Below are positions 1 through 64,000 of a stretch of 64,000 nt of DNA, in pieces. The position numbers and the translations under genes are program-made. The DNA comes from Catenulispora acidiphila DSM 44928. Lineage in GTDB: Bacteria > Actinomycetota > Actinomycetes > Streptomycetales > Catenulisporaceae. Every line of letters starts with the position of its first letter. Position 1 is the stretch's first letter. Under the pieces are notes generated by a model, which saw only the letters and a program-made list of their open reading frames with translations, was not told where the DNA came from and made no database searches. The stretch lies in NCBI RefSeq assembly GCF_000024025.1, contig NC_013131.1:7006001-7070000 (forward strand), given 5' to 3'.

Positions 1-448
1 CCTCGTGCCCGGGCTCGATCAGGACCAGCGCCGCGACCTGTTCGGGATGCTGGGTCGCGAAGTAGCGCGCGTAGAGCCCGCCGAGCGAGTGGCCGACGAT
101 GATGTAGGGCCCTGAGACACCTTCCGCGCGGAGGAGTTCCAGCAGGTTCCGCAGTTCGCCGGTGACTTCGGCCAAGGTGCGCGGGAGCGTCACGTCGCGG
201 CTGCTCCAGCCGGTGCCGCCGCGGTCGTAGCTCACGACGGTGGCGAACTGCGCGACGCCTTCTTGGACTCGCCACATGTCCAGGCCGACCGAGCCGCCGC
301 CGGGCAGGAGCACGACCGTGGCGCCCGCGCCCGCGCTCAGGTCTCCGTCCCCGTCCGCAGCACCGGTCCGGTATGTCTGCAGACTGCGGCCGTGCACCTC
401 ATAGCGCTTGCCGAACGGTGCCGGCCGCTCTGAGTTCGGATCGGTCAT
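1..448 (-). CDS. alpha/beta hydrolase, cut by the window edge (N-terminal 149 residues)
   Basis: The reverse strand reads from an ATG at 448 without a stop to base 1, so the C-terminal part lies outside. The fold is an alpha/beta hydrolase: a LLPGGG oxyanion-type loop near residue 48, a YDRGGTGWS strand near 74-82 and a nucleophile elbow GHSLGG at 119-124 with Ser121 as nucleophile. The His and Asp/Glu of the triad would be in the missing part. No signal peptide is seen, so it is probably cytoplasmic; the substrate cannot be told. It is divergent from the HTH gene starting at 516, which may regulate it. Confidence 0.88.
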   Translation of the reverse strand, partial: MTDPNSERPAPFGKRYEVHGRSLQTYRTGAADGDGDLSAGAGATVVLLPGGGSVGLDMWRVQEGVAQFATVVSYDRGGTGWSSRDVTLPRTLAEVTGELRNLLELLRAEGVSGPYIIVGHSLGGLYARYFATQHPEQVAALVLIEPGHE

Positions 449-515
449 CACGGGCTCCCCTCACGTCTGCCCCGTCTGCATTCCCAACTATGGGAACGGT
501 ACCAGATATGGAACC

Positions 516-1100
516 ATGCAGCATGTGGACACCCTCACCCTGCTGCTGCACCCCGTCCGGCTCCGCATCGTGCACGCCATGGCGGGCGACCGGACGCGGA
601 CCACCGCCGAGCTGTGCGAGCAGCTGGCGGACGTGCCGAAGACGACGGTGTACCGGCACGTCGGCCTGCTCGCCGACGGCGGCGTGCTGGACGTGGTCGA
701 CGAGCAGCGCGTCCACGGCGCGGTCGAGCGGCGCTATCGGATGCGCGGCACCCGGGCCCGCATCGGCGCGGAAGAAGCAGCCGGGATGAGCGTGGAGGAC
801 CACCGCCGGGCTTTCGCCGCCGCCGTCGCCGCGCTGCTCGCCTCGTTCAGCGGCTATCTCGACGGCGCCGACGCCGACCCGGCCGCCGATTCGGTCGGCT
901 ACCGCCAGATCCCGTTGTGGCTCAACCCCGCCGAGCTGGCGGAGATGATCGAGGAGCTGCAGGCCGGCATCGTCGCGCGCGCCGGGAACCAGCCCACGCC
1001 GGATCGCGGGCTGTATCTGCTGAGCCCGATCTTCTTCCCGATCGAAAAGGCCGAGGACAGGACACCCGACAGGAACCCCGCCACCGACCCCGTCAGCTGA
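516..1100 (+). CDS. winged-helix (ArsR-like) transcriptional regulator
   Basis: 194 residues. Residues 1-75 form a winged helix: DTLTLLLHPVRLRIVHAM, then TTAELCEQL and a recognition helix VPKTTVYRHVGLL, as in ArsR-like HTH_20 regulators. The C-terminal half is helical (AFAAAVAALLASF) with a PLWLNPAELAEMIEEL stretch seen in actinobacterial relatives and probably senses a ligand or forms the dimer. The frame is open upstream to 408, but that start would lie inside the divergent hydrolase; the ATG at 516 begins the conserved domain. Its 3' end overlaps the convergent XRE gene by 8 bases. It probably controls the hydrolase at 448; that is inferred from position only. Confidence 0.82.
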   Translation: MQHVDTLTLLLHPVRLRIVHAMAGDRTRTTAELCEQLADVPKTTVYRHVGLLADGGVLDVVDEQRVHGAVERRYRMRGTRARIGAEEAAGMSVEDHRRAFAAAVAALLASFSGYLDGADADPAADSVGYRQIPLWLNPAELAEMIEELQAGIVARAGNQPTPDRGLYLLSPIFFPIEKAEDRTPDRNPATDPVS

Positions 1101-1968
1101 TCCCCGCGGTCGCCGCCCCGGCGACGACAGCCAGCCGCAGCTTGGTCTCGTCCTCGCTGCCCGGAACCGCGGTCATGATGACGATCTTCAGCTCGGTGTC
1201 GCCGTCGCCGAGCACATCGCAGTTCACTGTCACCGCGCCGACCGAGGGATGCTCGATCCTCTTGTGGTCCTCACGATGCGCGCCGACCGCGCCGGACGCC
1301 CACAGCTCGGCGAACCGCGCGTTGCCCGCGTTCAGGTCGCCGATCAGTCCGGCCAGCCGCGGATCCTTCGGGAACCTCCCGGTGGCGCGGCGCAGATCCG
1401 CCACGACGGCGCGATCGACCATGTCCGGATCCGACTCGATCACCGGCCAATGCGCGAGGCGTGCGTCGTCGGTGCCGACCGGGAACTTGCTGCGCGCGAA
1501 GTTGCGCTGGTGCTGCGGCACAGAGGCGGGGTCGCCGAACAACGCGGCCCAGCCACGGTTCCACCAGACCAGTTCCCAGTCCGCGGCGAACACCGCGACC
1601 GCCGTGTCCCCGAGGCGGCTGAGCACGCGGTGCACGCCGGGCGGGATGTGGTCGCTGATCATGGAGTCGGTCGGCGGCACGAGGTGCGCCAGGCGGTACA
1701 GGTGGTCGCGTTCGGCGACCGTCAGCTGGAGAGCCCGCGCGAGCGCCGCCACGACCGGGACCGACGGCGTCGTGGCACGTCCCTGCTCCAGGCGGACCAG
1801 ATAATCCACCGACACCCCGGCCAGGTCGGCGAGTTCCTCGCGGCGCAGCCCGGCGGCCCGGCGTGCCCGCCCCGAGGGGAGCGCCACCGCCGAGGGCGGC
1901 AGACGGTCCCGCCAGGTGCGGATCGTCGCGCCGAGGTCGGCTGCCGGTGGAGTGCTCACGTCATCCAT
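1093..1968 (-). CDS. XRE-family regulator with MmyB-like ligand-binding domain
   Basis: 291 residues. A helix-turn-helix sits at about residues 30-90 (RRAAGLRREELADLAGVS, YLVRLEQGR, VVAALARALQL), followed by a PAS-like MmyB ligand-binding domain (FAADWELVWWNRGWAALFG; later LRRATGRFPKDPRL). This architecture is common in actinobacteria, usually next to an oxidoreductase gene. Here it is divergent from an SDR gene starting at 2073, with a 104-base shared promoter region, so repression of the SDR is the natural guess. The ligand is unknown. Confidence 0.9.
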   Translation of the reverse strand: MDDVSTPPAADLGATIRTWRDRLPPSAVALPSGRARRAAGLRREELADLAGVSVDYLVRLEQGRATTPSVPVVAALARALQLTVAERDHLYRLAHLVPPTDSMISDHIPPGVHRVLSRLGDTAVAVFAADWELVWWNRGWAALFGDPASVPQHQRNFARSKFPVGTDDARLAHWPVIESDPDMVDRAVVADLRRATGRFPKDPRLAGLIGDLNAGNARFAELWASGAVGAHREDHKRIEHPSVGAVTVNCDVLGDGDTELKIVIMTAVPGSEDETKLRLAVVAGAATAGIS

Positions 1969-2072
1969 CCTCGCTCACCGACGGACCGCGCGGCGCCTCC
2001 AAGGGTGGTACTGCGGTTCCTACCGTTGAGCTGATCCTGGCCGTCCCTTCGGCGGGCGCACAGCATGAAGGC

Positions 2073-2768
2073 ATGGCAATCATCTTCATCACCGGGGCGA
2101 ACAAGGGACTCGGCCACGAGGCGGCCCGGCGCCTCATCGGGCTCCGACACACGGTGCTGCTCGGGGCACGCGACGCGGCGCAGGGGCGGAAAGCCGCCGA
2201 CGCGCTCGGCGCGCGCTTCGTGCGGATCGACGTGACCGACGACGCCTCGGTCGCGGCCGCCGCCGCGGACGTGGCCGACCACGAGGGCCGGATCGACGTG
2301 CTGGTCAACAACGCCGGGATCCACGGTCCATCCGGCGATCCGGGGTCTCTCACCGGCGCCGACGCGCTCGGGGTGTTCGACACGAACGTGGCCGGGGTGG
2401 TGCGGGTGACCTCGGCGTTCCTGCCGCTGCTCGGCGCGTCGGAGGATCCGGCGATCGTCAACGTCAGCAGCGGTATGGGATCGCTGGCCTTCACCCACGA
2501 CCCGGAGCGGGTCGAGTCGAAGGTCGTCGCGCCGCTCTACAGCGCCTCGAAGGCCGCGCTGACGATGCTCACCACGCAGTACGCGAAGGCGCTGCCGGGC
2601 ATCCGGGTCAACGCCGCCGACCCCGGCTACACGGCGACGGATCTCAACGGCAACCGGGGCACGCAGACCGTCACCGAGGGGACGGACGCGATCGTCGCGC
2701 TGGCCACCGAGGGACCGGGCGCCGCCTCCGGGCGGTTCGTGGACCGCGGCGGCGACATCGGCTGGTGA
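2073..2768 (+). CDS. short-chain dehydrogenase/reductase (SDR)
   Basis: 231 residues. Classical SDR: nucleotide-binding TGANKGLG near residue 7, NNAGIHG after the fourth strand, the serine-containing strand IVNVSSGMGSL and catalytic YSASKAA. An Asp after strand three (VRIDVTDD) suits cofactor binding; the basic RDAAQGRK stretch makes NADP(H) plausible. The ATG at 2073 begins directly before the first beta-strand; longer versions add an Arg/Pro-rich stretch typical of non-coding GC-rich DNA. It probably reduces a small aldehyde or ketone. It is divergent from the MmyB-type regulator and converges on the next gene with a 4-base gap. Confidence 0.9.
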   Translation: MAIIFITGANKGLGHEAARRLIGLRHTVLLGARDAAQGRKAADALGARFVRIDVTDDASVAAAAADVADHEGRIDVLVNNAGIHGPSGDPGSLTGADALGVFDTNVAGVVRVTSAFLPLLGASEDPAIVNVSSGMGSLAFTHDPERVESKVVAPLYSASKAALTMLTTQYAKALPGIRVNAADPGYTATDLNGNRGTQTVTEGTDAIVALATEGPGAASGRFVDRGGDIGW

Positions 2769-2772
2769 CGGC

Positions 2773-3162
2773 TCAGCCGGTCACCCCGACGGTCTGCCGC
2801 TCCGGCTCGATCAGCAGCACGACCCGCTCCACGCTGCGGTCGTAGGGCCGGCCGAGGTACTTCATCGCGATCGGGTCGATGATCTCCCACGCCGCGTCGC
2901 CCTCGATCCACTCCACGACCCGGCCGCGGACGGCGACCGGCTGGAAGGGGTTGTCGTTCGGGGTCAGGGAGAGGGCGACGCGCGGGTCCCGGCGCATGTT
3001 GCGCGCCTTGAGGCTGTCCGGACCGGTGAGGATCGCGATGCGGTCGCCGTACGGGGCGGCCCAGATGGTGACCGAGTGCGGGGCGCCGTCGGGCATGAGC
3101 GTGGCGAGGTGGACGAGCGGAGCGGCGTCCAGGATGCGGCTGACTTCGGGATCGAGCTTCAT
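2773..3162 (-). CDS. PPOX-class (flavin/F420-fold) oxidoreductase
   Basis: 129 residues, the usual size for a single split-barrel domain of the pyridoxamine 5'-phosphate oxidase-like group. Visible parts are the first strand and turn (LVHLATLMPDGAPHSVTIW), the cofactor-facing GDRIAILTG with KARNMRRDPRVALSL, and the C-terminal strand. Actinobacterial members of this type bind F420 or FMN; the sequence alone does not decide. Its ATG overlaps the stop of the upstream broken DHFR-like gene (ATGA at 3159-3162), so the two were a translationally coupled pair. Confidence 0.85.
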   Translation of the reverse strand: MKLDPEVSRILDAAPLVHLATLMPDGAPHSVTIWAAPYGDRIAILTGPDSLKARNMRRDPRVALSLTPNDNPFQPVAVRGRVVEWIEGDAAWEIIDPIAMKYLGRPYDRSVERVVLLIEPERQTVGVTG

Positions 3163-3570
3163 TTCTGCACCTCGTATCGCAGGTGAGTGACGCCGGGAGC
3201 CGGGACGGCCTCGACGAGGGTGAGCCGGATGTGCTCCGGCAGTTGCTGGAAGAACCGGCGTCCGGCGCCGAGCAGGACCGGCACGTGGTGCAGGATCAGC
3301 TCGTCGACCAGACCCGCCGCCAACGCCGAGGTCACGACGCCGCCGCCCATCAGGGCGATGTCCTTGTCGCCTTTGTCGCTATTGTCGCCGGCGAGTTCGC
3401 GCGCTGGGTTCGCTGAGCCGGAAGCCGTCGACCTCGCCGCTCGGCGTGTCGCCGGAGAAGTACCAGTCGAAGTGCATCCCGCCATCACCGAGTTCGTGGC
3501 CGGCGCCGGGAGCGCGGCCGGTGATGAAGCCGTCGACCGACACGGCGAGGGCGCTGACGACCTTGCCCAT
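3159..3570 (-). pseudogene. dihydrofolate-reductase-like (RibD C-terminal) gene with internal deletion and frameshift
   Basis: The start at 3570 gives a good N-terminus (KVVSALAVSVDGFITG, then HFDWYFSGDTPSG and FRLSEPSAR) but the frame stops at 3379. The C-terminal half of the same family (DIALMGGGVVTSALAAGLVDE, HHVPVLLGAGRRFF, LRYEVQK) continues in another frame to 3159. Together they cover about 135 residues, while relatives have about 190: the middle part that normally follows the EPSAR-like stretch is missing. The short basic sequence GDNSDKGDKD sits at the join. I read this as a deletion of roughly 150-190 bases plus a frame change, so the gene is probably dead. It is coupled to the PPOX gene and divergent from an HxlR regulator. 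Confidence 0.75.
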
Positions 3571-3675
3571 CTTCGGCGATCCTTTCTGGAGTTCCGGGTT
3601 TCCGGGTTCCCGAGTCCTGGAGATTCAGAGTTCCTTGAAGAGACTCTATCTCTGGTGTGAACCGTAGCACGTAGA

Positions 3676-3692
3676 GGTTCCCTGAGGGAACC
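3676..3692. promoter_or_regulatory. perfect palindrome GGTTCCC-TGA-GGGAACC, probable HxlR operator
   Basis: Seven-base arms around a three-base spacer lie between the DHFR-like/PPOX pair and the HxlR gene, directly upstream of the -10 box of the latter (TAGAAT at 3701-3706). The position would block the hxlR promoter. Autoregulation is inferred from position. Confidence 0.6.
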
Positions 3693-3712
3693 CCAACCGC
3701 TAGAATGGCGGT

Positions 3713-4213
3713 ATGCAGCGCACGAACTTCAGCGACTTGGCCGCGTGCTCCATCGCCCGCACCCTCGACGTGATCGGCGAGCCCTGGTCTCCGCTGATCC
3801 TGCGGGACGTGTGGGTCGGGCTCCGGCGCTTCGACCAGATCCAGGGCGACCTCGGGATCTCCCGCAAGGTGCTCACCGAGCGCCTGAACCACCTGGTCGA
3901 GGAGGGCGTGCTGGAGCGGCGGCCCTACGACCAGCGGCCGCGGCACGAGTACCACCTGACGCAGAAGGGGACCGAGCTGGTCGACCTGCTGATGGTGATG
4001 ACGGCGTGGGGCGACCGCTGGCTGGCCGGCGAGGCCGGACCGCCGGTGCTGTACCGGCACCACGCGTGCGGCGAGATCAGCTCGGTGGACCTGCGGTGCG
4101 CGCACTGCGGGGAGCCGATGCACGCCGGGGACGTCGATCCCTTGCCGGGACCTGGTGCGAGCGCTCCTGGTGCGAGCGCCGCCGCCGAGCCCGCTGACGA
4201 ACCCGCGGCCTGA
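3713..4213 (+). CDS. HxlR-family transcriptional regulator with C-terminal zinc-ribbon-like motif
   Basis: 166 residues. The N-terminus has the hallmarks of HxlR: CSIARTLDVIGEPWSPLILRD, then RRFDQIQGDLGISRKVLTERL as helix-turn-helix and a wing (ERRPYDQRPRHEYHLTQKG). The tail has HHACGEISS and CAHCGEPM, so two Cys pairs that could bind zinc, then a Pro/Ala-rich end. The ATG follows a TAGAAT box by six bases and has no Shine-Dalgarno sequence, so the mRNA is probably leaderless. It sits divergent from the DHFR-like/PPOX pair and likely senses a reactive quinone or similar electrophile, as relatives do; this is inference. Confidence 0.92.
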   Translation: MQRTNFSDLAACSIARTLDVIGEPWSPLILRDVWVGLRRFDQIQGDLGISRKVLTERLNHLVEEGVLERRPYDQRPRHEYHLTQKGTELVDLLMVMTAWGDRWLAGEAGPPVLYRHHACGEISSVDLRCAHCGEPMHAGDVDPLPGPGASAPGASAAAEPADEPAA

Positions 4214-4322
4214 AGTCGGTGCGCGGCGCACTGAGTGTTCGATCCACCGAGTGCGCCACACAATGATTGCGCCGCGCACCATCTTTCCGTAGGCTGAGCC
4301 GCCTCGAAGAGGAGGTCGGCCG

Positions 4323-4790
4323 ATGGGGCGTGCGACGCGCCGCGAGACCGAGCAGCGCGTGATGACCGCGCTGCCGAGCTGGGTGAACACCATCTCGCAG
4401 CTGAACCGCGTGATCGCCGAGCGCATGGGGGTGACCGCCAGCGACCTCGGCTGCCTGCACGTGCTGCACATGCAGGGCCCTGCGACAGCCGCCGAGCTGG
4501 CCCGCGCCGTCGGCCTGACGCCGGGATCGGTCTCCCGCATGATCGACCGCCTCGACGCCGCCGGCTGCATCACGCGCACCGACGATCCCGAAGACCGGCG
4601 CCGCGTCCTGATCGAGGCGTCCACCGAAGGACTGGCACGGATCGCCGCCTACTACGACGGACTCACCGCGCGGTCCCACGAGGACCTGGCGGAATTCACG
4701 CTCGACGAGATGCTGGTACTGCTGCGCTTCATCGAGCGATCGCAGACCGGCGCCACCGAAGAACTCGCACGGCTGCGGAGGGCGCAATGA
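4323..4790 (+). CDS. MarR-family transcriptional regulator
   Basis: 155 residues. A winged helix is clear: GVTASDLGCLHVLHMQG, TAAELARAVGLTPGSVSRMIDRL, then the wing DPEDRRRVLIEAS. A GAGGAGGT ribosome-binding site precedes the ATG by about six bases. The stop overlaps the start of the next gene (ATGA), so the two are cotranscribed. The ligand is unknown; the PEBP-like neighbour gives no clear hint. Confidence 0.92.
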   Translation: MGRATRRETEQRVMTALPSWVNTISQLNRVIAERMGVTASDLGCLHVLHMQGPATAAELARAVGLTPGSVSRMIDRLDAAGCITRTDDPEDRRRVLIEASTEGLARIAAYYDGLTARSHEDLAEFTLDEMLVLLRFIERSQTGATEELARLRRAQ

Positions 4791-5311
4791 CACTGGCATG
4801 GGACGCGGAGCACCTGCACTCCCCCGAAACGCTCTCATTGACGAGCCCTGATTTCGCCGACGGAGAGCCGATTCCCCATGTCCACGCAGGGGTCCGGCTC
4901 GGCGGCGAAGAGCTGTCGCCGGCGCTCGCGTGGTCCACGGCGCCTTCAGAGACAGCGGAGTTGCTCCTGGTCATCGAGGATCCCGACGCACCGATGGCCA
5001 CGCCCTACATCCACGGCTTGGCGCTGATCGAGCCTTCGCTGACCGGTCTGTCGCAAGGCGCGCTGTCAGCGGAAGCGCCGGGTCCTGGAGTCCGGCTGCT
5101 GCGATCGAGTTCAGGACGCGGATGGATCGGCATGGCGCCGCCGAAGGCACACGGTCCGCATCGCTACGTGTTCCAGCTCTTCGCACTCGCCGAGCCACTG
5201 ACCATCACCACCAAGGGCGGCGCGGAGGAAGCGCAGCCGCGCAAGGTACTCGCCGCTGCCGGACCGGTGCTGGCTCGCGGACGGATCGACGGGCTGTATC
5301 AGCGTTCGTAA
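4787..5311 (+). CDS. YbhB/YbcL-type phosphatidylethanolamine-binding-like (PEBP) protein
   Basis: 174 residues, typical for bacterial PEBP proteins. The ligand pocket signature is present as VIEDPDAPMATPYIHGLA and later GPHRYVFQLFAL, matching DPDAP and GPHRY-type motifs of the family; YbhB-like proteins otherwise carry HW where this has IHG. There is no signal peptide, so it is cytoplasmic. The function of bacterial members is not settled. It is translationally coupled to the MarR gene upstream. Confidence 0.88.
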   Translation: MTLAWDAEHLHSPETLSLTSPDFADGEPIPHVHAGVRLGGEELSPALAWSTAPSETAELLLVIEDPDAPMATPYIHGLALIEPSLTGLSQGALSAEAPGPGVRLLRSSSGRGWIGMAPPKAHGPHRYVFQLFALAEPLTITTKGGAEEAQPRKVLAAAGPVLARGRIDGLYQRS

Positions 5312-5374
5312 TGTTGGGCGCTGTGATCCACGACGACCCGCACCGCCGGCTCCGGCCATACGGCTGCGCCGCGC

Positions 5375-6634
5375 CTACTGAGTAAGAATTCCCTGGATCT
5401 TGTCGTCGACGGCCATGGTTTCCGGCGGGTCGTAGTTGGTCAGCTTCACGGCGATCCAGTCCGAGGGGTACCACTCCACGAGGGTCGCGATGCCGGCGTT
5501 GCCGCCGTTGTGGCCGACGGCCCATTTGCCGTTGCGCAGGGTCGCGCCGGGACCGTAGGCCTCGTAGATCGCCTTGGCGGGTAGCCCGGGTTTGGCCGGC
5601 AGGGTGGCCGCCGGGACTTTCGCGCCGACGACCAGGTCGATGTACGCCGGGTCGAGGAGCGTGCCGTTGAGGAGCGCTCGGGCGAAGCGGACCATGTCCG
5701 GGGCGGTGGCGAAGGCGTTGCCGTCGGGCAGTCCGATGAACAGTTCCTGGTCCACCACGTCGGTGCGCGGGCCGGAGGGCTGCCCGGGGGACTGATCGGC
5801 GTAGGGGTGCGCGATGCGGCGGTCGGACTGCCACTGCGGCCTGGTGTGGAAGGCGGAGGCGGTCATGCCCGCGGGGACGAAGACGTGCTGCGGGATGTAG
5901 TCGTAGTACGACTGGCCCGAGACCTGCTGCACGATCGCGCCGAGCACGGTGTAGGCGGAGTTGCTGTACTGGTGGCCCGTTCCGGGCGTGAAGTCCAGCG
6001 GCGCCTTGCGGATGAAGTCCATCGTCCCGGACAGGACTTGCTGGGCGCTGTTCCAGTCGGCAGCGGCGGTCATGTAGCCATCGAGGGCGTGGTAGTCGCC
6101 CATGCCGGCGGTGTGGGTCAGCAGTTGGTGGATGGTGACGTGGTCGGCGGCGGCGGAGGGGAAGCCGTCCACGTAGGTGCCGAGCGTCCCCTCGTATTCC
6201 AGCTTTCCTTGCTGCACGAGTTGGGCGATCGCCACGGCCGTGAACAGTTTGGTCACTGAGGCCAGGCAATAGACGGTGTCGATGGTGTTCGGGATGGACT
6301 TCGCCTTGTTCGCCATGCCGAAGCTGCGGGTCAGCACGGTCCGGCCGCCGTGGACCACGAGCATCGTGCCGGAGAACTTGTCTGCCGCGGCGAGCTGCGC
6401 GAGGAACTGGTCGAACGTCCCGCCCGGGCGCAGGTCCACCGGGACCGAGGACGAGCCGGGACCGGGCGGCGACGGCTTCGCGCCGGTCGTGCCGGTCGCC
6501 CCGATCGCCTCCGCGCTGCCGGACAGAGCCCACGCCCCGCCGATCGCCACCGGAGTCGCGCCGAGCAGTCCCAGCAACGAACGCCGGCCCAGGCTTCGAT
6601 GGGCTGCGGGCTTCAGTGAATCGTGTCGCGTCAT
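5375..6634 (-). CDS. Tat-exported serine hydrolase (beta-lactamase class C / peptidase S12 family)
   Basis: 419 residues. The N-terminus carries a twin-arginine signal (LGRRSLLGLLGATPVAIGG) and then a Pro/Gly linker. The S12 motifs are the SxxK at S126-K129 (ASVTKLF) and the YxN at Y223-N225 (QYSNSAY); HNGGNAG near the end fits the third motif (HxG). Relatives are D-Ala-D-Ala carboxypeptidases, esterases or beta-lactamases acting outside the membrane; which one applies is not visible. The gene is divergent from a two-component system and one of two matching operator-like sites lies 36 bases upstream of its start, so control by that system is likely. Confidence 0.9.
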   Translation of the reverse strand: MTRHDSLKPAAHRSLGRRSLLGLLGATPVAIGGAWALSGSAEAIGATGTTGAKPSPPGPGSSSVPVDLRPGGTFDQFLAQLAAADKFSGTMLVVHGGRTVLTRSFGMANKAKSIPNTIDTVYCLASVTKLFTAVAIAQLVQQGKLEYEGTLGTYVDGFPSAAADHVTIHQLLTHTAGMGDYHALDGYMTAAADWNSAQQVLSGTMDFIRKAPLDFTPGTGHQYSNSAYTVLGAIVQQVSGQSYYDYIPQHVFVPAGMTASAFHTRPQWQSDRRIAHPYADQSPGQPSGPRTDVVDQELFIGLPDGNAFATAPDMVRFARALLNGTLLDPAYIDLVVGAKVPAATLPAKPGLPAKAIYEAYGPGATLRNGKWAVGHNGGNAGIATLVEWYPSDWIAVKLTNYDPPETMAVDDKIQGILTQ

Positions 6635-6669
6635 GGAAGAACCCTGTGACTGCCGTGGCGCTACCGGCA

Positions 6670-6685
6670 TCTGCCGTACGACAGA
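6670..6685. promoter_or_regulatory. operator-like site 1, TCTGCCGTACGACAGA
   Basis: An imperfect 16-base palindrome of the form TCTGYC-N4-GRCAGA. With flanks it matches site 2 as a 19-base direct repeat at 15 of 19 positions. It lies 36 bases upstream of the serine hydrolase start and is a candidate binding site of the NarL-type regulator encoded at 8083. Confidence 0.55.
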
Positions 6686-6703
6686 CACCGAAGGCGCCGC
6701 GCA

Positions 6704-6719
6704 TCTGTCTTGCGGCAGA
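6704..6719. promoter_or_regulatory. operator-like site 2, TCTGTCTTGCGGCAGA
   Basis: Second copy of the TCTGYC-N4-GRCAGA element, 34 bases centre to centre from site 1, about three helical turns. It abuts the expected -35 region of the kinase promoter (-10 TAGACT at 6743-6748). Confidence 0.55.
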
Positions 6720-6754
6720 CGCGCCGGCTCATCGGCTGTGCCTAGACTCCGGTG

Positions 6755-8086
6755 ATGATGACCACGTCGCCGGTGTCCGCGCCACGCGCCTGGGCACGTC
6801 AGCCGCTGGTCCAGGACGCGGCGCTGGCGTCCGGGCTGCTCGCGGTGTGTCTGCCGCTGAACAATCCGGTGGCGGTGGTGCGGACCGTCGCGGCCGGTCC
6901 GCTCGGCGGCGCGTGGGGCGGCGCGATCACCGCTTGGGGGTGGTGGACCGCGACGGCGTTCACGCTGGCCGGAGTCGCGCTGCGGCGCCGGTGGCCGCTG
7001 CCGATGCTCGGCGTCTGCTCCCTGGCCGTGGCTGTGCACTTGGCGCTGCTTTCGGTGGTGCCCACTGTGGTGGACCTCTCCGCGGTGGTCCTGCTCGCCA
7101 CCGTCGCGGCCAGGTGTCCGCGCCGGGTGTCGGCGGTGGCGCTCGGCGGGATGCTGGTGCTGATGGCCGGCTGGTGTTTCGACGGCGCGCGGTTGGGACG
7201 CCCCGTGAACGGGCTGCCGACGTTCAACGTCGAAGTGGTCCATCACCTCGACCAGCCCGGCGCGAGCGGCGCTGACGAGATCGTCGACCAGGCGAAGGGC
7301 TCGAGCACCTGGAGCGCGGTGGCGCTGTTGGGTTCGGTGCTGCTCGCCGCGTGGGCGATCGGTTCCGCCAACGGGAGCCGGCGGGACTACCTGCACCAAC
7401 TGCACGCGCGCGCCGCCGACCTGGAACGGGAACGGGACCAGCAAGCGGCCCTGGCGGTGGCGGCCGAACGCGGGAGGATCAGCCGCGAGATGCACGATGT
7501 CGTGGCGCACGGCCTGTCGTTGATCGTGATCCAGGCGCAGGGCGCCGACGCGGCGTTGGACAACCGGCCCGCCGACACCCGCAGCGCGTTGCGTGCCATC
7601 GTGCGGACCGGCCGCGACTCCCTCGCCGATATGCGCCGGGTGCTGGCGGCGCTGGGCGAGGTGGAGGACGCGTGGCATCCGCAACCGGGGCTCGCGCAAC
7701 TGCCCGGCCTGCTCGAGCAGGTCCGCACGGCGGGCACGGCGGTGCGGCTGCGCGTCGCCGGGACGCCGGCCGCGCTGCCGTCGGCGGTGGACCTGTCGGC
7801 GTACCGGATCGTGCAGGAGGCGCTGACCAACGTCATGAAGCACGCGGGCGCTGGAGCGAGCGCGGATGTGGTGGTCGAGTATTCGGACACTGAGATAGCG
7901 GTCGAAGTCGGCGACGACGGCCGGATCCCGAACGGCCATGCCGGACCGGGGGTCGGCGGCGGCAACGGTTTGCGCGGCATGGACCGCCGCGTGCAGCTCC
8001 TCGGCGGCCGACTCAGCGCCGAGCCTGAGGCGGGTGGCGGCTTCCGCGTGCGAGCGACACTCCCGATCGAGGGACGGCAAGCGTGA
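6755..8086 (+). CDS. sensor histidine kinase, NarL-partner (HisKA_3) type
   Basis: 443 residues. The first 200 residues hold several hydrophobic segments (for example 26-45, 83-100, 106-145 and 186-205), so it is a membrane sensor without a large outer domain. The HisKA_3 dimerisation box REMHDVVAHGLSLIVIQ places the phosphorylated His at 247; the ATPase domain shows EALTNVMKHAGAG (N box) and GNGLRGMDRRV (G box). An ATG at 6755 follows TAGACT by six bases, which suggests a leaderless start; GTG 6752 and ATG 6758 are alternatives. The next gene overlaps as GTGA. Target genes probably include the divergent serine hydrolase. Confidence 0.93.
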   Translation: MMTTSPVSAPRAWARQPLVQDAALASGLLAVCLPLNNPVAVVRTVAAGPLGGAWGGAITAWGWWTATAFTLAGVALRRRWPLPMLGVCSLAVAVHLALLSVVPTVVDLSAVVLLATVAARCPRRVSAVALGGMLVLMAGWCFDGARLGRPVNGLPTFNVEVVHHLDQPGASGADEIVDQAKGSSTWSAVALLGSVLLAAWAIGSANGSRRDYLHQLHARAADLERERDQQAALAVAAERGRISREMHDVVAHGLSLIVIQAQGADAALDNRPADTRSALRAIVRTGRDSLADMRRVLAALGEVEDAWHPQPGLAQLPGLLEQVRTAGTAVRLRVAGTPAALPSAVDLSAYRIVQEALTNVMKHAGAGASADVVVEYSDTEIAVEVGDDGRIPNGHAGPGVGGGNGLRGMDRRVQLLGGRLSAEPEAGGGFRVRATLPIEGRQA

Positions 8087-8790
8087 TCCAGGTACTCATC
8101 GCCGATGACCAAGCCTTGGTGCGCACCGGCTTCCGCATGATCCTGGAGAACGCACCGGACATGGAGGTCGTGGCCGAGGCCGCGGACGGCGCCGAAGCGG
8201 CGACACTGGCGCTCGACCTCCGGCCGGACATCGTCCTCATGGACGTGCGGATGCCCGAGACCGACGGCGTCCAGGCGACCCGCCGAATCTGCGCCGAGCG
8301 CCCCGGCCATACCAGGATCCTGATGCTGACCACCTTCGACCTCGACGAGTACGTCTACGCATCCCTCCGAGCCGGAGCCAGCGGCTTCCTCCTCAAGGAC
8401 ACCCTCGCCGCCGACCTGCTCTCCGCGATCCGCACCGTGGCAGCCGGCGACGCGGTGGTCGCCCCCAGCGTTACCCGCCGCCTGCTGGAACGCTTCGTGG
8501 GCACGAACACCGCCGGCGCCAGCCCTACCGGCACAACCGGCACAACCGGCACTGCCTCACTCGCATCCGCCCTAGCCGCCGACACCCTGACCGACCGCGA
8601 ACGCGAAGTCCTGGCCCACCTCGCCCGCGGCCTGTCCAACAGCGAAATCGCAGCACACATCTACATCGGCGAAGGCACCGTCAAAACCCACGTCAGCCGC
8701 ATCCTCGCCAAACTGGACCTCCGCGACCGAGTCCAAGCCGTCGTCTACGCCTACGAATCCGGCCTCGTCCGCGCCGGCACCCCCGACTGA
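8083..8790 (+). CDS. NarL/LuxR-family response regulator
   Basis: 235 residues. Receiver domain with IADDQ and the phosphorylated Asp54 in VLMDVRMPE, the conserved Thr in LMLTTFD and Lys in LLKD. After a Thr/Gly-rich linker (TGTTGTTGT) the LuxR helix-turn-helix follows: LTDREREVLAHLARGLSNSEIA, GEGTVKTHVSRILAKL. The GTG start overlaps the kinase stop, so the pair is made together. It is the likely binder of the two TCTG-type sites at 6670 and 6704. Confidence 0.95.
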   Translation: MIQVLIADDQALVRTGFRMILENAPDMEVVAEAADGAEAATLALDLRPDIVLMDVRMPETDGVQATRRICAERPGHTRILMLTTFDLDEYVYASLRAGASGFLLKDTLAADLLSAIRTVAAGDAVVAPSVTRRLLERFVGTNTAGASPTGTTGTTGTASLASALAADTLTDREREVLAHLARGLSNSEIAAHIYIGEGTVKTHVSRILAKLDLRDRVQAVVYAYESGLVRAGTPD

Positions 8791-8880
8791 GGACCCCAGG
8801 GGACCGCCAACTGTCCGCAAGGAACGTGGTCCTTCCGCTGGCAGGCATTGACCGCAGATGATGCCGTCGTCTAGGCGGAC

Positions 8881-9090
8881 TGGCTTCGGAGCAGGGCGGG
8901 CGCCGATCTCGGGTTCACCGAACCCAATCTGTCCTTCGCTCGCACTCGGTCCGAACCCGGTGTGATCGACCTCTAGGTCAGTCTGGACCTCGAGTTCTTA
9001 TCCGCCTTGGCGCCGACGGACCCGGGCCGGCGACCCGTGCGCGATCTCCTGCCGGATCACGCCCGAGGCGATGTCGGAGGCTGCGACTGA
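8881..9090 (+). pseudogene. decayed remnant resembling a WapI-type immunity protein
   Basis: One frame reads ADLGFTEPNLSFARTRSEPG, then GVIDL, a TAG stop at 8974-8976, and continues in frame as VSLDLEFLSALAPTDPG to a stop at 9088. The FTEP-x-LSF-x-SEPGVI stretch resembles, from memory, a conserved part of actinobacterial WapI-like immunity proteins. There is no start codon or complete domain, so this is at best a fragment. The remaining 8791-9131 space holds nothing else that I can support, apart from a 6-base-arm palindrome (GGGTTC-ACC-GAACCC) at 8911-8925 inside the fragment. Confidence 0.35.
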
Positions 9091-9131
9091 TTGGGCTGCC
9101 GAGATCGCCCCGTATCCGCCGTGAGACCGCC

Positions 9132-10232
9132 TCAGACCCGCACCACCATGTTCACCGGCATCGACATCAGCGGCGCGTAGCGCACCTGCGTGCCGGGATG
9201 CGGGGCGTGGATGATCTTGCCGTCGCCCACGTACATGCCGATGTGGCTGCGTCCTGCGTAGTAGATCACCAGGTCGCCGGGTTGGATTTGGGACAGGGGG
9301 ATCTGTTGGCCGGCTTGGGCCTGCTCGGAGGAAGTGCGGGGGAGTTCGACGCCGGCTTGGCGCCAGGCTTGTTGGATCAGGCCGCTGCAGTCGAAGGCGT
9401 CGGGGCCTTCGGCGCCGAAGACGTAGGGCTTGCCGAGGTCGGCGATGGCGGCCTCGATTGCCGCGCGGGCTCGGTCGGAGGGGGCGGGGAGGTTCTGGTC
9501 GGGGGTGTTCGGGTCGGGCTGTTCGCCGGTGAAGGGGGAGGCGGGGTCGGCGCCGAGGTCGGCTTGGATCGCCGCGCGGCGTTGCGGCGCTGAGAGGGTG
9601 TTCAGGAGGGACTGGGCTTTGTGGAGCTGCTCGGTGACCTGGGTGCGGGAGCGGGCCGCGGTGTCGCGGGTCTGGTTCAGGGCTGAGAGCTGGTCGGCGG
9701 CGGCTCGCTGGAGTTGGACGATCTGCCGGCGCTCCTCGATCACCTCGGCGACCTTGCGGCTCTGCTGGTCGGAGACGCGGGTGGCCATGGCCTCGTTGCC
9801 GAGGAAGGTCTCGGGGTGGTCGGCGAGCATCAGGGCCAGGCGCTGGTCCACTCCGCCGGCGCGGTACTGGTTCGCGGCGATGGCGCCGATGGCGGCGCGC
9901 TGGTGCTCGTAGTCGGCCTGCATGGTCTGCAGTTTGGACTGCGAGCGCTGGACGGCCAGGCTCAGGGCGCTCTCCTGCTCCTGCGCCGCGTCAAAGGTCT
10001 GGGTCAGCTGGTCCGCCTGCCGGTAGAGGGCGGCGATCTGGGCCTTCACGGTGCCGCGGTCGGTGTCGGAGGCGCCGGAGCCCGGTCCGGCCGCGGGGGC
10101 GGCGGCCGCGGTGCCGCACACGCCGGCGGCGGCTGCCACGGCGGTCAGCGCGGCGGCCGCGACCGTACGGCCTCGGGCGGGCGGGGTCGCGGCGCGGTGA
10201 CGCTTCGACCGCTTCGTACTGTGATGCGCCAT
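9132..10232 (-). CDS. secreted NlpC/P60 (C40) peptidoglycan hydrolase
   Basis: 366 residues. A basic start and hydrophobic Ala-rich segment (residues 20-45) form a signal peptide. Residues 60-210 are coiled coil (QIAALYRQADQLTQTFDAAQ and onward), as in RipA- and CwlO-like hydrolases that are held inactive or recruited by FtsEX. The C-terminal NlpC/P60 domain shows DCSGLIQQAW with the catalytic Cys, RSHIGMYVG with the His and IHAPHPGT as third residue. It probably cuts peptide stems of peptidoglycan (D-Glu to diamino acid bond) during growth or cell separation. Confidence 0.93.
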   Translation of the reverse strand: MAHHSTKRSKRHRAATPPARGRTVAAAALTAVAAAAGVCGTAAAAPAAGPGSGASDTDRGTVKAQIAALYRQADQLTQTFDAAQEQESALSLAVQRSQSKLQTMQADYEHQRAAIGAIAANQYRAGGVDQRLALMLADHPETFLGNEAMATRVSDQQSRKVAEVIEERRQIVQLQRAAADQLSALNQTRDTAARSRTQVTEQLHKAQSLLNTLSAPQRRAAIQADLGADPASPFTGEQPDPNTPDQNLPAPSDRARAAIEAAIADLGKPYVFGAEGPDAFDCSGLIQQAWRQAGVELPRTSSEQAQAGQQIPLSQIQPGDLVIYYAGRSHIGMYVGDGKIIHAPHPGTQVRYAPLMSMPVNMVVRV

Positions 10233-10346
10233 TCTGTGATGACCTCCACATCAGGGCACGCCGGTGGATACCGGCAGAACAGCGCACGAACCTAGTCCGA
10301 GCCGACACCTCGGGGCAAGGATCAACCACTCAAATAGGTGAGCGGA

Positions 10347-10367
10347 TCGGAGATAAGACATCTCCGA
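10347..10367 (-). terminator. hairpin between the NYN gene and the P60 gene
   Basis: Eight-base perfect arms (TCGGAGAT and ATCTCCGA) around a five-base loop lie 70 bases after the NYN stop, on the same strand. There is no U-run, so this is either a weak terminator or a leader hairpin of the P60 mRNA. Confidence 0.4.
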
Positions 10368-10436
10368 CAAATCGTGGCGAGGAGCCAACCAGCTGGACAA
10401 GCGGATAGGTGAGGTAAGTCCCGACAGCCGAGAACC

Positions 10437-11762
10437 TCAGGACCGCGCCATCCGGTTCAGCAGCATCGACGCCGGCACCGGCCGTGCCCCCGACCGCCGC
10501 ACGCCCTCGGCCACCTCGCGGTCCGAGGACACCACCACCACCGGCCGCCCGGCGGGCTCGGCCGCCACCAGCCGCCGGATCAGCTCGTCGGCGATCTCCC
10601 CCGGCGCGGAGAACAGCACGCGCACCCCGCGCGGCTGCGTCAGCCGCACCGGGCCGTCCAGCGCCGCGCCGTCGAAGACGCACGTCACCTCCGCGCCGGT
10701 GCGCGCGGCCAGCGCCGCCAGCCCGCCGACCAGGCGCACCCGCTGCTCGGCCAGCGGCAGCGTCGGATAGCCGGACTTGGTGACGTTGTAGCCGTCGACC
10801 ACCAGGTGCACCATCGGCAGCGCCAGGTACTGGTCCAGCAGCGCCGGATCGTCCTTGGCGCGCCCCTGCACCGACATGTCCGAGGGCGCGACAGAGTCCG
10901 GAGACGCCGCCCCGACCGTGTCCGCCGGCCGGGTCTCGGTCGGCGGCAGCGCCAGCTCGCGCTCCAAGCCCTTCACCGCGCCGGTCACGGTGTCCAGCAG
11001 CAGCCGCAGCCGCATATCCCCCTCAGAGCGCCCGGAGCGCGCCGAGCGGCGCGCGGTGTCCAGCGCGGTCTCCGCGGCCGTCAGGCGCGTCCGCAGCCGC
11101 CTTAATTCGGCCTCTGAGGCCGACGCGGCCGAGGCCGCCGACGTCCGCTCCGTCTCCAGCGCCGTCTCCGCCGCCCGCGCCGCGGCCTGGGCCCGCCGCA
11201 TGTCCGCTTCCAGCTGCCGCACCTTGCGCCGCAACTGGTCGCCCTCGCGGCGCGCCTCCTCCTGCGCGACCCGCAGGCTGTCGGCGGCGACGCGTGCCGT
11301 CTCGCGCAGCTCCGCGACCTCCGCGGCGAGCCGGGCGACCTCGCTCTCGGCGGCCTCGCCGGCGGCCAGGCGCGCGCCCTGCGTCACCGCCTCCAGGGCG
11401 TCCTTGACTATCCCGGTCCAGCCGTGCGGACGCAGCACATAAGCGACCGCCGCGACCTCGTGCGGGTCAGCGGCGGCCGGTACCACCCCGGCGAACAGGG
11501 AGTCGGACAGGTCAGGGGATGCTTCGCGCACACGTTCGGCGACCCGCGTACGAAATGCTCCGTCGCTCTCCAAGGACGCCGCCATGGGGATCGCCGCGGC
11601 TTTGGCCCGCTTGGCTGGAGTGAACTTGGCGAAGGGCCGCAAGGGCGCGGGGATCTCCGCGGCCGGCATCTTGCCCAGCGCCTCGGAGGCGATCTCCACG
11701 ACGCGCTGGCGCACCGAGTCCGGCAGTGTGATGGTGAGACGTTCGCCCTCTGGTGAGCTCAC
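10437..11762 (-). CDS. coiled-coil protein with C-terminal NYN (YacP-like) ribonuclease domain
   Basis: 441 residues from a GTG preceded by GGGGAGAG. The N-terminal part is helical (VRQRVVEIASEALGKM). The middle, about residues 130-250, is a long Ala/Glu/Arg coiled coil. The C-terminal 165 residues form a NYN/PIN-like domain: MVHLVVDGYNVTKSG with the metal-binding Asp, EVTCVFDGAALDG, and VVVVSSDREVAEGVRRSG. YacP-type NYN domains cut structured or ribosomal RNA; the metal-site aspartates are kept. It is a conserved actinobacterial arrangement. It is divergent from the rhomboid gene. Confidence 0.88.
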   Translation of the reverse strand: MSSPEGERLTITLPDSVRQRVVEIASEALGKMPAAEIPAPLRPFAKFTPAKRAKAAAIPMAASLESDGAFRTRVAERVREASPDLSDSLFAGVVPAAADPHEVAAVAYVLRPHGWTGIVKDALEAVTQGARLAAGEAAESEVARLAAEVAELRETARVAADSLRVAQEEARREGDQLRRKVRQLEADMRRAQAAARAAETALETERTSAASAASASEAELRRLRTRLTAAETALDTARRSARSGRSEGDMRLRLLLDTVTGAVKGLERELALPPTETRPADTVGAASPDSVAPSDMSVQGRAKDDPALLDQYLALPMVHLVVDGYNVTKSGYPTLPLAEQRVRLVGGLAALAARTGAEVTCVFDGAALDGPVRLTQPRGVRVLFSAPGEIADELIRRLVAAEPAGRPVVVVSSDREVAEGVRRSGARPVPASMLLNRMARS

Positions 11763-11916
11763 GTCGCTCTCCCCACTCCCTCGCCTCGCCGGAGACGCCA
11801 ACGCCTCCGGACATCGTTCCTGATCCGCCGACCTTATCGGCCGCGCTTGTGCCCGTACCAAGCACTCACTCAAAGGTAGGCCCTCCGCGCCGCGTTTCGG
11901 ATCTCCCGCGCGCACG

Positions 11917-12726
11917 GTGATGGGCCATGATGCAACAGTGGTGATCCCCATTCACGACAGGAACCCGGTGTCCCGGACATCCGTCGTCACCTTCGGCCTG
12001 ATCATCGCGAACGTGGCGGTGTTCCTGTCCGGCCCGATCGCGTTCGCCGGCGTCAGCCCGGACGCGGCGCGCAAGGCCAGGGAGAACGCGTACCTGTACC
12101 ACTACGGCGCGATCCCGGCCCAGCTGCTGAACGGCCACGGCAACCCGGTCTGGCCGGTGTTCACCGCCATGTTCGTGCACGCCGGCTGGATCCACCTGCT
12201 GGGGAACATGCTGTTCCTCTACATCTTCGGCAACAACGTCGAGGACGTCTTGGGGCGCCTGCACTTCCTGGCGTTCTACATCATCGGCGGCGCGGCCAGC
12301 ACCTACGCCTTCGCCTGGGCGAACCCGACGGCCACCGGGCCGCTGGTCGGCGCCTCGGGGGCGATCGCAGCGGTGCTAGGGGCGTACGTCTACCTGTTCC
12401 CACAGGCGAGGGTCACCTTGCTGGTGCCGTTCCTGTGGTTCCTGCCGATGCGGGTCCCGGCGTGGCTGGTCCTGGGTTTCTGGTTCGTGGTGCAGCTGCC
12501 GGAGTTCCAGCAGACCATCGGAGTGGCCGGCTCCACGGACGTCGCGTACTTCGCCCACGTATCGGGGTTCGTCTTGGGACTCCTCTACGTAGCCCTTGTC
12601 ATCGGCCGGGGACCCAGCGATCCGGCCCGCGCCCCGGCCACCGAAACCCTGCCTCCCCCGCCGCCGCTGATGCCGGACTACCGCTCCGCCGATCCGGACG
12701 ATCCCTACGGCCAATACCATCGCTAG
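11917..12726 (+). CDS. rhomboid-family intramembrane serine protease
   Basis: 269 residues from 11917; the GTG codons at 11938-11943 are possible shorter starts. Six or seven membrane segments follow a loop with AMFVHAGWIHLLGNMLFLYIFGN, the conserved HxxxN-type region. The catalytic Ser is in GPLVGASGAIAAVLGAY and the catalytic His in AYFAHVSGFVLG, so the protease should be active. It cuts transmembrane segments; the substrate is unknown. The Pro-rich C-terminal tail is cytoplasmic. The small AsnC-type gene follows after 24 bases and may be cotranscribed. Confidence 0.92.
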   Translation: MMGHDATVVIPIHDRNPVSRTSVVTFGLIIANVAVFLSGPIAFAGVSPDAARKARENAYLYHYGAIPAQLLNGHGNPVWPVFTAMFVHAGWIHLLGNMLFLYIFGNNVEDVLGRLHFLAFYIIGGAASTYAFAWANPTATGPLVGASGAIAAVLGAYVYLFPQARVTLLVPFLWFLPMRVPAWLVLGFWFVVQLPEFQQTIGVAGSTDVAYFAHVSGFVLGLLYVALVIGRGPSDPARAPATETLPPPPPLMPDYRSADPDDPYGQYHR

Positions 12727-12750
12727 ACAGTCCCGCTAGAAGGAGCCGCT

Positions 12751-13029
12751 GTGATCACTGCCATCGTCCTGATCAAGACCGACGTGGACGCCATCCCGGA
12801 GGTCGCCGAGAAGATCTCCCGCCTGCCCGGCGTGAGCGAGGTGTACTCGGTCACCGGGGAGTACGACCTGATCGCCATGGTCCGGGTCCGCGAGCACGAG
12901 CAGCTCGCCGACGTGATCCCGGGCGGCGTGAACAAGGTGGCGGGGGTCAGCCACACGGTCACGCACGTGTCGTTCCGGACCTACAGCGCGATGGACCTGG
13001 AGGCGGCGTTCTCCCTAGGGCTGGACTGA
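12751..13029 (+). CDS. stand-alone Lrp/AsnC ligand-binding (RAM) domain protein
   Basis: 92 residues starting at a GTG with AGAAGGAG nine bases upstream. It has the alpha-beta sandwich of the AsnC effector domain (MITAIVLIKTDVDAIPEVAE, GVSEVYSVTGEYDLIAMV, VAGVSHTVTHVSF) but no DNA-binding domain. Stand-alone RAM proteins bind amino acids or related ligands and can pair with full Lrp proteins. The first copy of a 16-base tandem repeat covers its stop codon (13020-13051). Confidence 0.9.
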   Translation: MITAIVLIKTDVDAIPEVAEKISRLPGVSEVYSVTGEYDLIAMVRVREHEQLADVIPGGVNKVAGVSHTVTHVSFRTYSAMDLEAAFSLGLD

Positions 13030-13051
13030 TCCCGCGCTGGACTGATCCCGC
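13020..13051. repeat. 16-base tandem duplication at the end of the AsnC-type gene
   Basis: Two exact copies of GCTGGACTGATCCCGC, followed by a diverged third (GCTGGGCGGGCCCGC). The first copy contains the last codons and the stop of the gene, so it is probably a recent slip duplication. Confidence 0.85.
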
Positions 13052-13126
13052 GCTGGGCGGGCCCGCCTCCGGCCGCGCTTAAGGGAAAGTCCCTACCAAC
13101 GCCGAACCAACTCCGGGCAAACGCCG

Positions 13127-13155
13127 AGCCCCGCCTCCCATCGGGAGGCGGGGCT
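13127..13155. terminator. strong hairpin terminator, bidirectional
   Basis: Thirteen-base perfect arms (AGCCCCGCCTCCC and its complement) around a three-base loop. It lies between the convergent AsnC-type gene (ends 13029) and divIVA (ends 13262), so it can stop transcription from both sides. Confidence 0.9.
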
Positions 13156-13261
13156 TATGACGCCACGTCATTGTGTGAGTGCCGACCGTAGACCAGTACA
13201 GACCAGTACAGGTCAGCAGCGTGCTACCCGGACGCCGGTCCGGTCCCGCGGGGGCGGCCCG

Positions 13262-14305
13262 TCAGGCGTCGGGGTCCTCGTCGATGAGGAAGCCGCGCAT
13301 CGGCGAGGGCTGCGAGGGCACCGGCGGCTGGCCCAGGCCGTTGCCCGAACCCATGAACGGGGGCTGCTGCCCGCCGCCCATCTGCTGCGGCGGCATCGGG
13401 GAGGGCATCTGCGGCCGGATCGGCGCCATGGTCTGGGTCAGGGCCGCGGCGTTGCTGCCGTTGTTCCCGGCGCTCTGGTAGGAGCCGGTCGAGCCCATCC
13501 CGCCGTTCATCCCGGCACCGACCGGGGACTGCGCCTGCGGCATGCCCGGGGGCAGCGAGGCCTGCATCGGCATCGGCGGGCCCGAGGGCGCCGGCGGCGG
13601 CGCGGACAGGCCGGTCGGGCTCAGCTGCGCCCGGGAACCCATCGAGGAGCCCATGGTGTCGTCCCCGCCGGAGGCCTCGAGCTGGCGCATCTGGCCGTCC
13701 AGGTAGGACTTCAGGCGCTGGCGGTACTCGCGCTCGAAGGCGCGCAGGTCGTCGACCTTGCGCTCCAGGGCGGCGCGGGCGGTCTCCAGCGAGCCCATCG
13801 CCACGCGGTGCTTCTCCTGGGCGTCCCGCTCCAAGGCGTCGGCCTTGCCGCGGGCCTCGCGCTCCAGGCCGTCGGCCCGGCCGCGGGCGTCGCCGACGAT
13901 CTTGTTCGCCTCGTTGCGGGCCTCGGCGATCGCCTGGTCGGCGGTCTGCTGGGCCAGGGCGAGCACGCGCGCGGCCGAATCGCCGCCGGGCGCCTGGAAC
14001 TGCGGCGCCTGCGGCACCGGGAGCGGCGCGGGCAGCGGGGCCGGAAGCGGAGCCGGAACCGGCGGCGCGGGCGCGGGTATCGGGGTCGGCTCCCGCCGCA
14101 TCGGCACCGGGGCGGCCGCCGCGCTGGCCGCGGCGCGGGTGGCGGCGGCCAGCTTGGCGCGCAGCTCCTCGTTCTCGCGGATCAGGCGGGTCAGCTCGGC
14201 CTCGACCTCGTCGAGGAAGGCGTCCACCTCTTCCTCGTCGTACCCCTCGCGCAGGCGTACGGTCGTGAACTGCTTGTTGTGGACGTCCTCGGGAGTCAAC
14301 GGCAT
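13262..14305 (-). CDS. divIVA: DivIVA / Wag31 polar-growth scaffold
   Basis: 347 residues. The N-terminal DivIVA domain is clear ([38 protein letters not shown]), followed by a coiled coil, a Pro/Ala linker at about 70-105 ([15 protein letters not shown]), a second long coiled coil ([19 protein letters not shown] to [14 protein letters not shown]) and a Gly/Met/Pro-rich tail. In actinobacteria this protein marks growing poles or tips and recruits the elongation machinery. Its place after sepF and yggT is the standard one. The interrupted coil and long tail resemble the mycelial type. Confidence 0.95.
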
Positions 14306-14361
14306 CTTTCATTCACCTCAGGCGTGGCGTGGTCGTCGGCATTCGCACAGACATTACCCGG

Positions 14362-14646
14362 TCACAGCGTAGCCGCGACCCGGATCAGCAGTAAGACGAT
14401 GATCACGAGGATCATGAACGCCACGTCAAACCCCATCCCGCCGAGCCGCAGCGGCGGGATGTACCGCCGCAACAGCTTCAGTGGAGGATCTGTGACCGTG
14501 TACGCCGTCTCCACGACGACCAGCATGACACCCCGCGGCTCCCACGACCGGGCGAATACCAAAACCCAGCCGATGATGAGGCGGATGATCAAGCACAGCG
14601 CGAAGAGGTAGAGCACCCACAGGAGCAACGCCCCCACAACGCTCAT
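14362..14646 (-). CDS. YggT-family membrane protein
   Basis: 94 residues with two membrane segments (residues 3-30 and 65-93) and the family middle part (ARSWEPRGVMLVVVETAYTVTDPPLKLLRRYIPPLRLGG is split by a Pro-rich turn with the conserved TDPPLK). It has been linked to division-site organisation and osmotic resistance, but its exact role is unknown. It lies in the usual place between sepF and divIVA. Confidence 0.92.
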   Translation of the reverse strand: MSVVGALLLWVLYLFALCLIIRLIIGWVLVFARSWEPRGVMLVVVETAYTVTDPPLKLLRRYIPPLRLGGMGFDVAFMILVIIVLLLIRVAATL

Positions 14647-14757
14647 AGCGCACTCCCCTTCCCACCTTCGCCGGCGCCCCGCCGCGCGCGGTCAGCACAC
14701 ACCGCCGCGGGACGCCGCCGGACATCAACACCCCACCGCCGACAACGCCGGCGGCCC

Positions 14758-15369
14758 TCAGCTCTGGTTGAAGAAGCCGCCCTCAGCGATGCGGGCCTTG
14801 TCCTCGGCCGTCACATCGACATTAGCAGGCGACAGCAGGAACACCTTCTGCGTCACCCGCTCCATGTTCCCGCGCAGCCCGAAGATCAGCCCGGCCGCGA
14901 AGTCCACCAGGCGCTTGGCGTCGGCGTCCTCCATCTCGGTCAGGTTCATGATCACCGGAACTCCCTCGCGGAAGTGCTCGCCGATCGTGCGCGCCTCGTT
15001 GTAGGTGCGCGGATGCAGCGTCGTGATGCGGTAGGACGCTTCGCGGTCCGCCGACCGGTCCGTCGGGACGCTGTACATCACCGGTCCACCTCTCTCGGCT
15101 CGGTCGGCTCGCGAGGACCGCTCGGAGCGGTCCGGCATCACCGTCACATTGGAGGCCGCCGCGAAGGCGCGGCGGTCGTTCTGCGCGACGACGAGCGCCC
15201 CGCCCGAGCCGGCTTCCGGCTCGCGGTGCACCGGCTCCGGTGCCGCCGCGGGCTCGGCGGCCTCGGGCTCGTACTCGTCCTCGTATTCGTCGTAGTACCG
15301 CTCGTCCTCGAACCGCTGTTCGTCGGTAAGCCCGAGGTAGACCGCTGCTCTGCGCATCATGCCGGCCAT
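14758..15369 (-). CDS. sepF: cell division protein SepF
   Basis: 203 residues; the ATG at 15369 has GGAGG about ten bases upstream. It starts with the membrane-targeting amphipathic helix [14 protein letters not shown], then an acidic Tyr-rich linker ([16 protein letters not shown]), and ends in the SepF core ([60 protein letters not shown]). SepF ties FtsZ filaments to the membrane and is essential in actinobacteria, which lack FtsA. The upstream gap of 151 bases to yggS probably holds its own promoter. Confidence 0.95.
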
Positions 15370-15520
15370 GGTGTTCGCCTCCGGACTGGGCCTGTTACGG
15401 CTGTCTTGCAACTGTCAACGAAAAAAGGTGCCGCGGAGGTTTCCCGATCGCGGTCGATGATGTGTGGCGCAGACGTGCGGTCGTCGTATCCGATGTTCGA
15501 TAGATGCGACGTTACCGGAA

Positions 15521-16264
15521 TCACCGTCTGATACCGAGTATCGCGCTGCCGATGCGGACGTGTGTCGCGCCCGCCGCCACCGCTTCGCCCAGATCCCCAC
15601 TCATCCCCGCCGAGATCATCGTGGCCGATGGGTGTGTCGTTCGCAAGCGCATAGCCAGCGTGTGCAACCGCTCGAAGGCCGGTCCCGGCTCGGCGCCCAG
15701 AGGTGCCACGGCCATCAGGCCGCCGAGGTTCAATCCGGGCGCCGCGGCGATCGCGTCGGCCAGTTCCGGCACCTGGTCCGGAAACGCCCCGCCGCGGGCC
15801 GCGTTGTCGTCCATGGGCTCTGCGTTACCCAGGTCGACCTGCACCAAACATGTCAATTCTTTGTCATACCGGACAGCGCTCCTGGACAGCGCCGCGACCA
15901 GGCGGATCCGGTCCACAGAATGGACGAAATCGGCGTACTCGGCCACTGAGGAAGCCTTGTTGGTCTGCAGCTGCCCGATGAAATGCCAGCGCAGTCCCAG
16001 ACCGGCCGTGGCGCGGGCCTTCGGCGCCGCCTCCTGGTCCCGGTTCTCCCCGACGTCCAGGACGCCGAGCTCGGCCAGGACGCGCACGTCAGAGGCCGGA
16101 TACGTCTTGGTCACCGCGATCAGCGACACCTCGGAGGGGTCGCGGCTCGCCTTACGCGCCGCGGCGGCGATGTCCTCGCGCACCGCGGCCAGGTTCTCGG
16201 AAATCTGTCCCCGCCGCGCGTCCGAAGCCTGCTCGTCCGCGCGGTCCTCGCTGTCCCCGGCCAT
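15521..16264 (-). CDS. YggS-family pyridoxal-phosphate homeostasis protein
   Basis: 247 residues forming the single-domain PLP-binding TIM barrel. The lysine is in SLIAVTKTYPASDV; LRWHFIGQLQTNKA and SAGMSGDLGEAVAAGATHVRIG are the family signature and phosphate-binding part. One oddity is GENRDQEAAPKA, where relatives usually have GENR-QE. It binds PLP without a known catalytic activity and keeps PLP levels balanced. The gap to the YfiH gene is 3 bases, so they share an mRNA. Confidence 0.93.
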   Translation of the reverse strand: MAGDSEDRADEQASDARRGQISENLAAVREDIAAAARKASRDPSEVSLIAVTKTYPASDVRVLAELGVLDVGENRDQEAAPKARATAGLGLRWHFIGQLQTNKASSVAEYADFVHSVDRIRLVAALSRSAVRYDKELTCLVQVDLGNAEPMDDNAARGGAFPDQVPELADAIAAAPGLNLGGLMAVAPLGAEPGPAFERLHTLAMRLRTTHPSATMISAGMSGDLGEAVAAGATHVRIGSAILGIRR

Positions 16265-16267
16265 CGG

Positions 16268-17017
16268 TCAGTCCAGCCAGACGAACCCGGCGAACCGGCC
16301 GGTCGTCCCCTCGCCGCGAAAGGAGTAGTAGTCCTCGGACTCCTGGGTGCACACCCGCAGCCGGACCGAGGACTTCAGGTCGATGCCGCAAGCCTCCAGC
16401 TGTGCCCACACGCCCTCAGCGACGTCCAGCCCGGGCGTGCCCTGCCGGGTCACCGTGTAGCTGGCCGGGACCTTCTCGGCGACGTCGGCGCGCATGCGCT
16501 CGGGCACCTCGTAGCAGAGCCCGCACACCGAGGGTCCGCTGACCGCGACGATCCGCTCGGGCGCGGCGCCCAGGGTCACCATGCGCTCGACCGCCGCCGG
16601 CACCACGCCGGCCTTCATCCCGGGCCGTCCGGCGTGCGCCCCGGCCACCACGCCGGCCTCGGCGTCGGCCAGCAGCACCGGCACGCAGTCGGCGACCAGC
16701 ACCGCCAGCGCCAGATGCCGGCGGTCGGTGACCAGCGCGTCCACGTCAGGGGCGCGGCCCTGCCACTGCGCGGCGGCGTAGGCCACGTCCGCGCCGTGGA
16801 TCTGGTTCATGTACACCACGTTGCCGGGGTCGGTGAACCCCAGCTCGAAGGCCACCAGCGACCGGTTGGCGGCGACCGCCTCCGGGTCGTCGCCGACGTG
16901 CCCGCCGAGGTTGGTCGCGGTGTAAGGAGCCTTGGAGACCCCGCCCCAGCGGTCGGAGAAGGCGAAGCGGGCCTTGCCGCCCTCGCCGTCGGGACCGGTG
17001 TGCTGCCATATCGCCAC
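16268..17017 (-). CDS. YfiH/LACC1-type polyphenol oxidase or purine nucleoside phosphorylase
   Basis: 249 residues. The metal-binding residues are kept: VVYMNQIHGADV (His), LVADCVPVLLAD (Cys) and VVAGAHAGRPGMKAG (His), with CYEVP later. Family members were described as laccase-like and later as purine nucleoside phosphorylases or adenosine deaminases; which holds here is open. It follows ftsZ by 14 bases, as in many actinobacteria. Confidence 0.92.
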   Translation of the reverse strand: MAIWQHTGPDGEGGKARFAFSDRWGGVSKAPYTATNLGGHVGDDPEAVAANRSLVAFELGFTDPGNVVYMNQIHGADVAYAAAQWQGRAPDVDALVTDRRHLALAVLVADCVPVLLADAEAGVVAGAHAGRPGMKAGVVPAAVERMVTLGAAPERIVAVSGPSVCGLCYEVPERMRADVAEKVPASYTVTRQGTPGLDVAEGVWAQLEACGIDLKSSVRLRVCTQESEDYYSFRGEGTTGRFAGFVWLD

Positions 17018-17031
17018 GTCGGTTCCCGGTC

Positions 17032-18219
17032 CTACTTCAGGAAGTCGGGGATGTCGAGCTCGTCGGCGGCCGAGGGCGCCGGCTGCACCGGGATCACCGG
17101 GACGTTCTGGGTGTCGGCCATCGGGTCGTGGGCCGGGACCCCGGCGCCGCGCTCGGCGGGCTTGGGCAGGGTGCCGAGCACCTGCTCGCGCATGCCGTCG
17201 CGGACGCTGGTCTCCTCGTCGTAGCGGGTCGCCCCGGCGGCCTGGGAGTGCCCGGTGCGGCGCTTGGCCGGCTCGCCGCCGTCGAACCCGGCGGCGATCA
17301 CGGTGACCCGGACCTCATCGCCCAGGCCGTCGTCGATCACCGCGCCGAAGATGATGTTGGCCTCGGGGTGCGCGGCCTCGCTGACCAGCTGCGCGGCCTC
17401 GTTGATCTCGAACAGGCCCAGGTCGGAGCCGCCGGAGATGCTCAGCAGCACGCCGCGGGCGCCGTCGATGGAGGCCTCCAGCAGCGGGGAGGAGATCGCC
17501 ATCTCGGCGGCGGCCACCGCGCGGTCGTCGCCGCGCGCCGAGCCGATGCCCATCAGCGCCGAGCCGGCCTCGCTCATCACCGACTTCACGTCGGCGAAGT
17601 CCAGGTTGATCAGGCCCGGGGTGGTGATCAGGTCCGTGATGCCCTGGACGCCGGAGAGCAGCACCTGGTCGGCGGCCTTGAAGGCGTCCAGCACCGAGAC
17701 GTTCTTGTCCGAGATCGACAGCAGCCGGTCGTTCGGGATGACGATCAGGGTGTCGACTTCCTCGCGCAGCGCCGCGATGCCGTCCTCGGCCTGGTTCGCC
17801 CGGCGCCGGCCCTCGAAGGTGAACGGCCGGGTCACCACGCCGATGGTCAGGGCGCCGAGTTCGCGGGCGATCCGGGCCACCACGGGAGCCCCGCCGGTGC
17901 CGGTGCCGCCGCCCTCGCCGGCGGTCACGAACACCATGTCCGCGCCCTTGAGGACTTCCTCGATCTCCTCGGCGTGGTCCTCGGCGGCCTTGCGGCCGAC
18001 GTCGGGATTGGCGCCGGCTCCCAGCCCACGGGTGAGCTCGCGGCCGACGTCGAGCTTGACGTCGGCGTCGCTCATCAGCAGAGCCTGGGCGTCGGTGTTG
18101 ACGGCGATGAACTCCACGCCCTTCAGACCGACCTCGATCATCCGGTTGATGGCGTTCACGCCGCCGCCGCCGATGCCGGCGACCTTGATAACAGCCAGGT
18201 AATTCTGCGGTGCTGCCAC
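17032..18219 (-). CDS. ftsZ: cell division GTPase FtsZ
   Basis: 395 residues from a GTG at 18219 whose product begins [20 protein letters not shown] after the start Met, as in Streptomyces FtsZ. The GTP signature [10 protein letters not shown], the T7 loop ([11 protein letters not shown]) and the C-terminal membrane-tether contact peptide (ELDIPDFLK) are all present. The variable linker is short. FtsZ polymerises into the division or sporulation septum ring; SepF is its tether. The 283-base space to ftsQ must hold the promoter; it contains no other gene. Confidence 0.98.
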
Positions 18220-18502
18220 GTCCGACGGCCTCTCCGTGGTATCCGGTAATCTCGTGATCACCTTAGTCCCGCCCACACCGGCCGGGGACACGGCGGGGTC
18301 GTGCGACTGTGAAGTCTTTACAGGACATTAGGTCCCGCGACCTGTGAGGTTCAACGAACACGCCGAAACTGTCGGCAGGTTTTACTTCTCAGCGTGGTCC
18401 GACGACCCCCGTGTGATCCCGTGTGGATCCGATGAGGGGAATACGTATGTTGTTCGATTGCCCGCCAGATCTTAGCCGATCGGCGGGTCCGGATTCGAAC
18501 CG

Positions 18503-19303
18503 TTACGAATACGCCGGAGCCGCCGGAGCACTCAGATCATAGTGCGCGGCGTCATTTCCGATCAGTGCCGCCAGTATCCGTGCCTTGAGAACCGGCTGAT
18601 CCGGTCCGCCCCAAGCGACCGTCACGGAGTGCTGTTTCTTCGTGGACGGAGTCAGCGTCACGGTGATGGCGTAGGGCCCGGTCGCCGACACGGTGAGCAC
18701 CCGCGAGAGCACCGGGGGCGGCAGGGCTCGAAGAGCGGCCAGCGCGCCGGCGACGGTGGCCGCGCGGGCGGCCTTCGCCTCAGGTCCCGGATCGGCGAAC
18801 TGCTCCAGGTGGATGACCGGGACGTGCGCCGGGATCGCCGAGGCGGAGGCCGCTGTGTCGAAGGCCACCCCGTCGGCGTCGACGATCTGGAAGGAGCCGT
18901 CGGGCTGCGGCAGCGCGGCGGCCGGGGTCCGCTCCACTATGCCGATGGAGACGGTGTGCGGCAGCGAACGCTCCACCCAGGCGTCCTTCACCCGCGGGAG
19001 CGCCATCAGCCGGGCCTTGGCCGCCGCGGTGTCCACCGCCGCGACCGGGGCGTGCGCCGGGATCGCGGCGGCGGCCAGCACCTGCTGCCGGCTCAGCACC
19101 TTGACGCCGGAGACGGTGGTGGTGCGGACGTCGAAGACCTTGGTGTGCCACAGGATCGAGTAGCCGGTCAGCGCGAGCAGGGCGAGGAACACCGTGATCG
19201 TCACCGACAGCCGCCGCCAGCGGCGCCGCCGCCGCAGCCGGTCGAGGTAGCGCTCGACCAATACCCTGCTGACCCGCGGGTGGCCGGCTCCGGTCGCGTT
19301 CAT
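18503..19303 (-). CDS. ftsQ: cell division protein FtsQ
   Basis: 266 residues. A basic cytoplasmic segment (RLRRRRRWRRL) precedes one membrane helix (about 33-50) and the POTRA domain (VFDVRTTTVSGVKVLSRQQV), then the FtsQ beta domain (AWVERSLPHTVSIGIVERTP, VDADGVAFD). It links FtsB/FtsL at the divisome. Its upstream neighbour in the ancestral cluster, murC, is 7.7 kb away here. A 51-codon reading frame lies 36 bases upstream on the same strand. Confidence 0.94.
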   Translation of the reverse strand: MNATGAGHPRVSRVLVERYLDRLRRRRRWRRLSVTITVFLALLALTGYSILWHTKVFDVRTTTVSGVKVLSRQQVLAAAAIPAHAPVAAVDTAAAKARLMALPRVKDAWVERSLPHTVSIGIVERTPAAALPQPDGSFQIVDADGVAFDTAASASAIPAHVPVIHLEQFADPGPEAKAARAATVAGALAALRALPPPVLSRVLTVSATGPYAITVTLTPSTKKQHSVTVAWGGPDQPVLKARILAALIGNDAAHYDLSAPAAPAYS

Positions 19304-19339
19304 GGGCCCCAGTTTCGCAGATGGGGACCATGGCTCCCG

Positions 19340-19495
19340 TCAGCCGTGGCCTCCTTTCAGACGGCGGTAGTCGTCCTCGACGGATTCCGGGTCGGCGAAG
19401 AAGGGGTCGTAGTAGAACCGACGGCGCTTGTCCGTGATCCTGGCCCGGCGGCGGAAGACAGCGGTTTTGAGATTCTTGCCGGATTTCTCATTCAT
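19340..19495 (-). CDS. small basic hypothetical protein, 51 residues, upstream of ftsQ
   Basis: From an ATG at 19495 the frame reads MNEKSGKNLKTAVFRRRARI and continues with TDKRRRFYYDPFFADPESVE, ending DDYRRLKGGHG. The codons favour G/C in the third position in the second half. It is too short for usual ORF cut-offs. I do not recognise it. The charged, Arg/Lys-rich N-terminal half and the FYYDPFFADPE motif are the only visible marks. It lies 36 bases upstream of ftsQ in the same direction and is divergent from the MocR gene, so it could be a MocR target or part of the ftsQ transcript. Confidence 0.5.
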   Translation of the reverse strand: MNEKSGKNLKTAVFRRRARITDKRRRFYYDPFFADPESVEDDYRRLKGGHG

Positions 19496-19516
19496 TATGG
19501 TTCGTCCCTACTTGCT

Positions 19517-19544
19517 GTGGTTTTTCAACCTTTGCGAGAACCAC
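19517..19544. promoter_or_regulatory. inverted repeat GTGGTT-N16-AACCAC in the MocR intergenic space
   Basis: Six-base arms lie between the small gene at 19495 and the MocR gene at 19582. A GTGG-containing repeat resembles, from memory, sites of the MocR-type regulator PdxR. It is a candidate operator for MocR. Confidence 0.35.
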
Positions 19545-19581
19545 TGTAGGAACTGATCGAACACCGCTACGATCCAATGGC

Positions 19582-21021
19582 GTGGCCGATACACAGACCA
19601 ATCTGGCCTGGGAGACCCTCCTGGACCTGTCAACGACACGCCCCGGTCCACTGCACCACCAGCTCGCCGAGGCCATCCGCACCGCCATCCGCGGCGGACG
19701 CCTGCCGCTGGGCTCCGCACTCCCCCCGAGCCGCGTCCTGGCCACCGACCTGGGCGTCTCCCGCTGGACCGTCACCGAGGCCTACGGACAACTGGCGACC
19801 GAGGGCTTCCTCGCCGGCAAGACCGGATCGGCGACCCGCGTCAGCTGGTCCCCGGAACCCGACGAACGCCGCGCGGTCGTCCACAGCCACCCGGGCCACG
19901 CCGACCCCCGCCGCCACCTCCCGGTCCGCTACGACTTCTCGCAATGCACCCCCGACTTCCGCGCCTTCCCCCGCCGCAAGTGGGTCGAGGCGATCCGCAC
20001 CGCGGCCGAGACCGCGCCGTTCGACCGCCTCGGCTACGCGCAGCCCGGCGGCGAGCCCCGGCTGCGCGGCATCCTCGCCGACCACCTGAACCGCCGCCGC
20101 GGCACGAACATCGACCCCGCGTTGATGACGGTGTTCACCGGAGCCAAGGCGGCGATGGGAGCGCTGGCGCGGGCGCTGTACGCCGAGGGCCACCGGCTCC
20201 TGGCGATCGAGGACCCTGGTTCGAACGGGATGTGGGAACCCGCGCGCGCCGCAGGGCTGGAGCTGGTGCCGCTGCCGGTGGACGAGCGCGGGATCGTCGC
20301 CGAGGCGCTGGCGGAGCATCCGGGCGTACGCGCGGTCTGCATCGGGCCCGCGCACCAGGTGGTGAACGGCGCGGAGCTGGCACCGGAGCGCCGCAGCTGG
20401 CTGCTGGAGTGGGCATCGCGGGTCGACGGCCTGGTGATCGAGGACGACTACGACTCGGAGTTCTCCTACGACAGACCGGCGCTCCCGGCAATGCAGGGCA
20501 CAGACCCCCGCCGGGTAGCCCTGATCGGCTCGATGAGCCGCACGATGACACCCACGGTGAACGTCGGCTGGGCCGTGGTCCCCGGCCGCTGGCTCACCGC
20601 ACTCCGCCCCGAACCCTGGACAGCCCCGACCGCCCCGGCCCTGAACCAACTGGCGCTGGCACACTTCATCGAATCCGGCTCCTACGACCGCCACCTCCGC
20701 ACGAGCCGCCAACGCTTCCGAACCCGACGCGACGCCCTCGTCGCAGCACTGGAGCAAGCACTGCCCGGCGCACGCGTCAGCGGACAGCAGGCCGGACTGC
20801 ACATGCTGCTGGAGCTGCCGCCCGGCGCTTCGGCGACACGGGTGATGGCGGCAGCGCTCAGGCACGAGATCGAACTGTGCGACCTGAACCTGCTCCGCAT
20901 GGCCGGCGACCCCGACACCACCCGGCTGATGGTCGGCTACGGAAACCTGGCCGACGCGCAGGTGACCGCGGGGGTCGCGGCGCTGGTCGAACTCATACGC
21001 GAGGCGGGTGGCGAGGGCTGA
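19582..21021 (+). CDS. MocR-family regulator (GntR DNA-binding domain fused to a PLP aminotransferase fold)
   Basis: 479 residues. Residues 1-90 are a GntR winged helix (GPLHHQLAEAIRTAIRGGRLPLG, LPPSRVLATDLGVSRWTVTEAY). The rest is a class-I aminotransferase fold with MTVFTGAKAAMGALARAL, GLVIEDDYDSEFSYDRPALP, and the PLP lysine position read as IGSMSRTMTPTVNVGW. MocR proteins normally have a Lys here (SFSK-type); this one reads SMSRTM, so an Arg may sit at the Schiff-base position, which would abolish covalent PLP binding. A GTG start follows TACGAT by eight bases. The pentamer array begins three bases after its stop. Confidence 0.9.
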   Translation: MADTQTNLAWETLLDLSTTRPGPLHHQLAEAIRTAIRGGRLPLGSALPPSRVLATDLGVSRWTVTEAYGQLATEGFLAGKTGSATRVSWSPEPDERRAVVHSHPGHADPRRHLPVRYDFSQCTPDFRAFPRRKWVEAIRTAAETAPFDRLGYAQPGGEPRLRGILADHLNRRRGTNIDPALMTVFTGAKAAMGALARALYAEGHRLLAIEDPGSNGMWEPARAAGLELVPLPVDERGIVAEALAEHPGVRAVCIGPAHQVVNGAELAPERRSWLLEWASRVDGLVIEDDYDSEFSYDRPALPAMQGTDPRRVALIGSMSRTMTPTVNVGWAVVPGRWLTALRPEPWTAPTAPALNQLALAHFIESGSYDRHLRTSRQRFRTRRDALVAALEQALPGARVSGQQAGLHMLLELPPGASATRVMAAALRHEIELCDLNLLRMAGDPDTTRLMVGYGNLADAQVTAGVAALVELIREAGGEG

Positions 21022-21023
21022 GG

Positions 21024-21173
21024 CTCGACTCAGCTCGACTCAGCTCAGCTCGACTCGACTCGGCTCAGCTCGACTCGACTCAGCTCGACTCAGCTCAGCT
21101 CAGCTCGACTCGACTCAGCTCAGCTCGACTCGACTCAGCTCGACTCGACTCAGCTCGACTCAGCTCAGCTCAG
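21024..21173. repeat. pentanucleotide array of 30 units, CTCGA and CTCAG
   Basis: Thirty consecutive five-base units, each CTCGA (A) or CTCAG (B) except unit 8, CTCGG. The order is ABABBAAb, BAABABBB, AABBAABA, ABABBB, where b is unit 8. The seven-unit block AABABBB occurs twice (units 10-16 and 24-30). The array begins three bases after the MocR stop and ends in CTCGCTCTCC. No start signal or codon bias supports translation in any frame. Confidence 0.97.
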
Positions 21174-21313
21174 CTCGCTCTCCACGCCTCCGATCGCGAG
21201 CGCTGGATCACAACCGCCTGACATCAGAGCCCGCGTCTGTCTCCTTCGAGCCCGGTCCCCCATTCGGACCGTGCCCGCATGCGGCTGCCGACCGGCTGGC
21301 GTCAGATCGAGCC

Positions 21314-21880
21314 ATGGCACTCACCTCCAAGCAGAAGAAGCAGGGCGCCGCGGTCAGTGCGGCTATTGGTGTTCTGGCGCTGGGCGGGGTCGCGGCGTCG
21401 ACCCTGGGTTCGGGCGGGGCGGCGGCGGATCGGCCGGTCGCCGTCGCCGCGGTGCAGCAGGCGGCCGCGGCGCCGCAGGTGGTGGCGGGCGCTGGCGAGT
21501 CGGTCGGGGGCATCACGGTCATCGCCCGGGTCGACAACGTCAAGCTCGCCGATGACACCGTTTTCACGGTCTCCGGTGAGGTCAAGGGCGCCAAGCCGGG
21601 GACGAAGGTGCGGCTGCAGCGAAAGACGTCGGGGAAGTCCGCAACAGGGTGGACCACGCTGGCGTACACGACCTTCACCGACACCAGCAACAAGTTCTCG
21701 TTCCCGGTGAAGATGGACTCGTCCGGCTCCTACACCCTGCGCATCCTGCATCCGCAGGACAAGGAGGGTCCGGCGACCGTGTACTCGAGCCCGTTCTCGG
21801 TGACGGTGAGCGCGCCGGCGAAGGCCGGCACGTCGTCCAAGGCGTCCGAGTCGTCCAAGACGCCGGTGAAAAAGAACTAG
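21314..21880 (+). CDS. secreted Ig-like protein of unknown role
   Basis: 188 residues. A lysine-rich start (SKQKKQ) and hydrophobic Ala/Gly segment (12-35) form a signal peptide or anchor. An Ala/Val/Gln-rich linker follows, then one beta-sandwich-like domain (TVIARVDNVKLADDTVFTVS, KPGTKVRLQRKTSGK, GSYTLRILHPQDKEGPATVY) of the kind seen in bacterial Ig-like modules, and a Ser/Lys-rich tail (SSKASESSKTPVKKN). No catalytic motif is visible. The start at 21314 directly precedes the signal sequence; the longer frame runs through the pentamer array and is not credible. Confidence 0.75.
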   Translation: MALTSKQKKQGAAVSAAIGVLALGGVAASTLGSGGAAADRPVAVAAVQQAAAAPQVVAGAGESVGGITVIARVDNVKLADDTVFTVSGEVKGAKPGTKVRLQRKTSGKSATGWTTLAYTTFTDTSNKFSFPVKMDSSGSYTLRILHPQDKEGPATVYSSPFSVTVSAPAKAGTSSKASESSKTPVKKN

Positions 21881-21900
21881 GGCACAGCCCTCCCCGAACC

Positions 21901-21934
21901 GCCCGGCCACCACTTAGGCGAGGAGTGGCCGGGC
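21901..21934. terminator. hairpin terminator between convergent genes
   Basis: Ten-base perfect arms (GCCCGGCCAC and GTGGCCGGGC) with a 14-base loop lie 20 bases after the stop of the secreted Ig-like gene and before the end of the convergent gene at 21975. Confidence 0.8.
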
Positions 21935-21974
21935 TTCATGCTGCGTCGGGTCCTGCGTCGGATCTCCTCGCGGC

Positions 21975-23297
21975 TCAGAGGAAACGCGAACTCGGCACCG
22001 GACCCGGCGACCCGACGTACTCCCGCCGCGCGGTCAGCCAGGTACCTTCCACCGCGGCGAGGAACGCCTCGAGCACAGCGTCCGGATCCGCCGGCGTCTG
22101 ACCGTCGCCCTCATCCGCCTCCGGCTCCGTCGCAGCCAGCTCCGCCGCGATCTCCTCGACCGGACGCGCATCAGGCTCGGTGTCGACCACCTCGCCGTCG
22201 ACGATCCGGAACCCCGCACCCCACGGCTCCCGCACCGCCTGCCGCAAGAACCCCACCGCGTCGGCAGCCGCCAGCGGCGGATCAGTCCAGTCGGTCGCGC
22301 GCTCGAACAGAATCTGCCCCGGAACCCGATTCCGCAGCGCCGCCAACACCTCCGGCTCAGCCTCATTCAGGTCGTACGCGACAACCAGCGTGTCCTCACG
22401 CTCCGCCGCGAAAGGCACCGCCGGCAGCCCGAAGTACTGCGCCGCCGCCAATCCCATGATCCGGCTGTCCCGGTCCGGCAGCAACGACACCGTCTCCGGA
22501 GTCAGACCCTTGGCCGCCAACAACACCCCCAACCGCCGCAGCACCTCAGCAGCCGCCCCATAGGAATCGCCGACCATCGCCCAACGCCCTGTCATCCCCG
22601 CGTCATAGCCATACGGCGAAACGGTCAGCAGCACCCCACCGGTCAGCGCGTAATGCCACCCACGCAAATCCTTCGGCCCAAGCGCGCCATCTGAAACCGC
22701 GACCTCCGCTGCCCGCACCAACATCGCGCGCACTTTCTCCCGCAGCGGCGCCAGATCTTCCCGTTCCTGCGCCTCGAGTTCAGGCAACGCCGCGAACTCC
22801 TCCTCAGCGGTCGGCACGTCCCCAGCCAGCAGCGCGTTGAACGCCAGTTGGTAGCGAGCCAGCCAAGGCAGCTCACCCTCAAAACCCCGCAGCGCAGCCA
22901 TAGCCTCGCGGTGCTCCCACGACCGCTCGCAAGCCGCAGCCAGCTCCGTACGAATCTGGATGACGCCCGGCTCGCGCTCAGCAGCCTCGCGCAGCGCCCG
23001 AATCGCCAAGAACGCGATCCCATGCTCGACGCACTCATATCCGAACTCGTACAACCCCACCGCCTGCTCCGCGCGATCATCCCCGGCCTCCAACACCCGA
23101 TCGCCGGCGACCACCATCGCGTCGAAGCCCATCCCCCGCGCGGCATCGCGCAGCACGCGCACGTAATCCAGCAGCGGCAGCGTCTCACCCTGCGTCCGCA
23201 AGTGCCGGACGAGTCCGGCGATGTCCTCGGCGGCGAGCAGTTCCTCGGCGGTGGTCAGGGCGTCGGTCGCCTCAGGGGCGGGGCTCGGAGAAGTCAC
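21975..23297 (-). CDS. hypothetical protein with tetratricopeptide-like helical N-terminus
   Basis: 440 residues, not recognised. Residues 1-170 are alpha-helical with TPR-like repeats (ALREAAEREPGVIQIRTELA, MAALRGFEGELPWLARYQLA, FNALLAGDVPTAEEEFAALP). The C-terminal half (from GWHYALTGGVLLTVSPYGYD) has an alpha/beta pattern with a RLGVLLAAKGLTPETVSLLP stretch and an acidic tail. No signal peptide or membrane segment is seen, so it is cytoplasmic. Codon use is like the neighbours. It converges on the secreted Ig-like gene. Confidence 0.8.
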   Translation of the reverse strand: MTSPSPAPEATDALTTAEELLAAEDIAGLVRHLRTQGETLPLLDYVRVLRDAARGMGFDAMVVAGDRVLEAGDDRAEQAVGLYEFGYECVEHGIAFLAIRALREAAEREPGVIQIRTELAAACERSWEHREAMAALRGFEGELPWLARYQLAFNALLAGDVPTAEEEFAALPELEAQEREDLAPLREKVRAMLVRAAEVAVSDGALGPKDLRGWHYALTGGVLLTVSPYGYDAGMTGRWAMVGDSYGAAAEVLRRLGVLLAAKGLTPETVSLLPDRDSRIMGLAAAQYFGLPAVPFAAEREDTLVVAYDLNEAEPEVLAALRNRVPGQILFERATDWTDPPLAAADAVGFLRQAVREPWGAGFRIVDGEVVDTEPDARPVEEIAAELAATEPEADEGDGQTPADPDAVLEAFLAAVEGTWLTARREYVGSPGPVPSSRFL

Positions 23298-23442
23298 GGT
23301 GGCACCGTAGCGAGTCCTGTGTATGCCGCGCCCGGGATTTCCGCAGAGGCCGTCTCAGGTAGCGCGGATCAGGCAACGAATTTCAGCACTCTGACAACCA
23401 TTTTGAACATCGGCCCCGTCGGTTACTTCGCGAGTGCACAAA

Positions 23443-23485
23443 GGCTCCGGTGCGCAGCACGATCGGGCACCCGCGCACCAGAGCC
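23443..23485 (+). promoter_or_regulatory. 13-base inverted repeat in the leader of the secreted-protein operon
   Basis: GGCTCCGGTGCGC pairs with GCGCACCAGAGCC with one mismatch and a 17-base loop. It ends 26 bases before the GTG at 23512. It may be an mRNA leader hairpin or an operator. Confidence 0.5.
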
Positions 23486-23511
23486 GTTGCGACGATCTGG
23501 AGGAACTGCTT

Positions 23512-25503
23512 GTGCTAGCACGTATCCGTCGAGTCCCGACCCTGGCCACGGCCGTGGCGTTGGGCCTGGCCACCGCCGCCGGCGCCGCCGCGGCGAGCGC
23601 GCCGCCCGCCGCCGCCCCGGCCTCGGCGCCGGCCCAGCACACCCTGGCCGCGCCGGCGACCACCGCCCTGCCCAACGGCGACCGCGTCCTGGTCACCGGA
23701 ACCGGTCCGGGCGCGTCCATCGTGGTCCAGGCGCCCGACGGCAGAACCGTCCCGGCCACGCGCTACACGCCCGACGCGCACCACGCCTACGTCATCCCGG
23801 ACTCGGTTCTGGCGCACCCGGCGCAGCTGAACCCCGCGCAGTATGAGATTCCCGCGCTGAGCACCGCCAAGGCTCCCGCGGCGACGCCCTTCTACCCGCT
23901 GAGCATCCTGCAGATCAACGCCGTCGGGCTGGACGGGGCGCCCGCGGACGCCACGACGTTCCTGACCAACGTCGACGACGTGAACAAGTGGAGCGTGCCG
24001 TTGCCCGTGGCCGGCGGCATCGAGCGGGTCGCGGTGCCGACCGGGCACTACGCGGCGACGACCATCTTCTCCACCTACGACCAGACCACCGGGATCGGGA
24101 CCACGCACGTGGTGTCGCAGCTCGACCTGGACGTCACCGCCGGCGGCGTCACCACCGCGACCGCCGACGAGCGCACGGCGACGGCCCAGGTCACGGCGAA
24201 CACCCCCAAACCCACCGTGACCGACTTCCTCGATCTGTCCTACGTCCGCACGGACGTCAACGGCCTGACCGGCGGCGTGAGCGTCGGCGGCAGCGGGGAC
24301 ACCTACGTGGCCCCGACGGGCACCGCGAAGGTCGGCACGTTCAGCTACGACGTGCTGGCCTGGGGCGGCGAGAGCCCGGCCGGGACCAAGGACCCCTACC
24401 GCTACGACCTGATGTTCCCGGCCGTCGACCACGTGGACGCGAACCAGAACCAGAGGGTCGACACCTCGAAGCTGACCACGACCCACAACACCGTCGACAG
24501 CGACGCCGGCAACCCCCGCCACGACGGCGAGTACCTGATGGGCCCGGTCTCGCCGACGCTCGGCGGGATCCAGGCCGGCCACATCATCACGGTCCCGGAA
24601 ACCCTGACCACCTACACCGGGGCACCGGTCGGCGACGAGCAGTGGTACGGGAACTTCATGAACGCCCTGCCCGAACCGGGGACGGGCTTCCCGGCCGCGC
24701 TGCTGTTCGGCCAGACGGCGCCGATCTACCAAGGCAAGACCGAGCTGTGGCGCACCTGGGGACACGGCCCGCTGACACCGCAGGTCGGGCAGTTCAAGAA
24801 TCCGACCGGCTGCAACGCCTGCTCTGACGAGGGCACGATAGACCTCGGTCTGACCGCGCTCACGGACAGCAACCCGGACTCCTTCACGAACTTCCTCGGC
24901 CCGGCGACCGGCCACTTCACCGTCTACCGCGACGGCACCCAGGTGTTCTCGCAGGACAACACCTCCGGGACCGAGCTGACCGGCCAGGCGCAGCAGGCTG
25001 CGACCTACCGCATGGTGTTCGACCTGGACGTGAGCCAGTTCCCGATCACGCAGTCCACGGTGTCGCACACCGACGTCACCGTGCCCTACACCCCGAAGGC
25101 GGACCCGAAGCAGACGCTGCCGGCCGGCGACTACTGCTCCGCGCAGGGCAGCAGCAGCTCCGCCTGCTCGATCCTGCCGGTGATCAACCTGAACTACCAG
25201 CTCGCCACCGACGACACCAACACCAGCCACGGCCCGGCGGCGGCGCTGCTGCTGACGGTCGGCCACCAGTCCTACAACGGTGTGGGCTCGGACGCCAAAG
25301 CCACCGGCGCGACCGTGTCCGTGTCCTACGACAAGGGCGCGACCTGGACCCCGGCCGCGATGGTCCCGGCCGGCCAGAACCGGTACGCCGCGCTGTGGAA
25401 GAACGGCGCCAAGGGCAGCACGCCCTGGCTGAAGGTGACCGCCACCGACGCGCTCGGCGGGTCGATCACGCAGACCACCGCCAACGCCTACACCGTCGGC
25501 TGA
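23512..25503 (+). CDS. large secreted protein of unknown function, first gene of a pair with an S53 protease
   Basis: 663 residues from a GTG with GGAGG eight bases upstream. Residues 1-35 form a signal peptide (RIRRVPTLATAVALGLATAA). The first part, NGDRVLVTGTGPGASIVV, resembles the start of large actinobacterial subtilases, and beta-rich domains follow (FYPLSILQINAVGLDGAPAD; VTDFLDLSYVRTDVNGLTGG). A CNAC motif near residue 440 and further paired Cys suggest disulfides. I see no serine, aspartic or metalloprotease motif, so it looks like an accessory or prodomain-like protein. The S53 protease starts 14 bases after its stop, so the two are cotranscribed. Confidence 0.8.
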   Translation: MLARIRRVPTLATAVALGLATAAGAAAASAPPAAAPASAPAQHTLAAPATTALPNGDRVLVTGTGPGASIVVQAPDGRTVPATRYTPDAHHAYVIPDSVLAHPAQLNPAQYEIPALSTAKAPAATPFYPLSILQINAVGLDGAPADATTFLTNVDDVNKWSVPLPVAGGIERVAVPTGHYAATTIFSTYDQTTGIGTTHVVSQLDLDVTAGGVTTATADERTATAQVTANTPKPTVTDFLDLSYVRTDVNGLTGGVSVGGSGDTYVAPTGTAKVGTFSYDVLAWGGESPAGTKDPYRYDLMFPAVDHVDANQNQRVDTSKLTTTHNTVDSDAGNPRHDGEYLMGPVSPTLGGIQAGHIITVPETLTTYTGAPVGDEQWYGNFMNALPEPGTGFPAALLFGQTAPIYQGKTELWRTWGHGPLTPQVGQFKNPTGCNACSDEGTIDLGLTALTDSNPDSFTNFLGPATGHFTVYRDGTQVFSQDNTSGTELTGQAQQAATYRMVFDLDVSQFPITQSTVSHTDVTVPYTPKADPKQTLPAGDYCSAQGSSSSACSILPVINLNYQLATDDTNTSHGPAAALLLTVGHQSYNGVGSDAKATGATVSVSYDKGATWTPAAMVPAGQNRYAALWKNGAKGSTPWLKVTATDALGGSITQTTANAYTVG

Positions 25504-25517
25504 GGGGAATCAGAATC

Positions 25518-26789
25518 ATGAGTCGAACAACTCCTCACCGCCTGATCGGCGTCCTGGGCGCCGCGGCGCTGGCCGTCGGCATGGTCGCGGCGATGGCGCC
25601 GGCGAACGCCGCTACCGCTGCCAAGAGCCACCCGAGCAACGTCAAGAACGTCTGCGGCGCGGCGAAGCCCGGCTTCGACCGGTGCTACGCGGAGATCCGT
25701 ACCGACGTGCACGAGCCCGCGCACATCAGCCGCGTCGCCGGCACTGCTGGTAAGGCTGCGGCTGCCGCCACCGCTCCGGCCGGCTTCGGTCCGGCGGACC
25801 TGCACGCCGCCTACAACCTGCCGACCACGGGCGGGGCGAATCAGACGGTTGCGATCGTCGACGCCGGAGACGACCCGACGGCCGAGGCGGACCTCGCGGT
25901 CTACCGCTCCACCTACGGCCTGCCGGCGTGCACCACCGCCAACGGCTGCTTCACCAAGGTGAACCAGCGCGGCACGGCCAGCCCGCTGCCGTCCGACATC
26001 GGCTGGGGCGTGGAGGAAGCGCTCGACCTGGACATGGTGTCGGCGGCGTGCCCGCAGTGCAAGATCCTGCTGGTGGAAGGCGACGACGCCGACAGCGACG
26101 ACCTCGGCGCGTCGGTCGACACCGCGGTGCGCCTCGGCGCCACCGAGGTGTCGAACAGCTACGGGGGCACCGAGTCCAGCGCGACGCCCGGCGACGCGGC
26201 GCACTACACGCACCCCGGCACCGCGATCGTCGCCTCCTCCGGCGACAGCGGCTACGGCATCCCGAGCGAGCCGGCCGTGTTCGCCAGCGTCGTCTCGGTC
26301 GGCGGCACGTCGCTGACCAAGGACTCCAGCTCTCGGGGCTGGAGCGAGTCGGCGTGGAGCAGCGACGGCGGCGCCGCCGGCAGCGGCTGCTCGGCCTGGG
26401 TCGACAAGCCCGCGTGGCAGACCGACGCCAACTGCCCCGGCCGCATGGTCTCCGACGTCTCCGCCGACGCCGACCCGAACACCGGCCCGGCGATCTACGT
26501 CACCGACACCCCCGACCTCGAGGGCCTGCCCTCCGGCTGGAACATCGTCGGCGGCACCAGCGCCTCCTCGCCGTTCATCGCTGGCGTGATCGCATTGGCG
26601 GGCAATCCCGGCAAGTACAACAACGCCTCCGCCTTCTACGCGCCGGCGGCGAAGGCAGGGCTGAACGACCCGGTCGGCGGCTCGACCGGTCTGTGGGTGG
26701 ACTGCGGCGGCGACTACCAGTGCACCGGGGTCGCCGGTTACGACGGCCCGACCGGGATGGGATCGCCGAACGGGCTGTCCGCGTTCTGA
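25518..26789 (+). CDS. secreted S53-family (sedolisin) serine peptidase
   Basis: 423 residues. A signal peptide (residues 1-32) is followed by a short region and the sedolisin domain. The catalytic Glu and Asp fit E166 and D170 (GVEEALDLD), the oxyanion Asp is D243 (ASSGDSGYG) and the nucleophile Ser348 lies in GGTSASSPFIAG. The calcium site would be in the C-terminal GYDGPTGMGSPNG part. The usual long prodomain is nearly absent: only about 55 residues lie between signal and domain, so the preceding secreted protein may serve in its place. Sedolisins work at acidic pH on extracellular proteins. Confidence 0.92.
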   Translation: MSRTTPHRLIGVLGAAALAVGMVAAMAPANAATAAKSHPSNVKNVCGAAKPGFDRCYAEIRTDVHEPAHISRVAGTAGKAAAAATAPAGFGPADLHAAYNLPTTGGANQTVAIVDAGDDPTAEADLAVYRSTYGLPACTTANGCFTKVNQRGTASPLPSDIGWGVEEALDLDMVSAACPQCKILLVEGDDADSDDLGASVDTAVRLGATEVSNSYGGTESSATPGDAAHYTHPGTAIVASSGDSGYGIPSEPAVFASVVSVGGTSLTKDSSSRGWSESAWSSDGGAAGSGCSAWVDKPAWQTDANCPGRMVSDVSADADPNTGPAIYVTDTPDLEGLPSGWNIVGGTSASSPFIAGVIALAGNPGKYNNASAFYAPAAKAGLNDPVGGSTGLWVDCGGDYQCTGVAGYDGPTGMGSPNGLSAF

Positions 26790-26844
26790 TCGGCCATATC
26801 AGTGGGCTGCTTCAGGTGAGCTGATCTCGGTAAGTGTGTGACAG

Positions 26845-26876
26845 CTGGGCCGGCGCCTTCCGGGGCGCCGGCCCAG
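26845..26876. terminator. strong hairpin terminator after the S53 peptidase gene
   Basis: Thirteen-base perfect arms (CTGGGCCGGCGCC and complement) with a six-base loop, followed on the plus strand by TGCCTTTTC. It stops the 23512-26789 operon. Confidence 0.92.
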
Positions 26877-26883
26877 TGCCTTT

Positions 26884-27006
26884 TCACACCTTTTCACTGA
26901 CCATGGCGTGCAGCGGGTTGCCGACGGCTTCGACCGCGGCGCGCAGGCCCACGGTTAGTTGCGATACAACCAGTAATGAGAATACTTCTCTGTCGCGTGC
27001 GGGCAC
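26884..27006 (-). CDS. possible 40-residue reading frame or gene remnant between two terminators
   Basis: From a GTG at 27006 the frame reads MPARDREVFSLLVVSQLTVG and continues with LRAAVEAVGNPLHAMVSEKV to a stop at 26884. The codons in the second half look coding and the peptide would form an amphipathic helix. There is no clear ribosome-binding site; it may be the C-terminal remnant of a lost gene. It sits between the murC terminator and the S53 terminator. Confidence 0.3.
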   Translation of the reverse strand: MPARDREVFSLLVVSQLTVGLRAAVEAVGNPLHAMVSEKV

Positions 27007-27014
27007 GACGGAAA

Positions 27015-27040
27015 AGGGCGCCCCGCGAACGGGACGCCCT
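27015..27040 (-). terminator. murC operon terminator with UUCG tetraloop
   Basis: On the minus strand an 11-base stem (one G-U pair) closes a UUCG loop and is followed by UUUUCC. It lies 33 bases after the murC stop and ends the ftsW-murG-murC unit. Confidence 0.92.
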
Positions 27041-27073
27041 GTTCTGTATCTTTGCTCTGTATCTTTCCGGCGG

Positions 27074-28483
27074 TTACGCCAGCAGCTTCAGCAGCCGCGG
27101 ACCGATCTCGGTCACGTCGCCGGCGCCGACCGTCACGACCAGGTCGCCCGGCGCGGCCAGCTCGGCGAGGCGCTGCGGGACCCGGTCGAAGTCGGGCTCG
27201 AACACGCTCGCCTCGGGCGGGAGTCCGGTCTCGGCGGCGATCACGTCGCCGCCGACGCCGGGGATCGGCTTCTCGCCGTGCGCGTACACGTCCAGCACCA
27301 CGACCACGTCGGCGCCGCCGAGCGCCGGGCCGAACTCGTGCAGGAAGGTGTTGGTGCGGAAGTAGCGGTGCGGCTGGAAGGCGGCGACGACGCGCCCCTG
27401 CCCGGCCAGCTCGCGCGCGGCGGACAGGACCGAGGCGATCTCGGTCGGGTGGTGGCCGTAGTCGTCGTAGACCTTCACGCCCGAAGCCTCGCCGAGGAAC
27501 TGCATCCGGCGTCGCGCGCCGCTGAAGCCCGCGACGCCTTCCAGGTACGGCTCGACGTCCACGCCGAGCGCCAGCGCGACACCGAGCGCGGCGGCCGCGT
27601 TGAGCGCGTTGTGCCGCGCCGGGATGGACAGCGTGATCGGGCCGTGGGCGTCCTCGGCGGTCACCAGGGTGAAGACGGGGAAGCCGCCGACGGTGCTGAC
27701 GTCGGTGACGCGGATGTCGACGTCCGCGCCGGCTCCGTAGGTCAGCACCCGGACACCGCGCGCGGCGGTCCGCTCGGCGATGGTGCGCGCGGCGGGGTCG
27801 TCGGCGTAGCAGACCAGCGTCCCGCCCGGCTCCAACCGGCCGGCGAAGTCCTGGAACTCGGCCCGGACCTGCGCCACGTCGGCGAAGTGGTCCGGATGGT
27901 CGAGCTCGATGTTGGTGATGACCGAGATGTCCGGCCGATAGTGCGTGAACGTGCCATCGGACTCGTCGGCCTCGGCGACCAGCACGTCACCGGAACCGGC
28001 GTGCCCGGACTCCCCGGTCTCCCCGATCTCGCCACCGATGACGAAGCTCGGGTCCAGCCCGGCGTGCCGCAGCGCGACAGTCACCATCGAACTGGTGGTG
28101 GTCTTGCCATGGGTCCCGGCGATGGCGACCGAACGGTAGCCGGGCATCAGCGACGCCAGCGCGGAGGCCCGGTGCAGCAGGCGTAGACCGCGGGCCTTGG
28201 CCTCGACGACCTCGATGTTGCCGGCAGGGATGTCGGTGGAGACCACGACGGTGTCGACGCCGTCCAGGTTCTCCGGCGCCTGCCCGATGGCGATGGTCGC
28301 ACCCAGCGCCCGCAGCTCCTGCACGGTCGCACTGTCCTTGATGTCGCTCCCGCTGAGCGGCAGCCCACGCCCGAGCATCGCGCGCGCCAACGGCGCCATA
28401 CCGACGCCGCCGATGCCGACGAGGTGGATGCGCCCGAGTTCGGCAGCCGGGACGACTTCGGCCGGAGCCGGGAAGCGCGTCAT
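27074..28483 (-). CDS. murC: UDP-N-acetylmuramate--L-alanine ligase MurC
   Basis: 469 residues, normal for MurC. It shows the N-terminal UDP-binding RIHLVGIGGVGMAPLARAML, ATP-binding AIAGTHGKTTTSSMVTVAL, the central ITNIELDHPDHF and the C-terminal KVYDDYGHHPTEIASVL. It adds the first L-Ala to UDP-MurNAc. Its ATG overlaps the murG stop (ATGA). It is the last gene of a ftsW-murG-murC unit; ftsQ, its usual next neighbour, is displaced by 7.7 kb. Confidence 0.97.
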   Translation of the reverse strand: MTRFPAPAEVVPAAELGRIHLVGIGGVGMAPLARAMLGRGLPLSGSDIKDSATVQELRALGATIAIGQAPENLDGVDTVVVSTDIPAGNIEVVEAKARGLRLLHRASALASLMPGYRSVAIAGTHGKTTTSSMVTVALRHAGLDPSFVIGGEIGETGESGHAGSGDVLVAEADESDGTFTHYRPDISVITNIELDHPDHFADVAQVRAEFQDFAGRLEPGGTLVCYADDPAARTIAERTAARGVRVLTYGAGADVDIRVTDVSTVGGFPVFTLVTAEDAHGPITLSIPARHNALNAAAALGVALALGVDVEPYLEGVAGFSGARRRMQFLGEASGVKVYDDYGHHPTEIASVLSAARELAGQGRVVAAFQPHRYFRTNTFLHEFGPALGGADVVVVLDVYAHGEKPIPGVGGDVIAAETGLPPEASVFEPDFDRVPQRLAELAAPGDLVVTVGAGDVTEIGPRLLKLLA

Positions 28484-29913
28484 CGGTCGCCGTCCTCGGT
28501 GGCGGTGGCTTCGGCAGCCACGGCGGCGGGGACTTCGGCGGGCTCGGCGGGCTCAGTCGCAGTCGCTTCGGCAGGCTCAGCAGCCTTAGCGGGCTCAGCG
28601 GCAGTCGCTTCAACCGGCTCAGCGGGCTCGGAAGCGGCCGACTTGGCGACCTCAGCGGGCTCAACGGCAATCACTTCGGCGGGCTCAGCAGCCTTAGCGG
28701 TCTCAGCGGCAGTCGCTTCAGCCGGCTCAGCAGTCACTTCGGCGGCCTTGGCAGTCTCAGCGGCCTGAGCCACCGACCCCGTCGCCGCGCCACCAGCACT
28801 ACCAGCGCTACCCGCGCCAACACCGCGCGGTCGCGTCACCCCCGCCGCGGCGAACACCAGATCCACGATCTTCTCGTCCGCGTCCCGGATGCCGAAGCGG
28901 CGTGCCGCCTCGCTCATCGCGGTGAGCCGCTCGGCGTCGAGCAGCAGGGGCACCACGTTCGCGGCGAACCACTGCGGGGTCAGCGCCGCGTCGTCGATGA
29001 CCAGCCCGCCGCCGGCGGCGACCACCGGGGCGGCGTTCAGGCGCTGCTCGCCGTTGCCGACGGGCAGCGGCACGTAGACCGAGGGCAGCCCGACCGCGGC
29101 CAGCTCGCTGCACGTCATCATGCCGCTGCGCGTCATCGCCAGGTCGGCGGCGGCGTAGGCGAGGTCCATGCGGTCCACGTACGGCCGCGCCACGTAGGGC
29201 GGTCCGTCGGGGTCGGCCTCTATCGCGACCGCGTTCTTGTCGCCGTAGGAGTGCAGTACCTGGATGCCCGCGTCGTGGAGGGTCTTCACCGAGGCGACCA
29301 TCGTGTCGTTCAGCCGGCGCGCGCCCTGCGAGCCGCCGGTGACCAGCAGCGTCGGGCGGTCGGGGTCCAGGCCGAAGGCCTTGCGGGCCTCGGCGCGGAC
29401 GGCCGCGCGGTCCAGGCCGGTGATGGCCGGGCGCAGCGGCATGCCCACGCAGGTCGCGCCGGGCATCGGGACCGCCGGGCTGCCGGTGAGGACGTGGTCG
29501 GTGAACTTCGCGCCGACCCGGTTGGCCAGGCCCGGGCGGATGTTGGCCTCGTGCACCACGATCGGCCGCTTGGCCCGGCGCGCCGCCAGGTACGCCGGCA
29601 GCGCGACATAGCCGCCGAAGCCGATGACGACGTCCGCGTCGACGTCCGTGATCACCTGCTGCGCCGCCTTGACCGTGCCGAGCAGCCGCGAGGGCAGCGT
29701 CAGCAGCGCCGCCGAGGGCTTGCGCGGCAACGGGACCGCCGGGATCAGGCGCAGCTCGTACCCGCGGGCCGGGATCAGCTTGGTGTCCAGGCCCTTCTCG
29801 GTGCCCAGCATCGTGATGCCGATCAAGGGGTCGGCGCGCCGCAGGGCGTCCGCGGTGTTCAGGGCGGGTTCGATATGCCCGGCGCTGCCGCCGCCGGCGA
29901 TGACCACATGCAC
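28480..29913 (-). CDS. murG: MurG glycosyltransferase with a long Ala/Glu/Pro-rich C-terminal extension
   Basis: 477 residues from a GTG ten bases after ftsW. Residues 1-360 are a complete MurG: HVVIAGGGSAGHIEPALNTA, VIGFGGYVALPAYLAA, VHEANIRPGLANR, LLVTGGSQGARRLND and the donor-site MTRSGMMTCSELAAVGLPSV with GNGEQRLNA. It joins GlcNAc to lipid I on the inner membrane face. After FAAAGVTRPRG follow about 115 residues of low complexity, built on AEPAEATAAE- and ETAKAAEPAE-like units. Ordinary MurG ends near residue 360-370. The extension is acidic, lacks hydrophobic segments, and is in frame with a normal stop overlapping murC. Confidence 0.96.
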   Translation of the reverse strand: MHVVIAGGGSAGHIEPALNTADALRRADPLIGITMLGTEKGLDTKLIPARGYELRLIPAVPLPRKPSAALLTLPSRLLGTVKAAQQVITDVDADVVIGFGGYVALPAYLAARRAKRPIVVHEANIRPGLANRVGAKFTDHVLTGSPAVPMPGATCVGMPLRPAITGLDRAAVRAEARKAFGLDPDRPTLLVTGGSQGARRLNDTMVASVKTLHDAGIQVLHSYGDKNAVAIEADPDGPPYVARPYVDRMDLAYAAADLAMTRSGMMTCSELAAVGLPSVYVPLPVGNGEQRLNAAPVVAAGGGLVIDDAALTPQWFAANVVPLLLDAERLTAMSEAARRFGIRDADEKIVDLVFAAAGVTRPRGVGAGSAGSAGGAATGSVAQAAETAKAAEVTAEPAEATAAETAKAAEPAEVIAVEPAEVAKSAASEPAEPVEATAAEPAKAAEPAEATATEPAEPAEVPAAVAAEATATEDGDR

Positions 29914-29923
29914 GCGGCCCACC

Positions 29924-31177
29924 CTATCGGTCGGCGGGCACTCCGCTCGGACGCGGTGCGGTGACACCCTGCTCGCGCACCGTGGCCGGATCCAACGGCT
30001 CCGGCCTCCGTCTGGCGAAGGACATGAGCATCCCGACCGCCGTCAACGAGGGCAGCAGCGAGGACCCGCCATAGGAGACGAAGGGCAACGGCACGCCGGC
30101 GATCGGCAGCACGCCGGTCACCGCCCCCAGATTGATCATCATCTGCGCGGCCAGCCAGACCGTGACCGACGCCGAGACCAGCCGCACGAACGGATCGCTG
30201 GTCCGCAGCGCCATCCGGATCCCGGCGTAGGCGATCGTGAGGAACAGCGCCAGCACGGTCAGCGCGCCGATCAGCCCCAGCTCCTCGCCGATGATGGCGA
30301 AGATCATGTCGGTCTGCACCTCCGGCAGCTGCCCCCAGCGCTGCTTGCTGGCTCCCAGGCCCTCCCCGAACCAGCCGCCGCTGGCCAGCGCCTGGAAGGC
30401 ATGGATGGCCTGATATCCGGTGCCGCCGGGGTCGTTCTCCGGGCTGAGGAAGTTGGTGAAACGGCGCACGCGCGAGGGCCGCATCAAGATGGCGAGCGTC
30501 GCCAGCCCCACGGCGGACGCCAGCAGGATCGAGAACAGCCGCCCCGGCGCCCCGGCCGTGAACAGCAGGCAGAAGACGATGGCGACGATGATTATCGAGG
30601 TCCCCATGTCCCCGCCCATCATCACCAGCGCGATGATCAGCACGGCGCCGGGCACCAGCGGCACCAGCAGGTGGTCCCAGGTGGTGAGCAGCTTCTCCTT
30701 GCGCACCAACAGGTCCGCGCCCCACAACACCAGCGCCAGCTTCGCGAACTCGCTCGGCTGCACCGTCAGCGGACCGATGATCAGCCAGTTCTTGTTCCCG
30801 TTGTGCGAGGACCCGACCGCCAGCACCAGCAGCAGCGCCAGCACGGTCCCGACCAGCGCGGGATAGGCGAGCGCCCGGTACGCGCGCGGAGGCAGCCGCG
30901 AAGCGCCCCACATCAGCGCCAGTCCCAGCACCGCGGAGATCGCCTGGTTCTGGATCGAGGACAGCATCGGCCGGCCGTTGACCAGGTTGTTGACACTCGA
31001 GGCCGAGAACACCTCCAGCAGCCCGATCCCGAGCAGCAGCAGCACCGCCCCGACCAGCAGGTAATACGACGTGAGTTCGAGGTCGAACAGGGATTTCAGG
31101 ACCGCGCGACGGGCCCGCAGCGCACGCACGGCGTTCTTCAACGGCGACGCCTGCGAGCCCGCGGCCTGTTCACTCAT
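29924..31177 (-). CDS. ftsW: FtsW, septal lipid II polymerase (SEDS family)
   Basis: 417 residues with about ten membrane segments. SEDS marks are present: KNWLIIGPLTVQPSEFAKLA, LVMMGGDMGTSIIIV, PENDPGGTGYQAIHAFQALA, GEGLGASKQRWGQLPEVQTD, and GVPLPFVSYGGSSLLPSL. It polymerises lipid II in the septum with a partner class B PBP. The usual upstream gene murD lies 4.4 kb away. The region upstream (31178-31492) contains three 18-base repeats. Confidence 0.96.
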   Translation of the reverse strand: MSEQAAGSQASPLKNAVRALRARRAVLKSLFDLELTSYYLLVGAVLLLLGIGLLEVFSASSVNNLVNGRPMLSSIQNQAISAVLGLALMWGASRLPPRAYRALAYPALVGTVLALLLVLAVGSSHNGNKNWLIIGPLTVQPSEFAKLALVLWGADLLVRKEKLLTTWDHLLVPLVPGAVLIIALVMMGGDMGTSIIIVAIVFCLLFTAGAPGRLFSILLASAVGLATLAILMRPSRVRRFTNFLSPENDPGGTGYQAIHAFQALASGGWFGEGLGASKQRWGQLPEVQTDMIFAIIGEELGLIGALTVLALFLTIAYAGIRMALRTSDPFVRLVSASVTVWLAAQMMINLGAVTGVLPIAGVPLPFVSYGGSSLLPSLTAVGMLMSFARRRPEPLDPATVREQGVTAPRPSGVPADR

Positions 31178-31273
31178 GGTCCTTAGGGTAGCCAGCGCGC
31201 GCCGGACGGGGGGTCAGCTTCAGGGCGGCGTGGTGTCGGGCCGCCGAACACGCTTTCGCCGGGCGATGAGCTT

Positions 31274-31337
31274 GGTCGTCGCCGAGCGATCAAGTCGGTC
31301 GCCGCCACTCGCTCGAAATGGTCGCCGCCGAACGATC
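31274..31337. repeat. three 18-base direct repeats at a 23-base period
   Basis: Units GGTCGTCGCCGAGCGATC (31274), GGTCGCCGCCACTCGCTC (31297) and GGTCGCCGCCGAACGATC (31320), each followed by five unrelated bases. The period is close to two helical turns. The array lies in the 315-base space between the divergent ftsW and GT87 genes, 155 bases before the latter; a TACAGT box at 31412-31417 would be a -10 for the GT87 gene. I see no gene in this space. Confidence 0.75.
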
Positions 31338-31492
31338 GGGACCTCCCGCGCCAACCGTCCAGCTTCAGGCAAAGACCCTCATGACCGGTCGCTGGCGCGG
31401 ATCGGCAACGTCTACAGTGGGCACCTGTCGCCCGCGCCAGCCGTCGGGCACCGCGTCGTCACGCCTGTAGCCACCCGGGGGGTTCGTTCCGC

Positions 31493-32932
31493 ATGCCGCA
31501 GCCACCGGCCACCGTCCGTTCCCTCGCCGGCCTGGGCTCCGCCGCGTACAGCACCATCCGCCGCGGCGAGCGCGCTCCCTACCTCGGCATCGCCTCCCAG
31601 CACCTGCGCATGGCCCGGGGGCGGACCCTCGCCGTCGTCGGCGTCGTGGCCTTCCTGTGCTCGGTCTGGCTGCGGATCGTGGTCGTCTCGCACCATCCGC
31701 AGGACCTGTGGCTGACGATCGACCTCGACGTCTACTACGAGGCCGGCAGATCGCTGCCGCACGGCCAGGCGAACCTGTACTCCAGCGGTTTCGGTCTGGG
31801 CGGTCTGCCCTATCTGTACCCGCCGCTCACCGCTTTGGTGTTCGAGCACCTGACCTGGATCGACTTCGACCAGATCAGGGTGCTGACGGCGGCGGTCAGC
31901 ATCGGCTGCCTGGTCACGGTCGCCTGGTCGGCGTGGGGCATGCTCGGCTACCGCGCCGGCTTCGGGCGGCTCGGCGCGACCGGCGCGGTGGCCGCCGTCG
32001 GCATCTGGCTCGAGCCGGTGCACTCCAACCTCAACCTCGGCCAGGTCAACATGGTCGTGATGGCGCTGGTCATCTGGGACCTGGCGCAGGCCGACCGCAG
32101 ATGGACCAAGGGCATCGGGATCGGGCTGGCCACGGCGATCAAGCTGACACCGGGGCTGTTCATCGTCTACCTGCTCATCACGCGGCGGATCCGGGCGGCG
32201 GTCGTCGCGACGGGCAGCTTCGCGGCGGTCAGCGGCGCGGTGTGGCTGATCCTGCCGAAGGCCTCGCGCGAGTTCTGGTTCCACGCGATCGGCGTCACCC
32301 CCTTCGGTCGGGACTACGCCGCCAACCAGTCCTTCCAGGGCATGTTCCTGCGGCTGCTGGACAACAACGACAGCGCGGCGAAGTACCCGTGGCTGCTGGC
32401 CAGCGCGCTGATCGTGGTCGTCGGCCTCGCCGCCGCCGCCCTGGCCGCCCACCGCGGCGCCGAACTGCTCGGCGCGTGCGTGGTCGGCGTCGTCGCACTG
32501 GAGATCTCGCCGATCTCCTGGACCTGCCACTGGGTCTGGTTCGAGCCGCTGGTCGTGCTGGCCGCCTATGCCGCGATCCGCACCGGACAGCTGCGGACGC
32601 AGGTCTGGGCAGCGGTGGGCACGATCGCCGCCCTCGCCTGGCCGATGCGCGTCGGCGCCGACGGCGGGTCGAACCCCAAGCAGCCGCTGGTCCCGACGGG
32701 ACTGATCAACTACGCGCCGCGCTCGCAGGGGCGGGAAGAGGCGTGGGATCCGTTCCAGATCCTGCTCGGCAACGCCTACGTGCTCTGCGGAGTCGCGTTC
32801 ATCGTCGCCGTCGCTGTGCTGGAACTGCGCCGGCTCAGCCCGCTGTCGTCTGGCGCCTCCGCCGAAGTGCCGGCCGAACGCGCGCCGCTGGATGCCGCCA
32901 CGAGCGCCACGAGCGCCACGACCGCACGCTGA
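31493..32932 (+). CDS. GT87-family membrane glycosyltransferase (polyprenol-phosphate mannosyltransferase type)
   Basis: 479 residues with about ten membrane helices. The first outer loop carries LTIDLDVYYEAGRSLPHGQAN with the Asp pair typical of GT-C enzymes (LDVYYEA), and PYLYPPLTALVFEHL and LGQVNMVVMALVIWDLA fit GT87/DUF2029 proteins such as those that use polyprenyl-phospho-mannose for lipoglycans. It acts on the outer face. It is a foreign gene in the dcw region and its last 98 bases overlap the convergent EamA gene. Confidence 0.87.
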   Translation: MPQPPATVRSLAGLGSAAYSTIRRGERAPYLGIASQHLRMARGRTLAVVGVVAFLCSVWLRIVVVSHHPQDLWLTIDLDVYYEAGRSLPHGQANLYSSGFGLGGLPYLYPPLTALVFEHLTWIDFDQIRVLTAAVSIGCLVTVAWSAWGMLGYRAGFGRLGATGAVAAVGIWLEPVHSNLNLGQVNMVVMALVIWDLAQADRRWTKGIGIGLATAIKLTPGLFIVYLLITRRIRAAVVATGSFAAVSGAVWLILPKASREFWFHAIGVTPFGRDYAANQSFQGMFLRLLDNNDSAAKYPWLLASALIVVVGLAAAALAAHRGAELLGACVVGVVALEISPISWTCHWVWFEPLVVLAAYAAIRTGQLRTQVWAAVGTIAALAWPMRVGADGGSNPKQPLVPTGLINYAPRSQGREEAWDPFQILLGNAYVLCGVAFIVAVAVLELRRLSPLSSGASAEVPAERAPLDAATSATSATTAR

Positions 32933-33827
32933 TCCGCGCCCGCCCCGCGAGCGCCGCACCGACCAGCAGCACCACCGCGCCGCCGGCCTGCACCGGAGTG
33001 AACGACTCGCCGAGGAACAGCGTGGCGCACGCCGTGTTCACCGCCGGCACGAGGAACATCATCAGCGACGCGCTGGCCGGTCCGACCGCGGCGACCCCGC
33101 GGTAGTACAGGACGTTCGCGACCGCCGTGGCGCCGATCGCCAGGTAGGCGACGTTGAGCCAGACCTCTGAGGGCAGCGCGCCCCACTGCACGCTCCCCAT
33201 GTCCGGCGCGGCGACCAGCGCCAGCAGGACGGCGCCGGTGCAGGTCGCGTACGCCATCGCGGTCAGCGGCTCGATGCCGGCCAGCACCTTCGGAGCGGCG
33301 AGGGTGAACGCCGCCCAGCAGACCGCGCTGAGCACGTACAGCAGGTCCCCGAGCAGGCGGTGCGACCCGCCGCCGGCGCTGTTCGCCCCGATCAGGTACG
33401 CCGCGGCGCCGCCGAGGCCGAGCGCGAGACCGATCAGGCGACGGCGCGAGGCCTTCTCGCGTCCGCTGATCAGCAGGAACGAGGTGGTCAACACCGGACT
33501 CATGACCGGGATCAGGATCCCGCCGTCCAACGAGGGCGCGAGCGAGAGTCCCCAGAAGAAGAAACCGTTGTAGGCGAAGACTCCCAGCACCCCGGCCAGG
33601 CACGCGCGCACCGAAGCCCGCATCCCGACCTTGGGTCGCGGCACCCCGCGCCGTCCGGTCAACGCCCTCGCGATCAGCAGCGCGATCGCGCCGCCGCCGA
33701 AGCGCAGGGTGGCGGCGACGGTGTGCGGGACGTGGTCGACCACCGTCTCCGAGCTGGAGAACGCGCCGCCCCACAACAACATGGTCACCGCGAGGAGGAG
33801 GTACGGACTGCGCTGCTGTGCTGACAT
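32835..33827 (-). CDS. EamA-family (DMT) transporter
   Basis: 330 residues, ten membrane helices in two EamA repeats (LLLAVTMLLWGGAFSSSETV and GDLLYVLSAVCWAAFTLAAP begin the halves). Members export amino acids, metabolites or drugs; the substrate is unknown. The C-terminal basic tail (RSWRSWRSWRHPAARVRPAL) is encoded antisense to the last codons of the GT87 gene. It is divergent from an AraC regulator, which probably controls it. Confidence 0.92.
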   Translation of the reverse strand: MSAQQRSPYLLLAVTMLLWGGAFSSSETVVDHVPHTVAATLRFGGGAIALLIARALTGRRGVPRPKVGMRASVRACLAGVLGVFAYNGFFFWGLSLAPSLDGGILIPVMSPVLTTSFLLISGREKASRRRLIGLALGLGGAAAYLIGANSAGGGSHRLLGDLLYVLSAVCWAAFTLAAPKVLAGIEPLTAMAYATCTGAVLLALVAAPDMGSVQWGALPSEVWLNVAYLAIGATAVANVLYYRGVAAVGPASASLMMFLVPAVNTACATLFLGESFTPVQAGGAVVLLVGAALAGRARISVRSWRSWRSWRHPAARVRPALRRRRQTTAG

Positions 33828-33911
33828 GCCCCGAGCCTGGCGGGCGTCCCACCATCCGGTCTTGAACGCTCGTGCGGCCGCGAACGCGCAGACCCGGGCC
33901 ACAATGGAGGT

Positions 33912-34805
33912 ATGGCAGGCACCCGAGGCTGGGCCGAGTACTGGCGCGACGACTCCCGCGGCCTGGAAGCCATGCACGCGCGCTTCCGCGACCACGTGTA
34001 CGCCCCGCACTCGCACGACGCCTACTCCTTCGGCGTCACCGACGCCGGCGCGCAGCAGTTCCACTGCCGCGGAGGCCTGCACACCAGCGCCGCCGGCATG
34101 GTGATGGTGCTGAACCCCGACGATCCGCACGACGGCCGCGCCGCCGCCGACCTCGGCTACCACTACCGCATCGTGCACGTCTCGCCGCAGATCGTGCGTG
34201 CGGTGCTGGCCGACGCCGCGGATCTGACCGACCATGCCGATCCGCTGGAGGTCGCTGCTTCCTCCGCCTCCGCTTTCGCCGGCTCCGCCGTTCCCCTGCC
34301 GTTGTTCACCCGACCGGTCCTCGGCGATCGCCGGCTCGCCGACGCCATCGCCGGCCTGCACGCCGCGCTGGCTGCCGACGCCAGTCCGCTGGCGCGTGAC
34401 GAGCGTTTGCGCGCGGTGATCCTCGGCGCACACCTTCGCGGCGCTACTCGTCCGCCGCGTATCAGGACTCTGAATGACGGCGCGCAGCGAGAGGCGGCAC
34501 ACCGTGCCAGGACTCTGATGCGCGAGGCGTATCCGGAGCCGCTGCCGGTGGAAGTGATCGCCGAAGCCGCCGGGTGCAGCAGGTTCGCGCTCTACCGCGC
34601 CTTCTCCGCCGAGTTCGGCATGTCCCCCAGCGACTACGAGCGCCAGCTCCGGCTGCGCCACGCGCGCTCGTTGCTGGCCGCCGGCAGCGCGCCGGCCGAC
34701 GTCGCGGCGGCCACCGGCTTCGCCGACCAGGCGCATCTGGCGCGCTGGTTCAAGCGCGCGTACGGCATCACGCCGGGCGTCTTCGCGCGCGGCTCGGGGA
34801 GCTGA
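33912..34805 (+). CDS. AraC-family transcriptional regulator
   Basis: 297 residues. The N-terminal cupin-type ligand domain (residues 10-150) has FRDHVYAPHSHDAYSFGVTD and VLNPDDPHDGR. The C-terminal two helix-turn-helix motifs read VEVIAEAAGCSRFALYRAFS and DVAAATGFADQAHLARWFKR, with AYGITPGVFARG. The ATG follows CACAAT by six bases, which suggests a leaderless mRNA, though a GGAGGT sits there too. It is divergent from the EamA transporter and likely regulates it. Confidence 0.93.
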   Translation: MAGTRGWAEYWRDDSRGLEAMHARFRDHVYAPHSHDAYSFGVTDAGAQQFHCRGGLHTSAAGMVMVLNPDDPHDGRAAADLGYHYRIVHVSPQIVRAVLADAADLTDHADPLEVAASSASAFAGSAVPLPLFTRPVLGDRRLADAIAGLHAALAADASPLARDERLRAVILGAHLRGATRPPRIRTLNDGAQREAAHRARTLMREAYPEPLPVEVIAEAAGCSRFALYRAFSAEFGMSPSDYERQLRLRHARSLLAAGSAPADVAAATGFADQAHLARWFKRAYGITPGVFARGSGS

Positions 34806-34866
34806 ACCCGTCCTGGGATATCAGAGGGCTACCGTCGAACAGACGAGCGGCCTACCTTGAGTGCTC

Positions 34867-35514
34867 ATGACGTACGAAATCCCGCCGGAGGCCCACCGCC
34901 TGCACGCCGAAGGGCGCTCCGCCGGCTCCCGCGGCGACTACGACCGGGCTCTGGCACTGCTCGGCCGGGCGGCGGCACTCGCCCCGGACTGGCCCTACCC
35001 GCCCTACGACGCGGCGTTCACGCACCTGATGCGCGGCGACACGCGCGCCGCGCAGAACCTGTACGAGCGGGTGGCCAACCTGTCCCCCAGCGGCTTCTTC
35101 ACCTGCCGCACGACGCTGGACATGCTGAAGCGGGAGCACGCCGGACAGCTGGCGCCGGGGTTCTCGCGGGCGTTCGTACAACTGGAGTGGCTGGAGGACC
35201 GCGCGGAGAAGATGCGGATCCTGCGGAGCATCACCCAGCGCTTCCCAGGCTTCCCGCCGGCGTGGAAGGAACTCTCGCTGCTGCTGGAGGACCCGCAGGA
35301 CCGCCTGATCGCCTTGGACAACGGACTGGCCGGTGATCCGGACCCGGAGACCCGCACCACGCTGCTGCTGAACAAGGCGGGGTTGTACGCCTCGGTCGGC
35401 GACGTCATCGCCGCGACCGCGCTCTACGCGGTGATCGCCGACGATCCGGACGTGACGCCGACCGGTGCGGCGTTCGCGCGGGCCTTTCGGGACAAGCAGA
35501 ATCCGGGGATGTAA
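34867..35514 (+). CDS. tetratricopeptide-repeat protein
   Basis: 215 residues from the ATG at 34867, eight bases after TACCTT (probable leaderless start; GTG 34861 is the alternative). The N-terminal half has TPR-like helix pairs (SAGSRGDYDRALALLGRAAA, YPPYDAAFTHLMRGDTRAAQ, NLYERVANLSPSGFFTCRTT). The rest is helical (KMRILRSITQRFPGFPPAWK). It is soluble; it likely mediates protein contacts. The partner is unknown. Confidence 0.83.
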   Translation: MTYEIPPEAHRLHAEGRSAGSRGDYDRALALLGRAAALAPDWPYPPYDAAFTHLMRGDTRAAQNLYERVANLSPSGFFTCRTTLDMLKREHAGQLAPGFSRAFVQLEWLEDRAEKMRILRSITQRFPGFPPAWKELSLLLEDPQDRLIALDNGLAGDPDPETRTTLLLNKAGLYASVGDVIAATALYAVIADDPDVTPTGAAFARAFRDKQNPGM

Positions 35515-35583
35515 CTCTGGTCGCGGCTTTGGTACGGAATTTGGGCTCGCCGCCTTGAGGGAAGCGGCGGAGCAGTCGCCTTT

Positions 35584-35622
35584 GTCCGTTGCGTTAGTCC
35601 GTCGCGTTAGTCCGTTGCGTTA
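35584..35622. repeat. 13-base tandem repeat covering the murD stop codon
   Basis: Three units GTCCGTYGCGTTA at 35584, 35597 and 35610, plus a partial fourth (GTCCGTCGCC) inside the murD coding end. The murD stop (TTA on this strand) is the end of the third unit. Confidence 0.85.
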
Positions 35623-37104
35623 GTCCGTCGCCTCTGCCTTCGCAGCCTTCACAGCCTCGGCGAACACATCGCCGCGCTGTCCGTACGAGGTGAACATGTC
35701 CATCGACGCGCACGCCGGCGCCAGCAGCACCGTGTCCCCGGACACCGCCATCGTCCGCGCCGCCGCGATCGCCTCGGCGATCACCTCGGCGGCCTGCTCC
35801 GGTCCCGGTCCGCCGAGGTCCACCACCGGGACCTCCGGTGCGCGGCGGCGCAGTGCCTCGGCGACCAGGTGGCGTTCGGCGCCGAACAGGACCGCGCCGC
35901 GCAGGCGCTTGGCGTGCCGCTCCACGAGGTCGTCGAAGTCGGCGCCCTTGGCCAGGCCGCCGGCGAGCCAGACCACGTGGTCGTAGGCGCCGATCGAGGC
36001 CGAGGCGGCGTGCGGGTTGGTGGCCTTGGAGTCGTCGACGAAGTCCACGCCGTCGATCGTCGCCACCCAGGCGATGCGGTGCGGTTCGGGCCGGAACTCG
36101 CGCAGCCCGTCGCGCACCGCCGCGGGCTCCACGCCGTAAGCGCGGACCAAGGCGGCGGCGGCCAGGGCGTTGGCGATGTTGTGCGGGGCGTTCGGCTCGA
36201 CGTCGTAGACGGTGCCGAGCTCCGCGGCGTTGGTGCGGCGGTCGGCGATGAAGGCGCGGTCGGCCAGGATGCCGTCCACCACGCCGAGCATCGACAGTCC
36301 GGGCGCGCCGAGCGTGAAGCCGATGGCGCGGCAGCCCTCGACGACGTCCGCCTCCTCCACCAGGCGCACCGTCTCCAGATCGGCGGCGTTGTACACGGCG
36401 GCGACCTGGCAGTTCTCATAGGCGCGGCCCTTGGCGGCAACGTAGTCGGCGTAGGAGCCGTGCCAGTCGATGTGGTCCGGCGCGATGTTGAGCACCGCCG
36501 AGGCCAGCGGGCTCAGCGTCGAGCTCCAGTACAGCTGGTAGCTGGACAGCTCGATGACCAGCACCTCGAACGGCTCCCCGGCCTCCCCGCCGGCCTGCCC
36601 CCGCAGCACCGCGTCAAGAACCGGATACCCGATGTTCCCGCACGCCGCGACCCCCTTGCCCGCCTGCTTGAGCATCGCCTCGGCCATCCGCACCGTCGTG
36701 CTCTTGCCATTGGTCCCGGTCACCACCAGCCACGGCGCGTAACTCCCATCGGCCAACGGAGCCCGCAACCGCCACGCCAGCTCCGCATCCCCCCAAATCG
36801 GCACCCCGGCAGCCCGAGCAGCAGCCACAATCGGCGCCGAAGGCGGCAACCCCGGCGTCACCACCAGCAGCTCGGTCCCCTCCGGCAGCGTCGCATCATC
36901 CCCCAGCCGCACCACCGCCCCCTGCGCGGCAGCCCCCGCCGCCCGACCAGCCGTCGCCGCATCGTCATACCGGTCGATCAACGTCACCCGCGCCCCCCGC
37001 GCCAGCAAAGCCGCCGAAGCCGACAACCCCACCACCCGCGCCCCCACAACGGTGACAACAGCACCATCGAACTCCACAGGACCGGAAGCGGCGAACTGGT
37101 TCAT
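35620..37104 (-). CDS. murD: UDP-N-acetylmuramoyl-L-alanine--D-glutamate ligase MurD
   Basis: 494 residues. It shows the Rossmann start VTVVGARVVGLSASAALLAR, the ATP loop VVTGTNGKSTTVRMAEAML, VLNIAPDHIDWHG, and the C-terminal DFVDDSKATNPHAASASI and LAPACASMDMF, all diagnostic for MurD. One oddity is the extra Gly/Glu-rich insertion near GQAGGEAGEP. It adds D-Glu to UDP-MurNAc-L-Ala. It stands alone: mraY is not upstream and ftsW is 4.4 kb downstream. Confidence 0.96.
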   Translation of the reverse strand: MNQFAASGPVEFDGAVVTVVGARVVGLSASAALLARGARVTLIDRYDDAATAGRAAGAAAQGAVVRLGDDATLPEGTELLVVTPGLPPSAPIVAAARAAGVPIWGDAELAWRLRAPLADGSYAPWLVVTGTNGKSTTVRMAEAMLKQAGKGVAACGNIGYPVLDAVLRGQAGGEAGEPFEVLVIELSSYQLYWSSTLSPLASAVLNIAPDHIDWHGSYADYVAAKGRAYENCQVAAVYNAADLETVRLVEEADVVEGCRAIGFTLGAPGLSMLGVVDGILADRAFIADRRTNAAELGTVYDVEPNAPHNIANALAAAALVRAYGVEPAAVRDGLREFRPEPHRIAWVATIDGVDFVDDSKATNPHAASASIGAYDHVVWLAGGLAKGADFDDLVERHAKRLRGAVLFGAERHLVAEALRRRAPEVPVVDLGGPGPEQAAEVIAEAIAAARTMAVSGDTVLLAPACASMDMFTSYGQRGDVFAEAVKAAKAEATD

Positions 37105-37287
37105 GGCCCAAATCCTATGCGCTCACACCCCCCACCAGCCGCTCGGCCACAGCCACCAGCTCCCCCCACCGCACCACCCGCTCACCCCACCCGGGCACAG
37201 GAACATGCAGCCCCTCAGTCCACCGCCCCACGCCGCGCGGTCGCCGTGGGTCAGGGCTGCGGTGCGGCGTGGGAAGGTACGGCATGC

Positions 37288-37635
37288 GCTACCGCAGGCG
37301 TCGTGGCGACATCAGTGATCGGCTACCGGCGGCGTGCCTGGAGTTCCAGAAGTACAGATCGGCTGCGCTGCCCCAGGGATCGCCACTGATCAGGATCGAT
37401 TCGGTCTGCAGACCGATGTCCTTGGAGTCGCCGGCCGCTTAGCGGCGGAATCGGTCGGAGATGTCAGCCAGGTCAGTCCACCGTGCTCCAGCACCGGGCC
37501 CGCGACCAACACCGCCACCTGGGTGTCGTCGGTCGTGCTTGCCCAGATCCCTGCCGCCGCTCCAACCGCGGGAGCCGTCCGCACCGCCAACGCACGATCT
37601 ACCGGACTCGCAGCCTCGTCAGATCCGTCGGACCG
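37288..37635 (-). pseudogene. possible decayed gene in the space between murD and the DinB-like gene
   Basis: One minus-strand frame (about 37635-37450) reads like protein: PVDRALAVRTAPAVGAAAGI, ASTTDDTQVAVLVAGPVLEH. From about 37480 downward another frame continues as DLADISDRFRR, stop, then DSKDIGLQTESILISGDPWG and ADLYFWNSRHAAG to a stop at 37288. A frameshift and one stop would join them. I do not recognise the family. The rest of 37105-37742 shows only Pro/His-rich shadow frames. Confidence 0.3.
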
Positions 37636-37742
37636 CTATATGCCCCGCCCCATCCGTCACCCTCCGCATCCTAAGCGCCAGCTCACACCCGCTTCGCCTA
37701 TTCAAGTGGACCAGCGTTGCCATGGCGGCGGATCATCGGAGC

Positions 37743-38351
37743 ATGACCGATATCAGGGACCTGAACGCTCGTGCGGTGCGCGACAGTATGGATGTTGTCA
37801 GGCAGGTGCAGGTCACGGACTTGGGGCGGCCTACGCCGTGTGAGGGGTGGACGCTGGCGGATCTGCTGGGGCACATGGCGGTGCAGCATCGGGGGTTCGC
37901 GGCGGCGGCTCGGGGTGATGGCGCTGAGATGAGGCACTGGGAGTTCGTGAGTGCGGGGGCGGATGCCGTGCAGCAGTATCTTGCGGCGTCGGAGGATGTG
38001 CTCGCGGCCTATGCGGAGCTCGGCGATGATTTGGAGGGCGCCGTCTTCGAGTTGCCGGAGTTCAGTGTCGATCCGCCGCGGTTCCCGGCGCGGTTGGGCA
38101 TCGGGTTCCACTTCATCGATTACGTCGTGCACGCCTGGGATGTGGCCGTCACGATCGGCATCGACTTCGAGCTGCGGCCGGAGTTGGAGCAGGACGCGCT
38201 GCGCATCACGCTCGCCGTGCCGAACGGCGACAACCGGACCGCGGACGGCTCGGCCTTCGTCTCCGCGTTGGAGATTCCCGAGGACGCCTCGACGCTCGAC
38301 AAGATCCTGCTCTACCTCGGCCGGACGCCCGGCTGGCGCCCGACCGCGTAG
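37743..38351 (+). CDS. TIGR03086-type DinB-like metal-binding protein
   Basis: 202 residues. The start of the four-helix fold is DLNARAVRDSMDVVRQVQVT, then DLGRPTPCEGWTLADLLGHMAVQHRGF in pieces, with the metal His in LLGHMAVQH and a second site in HFIDYVVHAWDVAV. Such proteins belong to the DinB/mycothiol-dependent maleylpyruvate isomerase superfamily; many use mycothiol, but the substrate is unknown. The ATG at 37743 has GGAG four bases before it; ATG 37722 is in frame but without such a site. Confidence 0.88.
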   Translation: MTDIRDLNARAVRDSMDVVRQVQVTDLGRPTPCEGWTLADLLGHMAVQHRGFAAAARGDGAEMRHWEFVSAGADAVQQYLAASEDVLAAYAELGDDLEGAVFELPEFSVDPPRFPARLGIGFHFIDYVVHAWDVAVTIGIDFELRPELEQDALRITLAVPNGDNRTADGSAFVSALEIPEDASTLDKILLYLGRTPGWRPTA

Positions 38352-38381
38352 CCAAGCCGCCAGCCCTACCTCCCCACAGCC

Positions 38382-40175
38382 CTACCGCCCCACCGCGTAC
38401 CCCTGCATCCCCCGAGGATTGGCCGCCCCGCGCACCAACCCCCGCTCCGGATCCCGCCCGACCACGCACATCCGCCCCAGCGACCAGTCCCCCGACACCA
38501 CGACCTCGTGCCCCCGGCGCCGCAGCCCGTCCACCACCGCGGCACCGAGCCGCGCCTCGGCGACGACCCGCCCCGGATAAGCCGGCCGCGGGTAGAACGA
38601 CTCCGGGAAGTGCGAGGTGTGGAACGTCGGCGCGTCGATCGCCGCCTGCAGGTTCATCCCGCCGAGCACGTGGTTCAGCACGAACAGCAACTGCCACTGG
38701 TCCTGCTGGTCGCCGCCCGGCGACCCGAACGCCAGCACCGGCTCCCCGCCCCGCAGCGCCAACGTCGGCGAGAGCGTCGTGCGCGGCCGGAGCCCCGGTG
38801 TCAGGGTGCTGGCAAGCCCGTCCTGCAGCCACGTCATCTGCATCCGTGTCCCCAGACAGAACCCGAGCGCGGGAATCACCGGCGAGGAGTGCAGCCAGCC
38901 GCCGCTGGGCATCGCCGCGACCATGTTCCCCCACCGGTCGACCACGTCCACGTGCACCGTGTCGCCGCGCGCCTCACCCCGCCCCGCCCCCGACGCGACC
39001 GGCTCGCCGGTGGAGGCATCGGCGGGAATCGGGAGCCCGGGACGCTCCGGCATCAGCGGCGCACGTCCAGCCGGCGACCCCGGACGCAACTCCAGCGAAG
39101 CGACCTCGCCGATCAACGCCCGCCGCTCGGCGTTGTACTCCGGCGAGAGCAACGCCCCGAGCGGCGTGTCGAAGCCGTCCCCGTACCAAGCCTCCCGGTC
39201 GGCGAAGGCGAGCTTGGCGCCCTCGACCACGCGATGGACGTAGTCCACGGTCCCCGGCTCAAGCTCCTGGCCCTGCAACAAAGCCAACTGCTGCAACAGA
39301 ACCGGGCCCTGTCCCCACGAACCGGTCTTGCAGAACGTGTAGCCGCCGAAGTCATAGCGCACCGGCTCCTCATAAGAGGGCTGCCATGCCGCCATATCAG
39401 CACCCGTAATCACTCCGGCATGATCCGAGCCGGAGGAATCCCGCCACGCAGTACGCGCGAACGCGTCGACCGCCTCGGCGACGAACCCCTGCCGCCAGGC
39501 GTCCAACGCGGCATCGATCCGCGCCTCGCGCGTCGAACGCGTAGATCGCGTGGATCCGGAAGCCTCAGCCAACCGCTGATACGTCGCAGCAAGCGTCGGA
39601 TTGCGAAACACAGACCCCGCAACAGGAACCTCCCCACCAGGAAGGTAGACCTCAGCAGAAGGCGCCCAGTGCTCACGGAACATCGGCTCGATATCCGCAA
39701 TGCACTGCGATAGCGCCGGCGTGACCGGATAACCGTCCCGCGCATACCCGATGGCGTAGGCGAGCACATCGGCGAGTTCCATCGTCCCGTGGTCCCGCAG
39801 CAACGTCAGCCACGCCGGAACCGCCCCCGGCACAGCCGCCGCCAGCAACCCCGAACCCGGCACGAGCTCCAAGCCCAGGTCCCGGAAGTGCCGCACGCTC
39901 GCCCCGGCCGGCGCCACACCCTGCCCGCACAACACCGTCGGCCGCTTGTCGTCCCCGCGCGCGAAAATGACCGGCAGGTCACCGCCGGCGCCGTTCTGAT
40001 GCGGCTCCACGACATGCAGGACAAATCCCGCAGCCACCGCGGCATCGAAGGCGTTGCCGCCGCGCTCCAGCACCGCCATACCCGCCGACGCGGCGAGCCA
40101 GTGCGTGCTCGACACCATGCCGAACGTGCCGCTCAGCTCCGGACGTGTGGTGAATCCCTGGGAAACCGTCATCAT
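38382..40175 (-). CDS. gamma-glutamyltransferase
   Basis: 597 residues, the full precursor length. The N-terminal subunit shows VSSTHWLAASAGMAVLERGG, NAFDAAVAAGFVLHVVEPH and GAGGDLPVIF. The autoprocessing/nucleophile Thr is in GDTVHVDVVDRWGNMVAAMP, and the glutamyl-binding region reads RTTLSPTLALRGGEPVLAFG with SPGGDQQDQW. No signal peptide is seen. A short repeat STRSTRSTRE lies in the large-subunit region. A GGAGGG ribosome-binding site precedes the ATG. It transfers gamma-glutamyl groups from glutathione-like peptides; mycothiol users also carry such enzymes. Confidence 0.93.
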   Translation of the reverse strand: MMTVSQGFTTRPELSGTFGMVSSTHWLAASAGMAVLERGGNAFDAAVAAGFVLHVVEPHQNGAGGDLPVIFARGDDKRPTVLCGQGVAPAGASVRHFRDLGLELVPGSGLLAAAVPGAVPAWLTLLRDHGTMELADVLAYAIGYARDGYPVTPALSQCIADIEPMFREHWAPSAEVYLPGGEVPVAGSVFRNPTLAATYQRLAEASGSTRSTRSTREARIDAALDAWRQGFVAEAVDAFARTAWRDSSGSDHAGVITGADMAAWQPSYEEPVRYDFGGYTFCKTGSWGQGPVLLQQLALLQGQELEPGTVDYVHRVVEGAKLAFADREAWYGDGFDTPLGALLSPEYNAERRALIGEVASLELRPGSPAGRAPLMPERPGLPIPADASTGEPVASGAGRGEARGDTVHVDVVDRWGNMVAAMPSGGWLHSSPVIPALGFCLGTRMQMTWLQDGLASTLTPGLRPRTTLSPTLALRGGEPVLAFGSPGGDQQDQWQLLFVLNHVLGGMNLQAAIDAPTFHTSHFPESFYPRPAYPGRVVAEARLGAAVVDGLRRRGHEVVVSGDWSLGRMCVVGRDPERGLVRGAANPRGMQGYAVGR

Positions 40176-40250
40176 CGCACCCTCCTGCCAGCCATTACCC
40201 TAGGCGCCCCACCGGCGCGAGCCAAGGGTTGATCAGGAGTTGGTCACTGC

Positions 40251-40949
40251 TCAGCGGCTCGGACGCGGCCGCAATCCGTCGGCCACCAACCCCGCCACCC
40301 GCGGCACGTCCGCCAACGGCGCTGAGCGCGCGGCGGCGATGGCGCCGATCACCAGGGCGTGCAGATCCTCGACGCCCACATCGGCACGCACCGCGCCGGC
40401 GTCCTGCGCCCGCCGCAGCAGATCGGCCAGCGCGGCCTTCAGCGCCCCGGCGATCTCACCGGTCGCCGCCCGGACGTCGATCCCGTGGCTGGTCAACGCC
40501 TCGGCGAGGTCCGTCTTGTCCCGCGCGTCGAGGGTCATGGCCACGAAGGAGGCGTAGAACGCCGGGCCCGGATCCGGTTTCGCCAGCGCGCCGCGCACCT
40601 CGGCCAGCATCGTCTCCATTCGGGCGATGAGCACGGCCGCCAGCAGCTCTTCCTTGGTCGGGAAGTGCCGGTAGACGGTGCCCGCGCCGACCCCGGCGCG
40701 GCGCGCGATCTCGTCCAGCGGGACCGCCGGACCGTCGGCGGCGAACGCCTGCGCGGCCGCCTCCAACACCCGCTGACGGTTGCGGCGCGCGTCGGCGCGC
40801 AGTGGTCGTTCGGCGGCGCTCGGCGGTAGGGCGACCACCGGCGGCGCGATGGCGCTCGGCGGCACAACGGCGGCCGGCGACACGACGGCCGGCGCGCTCT
40901 GCCCGGCGACTCTACCTGCCCCCGTATCGGCTTTCGCGGACCCGTTCAC
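40251..40949 (-). CDS. TetR-family transcriptional regulator
   Basis: 232 residues from a GTG at 40949. A Pro/Ala/Val-rich lead of about 50 residues precedes the HTH: RADARRNRQRVLEAAAQAFA, LDEIARRAGVGAGTVYRHFP, TKEELLAAVLIARM. The ligand domain follows. The start is uncertain: the open frame reaches 41030, but that part covers the two palindromes at 40978 and 41015, so 40949 or an inner start near the HTH is more likely. It is divergent from an NTF2-like enzyme gene which it likely represses. Confidence 0.88.
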   Translation of the reverse strand: MNGSAKADTGAGRVAGQSAPAVVSPAAVVPPSAIAPPVVALPPSAAERPLRADARRNRQRVLEAAAQAFAADGPAVPLDEIARRAGVGAGTVYRHFPTKEELLAAVLIARMETMLAEVRGALAKPDPGPAFYASFVAMTLDARDKTDLAEALTSHGIDVRAATGEIAGALKAALADLLRRAQDAGAVRADVGVEDLHALVIGAIAAARSAPLADVPRVAGLVADGLRPRPSR

Positions 40950-40977
40950 AGCGCCAGCGTAGTCCCCCTCGACAACC

Positions 40978-41028
40978 GGGGCGCCCGCCCCGTATCGTTC
41001 GGGACGAGCCAAACGGGGCGCTCGCCCC
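40978..41028. promoter_or_regulatory. pair of GGGGCG-N2-CGCCCC palindromes, probable TetR operators
   Basis: Site 1 at 40978-40991 and site 2 at 41015-41028 have six-base perfect arms and a two-base spacer, 37 bases apart, in the divergent space between the TetR gene and the NTF2-like gene. Confidence 0.6.
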
Positions 41029-41065
41029 ACTTACTTCCACCCGCCTTCGCCACCAGGAGACCCGC

Positions 41066-41497
41066 ATGTCCGAGCACGTCCGCACCAGCCGCGAAACCGT
41101 CGAACTGCTCCTGCGCACCGTCGTCGAGGGCAGCCGCGACGAGCTCGCCGACCTGTACGCCGAAGACGTCGTCATCACGAACCCGTTCATCGCCGAGGAG
41201 CACAGCGCATACCGCGAGACCCGCGGCAACGCCGCCCTGCGCGCCCGGACGAAGCCCTTCGCGCAGTTCCTGCAGTACTCGCAGGTCAAGGACGTCACCC
41301 TCCACGAGACCACCGACCCGCAGGTGACGGTCGTGGAGTTCACGGTCGTCGGCACGCTCCTGCCCACCGGCGAGGGGTTCGAGATGCCCTATGTCAACGT
41401 GATCCGGGTCGTCGACGGCCTGATCGCCGAATCCCGCGACTACGGCGACAGCGTGCGCGCCGCCAAGCTGCTGGAGTCGATCCAGTCCGCCGCCTGA
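41066..41497 (+). CDS. NTF2-like (SnoaL) small-molecule enzyme or binding protein
   Basis: 143 residues. The fold is an NTF2-like cone: SRETVELLLRTVVEGSRDEL, ADLYAEDVVITNPFI, then VTVVEFTVVGTLLPTGEGFE and NVIRVVDGLIAESRDYGDSV. Members are ketosteroid isomerases, polyketide cyclases or dehydratases; here the Asp in DVVI and DYGDS line the pocket. A GGAG lies eight bases before the ATG. The divergent TetR protein suggests that a small lipophilic compound induces it. Confidence 0.87.
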   Translation: MSEHVRTSRETVELLLRTVVEGSRDELADLYAEDVVITNPFIAEEHSAYRETRGNAALRARTKPFAQFLQYSQVKDVTLHETTDPQVTVVEFTVVGTLLPTGEGFEMPYVNVIRVVDGLIAESRDYGDSVRAAKLLESIQSAA

Positions 41498-41501
41498 ACC
41501 C

Positions 41502-42293
41502 TCAGTCGCGCACCAACTCCCACAACCGGGCCCAGTCCTCGGCCGCCAAGTCCTTGGGCAGAGCCCGGACCGGAATCCGGCTCCAGCGGACCCACTCCCG
41601 CAACTCGGCACGCCGCACCCGACCCGTGCGCGCGATCATCTCCTCCACCCCGCGCCCCGGCGCCTGGAAGACTTGCTTCACAAAGGTCTGATACCCGCTT
41701 CGCTCCTCGACCAGCGGCACGGGACGGCGCCACATCGTGAGCAGCCCGGCGTCCACCGACGGCACCGGCCGGAACGCGGACGCCGGGATCCGGCGGACCA
41801 GACCGAAGTCGTACCAGGGCCACCACGAGGCTGTCAGCATGCTGGCACCGCCGACCCCGGCCCGCCGCCGCGCCACCTCCCACTGCACGATCAGCACGGC
41901 GCTGCTCCATCCGCGCTCGGATAGCAGCTTCCTAATGATCGCGGTCGTCAGGTGGAACGGGATATTGCCGACGATCGTGTGCTCCGCGGCCGGAAACCGG
42001 TAGCGCAGCACGTCGGCACGCACCACATCCGCCCGACCGCCGAACCGCTCCTGAAGCCGCCGCACCCGACGCGGATCGATCTCCAATGCCGTGACCGGCC
42101 GATTCAGCCGGGAGAGCGGTCCGGTCAGCGCGCCGTCGCCGGCGCCGAGTTCGATGATCGGACCCTGCGTCTGCTCGCGGACCAGCCGCTGGATTTCGGC
42201 GATCAGCGCCGGATCGGCAAGGAAGTTCTGCCCGAGTTCCTGGCGCCCGCCAGGGAATTCGGACACGTAAGGGGAAGTCTTGTGGCGCTGCAT
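41502..42293 (-). CDS. Erm-type 23S rRNA (adenine-N6) methyltransferase
   Basis: 263 residues from the ATG at 42293 (GGAG eight bases upstream; the longer frame to 42335 lacks a site). The Erm/KsgA motifs are present: RQELGQNFLADPALIAEIQR, IIELGAGDGALTGPLSRL (SAM motif I), ALEIDPRRVRRLQERFG, DVLRYRF and catalytic NIPFHLTTAI. SVLIVQWEVARRRAGVGG-like text and MLTASWWPWYDFGLV are typical of the actinobacterial Erm subgroup rather than KsgA. Such enzymes methylate A2058 of 23S rRNA and block macrolide, lincosamide and streptogramin B binding. Self-protection or intrinsic resistance is likely. Confidence 0.93.
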   Translation of the reverse strand: MQRHKTSPYVSEFPGGRQELGQNFLADPALIAEIQRLVREQTQGPIIELGAGDGALTGPLSRLNRPVTALEIDPRRVRRLQERFGGRADVVRADVLRYRFPAAEHTIVGNIPFHLTTAIIRKLLSERGWSSAVLIVQWEVARRRAGVGGASMLTASWWPWYDFGLVRRIPASAFRPVPSVDAGLLTMWRRPVPLVEERSGYQTFVKQVFQAPGRGVEEMIARTGRVRRAELREWVRWSRIPVRALPKDLAAEDWARLWELVRD

Positions 42294-42365
42294 GTGGTGC
42301 TCCGCGGCTCGCTCGCGATCGAAGCCGGGCAGCACTGAACGACCGCACCGGCAGGGACTCGGATG

Positions 42366-42415
42366 CGGCGGGACTGGCGGATCAGGGGATCAGCTACCCG
42401 CCGTCAGAGGCGGGT
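42366..42415 (-). promoter_or_regulatory. mutually exclusive hairpins upstream of erm (candidate attenuator)
   Basis: On the minus strand, region 1 (ACCCGCC, 42415-42409) pairs with region 2 (GGCGGGT, 42402-42396) as a seven-base stem. Region 2 read as CGGCGGG (42403-42397) can instead pair with region 3 (CCCGCCG, 42372-42366), also seven bases. Region 1 lies in the last codons of the candidate leader peptide. This is the layout of a ribosome-stalling attenuator. Confidence 0.45.
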
Positions 42416-42442
42416 GCGAATGATCATCGCGGTGCAACACAT
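42404..42442 (-). CDS. candidate 12-residue Erm leader peptide MCCTAMIIRTRL
   Basis: An ATG at 42442 opens a 12-codon frame ending at 42404, 111 bases upstream of the erm start. It contains Arg-Thr-Arg, an R-x-R motif; macrolide-dependent ribosome stalling at Arg/Lys-x-Arg/Lys motifs is known from ErmD-type leaders. A TAGGCT box lies eight bases before the ATG, so the leader may be at the very 5' end of the mRNA. Its last codons form one arm of the hairpin described at 42366-42415. There is no independent proof of translation. Confidence 0.4.
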   Translation of the reverse strand: MCCTAMIIRTRL

Positions 42443-42514
42443 GGTCACGGAGCCTAGCAAGGGCGCGCTGGATCTTCCCGTCATTTATGTGGCTGTACGG
42501 CGGGAACGAGGGTG

Positions 42515-46231
<3,717 letters not shown>

Positions 46232-46284
46232 GCGACGGCACTTCCTCTCGCGGAGTCCGCGCTCCGCCTCGGGCTGATGGGGTG

Positions 46285-46375
46285 CGGACGGCAGGCAGTT
46301 CCTGGCTCGCGGCCCGAAGGTCGCTCACAGTTGCGGGACAGCGCCCGATTCGCACGGGCTTCCTGGGACTGTCGT
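46285..46375 (-). ncRNA. cobalamin (B12) riboswitch controlling cobN
   Basis: The minus strand shows the core of the class: CCAGGAAGCCCGTGCGAATC near 46365-46346, then GCGCTGTCCCGCAACTGTGA at 46343-46324, and the B12 box region GAGCCAGGAACTGCCTGCC near 46309-46291. These match the conserved GTGCGAATC, CCCGCAACTG and GCCAGG...CTGCC elements. It ends about 55 bases before the cobN start. A transcription terminator is not obvious, so it may act on the ribosome-binding site, as is usual in actinobacteria. Confidence 0.92.
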
Positions 46376-46425
46376 CTTGGTGCACAGTGTGCCAGATGGA
46401 CGGCGGAGGTCTACCGCTCTCCTCC

Positions 46426-47370
46426 CTACCGTGATCGCGCGAGGGCTCCCGCCAAGCGTGCGGCCGCGACCGCCGAGGCGAGCCCGACCGTCGCCGACAA
46501 CACCGCGGCCCGACGAATGTCCGCCACGCGCGGCGCACGACCGGTCCCCATGACAGGACGATGCTCGACGGCGTCGCCATAGGTGTTGGTACCGCCGAGG
46601 CGCACGCCCAGGGCACCGGCGGCGGAGGCTTCGCAGCGTCCCGCATTCGGACTTGGATGCCGGGCGCCATCACGTCGCAGAACCCTGAGCGCCCGCACCG
46701 GGCTGCCGCCGACAACCGGCGCCGCAGCTACGGTGACGACACCGGTGAAGCGTGCGGGAACCCAGTTGAGGACATCATCGAGGCGCGCCGAGGCCCACCC
46801 GAAGTTCCGGTACTTGGCATTGCGGTAGCCGACCATCGCATCCAGCGTGTTGGACGCCCGATACGCCAGCAGCCCCGGAATCCCCGCCACCGCACCCCAG
46901 AACAACGGCGCCACCACGGCATCAGAGGTGTTCTCAGCCACCGACTCCACCACCGCCCGCGCAATCTGATCGGCATCCAACCCCCGCGGATCCCGCCCAC
47001 ACAGATGCGGCAACCGCTCCCTCGCCGCCGCAAGATCACCGCCACCCAACGACTCCCCGATAGCAGAAGCCTCACGCCGCAACGAAGTCCCACCCAGCAC
47101 AGTCCACGTAGCCGCAGCAGTCAAAGCAGCACCAACCACCGGCCGCCCCCGCCCGACCCACTCAGCCGCAACCCCCACCACCCCCGCCCCCGCAACAAGC
47201 ACCCCGGCATAAGCCACCCCCGCACCCCGCGAATCCGCATACAAAACCCCCCGCACCCCCGAAGCCACCCGCCCAAACCCCGCCACCGGATGCCCCCGCC
47301 CCGGATCCCCAAAGCACCAATCAGCCACAAACCCCACCGCCAACCCCACCACCCGCGCCGAAGATCGCAT
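46426..47370 (-). CDS. cobD: adenosylcobinamide-phosphate synthase CobD/CbiB
   Basis: 314 residues. The N-terminus GLAVGFVADWCFGDPGRGHPV is the family signature (GDP-x4-HP), followed by LGGTSLRREASAIGESL, RDPRGLDADQIARAVVESVAENTSD in parts, and APLFWGAVAGIPGLLAYRAS, NTLDAMVGYRN. It is a membrane enzyme that attaches aminopropanol phosphate to the corrin ring. It lies upstream of cobN on the same strand with the riboswitch between them, so cobD itself is outside riboswitch control unless another element lies further up; none is visible. Confidence 0.95.
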   Translation of the reverse strand: MRSSARVVGLAVGFVADWCFGDPGRGHPVAGFGRVASGVRGVLYADSRGAGVAYAGVLVAGAGVVGVAAEWVGRGRPVVGAALTAAATWTVLGGTSLRREASAIGESLGGGDLAAARERLPHLCGRDPRGLDADQIARAVVESVAENTSDAVVAPLFWGAVAGIPGLLAYRASNTLDAMVGYRNAKYRNFGWASARLDDVLNWVPARFTGVVTVAAAPVVGGSPVRALRVLRRDGARHPSPNAGRCEASAAGALGVRLGGTNTYGDAVEHRPVMGTGRAPRVADIRRAAVLSATVGLASAVAAARLAGALARSR

Positions 47371-47437
47371 CCCGCCAATCTAGCGACGCCCCCACACCCG
47401 CCCGCCACGACGCCACACCCAACGCCCACCCCGCCCC

Positions 47438-47661
47438 GCGAACTGCGAACCAATCCGCCTGATCACCTCGCCCACACCGGCCAGCCCCGCCACCGGTCAG
47501 CCGCACCTCGCCACCACGCCCTGGCCAGAACTAGCCCCGCCGAACCTGCCAACCAACCTGCTTGATCACTCCACCCGCACCGGACTGCCCGCCATCAACA
47601 AGCCGCACCTCGCCCCGGCGAATCTGCCAACCGATCCGTTTGATCGCCGAGCCCGTCGCCG
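47438..47661. repeat. degenerate 102-base tandem repeat, about 2.3 copies, between cobD and the COG4280 gene
   Basis: Related blocks start at 47438, 47540 and 47618; a second shared block (GCCGCACCTCGCC) occurs at 47500 and 47602. Copies one and two are 102 bases apart, copy three is 78 bases later, as if 24 bases were lost. On the minus strand one frame gives IKRIGWQIRRGEVRLVDGG and IKQVGWQVRRG, so the repeat was 34 codons long and may come from a decayed coding sequence. The 371-base space 47371-47741 holds no intact gene. Confidence 0.7.
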
Positions 47662-47741
47662 ACCACCACTAGCGCCCTACCGCCGCGCCGCCCCACCCGC
47701 CTGCTCCCCGGATCCCCTCGCCGGCGGGCTACATTAAGCAC

Positions 47742-48482
47742 GTGGGCACCGCCTTTCTGCTCCTGTCCGTCTTCCTGGCCTGCGCGGTTGAGGCTGTGGA
47801 GGCGCTCACGATCGTGCTCGCCGTCGGGCTGACGCGTGGGTGGCGGTCCGCGCTACAGGGGGTTGCAGCGGGGCTGTTGCTGCTCGCCGCTGTGGTGGCG
47901 GGGCTTGGGCCGGCGCTGACTGTGCTGCCGCTCAAGGCGTTGCGGTTGGTTGTTGGCGGGTTGCTGCTCACCTTTGGGCTTCAGTGGCTGCGCAAGGCGG
48001 TGCTGCGCGCGTCTGGGTACAAGGACCTGCGGGATGAGGCCGCTGCTTATCAGCGTGGGGTTGCTGCGGCGAAGACGGCTGCTGCCTCGAAGCGGTCCGT
48101 TGTCGAGGACTGGTACGCCTTCACCCTCAGCTTCAAGGGCGTCGTCCTGGAAGGTCTGGAGGTCGCTTTCATCGCCTTGACGTTCGGTGCGAACCAGCAC
48201 GACATTCCCCTCGCCGCGGTTGCCGCAGTGGCAGCTGTGCTGACCGTCTGTGCGGCGGGGGTGGCGATCAAGGCACCGTTGGCGCGGGTGCCGGAGAACA
48301 CGATGAAGTTCGCGGTCGGGGTGATGCTCACCGGGTTCGGGACGTTCTGGGGTGCCGAGGGGGCGGGCGCCGAGTGGCCCGGCGGTGATGCCTCGCTTCC
48401 GCTCGTGCTGGCCTACGTTCTGCTCGTCGCGCTGGGTGCGGTGTGGGTCCTGAAGCGGAGGCATGCGGCGTGGGCAAGGTGA
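47742..48482 (+). CDS. COG4280-type integral membrane protein
   Basis: 246 residues with six or seven membrane helices. The first helix has FLACAVEAVEALTIVLAVGL, and a later one SFKGVVLEGLEVAFIALTFG; the paired acidic motifs EAVEA and EGLEV resemble the internal duplicates of cation transporters such as TMEM165/GDT1 or Ftr1, so a metal or cation transport role is possible. The GTG follows TACATT by six bases (probable leaderless start). The small gene that follows overlaps its end by 13 bases. Confidence 0.8.
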   Translation: MGTAFLLLSVFLACAVEAVEALTIVLAVGLTRGWRSALQGVAAGLLLLAAVVAGLGPALTVLPLKALRLVVGGLLLTFGLQWLRKAVLRASGYKDLRDEAAAYQRGVAAAKTAAASKRSVVEDWYAFTLSFKGVVLEGLEVAFIALTFGANQHDIPLAAVAAVAAVLTVCAAGVAIKAPLARVPENTMKFAVGVMLTGFGTFWGAEGAGAEWPGGDASLPLVLAYVLLVALGAVWVLKRRHAAWAR

Positions 48483-48676
48483 AGGCCTTCGGGTTGTTCT
48501 GGTACGACTTCGTCTTCGGCGACGATCCGCTGGTCGCCGTGCTCGTCGTCGCCGCGCTGGCCGGGACCGCCGCGCTCAGCACGCACACCACCGCCTCGTG
48601 GTGGCTCCTGCCGCTGGTTGTCGCCCTCGCTCTCGCTGCGACGCTGGCCCGTGCCGTCGGGAAGAAAGAGGAGTAA
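48470..48676 (+). CDS. small two-helix membrane protein, partner of the COG4280-type protein
   Basis: 68 residues from a GTG at 48470. It starts GKVKAFGLFWYDFVFGDDPL and has two hydrophobic segments (about 21-36 and 42-60) and a charged end (GKKEE). It overlaps the preceding gene by 13 bases, so the two are made together and may form one complex. Its function is unknown. Confidence 0.8.
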   Translation: MGKVKAFGLFWYDFVFGDDPLVAVLVVAALAGTAALSTHTTASWWLLPLVVALALAATLARAVGKKEE

Positions 48677-48716
48677 GCAGCGAGGTAGGGACAAGCCGCA
48701 AAACCCAGCACCCGCC

Positions 48717-51158
48717 CTAAGAACCCGCCACCTCCACCCGCGTCCGCAGCCGCGCGTCCCACGCCGACCGCGCCGCGATCAGCTCCCGCACTCCCCCGCG
48801 CACGTACCACCGCCCCTGCTCCGCGTCCCAGCGCGCCAGCACGCGTGCCGGGATGGTAATCGGCACGGTCGCGATCTCGTTAGGCGCGGCGAACGTCGAG
48901 CCGAAACCGATCAGCCGCTGCGGGCAATCGCCCTCGCCGGCCAGATAGACCTGCACCACCTCGCGCCCGATCCGCCCGCCGGTGTTGCGTACCCGCACCG
49001 CCAGCTCGATGTCGCCGGCTGGGGTAGGCGCGGCCGTCATGTCCTCGTACTCCCAGGTGGTGTAGCCCAAGCCGTGGCCGAAGGGGTACGCCGGGACGAT
49101 CTCAGCCTTCTCATACCCCCGGTACCCGAACATCGCCCCCTCGGCGTAGACGATCTTCCCGTCCACCGGCCGCGTGGACAACACCGGTGCGTCGGCGGCG
49201 GTCTTCGGGAACGTCGTGGGCAGCCGCCCGCCGGGCTCGACCGCGCCGGTCACCGCGTCGGCGACGGCGTGCCCACCCTCCTGCCCCGGGAACCACGCCC
49301 ACAGCACCGCCGGTGTCAGCGCGCGCCAGGGCATCTCCACCGGCGCCCCGGCGTTCACCACCACGATCGTGCGCGGGTTGGCCTGCGCCACCGCCGCGAC
49401 CAGCTCGTCCTGCCGCCCCGGCAGCCTCAGGTCGGTCCGGTCCGACCCCTCGCTCTCCACCTCATCGGTCGTACCGACCACCACGATCGCCACGTCGGCG
49501 GCGTGCGCCGCCGCGACCGCCGCGGCGAACAGCTCCTCCTCGCCGGGTTCCGGCCTCCCGTGGTGCAGTCCGAACATCGCGACCGGCAGGTCCGGATCGA
49601 CCTGCACGACCGTCTCCAGCCGCACGGTCCCGGGGTCCATCTCGATCTCGACCCGGTGCTCCGGCGGCCTGACCAGCCCCTCGGTCAGGTCGGCGCCCGC
49701 AGTCGGGGACAGCGTGATCTTCATCGGCGCGTTGTCGCCGATCACCAGCCGGAACACGCCGATCCCGGACACCGAGAACTGATGGTTGCCCGCCTCGCCG
49801 AGGACGACGTCCGCGCGCACCCGGATCCCGGCGGTCCTGACCGGCAGCCCGCCCATGAACACGAACCGCGACGTCTGCCGCACCTCGCTGCCCAGCACGT
49901 CGCCCGCCGGATCGATGAAGTCCACGCGCATCCCCGGCTGCCCGGTGTCGGGATCGGTCGCGGTCTCCGGCGTGAGCGGCGGCAGCAGACGCTGCGTGAC
50001 CACGCCTTCGGCGTACTCGACGGTCACCGTCGGCCCGAACGCCTCGGTCAGCCCTGTCAGAGGGCTGATGACGTAAGCCGGGTTCACATGAGCCGAGCCG
50101 CCGCCCTGAGCCGTCAGATGCTTGGCGTTCGGCCCGATGACCGCCACCCGCGAGACCGAATGCGGATTCAGCGGCAGCAACGGCTCGCCGGCGAAGGCCT
50201 CGTTGCGCAACACCACCATGGCGCGCGCCGCAATGTCGCGAAGCTGCGCGGCGGCGTCGTCCGGCGTGCTCACCGCGGGCAGCGGATCGGAGCCGTCCAG
50301 GGATCCCGTGCGATCGGCCAGCCGCAGGAGTCGCAGCACCTTGTCATCGATCACTGATTCAGCGACCTCGCCCTTGCCCACGGCCGCCACCAGCGCCTCG
50401 CCCCACGGTCCCTGCGGACCAGGACCGGGCATCACCACGTCCAACCCGGCGTTCGCCGAAGCCGCCGCCGACCGCGTGGCGAACCAGTCGGACACGACCA
50501 CGCCGTCGAACCCGTAGCCGTCCTTGAGCACCCCGGCGATCAGCGCCTCGTTGTCGGTCATGGTTACGCCGTCCACGGAGTTGTACGCCGCCATCACCGA
50601 CCACGCGCCGGCGCGCACCGCGGCCTCGAACGGCGGCAGGTACACCTCGCGCAGCGTCGTCTCATCGATCTCGGCGTCGTAGGTCATGCGCTCGGTCTCG
50701 GATTCGTTGCCGATGAAGTGCTTGACGGTCGAGGCGACGCCCGCGCTCTGCACTCCGTCGACGAACGCCGCGGCGACCGTCGCGGTCAGCACCGGGTCCT
50801 CCGAATAGCACTCGAAATGCCGTCCACCCAAGGGACTGCGGTGCAAGTTGACGTTCGGCGCCAAGTGCCAGGCGACACTCTTGTCCCGCGCCTGCGCTCC
50901 CATCAGCACCCCGGCACGCCGCACCTGTCCGGGGTCCCAGGTAGCGGCCAGCGCCGTCGGGTTCGGGAACAGCAGTGAGGGATCGCGCTCGTCCCAGGTC
51001 GTGCCGCGCACGCCTGCGGGCCCGTCCGACAGCGAGATCTTGCGCAGCCCGATCTCCGGGACGGCGCGCAGCGACCAAAAGTCCTCGCCGGTCAGCAGCG
51101 CGACCTTCTCCTCGAGCGTGAGGCGTCCGACGAGGCCGGCCAGCGCCTTGGCATCCAT
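48717..51158 (-). CDS. GH3 beta-glucosidase with PA14 insert
   Basis: 813 residues from the ATG at 51158 (AAGGGA eight bases upstream; GTG 51161 possible). The N-terminal barrel shows EIGLRKISLSDGPAGVRG, HLAPNVNLHRSPLGGRHFEC, STVKHFIGNESETER and the nucleophile Asp in FDGVVVSDWFATRSA. The second domain has VIGPNAKHLTAQGGGSAHVN and the acid/base Glu region SEGSDRTDLRLPG. A PA14 domain lies at about 400-540 and a fibronectin-like domain ends the protein. There is no signal peptide, so it likely cleaves imported disaccharides. Confidence 0.95.
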   Translation of the reverse strand: MDAKALAGLVGRLTLEEKVALLTGEDFWSLRAVPEIGLRKISLSDGPAGVRGTTWDERDPSLLFPNPTALAATWDPGQVRRAGVLMGAQARDKSVAWHLAPNVNLHRSPLGGRHFECYSEDPVLTATVAAAFVDGVQSAGVASTVKHFIGNESETERMTYDAEIDETTLREVYLPPFEAAVRAGAWSVMAAYNSVDGVTMTDNEALIAGVLKDGYGFDGVVVSDWFATRSAAASANAGLDVVMPGPGPQGPWGEALVAAVGKGEVAESVIDDKVLRLLRLADRTGSLDGSDPLPAVSTPDDAAAQLRDIAARAMVVLRNEAFAGEPLLPLNPHSVSRVAVIGPNAKHLTAQGGGSAHVNPAYVISPLTGLTEAFGPTVTVEYAEGVVTQRLLPPLTPETATDPDTGQPGMRVDFIDPAGDVLGSEVRQTSRFVFMGGLPVRTAGIRVRADVVLGEAGNHQFSVSGIGVFRLVIGDNAPMKITLSPTAGADLTEGLVRPPEHRVEIEMDPGTVRLETVVQVDPDLPVAMFGLHHGRPEPGEEELFAAAVAAAHAADVAIVVVGTTDEVESEGSDRTDLRLPGRQDELVAAVAQANPRTIVVVNAGAPVEMPWRALTPAVLWAWFPGQEGGHAVADAVTGAVEPGGRLPTTFPKTAADAPVLSTRPVDGKIVYAEGAMFGYRGYEKAEIVPAYPFGHGLGYTTWEYEDMTAAPTPAGDIELAVRVRNTGGRIGREVVQVYLAGEGDCPQRLIGFGSTFAAPNEIATVPITIPARVLARWDAEQGRWYVRGGVRELIAARSAWDARLRTRVEVAGS

Positions 51159-51170
51159 CACAGGTTCCCT

Positions 51171-51182
51171 TCGAACGTTTCA
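51171..51182. promoter_or_regulatory. LacI-type operator-like sequence TCGAACGTTTCA before the GH3 gene
   Basis: The centre AACGTT with flanks is 8 of 12 palindromic and resembles the GAAACGTTTC form of LacI-family operators. It lies 12 bases upstream of the GH3 start. No LacI gene is in the window. Confidence 0.3.
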
Positions 51183-51423
51183 GCGACACCGCGGGCACGC
51201 CGAGACCACCGCCGCACACCGGGCATCACCGCCGATCATCCGGCGCGGGCGGGGGGACGCAACCCTTGTCCCTCTTACCCGCGCATCCGGGTGCATCCGG
51301 GTGGGCGGGGATCTTCTCCCCCGTTCACCGGATTTTTCGCCGAACCCGCGTAATGAAAGTTCCCAGACCCCGTCTCTTCTCCTGAGGGGTCTTCCACTGG
51401 GACCCCGAGTGAGGGAGGCGACG

Positions 51424-51960
51424 ATGGTGACCGAGAACGGCCGGGCCGAGTTGCGGGAGTTCTACACCGACCCCGCCCTACCGCTGACGATCGCGGTGGG
51501 ACAGGCCTTCGACCTGGTGAGCATGCCGGCGGCCGTCGGGCACGCGGCGCTTGCGGCGCTGCGGGCCCGCAGAGTGCGGCTCGGTCCCGTCGTCGCCGAC
51601 TCGCGGAAGTCCGTGATGAGGGTGGGATTCCTGGTGGCTCCGGCGCATGCGCCGGACTCCCCGCACTCCACGCGGAGTCTCCGCGCAGAGGTAGGAACAT
51701 CGCCGGAAACCGTTCTGTACGCACAGAACGGCGCCGGGCACGCCGAGACCGCCGCGCTGCGCGACTGGGTCGGCCGATTAGGCGGGGCCCTCGGCGTCCG
51801 CGTCGGGGGCCGGGGCTCCACAGCCACTCTGCCGCCACTGTTGCCGTGGCGCGGGTGGCTGCACTGGCTTGTGCCGCCGGGCACCCCGGCAGTGCTGTGG
51901 ACGCCGGCCGGCGCGCTGCTGACGGTGCTCTCCGAGCGCACCGGAGCGCGCGCCTTGTGA
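51424..51960 (+). CDS. hypothetical protein, possibly related to primase-polymerase N-terminal domains
   Basis: 178 residues; GGGAGG lies five bases before the ATG at 51424. The text EFYTDPALPLTIAVGQAFDL, VSMPAAVGHAALAALRARRV, RLGPVV and VLWTPAGALLTVLSER gives an alpha/beta domain. The opening resembles the start of bifunctional primase/polymerase (Prim-Pol) N-terminal domains (AV/GxxFD, GPVA), but I see no catalytic Asp pair, so this is a weak guess. It is followed by a strong terminator. No export signal. Confidence 0.72.
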   Translation: MVTENGRAELREFYTDPALPLTIAVGQAFDLVSMPAAVGHAALAALRARRVRLGPVVADSRKSVMRVGFLVAPAHAPDSPHSTRSLRAEVGTSPETVLYAQNGAGHAETAALRDWVGRLGGALGVRVGGRGSTATLPPLLPWRGWLHWLVPPGTPAVLWTPAGALLTVLSERTGARAL

Positions 51961-51967
51961 GATCAGC

Positions 51968-51998
51968 CCGGACCGGCGGCTCGTCACCGCCGGTCCGG
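51968..51998 (+). terminator. hairpin terminator after the hypothetical gene
   Basis: Twelve-base perfect arms (CCGGACCGGCGG and CCGCCGGTCCGG) with a seven-base loop begin eight bases after the stop at 51960. Confidence 0.88.
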
Positions 51999-52144
51999 AT
52001 CGTGTCAACACCCTGTGTTGGGAAAACCACGGTTCATCCGGTCGGGTACATCGCACTCGTATTACCGCACAAGCGACGGTGTGGTGGCCCAAGCTGTCCC
52101 CGGCCGCGTACCGGCGCCCTCGGCGGTGTCGCGCGGCGGTCCAC

Positions 52145-52180
52145 GTCCTGTTTCGTGTCCTGTTTCGTGTCCTGATTCGT
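52145..52180. repeat. 12-base tandem repeat, three units, in the leader of the ECF sigma gene
   Basis: GTCCTGTTTCGT twice and GTCCTGATTCGT once, ending 27 bases before the GTG at 52208. In frame it would read VLFR repeated, but the strong ribosome-binding site lies downstream, so the repeat is leader or promoter DNA. Confidence 0.9.
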
Positions 52181-52207
52181 GTCGACGCCGACGCTAGGAG
52201 GCCGTCC

Positions 52208-53803
52208 GTGCCCGTCCCCGGGGAGCAGCAGCACCCACCGACCGACGCCGAGCTGATCGCCATGGTGCGGGCCGGCGACCGGCGCGCGTACGGGCCGCTG
52301 TACGAGCGGCACCGACGCGCGGCGCTGCGCGTGGCGCGCCATCTGGCGCGGGACGAGGCCGCCGCGGACGACCTGGCCGCCGAGGCGTTCACCCGGGTGC
52401 TGGCGGCGATCGACCGCGGGAACGGACCGGACGAGGCGTTCCGCGCCTACCTCTACACGACGCTGCGGCGCACGGCCTTCGACTGGGCCGAGTCGGAAAA
52501 ACGCCTGCGGCTGGTGGAGAACATCGCCGAGCTGGAGGTGACGGCGGCGCCGGTGACCGGCGCGGACCGGGACCCGCTGGACGAGGCCTTCGACCGCCAG
52601 ATCACCTCCCGCGCCTTCCACTCGCTGCCGGAGCGCTGGCAGATCGTGCTGTGGCATCTGGAGGTCGAGGGCGAGTCGCCGGTGGAGGTGGCGCCGCTGT
52701 TGAACCTGTCGCCGTCGGCGGTCTCGGCGCTGGCGTACCGGGCCCGCGAGGGCTTACGCCAGGCGTTCCTCCAGGAGCACTTAGCCGAGACCGTGAACGA
52801 CCGCTGCCGGCCGTTCGCGCAGCGGCTGGCGGCGTTCGTCCGCGGCAAGCTCGGGACGCGCGACACGGCGAAGGTCGAGCGCCACCTGGATACGTGTGCT
52901 GATTGCACAGGGCTCTACCTGGAACTGCTGAAGTTCAACGAGTCCCTGCCGGAGGTCCTCTCGCCTCTAGTATTCGGATCCGCCGCCGCGGCGAAGATCA
53001 TCGCCGGGGTGGCGGTGGGCGCCGCGGCCGGCGCCGGTCTGATGGCGACGTCGGCGGGCACCACCGCGACGGTCGTCGGCGGCGGCACCGCGGCGGGTGC
53101 TGCGGCCGACGGGACGGCGAAGGCCGGCGCACTGCTCGCGCGCTGGCTGATGCAGCTGCGCAAGGCACGGACCCAGGCGATCACGATGGCGGCGGTCGCG
53201 GTGGTGGCGTGCGCGATCCTGGCGTGGGGCATGTCGGGCGGGACGGGAGCGCCGCCGCTGGAAACGCCGCCGTCCAGCGCACCGGCGGTCGCGCTGCCCG
53301 CGCCGACGCGCGTCGCCAGCACCAAGCCGACACCGAAGCCCGCACCGCCGGCTCCGAAGCCCACGAACCCGCCCGTAGTGAAGCCGACGCCGGTGCGCTA
53401 CAGCTCGATCGTGAAGCCGCCCGCGCCCCGGCCGCGTCCCACGCCGCCCAAGCCGAAGCCGACACCGGCGCCGACGCCCACACCGGTCCCGAGCCCGACC
53501 CAGCCGGCACGGACGCCGACCACGCCGCCCCCTCCGCCGCCGTCGAGCTCACCGACGCCCACACCCCCGGCGCCGACGCACTCCACCGAGGAGCCGACGA
53601 TCTGCGAACTGGCGTGGCAGGCGATAAAGGATCCGACGCCGGAGAACATCGGGCTGATCCTCGCGGCGCGGTGGGACCCGTTCTGCGTGCCGGTGCCGTG
53701 GGTGCCCTGGCTGCAATGGCCGCCGGCGCACGGCACGCATCAGGTCGGACAACACGGCGCGCACACCGAACGAAGCGAGAAGGTGCACTACGCGGATTGG
53801 TAG
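52208..53803 (+). CDS. ECF sigma factor fused to a zinc-binding anti-sigma-like domain, membrane segment and Pro-rich tail
   Basis: 531 residues; AGGAGG six bases before the GTG fixes the start. Sigma region 2 spans about 15-95 (AYGPLYERHRRAALRVARHL, DDLAAEAFTRVLAAI, RAYLYTTLRRTAFDW) and region 4 about 135-190 (LPERWQIVLWHLEVEGESPV, LLNLSPSAVSALAYRAREGL). Then C200, H226, C230 and C233 (C-x25-H-x3-C-x2-C) match the zinc anti-sigma motif. A membrane helix lies near 324-342, and a Pro/Thr-rich stretch of about 130 residues leads to a C-terminal domain with paired Cys (TICELAWQAIKDPTPENIGL; DPFCVPVPWVPWLQW). The sigma is thus tethered to the membrane by its own anti-sigma-like part; release by proteolysis or zinc loss is likely. 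Confidence 0.92.
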   Translation: MPVPGEQQHPPTDAELIAMVRAGDRRAYGPLYERHRRAALRVARHLARDEAAADDLAAEAFTRVLAAIDRGNGPDEAFRAYLYTTLRRTAFDWAESEKRLRLVENIAELEVTAAPVTGADRDPLDEAFDRQITSRAFHSLPERWQIVLWHLEVEGESPVEVAPLLNLSPSAVSALAYRAREGLRQAFLQEHLAETVNDRCRPFAQRLAAFVRGKLGTRDTAKVERHLDTCADCTGLYLELLKFNESLPEVLSPLVFGSAAAAKIIAGVAVGAAAGAGLMATSAGTTATVVGGGTAAGAAADGTAKAGALLARWLMQLRKARTQAITMAAVAVVACAILAWGMSGGTGAPPLETPPSSAPAVALPAPTRVASTKPTPKPAPPAPKPTNPPVVKPTPVRYSSIVKPPAPRPRPTPPKPKPTPAPTPTPVPSPTQPARTPTTPPPPPPSSSPTPTPPAPTHSTEEPTICELAWQAIKDPTPENIGLILAARWDPFCVPVPWVPWLQWPPAHGTHQVGQHGAHTERSEKVHYADW

Positions 53804-53822
53804 TTCGCCACCGATGCAGCCC

Positions 53823-53942
53823 GGCGCGGTCGCCGGTCGCTTGTCGACCATCAGTCGGCCGCGCTGTGTCGCGCGCCGCGTGGCTGGCGCGGTCGCCGGT
53901 CGCCCATCAGCCGGCCGCGCTGTGTCACGCCCCGCGTGCCGC
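53823..53942. repeat. 63-base imperfect tandem repeat, two copies
   Basis: GGCGCGGTCGCCGGTCGC starts both copies (53823 and 53886); the second lacks six bases after it. They lie in the 185-base space between the ECF gene and DUF3151 gene. Confidence 0.85.
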
Positions 53943-53988
53943 GTGCCGCGTCGCCCCGCACCACCACCGGCGCGGGTAGCCTCTAGCC

Positions 53989-54411
53989 ATGCACAATGAC
54001 CTCCTCGGCGCGCCGTCGCCGACCCTGCTTCCCGACGACGCCCCGGTGCGCGACGCCCTGGCCGCGGGTACCGATCCGGCCGAGGTGGCCGCCGCGCATC
54101 CGGCGGTTCCGGCCGCGTGGGCCGCCCTGGCCGAGGGCGCGCTGGCCGCCGACGACTCCACCTTCGGGTCCGTCACCGCCTACGCCTTCGCCCGGACCGG
54201 CTACCACCGCGGTCTGGACCTGCTGCGCCGCGCCGGCTGGAAGGGACACGGCCCGGTGCCGTGGTCGCACGAGGCCAACCGCGGCTTCCTGCGCGCCCTG
54301 AACGCCCTGGGCCTGGCCGCCGAGCGCATCGGCGAGACCGAGGAAGCCGAGCGCTGCGCCACGTTCCTCGGCGACAGCGACCCGGAAGCCTTCAAGGCCC
54401 TGCGCGGCTGA
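53989..54411 (+). CDS. DUF3151 family protein
   Basis: 140 residues, the usual size. Text such as LGAPSPTLLPDDAPVRDALA, VAAAHPAVPAAWAALAEGAL, VTAYAFARTGYHRGLDLLRR and GHGPVPWSHEANRGFLRALN is characteristic of this actinobacterial family. It is helical and cytoplasmic; its function is not known. The ATG follows TAGCCT by six bases, so the mRNA is probably leaderless. Confidence 0.93.
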   Translation: MHNDLLGAPSPTLLPDDAPVRDALAAGTDPAEVAAAHPAVPAAWAALAEGALAADDSTFGSVTAYAFARTGYHRGLDLLRRAGWKGHGPVPWSHEANRGFLRALNALGLAAERIGETEEAERCATFLGDSDPEAFKALRG

Positions 54412-54429
54412 TCCCCGCCGCACCGCACC

Positions 54430-54617
54430 ACAAGCTCGACCAGCGCCACCAGCGCGACAGGCACTACCCGCGCGCCACGCCGAACCGTTCCACAAGCACC
54501 ATTCGCCGCACAACAAGCACGACAAGCTCGAAAAGCGCCACCGGCGACACCGGCGCGACAAGCACTACCCGCCCACGCGCCACGCCGCACCGCTCCACAA
54601 GCACCACCCGCCGCACA
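54430..54617. repeat. two imperfect direct repeats of about 85 and 95 bases after the DUF3151 gene
   Basis: Copy one (54430-54511) and copy two (54522-54617) both run ACAAGCTCGA...CACTACCCG...CCACAAGCACC...CGCCGCACA, differing by short insertions. They lie between the DUF3151 stop and a terminator. Confidence 0.85.
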
Positions 54618-54626
54618 GCGCACCAA

Positions 54627-54660
54627 GGCCCGGAACCGCAGTGGCACACGGTTCCGGGCC
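54627..54660. terminator. hairpin terminator between DUF3151 and chitinase genes
   Basis: Eleven-base perfect arms (GGCCCGGAACC and GGTTCCGGGCC) with a 12-base loop, in the convergent space before the chitinase end at 54698. Confidence 0.88.
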
Positions 54661-54697
54661 CTCGCATGAGCTGCCTCAGCCCTCGATCAGCGATCGA

Positions 54698-56725
54698 TCA
54701 GCTGGTGCACACTCCGCCGTCGGTCCACACTCCCTGCGAGTTGCTGCCGGGGGTGTCGCCCTGCGTCCACCACTTGGCGGTCCACTTGTGCGCCGGCGAT
54801 CCGTACTGGACCACCGCCCCACCGCTGTAGGCGTTCGTGGAGCTCCACGCCGGCAGACTGCAGCTGCCCGGAGGCGGCGGGGGCGGAGTGCTGGTGCCGC
54901 CGCTGCAGGCGCCGTTGTCCGTCCACACCCCCTGCGAGTTGTTGCCGGGGACGTCGCCCTGGGTCCACCACTTCGCGGTCCAGGTGTGGCCGTTGTAGGA
55001 GACCACCGCGCCGCCGTTGTAGGCGGTCGAGGCGCTCCACTGCGCGGCACCGCAGACCCCGCCCGGCGCCGAGGACGACGAGGACGAGCTCGGCGAGGTC
55101 GGCGTGGTCGACGGCGGCGTGGTCGGCGTCGTCGAGGTGGTCGGCGGCGTGCTCGGCGACGTGGAGGAGGTCGACGGGGGCGGTCCGGTCGGGCAGGACG
55201 CCGCCGAGCCGTTCACGTCGTTCACCGCGTCGTTGAACAGCGTCGCCGCGCCGTCCAGGTCGTACATCGAGAACATCATCACGCCGCCGAGGCCGTTGCA
55301 GTGCAGGTAGTCGGCCTTGGCCTGGATCGACTGCGGGTCCTCGCCGGACCAGAAGTTGGTCCCGTCGTAGAAGTACGCAGCCTCGGCCACCGGGTCCCAG
55401 AAGGTGTCAGCGGGGTTGTTCACGATCCCGGTGAGTTCCTTGTACATCTGGATGCCCGGAACGCTCCCGGAGTCCGCGGCTCCCGCCGCCGGCGCGGAGG
55501 CCGGCTGGAACAAGCCGTGGGACGATCCGGCACTCACCCCCGTCCATCCCCGGTAGTAGAACGGGATGCCGACCGTGAGCTTGCTGGCCGGGAACCCGCC
55601 TGGGATGCCGTAGGCGGGATCGCCGACGGTGTACGCCTTAACCGCCTCATCGAGGTTGTACTTGGCGTTGCCCGGCGGGATCGGGGACATCGGGTCGTTC
55701 GGGTCGCTGTAGATCGGCGACTGGTGATTCGTCGGCCCGGTGGCGTCCCAGCCGCCGTGCATGTCGTACGTCATCGCGTCGCCGAACGTCAGGATGTTGC
55801 CGACGTTCTGCGTCTCGATGCCGGCGGCGATCTTCTCCTGCCCGGAGGGCAGGGCGGCCGACAGCGCGTAGGACTTTCCGTCAGCTGACCCCTGAGCGTT
55901 CAGCTCGGTCCGGAATTCCTGCAGCAGTGCCGTGTAGTTCGCCTTGTCGGCGGCCGACTCGTGGTTGCCGAGGTGCCCGGCGGTGGATGCCGGATACTCC
56001 CAGTCGATGTCGAAGCCGTCGAAGATGCCGGCCGCGGTGCCCGGGCCGCCGTAGCCGCCGGACGCCGGGATGTTGCCCTTGATGAACATGTTGATACAGC
56101 TGGAGACGAACTTCTGCCGCGAGGCCGAAGTGGCGGCCACGTCGGAGAAGTACTTGGAGTACGTCCAGCCGCCGAGCGACAGCAGAACCTTGAGATTCGG
56201 GTTCTTCTTCTTCAGCTCCTGAAGCTGGTGGAAGTTGCCGGCGATGGGCTGGTTGTAGACGTCCGAGGTCCCGTCGACGCTGATCGAGGAGTCGAAGGAC
56301 TTCTGGTAGTCGGCGAACTGGTCCTCGGCGCCGTCACCGGCGTTCGGGTCGTTCTCGCCGGCCGGGTCGGGGTCGGTGGCCTTGGTGGTCTCGAAACAGG
56401 TGAGGTTGGCCGGGTCGATGTTCTCGAAGTCGTAGATCAGGTAGTTGAGCTTGCTCGCTCCGGTCTGGTCCACGTTCTTGAGGTAGTACGCGTTCTGATA
56501 GATGGACCACTGGTCGTAGTAGGCCACCTTCAGACCGCCGGAGGTCGCAGCGGCCCCCGTGGTGTTGGTGTTCTGCGCCGCGGCATGCGGGGCGGTGCCG
56601 GCGCCGATGGCGGCGGAGGCACCCGCGACGATGACCGCGGAGGCGAGAACCGCGGTCAATGCCGATCTGTGTTTGTTGCTTACAGAGCTTCGTTTGTTGC
56701 TTACAGAGCTTCGTGACGCTCTCAT
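54698..56725 (-). CDS. secreted GH18 chitinase with two C-terminal CBM5/12 chitin-binding modules
   Basis: 675 residues. A long signal peptide (about residues 1-50) starts with a duplicated RSSVSNK. The GH18 barrel has LKVLLSLGGWTYSKYFSDVA and the catalytic motif DGFDIDWEYP at 236-245 with Glu243 as acid, AMTYDMHGGWDATGPTNHQS and GVMMFSMYDLDG. A Thr/Pro/Ser linker follows (TTSTTPTTPPSTTPTSPSSS) and then two CBM5/12 modules, each with AYNGGAVV or AYSGGAVV and HTWTAKWWTQGDVPG-type text. It cuts chitin outside the cell and holds to it. It is divergent from a second GH18 gene across four DasR-like sites. Confidence 0.97.
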   Translation of the reverse strand: MRASRSSVSNKRSSVSNKHRSALTAVLASAVIVAGASAAIGAGTAPHAAAQNTNTTGAAATSGGLKVAYYDQWSIYQNAYYLKNVDQTGASKLNYLIYDFENIDPANLTCFETTKATDPDPAGENDPNAGDGAEDQFADYQKSFDSSISVDGTSDVYNQPIAGNFHQLQELKKKNPNLKVLLSLGGWTYSKYFSDVAATSASRQKFVSSCINMFIKGNIPASGGYGGPGTAAGIFDGFDIDWEYPASTAGHLGNHESAADKANYTALLQEFRTELNAQGSADGKSYALSAALPSGQEKIAAGIETQNVGNILTFGDAMTYDMHGGWDATGPTNHQSPIYSDPNDPMSPIPPGNAKYNLDEAVKAYTVGDPAYGIPGGFPASKLTVGIPFYYRGWTGVSAGSSHGLFQPASAPAAGAADSGSVPGIQMYKELTGIVNNPADTFWDPVAEAAYFYDGTNFWSGEDPQSIQAKADYLHCNGLGGVMMFSMYDLDGAATLFNDAVNDVNGSAASCPTGPPPSTSSTSPSTPPTTSTTPTTPPSTTPTSPSSSSSSSAPGGVCGAAQWSASTAYNGGAVVSYNGHTWTAKWWTQGDVPGNNSQGVWTDNGACSGGTSTPPPPPPGSCSLPAWSSTNAYSGGAVVQYGSPAHKWTAKWWTQGDTPGSNSQGVWTDGGVCTS
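56672..56713. repeat. 21-base in-frame tandem duplication in the chitinase signal peptide
   Basis: Two exact copies of a 21-base unit (56672-56692 and 56693-56713), giving the peptide RSSVSNK twice near residues 5-18 of the chitinase. Confidence 0.9.
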
Positions 56726-56893
56726 TCGTTACGCACGCTCCTGTGGCGGGAGGGAAACCGTTCGGAAAGAAACTGCACGTGGAGCTGATCGCATGGAGCT
56801 GATCGCACCGAGCTGATCCGGTGAGCGGCGCCGCAATAAACGGATCGGGTCGTAGGGAAGAAGTACCGCCGTCCTCCAGGACTGTCAAGGGTG

Positions 56894-56931
56894 AGGTCTA
56901 GACCAAGGTCTAGACCTACTGGCATAGACCA
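56894..56931. promoter_or_regulatory. three DasR-type (dre-like) sites in the divergent chitinase promoter region
   Basis: AGGTCTAGACCA (56894-56905), AGGTCTAGACCT (56906-56917) and TGGCATAGACCA (56920-56931). The DasR consensus core is TGGTCTAGACCA; the first two share the ten-base palindrome GGTCTAGACC exactly, the third matches at 10 of 12. DasR represses chitin use genes and is released by glucosamine 6-phosphate or related signals. The rest of 56726-57060 holds no gene. Confidence 0.85.
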
Positions 56932-57025
56932 TGGTCATCCCGTTGCAGGTCAGCGAATAGCAAAGAAGGCGTTGCGAGGACTTGACCGCGGGGTCGGCGA
57001 CGAGGAGCATGGCGCTCGCCATCGC

Positions 57026-57037
57026 TGGTCTAGACAT
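57026..57037. promoter_or_regulatory. fourth DasR-like site TGGTCTAGACAT
   Basis: It matches the core at 10 of 12 bases and lies 24 bases upstream of the second chitinase start, where it would block the promoter or early transcription. Confidence 0.65.
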
Positions 57038-57060
57038 CTTTCGTCCCTTCGAGGAGCATC

Positions 57061-58428
57061 ATGGCCCGCCCCTCCCAGCACCACCGCAACCGTCGCGTCG
57101 GGCTCGCCGCGGCCGCAGTCCTGAGCCTGGCGATCGTCCCGGTCGCCGCCGCCTCTCCCGCACTGGCCACACCCGGCAGTGCCGCCGCGTCCGCCGCGGC
57201 ATCGGCGTCTTCGGCTTCATCCAACGGAAAAGTCTCCGTCGGCTACTTCACCCAGTGGGGGATCTACTCAGGGTTCTACGAGAAGAATCTGATCGCCTCG
57301 GGCGCGGTGAAGAAGCTCACCGAGATCGACTACGCGTTCTCCAACATCGCCCCGGACGGCACGTGTGCCAGCGCCGACGCCTGGGCGGACTGGCAGAAGC
57401 CGGTGGACGCCGCGAACTCGGTGGACGGCACCGCCGACACCGGCGCGCAGTCCATCGCGGGCAACTTCAACCAGCTCCGCGAGCTGAAGAAGGCCTACCC
57501 GAACCTGAAGATCGTGATGGCGATCGGCGGCTGGTCCGAGTCGACCAACTTCTCCGCCGCCGCGGCCACCCCGGCTTCGCGCGCGAAGTTCGCGCAGTCC
57601 TGCATCGACATGTACATCAAGGGCAACCTGCCCGGCGTCGCGCCGGGTGCGGCCGCTGGGATCTTCGACGGCATCTCCATCGACTGGGAGTACCCGGACG
57701 GGGTCGGCGACAACAACCCGCACGGACCGCAGGACACGCACAACTTCACCCTGCTGCTCCAGGAACTGCGCAACCAGCTCGACACGGCGGGCCGTCCCGA
57801 CGGCAAGCACTACCTGCTCACCGCCGACATGCCGGCCGGACCGGAGAACGTCTCGCACATCGAGATCGGCGCGGTCTCGCGCATCCTGGACTGGATGAAC
57901 GTCATGACGTTCGACTTCCACGGGACCTGGGAGACCACCGGCCCGACGAACTTCCAGTCCAACCTGTTCCCCTCGCCGTTCGACCCGGCTCCGCGCGCCA
58001 CGTCGAGCAACCCGTTCCCGGTGAACGGGGAGATCTCGACACTGCAGGTCGTCATGAACTACCTGCAGCACGGCGCCACCCCGAACAAGATCGCGCTGTC
58101 GATCCCGCTCTACGCACACGGCTGGACCGGCGTCGCGCCGGGACCGCGCGGCGACGGGCTCTACCAGCCGGCCACCGGCGTGGCGACGGACGTCGTGTAC
58201 AACCAGGTCGCGGCGCAGCCCGGGACCGTGCATCACGACCCGATCACCGGCGCCGTGTACAAGTACGACCCGGCCAGCAAGACCTTCTGGACGTACGACG
58301 ACCCGCAGAGCATCCAGGAGAAGGTCTTGTTCATCAAGGCTCTGGGACTGCGCGGCGACATGGCCTGGTCGATGGACGGCGACACCGCCGACGGCGCGTT
58401 GGTGAACGCCTTCGGCCTCGCCAAGTAA
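57061..58428 (+). CDS. secreted GH18 chitinase-like protein with altered catalytic motif
   Basis: 455 residues. A signal peptide (1-35) and Ala/Ser-rich stretch precede a GH18 barrel with no carbohydrate-binding module. Barrel text includes KIVMAIGGWSESTNFSAAAA, the motif DGISIDWEYP at 203-212, MNVMTFDFHGTWETTGPTNF and GDMAWSMDGDTADG. The acid Glu210 and the neighbour Asp208 are present, but the middle Asp of DxxDxDxE is Ser206. This may lower activity or change the pH profile. A strong GGAG lies nine bases before the ATG. It shares the DasR-like sites with the other chitinase. Confidence 0.95.
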   Translation: MARPSQHHRNRRVGLAAAAVLSLAIVPVAAASPALATPGSAAASAAASASSASSNGKVSVGYFTQWGIYSGFYEKNLIASGAVKKLTEIDYAFSNIAPDGTCASADAWADWQKPVDAANSVDGTADTGAQSIAGNFNQLRELKKAYPNLKIVMAIGGWSESTNFSAAAATPASRAKFAQSCIDMYIKGNLPGVAPGAAAGIFDGISIDWEYPDGVGDNNPHGPQDTHNFTLLLQELRNQLDTAGRPDGKHYLLTADMPAGPENVSHIEIGAVSRILDWMNVMTFDFHGTWETTGPTNFQSNLFPSPFDPAPRATSSNPFPVNGEISTLQVVMNYLQHGATPNKIALSIPLYAHGWTGVAPGPRGDGLYQPATGVATDVVYNQVAAQPGTVHHDPITGAVYKYDPASKTFWTYDDPQSIQEKVLFIKALGLRGDMAWSMDGDTADGALVNAFGLAK

Positions 58429-58479
58429 CCGACGTGACAGACGTCACACCCGCGACTGCGTGATCGACGGGAACGAACA

Positions 58480-58545
58480 ACGCGGGTGGCTCCTCCTCAG
58501 CTCGACAGCATCCACCGCAGTCGAACCTGGAGGAGCCACCCGTGT
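58480..58545 (+). promoter_or_regulatory. perfect 14-base inverted repeat that hides the ribosome-binding site and start of the next gene
   Basis: CGGGTGGCTCCTCC (58483-58496) pairs with GGAGGAGCCACCCG (58529-58542), and the stem extends three more pairs outwards (one G-U). The right arm contains the Shine-Dalgarno sequence GGAGGA and runs into the GTG start at 58542. The 32-base loop holds another possible stem (TCGAC at 58502, GTCGA at 58520). It may be a translational switch, or a terminator of the chitinase gene. Confidence 0.75.
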
Positions 58546-59426
58546 CTGTCTTCCCGATGCCCACGATCGCTAAAGCAACTCCTGAACTCACTCACAGATT
58601 TGTGACCGCGCGCGGCGTGCGGTTCCACATCGCCGAATCAGGGCCCGCAGACGGCACGCCTTTGGTGCTCCTGCACGGTTTCCCGCAGCATTGGTACGTC
58701 TGGCGGCACGTCCTGCCGCACCTCGCCGCCACGCACCGCGTCCTCGCCCTGGACCTGCGCGGCTGCGGCTGGTCGGAGGCGACCGAGCACGGCTACAGCA
58801 CCGGCAACCTCGCCGAGGACGTGATCGCGGTCCTGGACGCGCTCGGCATCGACCGCGCGGCGGTCGTCGGCCACGACTGGGGCGGCTGGGTCGGCTTCGT
58901 GGCGGCGCTGCGGCATCCGGAGCGCATCAGAGCCCTGGCTTCGGTGAACATGACGCACCTGTGGCCGATCCAGCGGCGGGTGCTGCCAAACCTGTGGCGG
59001 ATGTGGCACACCGCCTTCATCGAGCACCCGCCGATCGGCCGCCTGGTCCTGCGGCACACGGGCTTCGCCGGCTTCCTGCTGCGGCACTGGTCGGGTGACC
59101 CGACGCTGTGGGAGCGCGAAGACCCGCGGATCTACACCGATTTGCTGCGCGACCCGGCGCGGGCGCGCGCCGTGGAGCAGGTGAACGCCGCCTATGTGTG
59201 GCGCGAGATCTTCGGCCATCCGCTGGGGCGGTATCGCAAGGCGCGGCTGAGCGTGCCGACGCTGATCATCGGCGGGGAACGCGACGTGGTGATCCCGCCG
59301 GCGGTGCTGGAGGGCGGAGAGCGGCACGCGGACGAGCTGGCGGTCGTCGTGCTGCCCGGCGGGCATCTGCTGCCGGAGGAGCAGCCTTCGGCGGTGGCGG
59401 AGGAGTTGCTGCGCTTCCTAGGCTGA
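58542..59426 (+). CDS. alpha/beta hydrolase (epoxide hydrolase/haloalkane dehalogenase-like)
   Basis: 294 residues from a GTG with GGAGGA nine bases upstream. The oxyanion segment is LLHGFPQHWYVWRHVLPHLA, the nucleophile elbow VVGHDWGGWVGF with Asp (GHDWGG), as in epoxide hydrolases and dehalogenases, and the C-terminal His is in VVLPGGHLLPEEQP. The lid region is rich in Trp and Arg. With Asp as nucleophile it likely hydrolyses epoxides or halides. Its start is inside an inverted repeat, so translation is probably controlled. The next gene follows after four bases. Confidence 0.93.
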   Translation: MSVFPMPTIAKATPELTHRFVTARGVRFHIAESGPADGTPLVLLHGFPQHWYVWRHVLPHLAATHRVLALDLRGCGWSEATEHGYSTGNLAEDVIAVLDALGIDRAAVVGHDWGGWVGFVAALRHPERIRALASVNMTHLWPIQRRVLPNLWRMWHTAFIEHPPIGRLVLRHTGFAGFLLRHWSGDPTLWEREDPRIYTDLLRDPARARAVEQVNAAYVWREIFGHPLGRYRKARLSVPTLIIGGERDVVIPPAVLEGGERHADELAVVVLPGGHLLPEEQPSAVAEELLRFLG

Positions 59427-59430
59427 TCTC

Positions 59431-60264
59431 GTGACGCCATCGAGCCAGCAGGATCCCGCGATGAGGGTGGAATTCGTCGATGCCCAGCCTGTCGACACGG
59501 TGCGCGGCGATGCTCGTATCCTCATCCGGCCGTTGAATCACGAGGGCGGGACGATTCTGCGACTGCGCCGCTACCTGCCGCATCTCAGCCTGCTGCGCTA
59601 CCGCGACCTCGCTCGGGACGGCTCGGCGCTGGGATCCGAGCGTGACGCGCTGATTCTGCCGAATGATGATCCACGCCTCATCGAGTGCGAAGTCACCTTG
59701 CCTCCCGAAGCCGAGACCCGCGAGTACCGCCTGGAATGGGAGCTCAACCCCGAGGACCACCCGCAGATCGGCGTCAGCGGCGGGGAGATGCTGCTGTTCC
59801 GTGCCTACCTGCTGGACCGCAGCGAGGACGGCGCGGAAGAGATCCGGGAGCAGCAACTCATCCGCATCCAGTGGGTGCCGCCGGAAGACCCGTCCACCGC
59901 GTTTCACCGCTGGCGCACGAGCGCGAGGACTCCCGAGCCACTGCGGGAAGCCTTGCAGGCGCTGCTGAAGGCCGAAGTCCAAACCCCTCGCACCTGCGAG
60001 TTGTGCCACGCACGCAAGGACCTCGACCTACTCCTGGCGCAGGACAGGGTGTGGGAGTGTTCGACCGCGCCGGAGCTGGAGGAGATCCGGCGCGTGGTCG
60101 TGCTGCGCGAACTGACGGGCTTCGAGCGTGCCTTCGCCGGCACGCTCCGGACCAGGCACGAGCACGAGTACCTCAGCGAGCAACTCGCCGCAGCCCGCGA
60201 GCGCCGCCAGGCGCGGCTGGCCGCCTACGCACCGCCGGGGACAGAGCACGTTCACGGGGACTAG
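59431..60264 (+). CDS. hypothetical protein with a C-x2-C motif
   Basis: 277 residues from a GTG, four bases after the hydrolase stop, so cotranscribed. I do not recognise it. The first half has beta-strands (TVRGDARILIRPLNHEGGTI, IECEVTLPPEAETREYRLEW). The second half is helical with TCELCHARKDLDLLLAQDRV, one Cys pair that might bind metal with WECS, and a Glu/Arg-rich end. No signal peptide or membrane segment is visible. Codon use matches the neighbours. Confidence 0.78.
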   Translation: MTPSSQQDPAMRVEFVDAQPVDTVRGDARILIRPLNHEGGTILRLRRYLPHLSLLRYRDLARDGSALGSERDALILPNDDPRLIECEVTLPPEAETREYRLEWELNPEDHPQIGVSGGEMLLFRAYLLDRSEDGAEEIREQQLIRIQWVPPEDPSTAFHRWRTSARTPEPLREALQALLKAEVQTPRTCELCHARKDLDLLLAQDRVWECSTAPELEEIRRVVVLRELTGFERAFAGTLRTRHEHEYLSEQLAAARERRQARLAAYAPPGTEHVHGD

Positions 60265-60342
60265 CCCGAGCGTGCAGGCCGCCGCCGAGCGCCGGGCGCA
60301 GGGCGCCGAACGCAGGGCGCCTGAACGCCGCGCCGACGGCCT

Positions 60343-60840
60343 TCAGACGCCCTGCCGCTCGGCGCGAGCCTGCACCAGCTCCTCGACCGCGCTGGGCAGG
60401 GTGGTCTCGAAGTCGATCAGCTTCGCCCAGGTCGGGGTGATGACCACGCGGACCATGCCGTCGTAGAGCGAGCGGATCTCGGCTTCCCATTCCACGCGCT
60501 GCTCGGGCGTCATGTCGTAGGTGCCGTTCATCCGCAGGTACTCCTCGGGGATGCCGTCGACCTCGTCCAGCTCGGCCGTGCCGCGCATCAGCAGGATCTT
60601 CGGCGGGTGAACCTCGGTGTCGATCGTCAGCGCGACCTGCGGGTTCTGGCGCAGGGCGGGGAGCTTCGGGGCGTTCTTGGTGGTGCACAGGACGACCTGC
60701 GAGCCGTTCCAGGTGAAGGCGATCGGGACGCAGCGCGGGGTCCCGTCCTCGGCGACGTAGGCCAGCCGGGTCAGGTCCCGCGCCAGCAGTTCCTGGCTGT
60801 ACGGGCGGTTCAGGATCTCGGTGATCTGGTGCTGCTCCAT
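60343..60840 (-). CDS. PPOX-class (pyridoxamine 5'-phosphate oxidase-like) oxidoreductase
   Basis: 165 residues. The split-barrel text is LARDLTRLAYVAEDGTPRCV, PIAFTWNGSQVVLCTTKNAP and LRQNPQVALTIDTEVHPPKI. FMN or F420 is the likely cofactor. The C-terminal WEAEIRSLYDGMVRVVITPT and KLIDFETTLPSAVEEL make it a standard member of this abundant actinobacterial family. It converges on the hypothetical gene; short GCAGGGCGCC repeats lie between them. Confidence 0.87.
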   Translation of the reverse strand: MEQHQITEILNRPYSQELLARDLTRLAYVAEDGTPRCVPIAFTWNGSQVVLCTTKNAPKLPALRQNPQVALTIDTEVHPPKILLMRGTAELDEVDGIPEEYLRMNGTYDMTPEQRVEWEAEIRSLYDGMVRVVITPTWAKLIDFETTLPSAVEELVQARAERQGV

Positions 60841-60966
60841 GGTTCTGGCTCCTGTGTGTGGGTCTGGTCGCTCTCACCCCTGGGACGGAGCCGATCGGAG
60901 GTTCTCGACACGATCGGTCGCATGTGTGGACGCGCACGTGAACGACTACCTACTGCACGGTGGCGT

Positions 60967-61827
60967 CTATTCGTAGGTCTGCACGCGACTGCGCACCTTG
61001 CCCAAAGTGCGCAGCACGGTGCGCTCGCCGAACAGGAGCGGAACGACTCTGCGGATTCCGGCGGTACGGACAGCCCCGCAGCCCGCGAGCAAGGTGGCGC
61101 CGCCGCCATCCTGCGCGACCGCCGCAAACCCACCGACCACGAACCGATCCTGCATGACGCACCACCCCTCCCGCAGCTCCACATCGAAGCGCCCGCGATT
61201 GCCGAGCAAGCCGGTAGCGACCGCCGAACCATCAGCGGCAAGCTCGAAGCGGCGAATGAAGCCGATCAGCTCAGGCACGCTGCGATCCATGTCCGCGAGA
61301 TAGCGCCAAACACGCCCGAACGGCGCATCGACCCGGAGCTCGGCATAAGCGCTGGAAGGGAGCGCCGAGGCCAGCACACGCATGCGGCGGACGGGATCGA
61401 GGTCGGCGGTCGGCCAGTCGTTCGCGCCGCTTGGGTCGCCAGAGCCGCTGCCACTGCCACCGCCCGGACCGCTGAAGCCACTGCCACCCCTCGGGCCGCC
61501 CGCGCCATGGCCGCTGCCGCCGAAGCCGCCGATATCGCTGCCACCACTCAAGCCGCGCGCGCCATGGCCATTGCTGCCGAAGCCGCCGATACTGCTCACG
61601 CCGCCATTGCTGCCCGAGCCGCCAATACCGTTGGCGCCGCCGATGTCGCTGCCATCCCCCAGGTCGCCGGAACCGTCGCCACCGCTCGGGCCGCCCGCGC
61701 TATGGCCGTTGCCGCCGGAGCCGTCGATGTCATTCGCGTCGCGGTTGCCGTCGGAACCGCCGATGTCATTCGCGCCGCCGGTGCCGTCTGAGCCGCCGAT
61801 GTTATTCGCCCTGCCAGCGCCGCTCAC
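60967..61827 (-). CDS. SRPBCC-like protein with a Gly/Asn/Asp-rich repeat N-terminus, coupled to an ECF sigma factor
   Basis: 286 residues from a GTG that overlaps the sigma stop (GTGA at 61824-61827). About residues 5-140 are low complexity, built on GGSDG, GGANDIGG and GGFGGSGHGAGG units; third codon positions are strongly G/C, which argues for real coding. The C-terminal 138 residues look like a START/SRPBCC domain (AYAELRVDAPFGRVWRYLAD, VPELIGFIRRFELAADGSAV, RFDVELREGWCVMQDRFVVG). An inner ATG at 61383 would give only this domain but has no ribosome-binding site. No membrane segment; it may bind a lipid-like signal and act on the sigma factor. Confidence 0.75.
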   Translation of the reverse strand: MSGAGRANNIGGSDGTGGANDIGGSDGNRDANDIDGSGGNGHSAGGPSGGDGSGDLGDGSDIGGANGIGGSGSNGGVSSIGGFGSNGHGARGLSGGSDIGGFGGSGHGAGGPRGGSGFSGPGGGSGSGSGDPSGANDWPTADLDPVRRMRVLASALPSSAYAELRVDAPFGRVWRYLADMDRSVPELIGFIRRFELAADGSAVATGLLGNRGRFDVELREGWCVMQDRFVVGGFAAVAQDGGGATLLAGCGAVRTAGIRRVVPLLFGERTVLRTLGKVRSRVQTYE

Positions 61828-62363
61828 GATGTCCACTGCTTCCGGAAGGCCGCCTTGGCTCTGCTCAGCCGCGACTTCGCCGTTCCCGCCGACACGTCGA
61901 GTACCTCCGCCGCCGATCGTTCGTCCAAGCCTTCCACCTCGCGCAGCATCAGGATGGCACGGTGTTCCGGTGACAGCCGGTTCAGTACGTCGCGGATGTC
62001 CACCGCCAGCTCCGGGCTGCCTGGTGCGGGGAGTTCGGCAAGTTCGGCGTGCTGCTGGCGTGTGGTGCGCTGCGCGACGCGGATGGCCTCGCGGACCGCG
62101 ATGCGCCGGGTCCAGCCGTACAGCGCTTCTGGTTCGCGCAGGGAGCGCAGGTTCTGGAAGATCGCGATCAGTGCTTCTTGTGCGGCGTCGGGTCCGTCGG
62201 CGAGGGCGATCGGGGCGCATAGGCGGCCGACGTAGGGGGTCAGTTCGTCCAGGAGGCGGCTCATCGCCAGGGCGTCGCCGCGTTGGGCGGCACGGACCCA
62301 GCGGACGGCGGTCGGGGTGGCCTGCGTGTCCGGCGCGTCCGGGGTGTCCGCGCCTGCGCTCAC
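61824..62363 (-). CDS. ECF-type RNA polymerase sigma factor
   Basis: 179 residues from a GTG at 62363, seven bases after TACGAT, so probably a leaderless mRNA; the open frame extends to an ATG at 62506 as an alternative. Region 2 is LDELTPYVGRLCAPIALADG, DAAQEALIAIFQNLRSL with YGWTRRIAVREAIRVAQR; region 4 is LNRLSPEHRAILMLREVEGL, DERSAAEVLDVSAGTAKSRL. No zinc anti-sigma gene follows; instead a Gly-rich SRPBCC protein is translationally coupled. It is divergent from a RIO kinase gene. Confidence 0.93.
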   Translation of the reverse strand: MSAGADTPDAPDTQATPTAVRWVRAAQRGDALAMSRLLDELTPYVGRLCAPIALADGPDAAQEALIAIFQNLRSLREPEALYGWTRRIAVREAIRVAQRTTRQQHAELAELPAPGSPELAVDIRDVLNRLSPEHRAILMLREVEGLDERSAAEVLDVSAGTAKSRLSRAKAAFRKQWTS

Positions 62364-62546
62364 GTCCTTGATCGTACCGGCGGCGGCGAATAATCGGTTG
62401 CGGCGTGTCCGCGGGCGTGCGAGGGTCGTGCGCATCGCCCGATCGGACAGATCGTGGACCGAGTTCTCCTGGAAGGGGGTGGGGACAGTGACGATTGCCG
62501 TCATTGCCGCGCGCGCGGAATCCCGAGTCATTTCCCTCCTTTTCAC

Positions 62547-63575
62547 ATGGAGAACACCACAGTGCCCAAGCACTCGCAGTACCTGAACGACGATTTCGAC
62601 AGCTCCGACAGCTCCGACAGCGCTGGCTTCGACGCGTTCGACGACTTCGCAGATCTCGAGGACACCTCCGCGCGCCCGGAGCGCATGCGTCGACGCGTCG
62701 ACGAATCCCTCGCCAATCCGAACCGCAAGGGCCGGCTCACGCTCGAGGAGCGGGGGCGCCTCGCCATCGAGCGCGAGAACCAGGACATGGCGCCGCCGGA
62801 GGGCGACCGCTGGTCCAACTGGGTGGACGCCGGGCACGGTCCCGAACCGCTGCCCGAGTGGGTCATCACCGAGCAGGGCGCCTGCGACCACGAACTCGGT
62901 GTCCTGAAGACCGGCAAGGAAGCCGATGTCTTCCTGGTGCGCCGCGTCTTCCCCGACACCGGCGCCGAGGTCACCATGGCCGCCAAGCGCTACCGCTCGA
63001 ACGAGCACCGCAGCTTCCACCGCGACGCCGGCTACCTCGAAGGCCGCCGCCTGCGCCGCACCCGCGACATGCGCGCGATCGAGGGACGTACGTCCTTCGG
63101 CATGAACCTGATCGCCCAGCAGTGGGCGATCGCGGAGTTCGGCGCGCTGTCCGAGCTGTGGCTGGCCGGCGTACCCGTCCCGTATCCGGTGCAGCTGTAC
63201 GGCACCGAGCTGCTGATGGAGTTCGTCGGCGACCCCGACGGCACGGCCGCGCCCCGGCTGGCGCAGCTCCGCCCGGAGCCCGACGAACTGCTCGACCTGT
63301 GGGAGCAGCTGGTCTCGGCGCTGCTGGCACTGGCCGAGCGCGGCCAGACGCACGGCGACCTGTCCCCCTACAACATCCTGGTGCACCACGGCCGGCTGGT
63401 CCTGATCGACCTGCCGCAGGTGGTGGACGTGGTCATCAACCCGAACGGCCGCGACTTCCTGTCCCGCGACGTCCACAACGTCGCCAAATGGTTCCTCGCG
63501 CACGGCCTGCCCGAACGCATCGGCGACCCCGAACACCTCCTGGACCTGCTCGCCGGCGAAGCCCGACTGACCTGA
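62547..63575 (+). CDS. RIO-family atypical serine protein kinase
   Basis: 342 residues from the ATG at 62547; the GTG at 62562 has a GGAG nine bases before it and may be the true start. An acidic Ser/Asp tail (DDFDSSDSSDSAGFDAFDDF) and basic stretch precede the RIO1 domain: GVLKTGKEADVFLVRRVF (ATP loop), TMAAKRYRSNEHRSF (Lys), HGDLSPYNILVHHG (catalytic loop) and LVLIDLPQVVDVVINP (metal Asp). Bacterial RIO kinases are of unsettled function; archaeal and eukaryotic ones act in ribosome maturation. Confidence 0.92.
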   Translation: MENTTVPKHSQYLNDDFDSSDSSDSAGFDAFDDFADLEDTSARPERMRRRVDESLANPNRKGRLTLEERGRLAIERENQDMAPPEGDRWSNWVDAGHGPEPLPEWVITEQGACDHELGVLKTGKEADVFLVRRVFPDTGAEVTMAAKRYRSNEHRSFHRDAGYLEGRRLRRTRDMRAIEGRTSFGMNLIAQQWAIAEFGALSELWLAGVPVPYPVQLYGTELLMEFVGDPDGTAAPRLAQLRPEPDELLDLWEQLVSALLALAERGQTHGDLSPYNILVHHGRLVLIDLPQVVDVVINPNGRDFLSRDVHNVAKWFLAHGLPERIGDPEHLLDLLAGEARLT

Positions 63576-63598
63576 AACCCTGACACCGCAAGGCTGCC

Positions 63599-63629
63599 AG
63601 CCGAGGTCCGCACCACGCGGACCTCGGCT
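63599..63629 (+). terminator. hairpin terminator after the RIO kinase gene
   Basis: Thirteen-base perfect arms (AGCCGAGGTCCGC and complement) and a five-base loop lie 24 bases after the RIO kinase stop. The right arm overlaps the -10 box of the next gene (TACAGT at 63629-63634). Confidence 0.88.
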
Positions 63630-63640
63630 ACAGTCGCGTG

Positions 63641-64000
63641 ATGCCCGAGCAGACCTGGAACCCCTTCGAGACGCTGAGCCGCACCCTGTGGATCGGCGGC
63701 GCGCAATGGGCCGGCAAGTCGACGGTCGCCCGCATCCTCGCGCACCGGCACGGCCTCACCGCCTACCACTACGACTACCACGACGCCCGCGGCCACCAGG
63801 ACCGCCGGATCGCCCGCCGCGTGGCACTCGGCGAGCCGCCAGAGAATCCGACCCCTGATACGGTCTGGGTCGGCACGACACCCGAAGCCATGGCCGCGGC
63901 AACATTGGACGGCTTCCCAGTCCGCTTCGAGTGGGCCCTGGACGACCTGCGCGGCCTGTACTCGCCGCGCCCGATCATCGCCGAAGGCTGGGGTCTGCGT
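63641..64000 (+). CDS. P-loop NTPase, cut by the window edge
   Basis: The first 120 residues are visible. The Walker A motif is GGAQWAGKSTVARILAHRHG near residue 19, with a kinase-like YHYDYHDARGHQ after it, as in small nucleotide or sugar kinases and zeta-toxin-like proteins. The ATG follows TACAGT by six bases, so the start is probably leaderless. The C-terminal part is missing, so the function cannot be named. Confidence 0.85.
   Translation, partial: MPEQTWNPFETLSRTLWIGGAQWAGKSTVARILAHRHGLTAYHYDYHDARGHQDRRIARRVALGEPPENPTPDTVWVGTTPEAMAAATLDGFPVRFEWALDDLRGLYSPRPIIAEGWGLR

Follow-up and report, generated by a model that had tools for sequence, protein, structure and literature searches.

A short frame upstream of an erm gene in Catenulispora acidiphila encodes a peptide ending in Arg-Thr-Arg-Leu and is followed by RNA segments that can pair in alternative ways. 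This element is very probably a macrolide/ketolide-sensing leader peptide coupled to a translational attenuator, with a transcript that probably lacks a 5' untranslated leader. Similar frames, with the same kind of basic motif and promoter spacing, precede most of the Erm46-like genes sampled, and a related element stands before resistance-type genes of other kinds. The predicted drug-dependent arrest is modeled on that of ErmDL.

A leader frame upstream of erm

The window is the whole 64,000-nt stretch analyzed, from a genome of 10,467,782 bases in a single contig. The features considered here lie on its minus strand, between cobN (which ends at 42515) and an Erm methylase gene (42293–41502). 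In order of transcription, they are:

42474–42488, minus strand: WblC/WhiB7-like promoter element ATAAAT-GAC-GGGAAG (putative activator site, 3 nt, –35), with 3 mismatches at 10 specified positions
42451–42456, minus strand: –10 box TAGGCT, 8 nt before the leader ATG; predicted leaderless start at ∼42442, from the sequence and from spacing in relatives
42404–42442, minus strand: leader peptide MCCTAMIIRTRL, stop TGA; kept in 9/9 Catenulispora species having erm
42410–42418, minus strand: R-T-R codons CGC ACC CGC, predicted stall site (Thr10 in the P site, Arg11 in the A site), from codon usage and analogy with ErmDL
42409–42415, minus strand: region 1, ACCCGCC; pairs with region 2
42396–42403, minus strand: region 2, CGGCGGGT; partner, region 1 or region 3
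42365–42372, minus strand: region 3, CCCGCCGC; partner, region 2 or region 4
42341–42352, minus strand: region 4, GCCGGTGCGGTC; partner, region 3 or region 5
42323–42335, minus strand: region 5, GTGCTGCCCGGCT; partner, region 4 or region 6
42297–42309, minus strand: region 6, AGCCGCGGAGCAC, containing the erm Shine–Dalgarno CGGAG (42304–42300); partner, region 5
41502–42293, minus strand: Erm 23S rRNA (A2058) methylase, 263 aa; 264.7 bits to NF000499 (cut-off 212)

Direct reading of the sequence gives the frame ATG TGT TGC ACC GCG ATG ATC ATT CGC ACC CGC CTC TGA at 42442–42404. It encodes the 12-codon leader, with 110 nt between the stop codon and the erm ATG at 42293. An earlier note on this DNA, made from the letters alone, had the coordinates, peptide and pairings of this frame right, and the Erm identity that it proposed agrees with the NF000499 score. 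Among named models, the methylase scored highest with Erm46, Erm55 and Erm38, each time below the model's own cut-off, and its nearest named relatives by the erm gene are Catenulispora species. An Rfam search of the window gave no family above its gathering score at the leader; when 20 loci carrying the element were searched, the sole report was one tRNA. Elsewhere in the window lie an ordinary cobalamin riboswitch (RF00174, 44.5 bits, 46277–46411, minus strand), upstream of the cobaltochelatase gene cobN, and a tRNA-Ala (TGC; 51515–51600, plus strand), the sole tRNA gene detected there.

Conservation of the leader peptide

Nine of ten Catenulispora genomes (G000 to G009) have this Erm; the remaining one, G006 (77% complete), gave weak methylase matches only. 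All nine keep the frame and the hairpin arms, with leaders MCCTAMIIRTRL, MCCNAIFIRTRV, MCCFNAIFIRTRA, MCCNALFIRIRL (twice), MCCNAMIIRIRL, MCCNAISIRIRL, MCCCMMITRTRA and MCCCSPMTRIRRL. In the alignment of the nine, conservation extends to the nucleotides that follow the stop and to blocks around CCGCCGCAT, GCCGGTGCGG and GCTGCCCGGCT. Five named Erm loci were examined as well. The four from Catenulispora (C. rubra, C. pinisilvae, C. pinistramenti and one Catenulispora MAG) have an agreeing leader, and the locus of Nocardioides hwasunensis has no leaderless frame.

Beyond the genus, we analyzed 49 regions upstream of matches to the Erm46 model (E ≤ 1e-50), drawn from 46 genomes of the order and class samples; this set covers Erm46-like genes alone. 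The full signature comprised an RxR in the last six residues, a stem across the stop, and TAnnnT 6–8 nt before the start. It was present in 38 of the 49 regions, which are kin and hence not independent counts, versus 0.05 of 49 in dinucleotide shuffles (20 rounds). The reverse strand of the same regions gave 0/49. A second scan made no reference to residues and took all frames of 6–40 codons beginning 6–8 nt after TAnnnT. This yielded 43 frames in 42 of the 49 regions, and 42 of the 43 contained [R/K]xR within the last nine residues, including every frame with a stem (40/40). The exception was G724, whose KLRR lies further inside its frame; the set of 41 leaders used below also omits it. Regions lacking a leaderless frame were G738b, G673b, G518b, G951, G909, G868 and G1042. 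Judged by these counts, the leader frame is not a chance occurrence.

Across the 41 leaders, the N-terminal part varies in length and sequence while the basic motif is constant. Codons for the first basic residue are CGC (14), CGG (14), AGG (10), CGT (2) and AAG (1), and this variation suggests that charge, not the nucleotide, is conserved. The second Arg, located in helix 1:2, is encoded by CGC in 40 of 41 cases. Both the short frame and the R-x-R singled out in the earlier note are therefore kept in Catenulispora, and the R-x-R recurs outside the genus. Two loci were handled individually: the upstream boundary of G003 was placed by hand because its gene matched in two pieces, and G907 was scored from its second in-frame GTG, instead of its better ATG, in the leader table and in the promoter and energy scans.

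A further 18 Erm loci are more distant; 8 of these could not be anchored, and several others lacked such a leader. Convergent erm pairs occur in G673, G738 and G518 (L065/L079, L064/L078 and L068/L080, respectively), with a leaderless frame on one gene per pair. Another erm group of the order (L012, L013 and L016–L019) has longer, GTG-started frames that carry R[MK]RRGPGALTGPG, shortly after a –10-like box. These frames are a different leader family. At L152 (G468), we noted a pikR2-like leader without the usual stop codon and TAnnnT box, followed only by an erm fragment.

Alternative pairing of six RNA segments

Region 2 has two pairing registers of 7 bp each, as the earlier note had described: GGCGGGT (42402–42396) matches region 1, and CGGCGGG (42403–42397) matches CCCGCCG (42372–42366) in region 3. 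A 2:3 helix of at least 7 bp was also found in 14 of 100 shuffles of the focal sequence, and the whole-leader fold had z = –2.2. In this lone GC-rich sequence the hairpins are not striking; across relatives they are. We assessed pairing in 25 sequences, nine from Catenulispora and 16 from other loci. The set 1:2, 3:4 and 5:6 (OFF) was formed in 92.0% of cells, compared with 36–63% in slid controls, and the set 2:3 and 4:5 (ON) in 96.5%, compared with 25–59%. The two sets are mutually exclusive, and the last arm holds the erm ribosome-binding site; the counts show that hairpins 1:2 and 2:3 are kept in orthologous loci and outside the genus.

The earlier note had also proposed that relatives be compared for covariation of regions 1–3. 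No double-sided change was seen in either the OFF or the ON structure over the 25 sequences. Pairing did not exceed the within-column shuffle control (92.0 versus 91.8% OFF, 96.5 versus 96.6% ON), because the arms are nearly invariant. The pairing is thus conserved without covariation. In distant lineages, helix 1:2 is built from other arms that are still complementary (CGCGCC/GGCGCG, CTGCGCCG/CGGCGCAG and GCCGCGCC/GGCGCGGC), and so is the longest Shine–Dalgarno helix (CGGCTT/AAGCCG, CCGGGA/TCCCGG, CCGGGT/ACCCGG and CTGCTCCG/CGGAGCAG). Taken alone, the Shine–Dalgarno hairpin stands out from shuffles in just 4 of 39 rows.

As a final arm over the erm start, the earlier note had proposed that GGTGC (42349–42345) pairs with GCACC (42300–42296). 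Both elements are present in the focal sequence, but GCACC occurs in only three of nine Catenulispora species. We dropped this pairing, and segments 4:5 and 5:6 take its place.

When RNAalifold was applied to the nine Catenulispora sequences, the OFF fold was not favored; the preferred structure combined 2:3, 4:5 and a helix joining the 5' end of the leader to the erm start. In Catenulispora (L069–L077), the leader's opening bases, ATGTGTTGC (42442–42434), can pair with the erm start, and elsewhere they hardly can; the mean rank of this helix among foreign partners is 0.019 in the genus versus 0.37 outside it. The weak value outside Catenulispora led us to reject the helix as a general mechanism, and we keep it as a possible third lock specific to the genus.

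These pairings suggest how the element might work. In the absence of drug, the ribosome would complete the leader, helices 1:2, 3:4 and 5:6 would form, and the erm start would be concealed. If drug occupied the exit tunnel, the ribosome would stall with Thr10 in the P site and Arg11 not joined, a position expected by analogy with ErmDL. The stalled ribosome would cover region 1 and leave region 2 free. Helices 2:3 and 4:5 could then form, releasing segment 6 and the ribosome-binding site, so that Erm would be made and A2058 methylated.

Ribosome position and opening of the erm start

We calculated how much energy it takes to open the RNA from the Shine–Dalgarno through the erm start codon when the 5' part of the transcript is masked, as it would be by a ribosome. 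These are static energies, which ignore folding during transcription. The scan used 39 of the 41 leaders; G493 and G1091 were too long and were left out. With the masked edge 3–15 nt before the first base of the P-site codon, mean opening energy was 9.7–10.0 kcal/mol. It was lowest, at 7.3 kcal/mol, with the edge at +11/+12 past that base, and returned to 9.7–10.4 kcal/mol at +21 and further. The minimum fell within +6 to +15 in 31 of the 39 loci. An edge at +11/+12 is close to the position of the ribosomal helicase site. A footprint of ∼+15 had given a mixed result in Catenulispora, with Shine–Dalgarno exposure raised in six of nine, and was replaced since the scans place the optimum near +11/+12.

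For comparison with shuffles, the masking length was picked after inspection of the Catenulispora data; at that length, the free state exceeded the stalled state by 3.5 kcal/mol, versus 1.7 in shuffles (highest set mean 2.35, 12 sets). The state with the ribosome past the stop exceeded the stalled state by 2.95 kcal/mol, versus 0.09 in shuffles (highest set mean 0.84). The focal sequence alone behaved differently. Its free minus stalled value was 2.2 kcal/mol, equaled in 6 of 12 shuffles, and its past-stop minus stalled value was –1.6, equaled in 11 of 12. G003 had no computed switch either. Hence the computed switch is weak in the focal RNA itself and fits on average over the 39 loci.

These energies bear on the level at which control is exerted. 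The leader could be real and yet act on transcription, with stalling governing early termination instead of opening of the erm ribosome-binding site. Terminator mechanisms are reported or proposed for WhiB7/WblC and for several actinomycete ABC-F uORFs in the parts of two sources available to us (PMC10727445, PMC12421871), and in a GC-rich genome the six segments could equally make a terminator and an antiterminator. A scan of 42200–42700 for sigma-70 and terminator consensus sequences found nothing, the terminator scan relying on a run of T. In addition, the energy of opening the start depends on where the ribosome stalls, more so than in shuffles. Of the 39 loci, 38 have a [C/T]GGAG ribosome-binding site (CGGAG in 32), although such motifs had guided the choice of sites. 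Overall, we consider transcriptional control unlikely, if worth keeping in view, and favor a predicted translational attenuator.

Promoter and transcript start

WblC-activated promoters of S. coelicolor have been described as GAAAWY, 3 bp, TKGMNN, 16–19 bp and TANNNT, with transcripts that begin 7–8 bp after the –10 (PMC7157823, in part). In 40 leaders with RxR plus stem, we sought a box 4–10 nt before the start, without demanding one. TAnnnT was found at 6–8 nt in 38 of these; one leader had it at 10 nt, and one had none. The spacing between –10 box and start codon suggests a leaderless transcript, probably starting at the leader ATG, a point on which the earlier note needs correction.

Of 41 erm leaders, 23 have the WblC composite at ≤2 mismatches in 10; shuffles yield 0.2 on average and 2 at most. 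An A/T element 29–35 nt before the –10 occurs in 31 of the 41 (0.65 on average and 3 at most in shuffles). The focal element is weak, with 3 mismatches in 10 against GAAAWY-N3-TKGMNN, and many relatives match better. The focal genome encodes a WhiB7-type protein with EPW and RGRP, which are motifs of such proteins (PMC10727445, in part). A promoter of the WblC/WhiB7 type probably adds a second drug response.

Might this promoter alone matter, with the small frame arising as a side effect of RNA structure and of a leaderless transcript? Besides the promoter counts just given, Erm(O) and Erm41, which are other Erm types, belong to WblC/WhiB7 regulons according to the sections available of PMC7157823 and PMC10727445. 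Yet the unselected leaderless frames had [R/K]xR near their end in 42 of 43 cases, the first basic residue changes its codon and hardly its charge, and the basic motif stays while the N-terminal region varies. We consider a promoter-only explanation very unlikely.

Polycysteine leaderless frames of mycobacteria have a Cys run and a sulfur-metabolism gene downstream. The conserved MCC start of the focal type could similarly sense cysteine supply, given that Cys makes up 70 of the 399 residues preceding the basic motif, where base composition predicts 17.2 and 2000 shuffles gave at most 32, and that it occurs in 31 of 41 erm leaders and in 11/11 LmrA-type leaders. We nonetheless rank this reading last and highly improbable: 10 of 41 erm leaders and 10 of 11 ABC-F leaders have no Cys, the downstream genes are erm, ABC-F, MFS or esterase-like and not of sulfur metabolism, a ribosome at codon 3 raised Shine–Dalgarno exposure in just four of nine Catenulispora leaders, and in Catenulispora TGTTGC also pairs with the erm start, another reason for its conservation.

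A drug-sensing RxR leader with an attenuator before erm, as read in the earlier note, is thus supported, the drug response itself being a prediction from sequence and analogy.

The same element before other resistance-type genes

A covariance model whose 131 positions begin at the RxR codons and end at the erm start was built on 25 erm leaders. It excludes the leader start and the promoter. In its own genome the model had one match, the focal site. It had 19 matches in 17 of 246 genomes of the class sample, 33 in 30 of 293 genomes of the order sample, and two in 2 of 203 genomes of the phylum sample, both already among the earlier matches. Combined, the searches give 51 places. The gene immediately downstream is erm in 22 of them, ABC-F in 12, an LmrA-like MFS gene in 11, an MFS gene from a second group in five and a gene for an EreB-like esterase in one, as called by tblastn for 50 places and by NCBIfam NF000209 for the esterase-like gene. 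Training sequences make up 17 of the 22 erm matches and none of the 29 others. In this respect too the earlier note is amended: the element is not specific to erm.

Names for the non-erm proteins denote best similarity only, all scores being below curated cut-offs. NCBIfam was run on 18 of the 29 and Pfam on 10; the rest were assigned by tblastn with three of those proteins as queries. The ABC-F proteins scored 235–263 bits with TlrC/CarA/OleB/SrmB (cut-off 800) and 239–266 with a general ABC-F protection model (cut-off 380). TlrC-type ABC-F proteins give resistance to macrolides and streptogramin B (PMC10201436, in part). The LmrA-like proteins scored 452–484 bits (cut-off 850). The EreB-like erythromycin esterase gene, at L159 (G555), scored 190 bits (cut-off 750) and has leader MFFCTGQGWFIKPRSAA. 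Among the second MFS group (L126, L128, L129, L130 and L133), four proteins were scanned: three had no drug name, and the fourth had a sub-cut-off match of EmrB type. We regard this group as candidate drug pumps. Broken or partial genes follow the element in G468 (erm) and in G472 and G546 (ABC-F).

The leader start lies outside the model. Of 28 non-erm places scanned (at L133, in G805, an MFS gene follows the element and the leader region is cut by the contig end), 25 have a frame that starts exactly 7 nt after TAnnnT; L128, L130 and L157 have no leaderless frame. The non-erm leader places, L125–L137 and L153–L170, include those of TlrC-like ABC-F and LmrA-like MFS genes. Leaders of ABC-F genes in the order sample are nearly invariant, with MARGIWSQKVRSAR in seven and MARGIWSQRTRSAR in one of the eight found, and the 11 LmrA-type leaders are MSAASCAAACAAVTRTLR and variants. 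The 25 non-erm leaders carry [R/K]xR (13), R-x-x-R (10) or neither (2), and 8 of the 25 have the A/T promoter element. In LmrA-type leaders, R-x-x-R may point to another inducer.

Opening energies were also computed for 22 non-erm leaders; three further rows were dropped, the start of L137 was mis-picked, and a stall codon was assumed for R-x-x-R. On this footing, the minimum fell within +6 to +15 in 13 of 22. For ABC-F leaders (n = 9), mean energy was 6.4 kcal/mol at +12 versus 9.7–11.6 before 0, and LmrA-type leaders (n = 10) had a dip at +6 (6.8 kcal/mol). The single esterase-type locus had no dip within +6 to +15.

Tentatively, and with slightly more doubt than confidence, we propose that one modular cassette, a leaderless peptide with a basic tail plus a six-segment switch, is common to four unrelated kinds of macrolide/lincosamide-type resistance gene in Actinomycetes. 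The tail would be an exchangeable drug code: RxR(R) for erm, (KV/RT)RSAR for TlrC-like ABC-F, and mostly VTR(T/A)xR for LmrA-like pumps. Two observations lower the odds of this reading: the sub-cut-off names of the non-erm proteins, and a WblC-type element in just 8 of their 25 leaders. RxR erm leader peptides are already known; the proposed leaderless cassette common to four unrelated gene types is the new part. A 2024 survey of erm upstream regions, in the portion available, found small frames without a universal conservation pattern (PMC11264731). Our literature search, mostly outside subscription papers, found no description of the cassette, which does not prove its absence.

A single pattern connects actinobacterial erm genes of the Erm46-like type, the mobile erm(X), erm(55) and erm(36) among them, with ABC-F, efflux and esterase-like genes. 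If these leaders respond to drugs, they would account for several defenses being co-induced by one drug class, they would offer a testable peptide code for drug specificity, and the switch could serve as a handle in searches for unknown resistance genes, such as the second MFS group. Producers of macrolides and natural ketolides are actinomycetes too.

Relation to known systems

The closest mechanistic parallel is ErmDL, whose +X+ motif mediates macrolide/ketolide arrest; it too is a short leader before erm, and in both cases Arg-x-Arg marks the stall site, which for the focal leader is a predicted one (PMC8298421, in part). Arrest on ErmDL places Leu7 of R-L-R in the P site; RxR is essential to the response to telithromycin and matters less for erythromycin (PMC8298421). 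Unlike ErmDL, the focal type is probably leaderless, is actinobacterial and has six segments, and its RxR lies 1–2 codons before the stop, inside the first hairpin.

The pikR2 leader of S. venezuelae offers a likeness in another genus. The leader of G673, MQFCHSQARYMRLRRS, is of the same class, and G673 is inferred to be S. venezuelae. Its convergent erm pair adjoins a type I polyketide synthase, an arrangement that we take to resemble pikR1/pikR2 of S. venezuelae, a natural ketolide producer. In the pikromycin producer, resistance is reported to be activated by ketolides only (PMC8298421, in part).

Mobile erm genes have comparable leaders. Among 40 plasmid records, six erm genes were examined: R. 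gordoniae erm(46), M. chelonae erm(55), that of Nocardioides pCHL, M. luteus erm(36), Corynebacterium erm(X) and that of Kocuria. All six have a frame 6–8 nt after TAnnnT, and five of the six have RxR. The leader is MLISGTAFLRLRSNR for erm(X) and MGITSVAVIRIRRF for erm(55); R. gordoniae erm(46) has TEFRRF in place of RxR. Leaders of erm(X), erm(46), erm(55) and erm(36) share frame placement with the focal type and differ in frame sequence. The erm(X) leader of corynebacteria has been mentioned as a possible attenuator (PMC3350403, in part).

The uORF attenuator of whiB7/wblC is, likewise, an actinobacterial uORF that senses ribosome-targeting drugs (PMC10727445, in part). It differs in that a terminator controls transcription of a regulator, whereas in the focal case a resistance gene follows and the terminator scan found none. 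The ErmCL leader has another stall motif, fewer segments and an ordinary ribosome-binding site; the focal type departs from it in stall motif and in its larger number of segments. What the two would share is the central step, in which a drug-stalled ribosome on the leader exposes the erm ribosome-binding site, as described for ermC (PMC6685928, in part).
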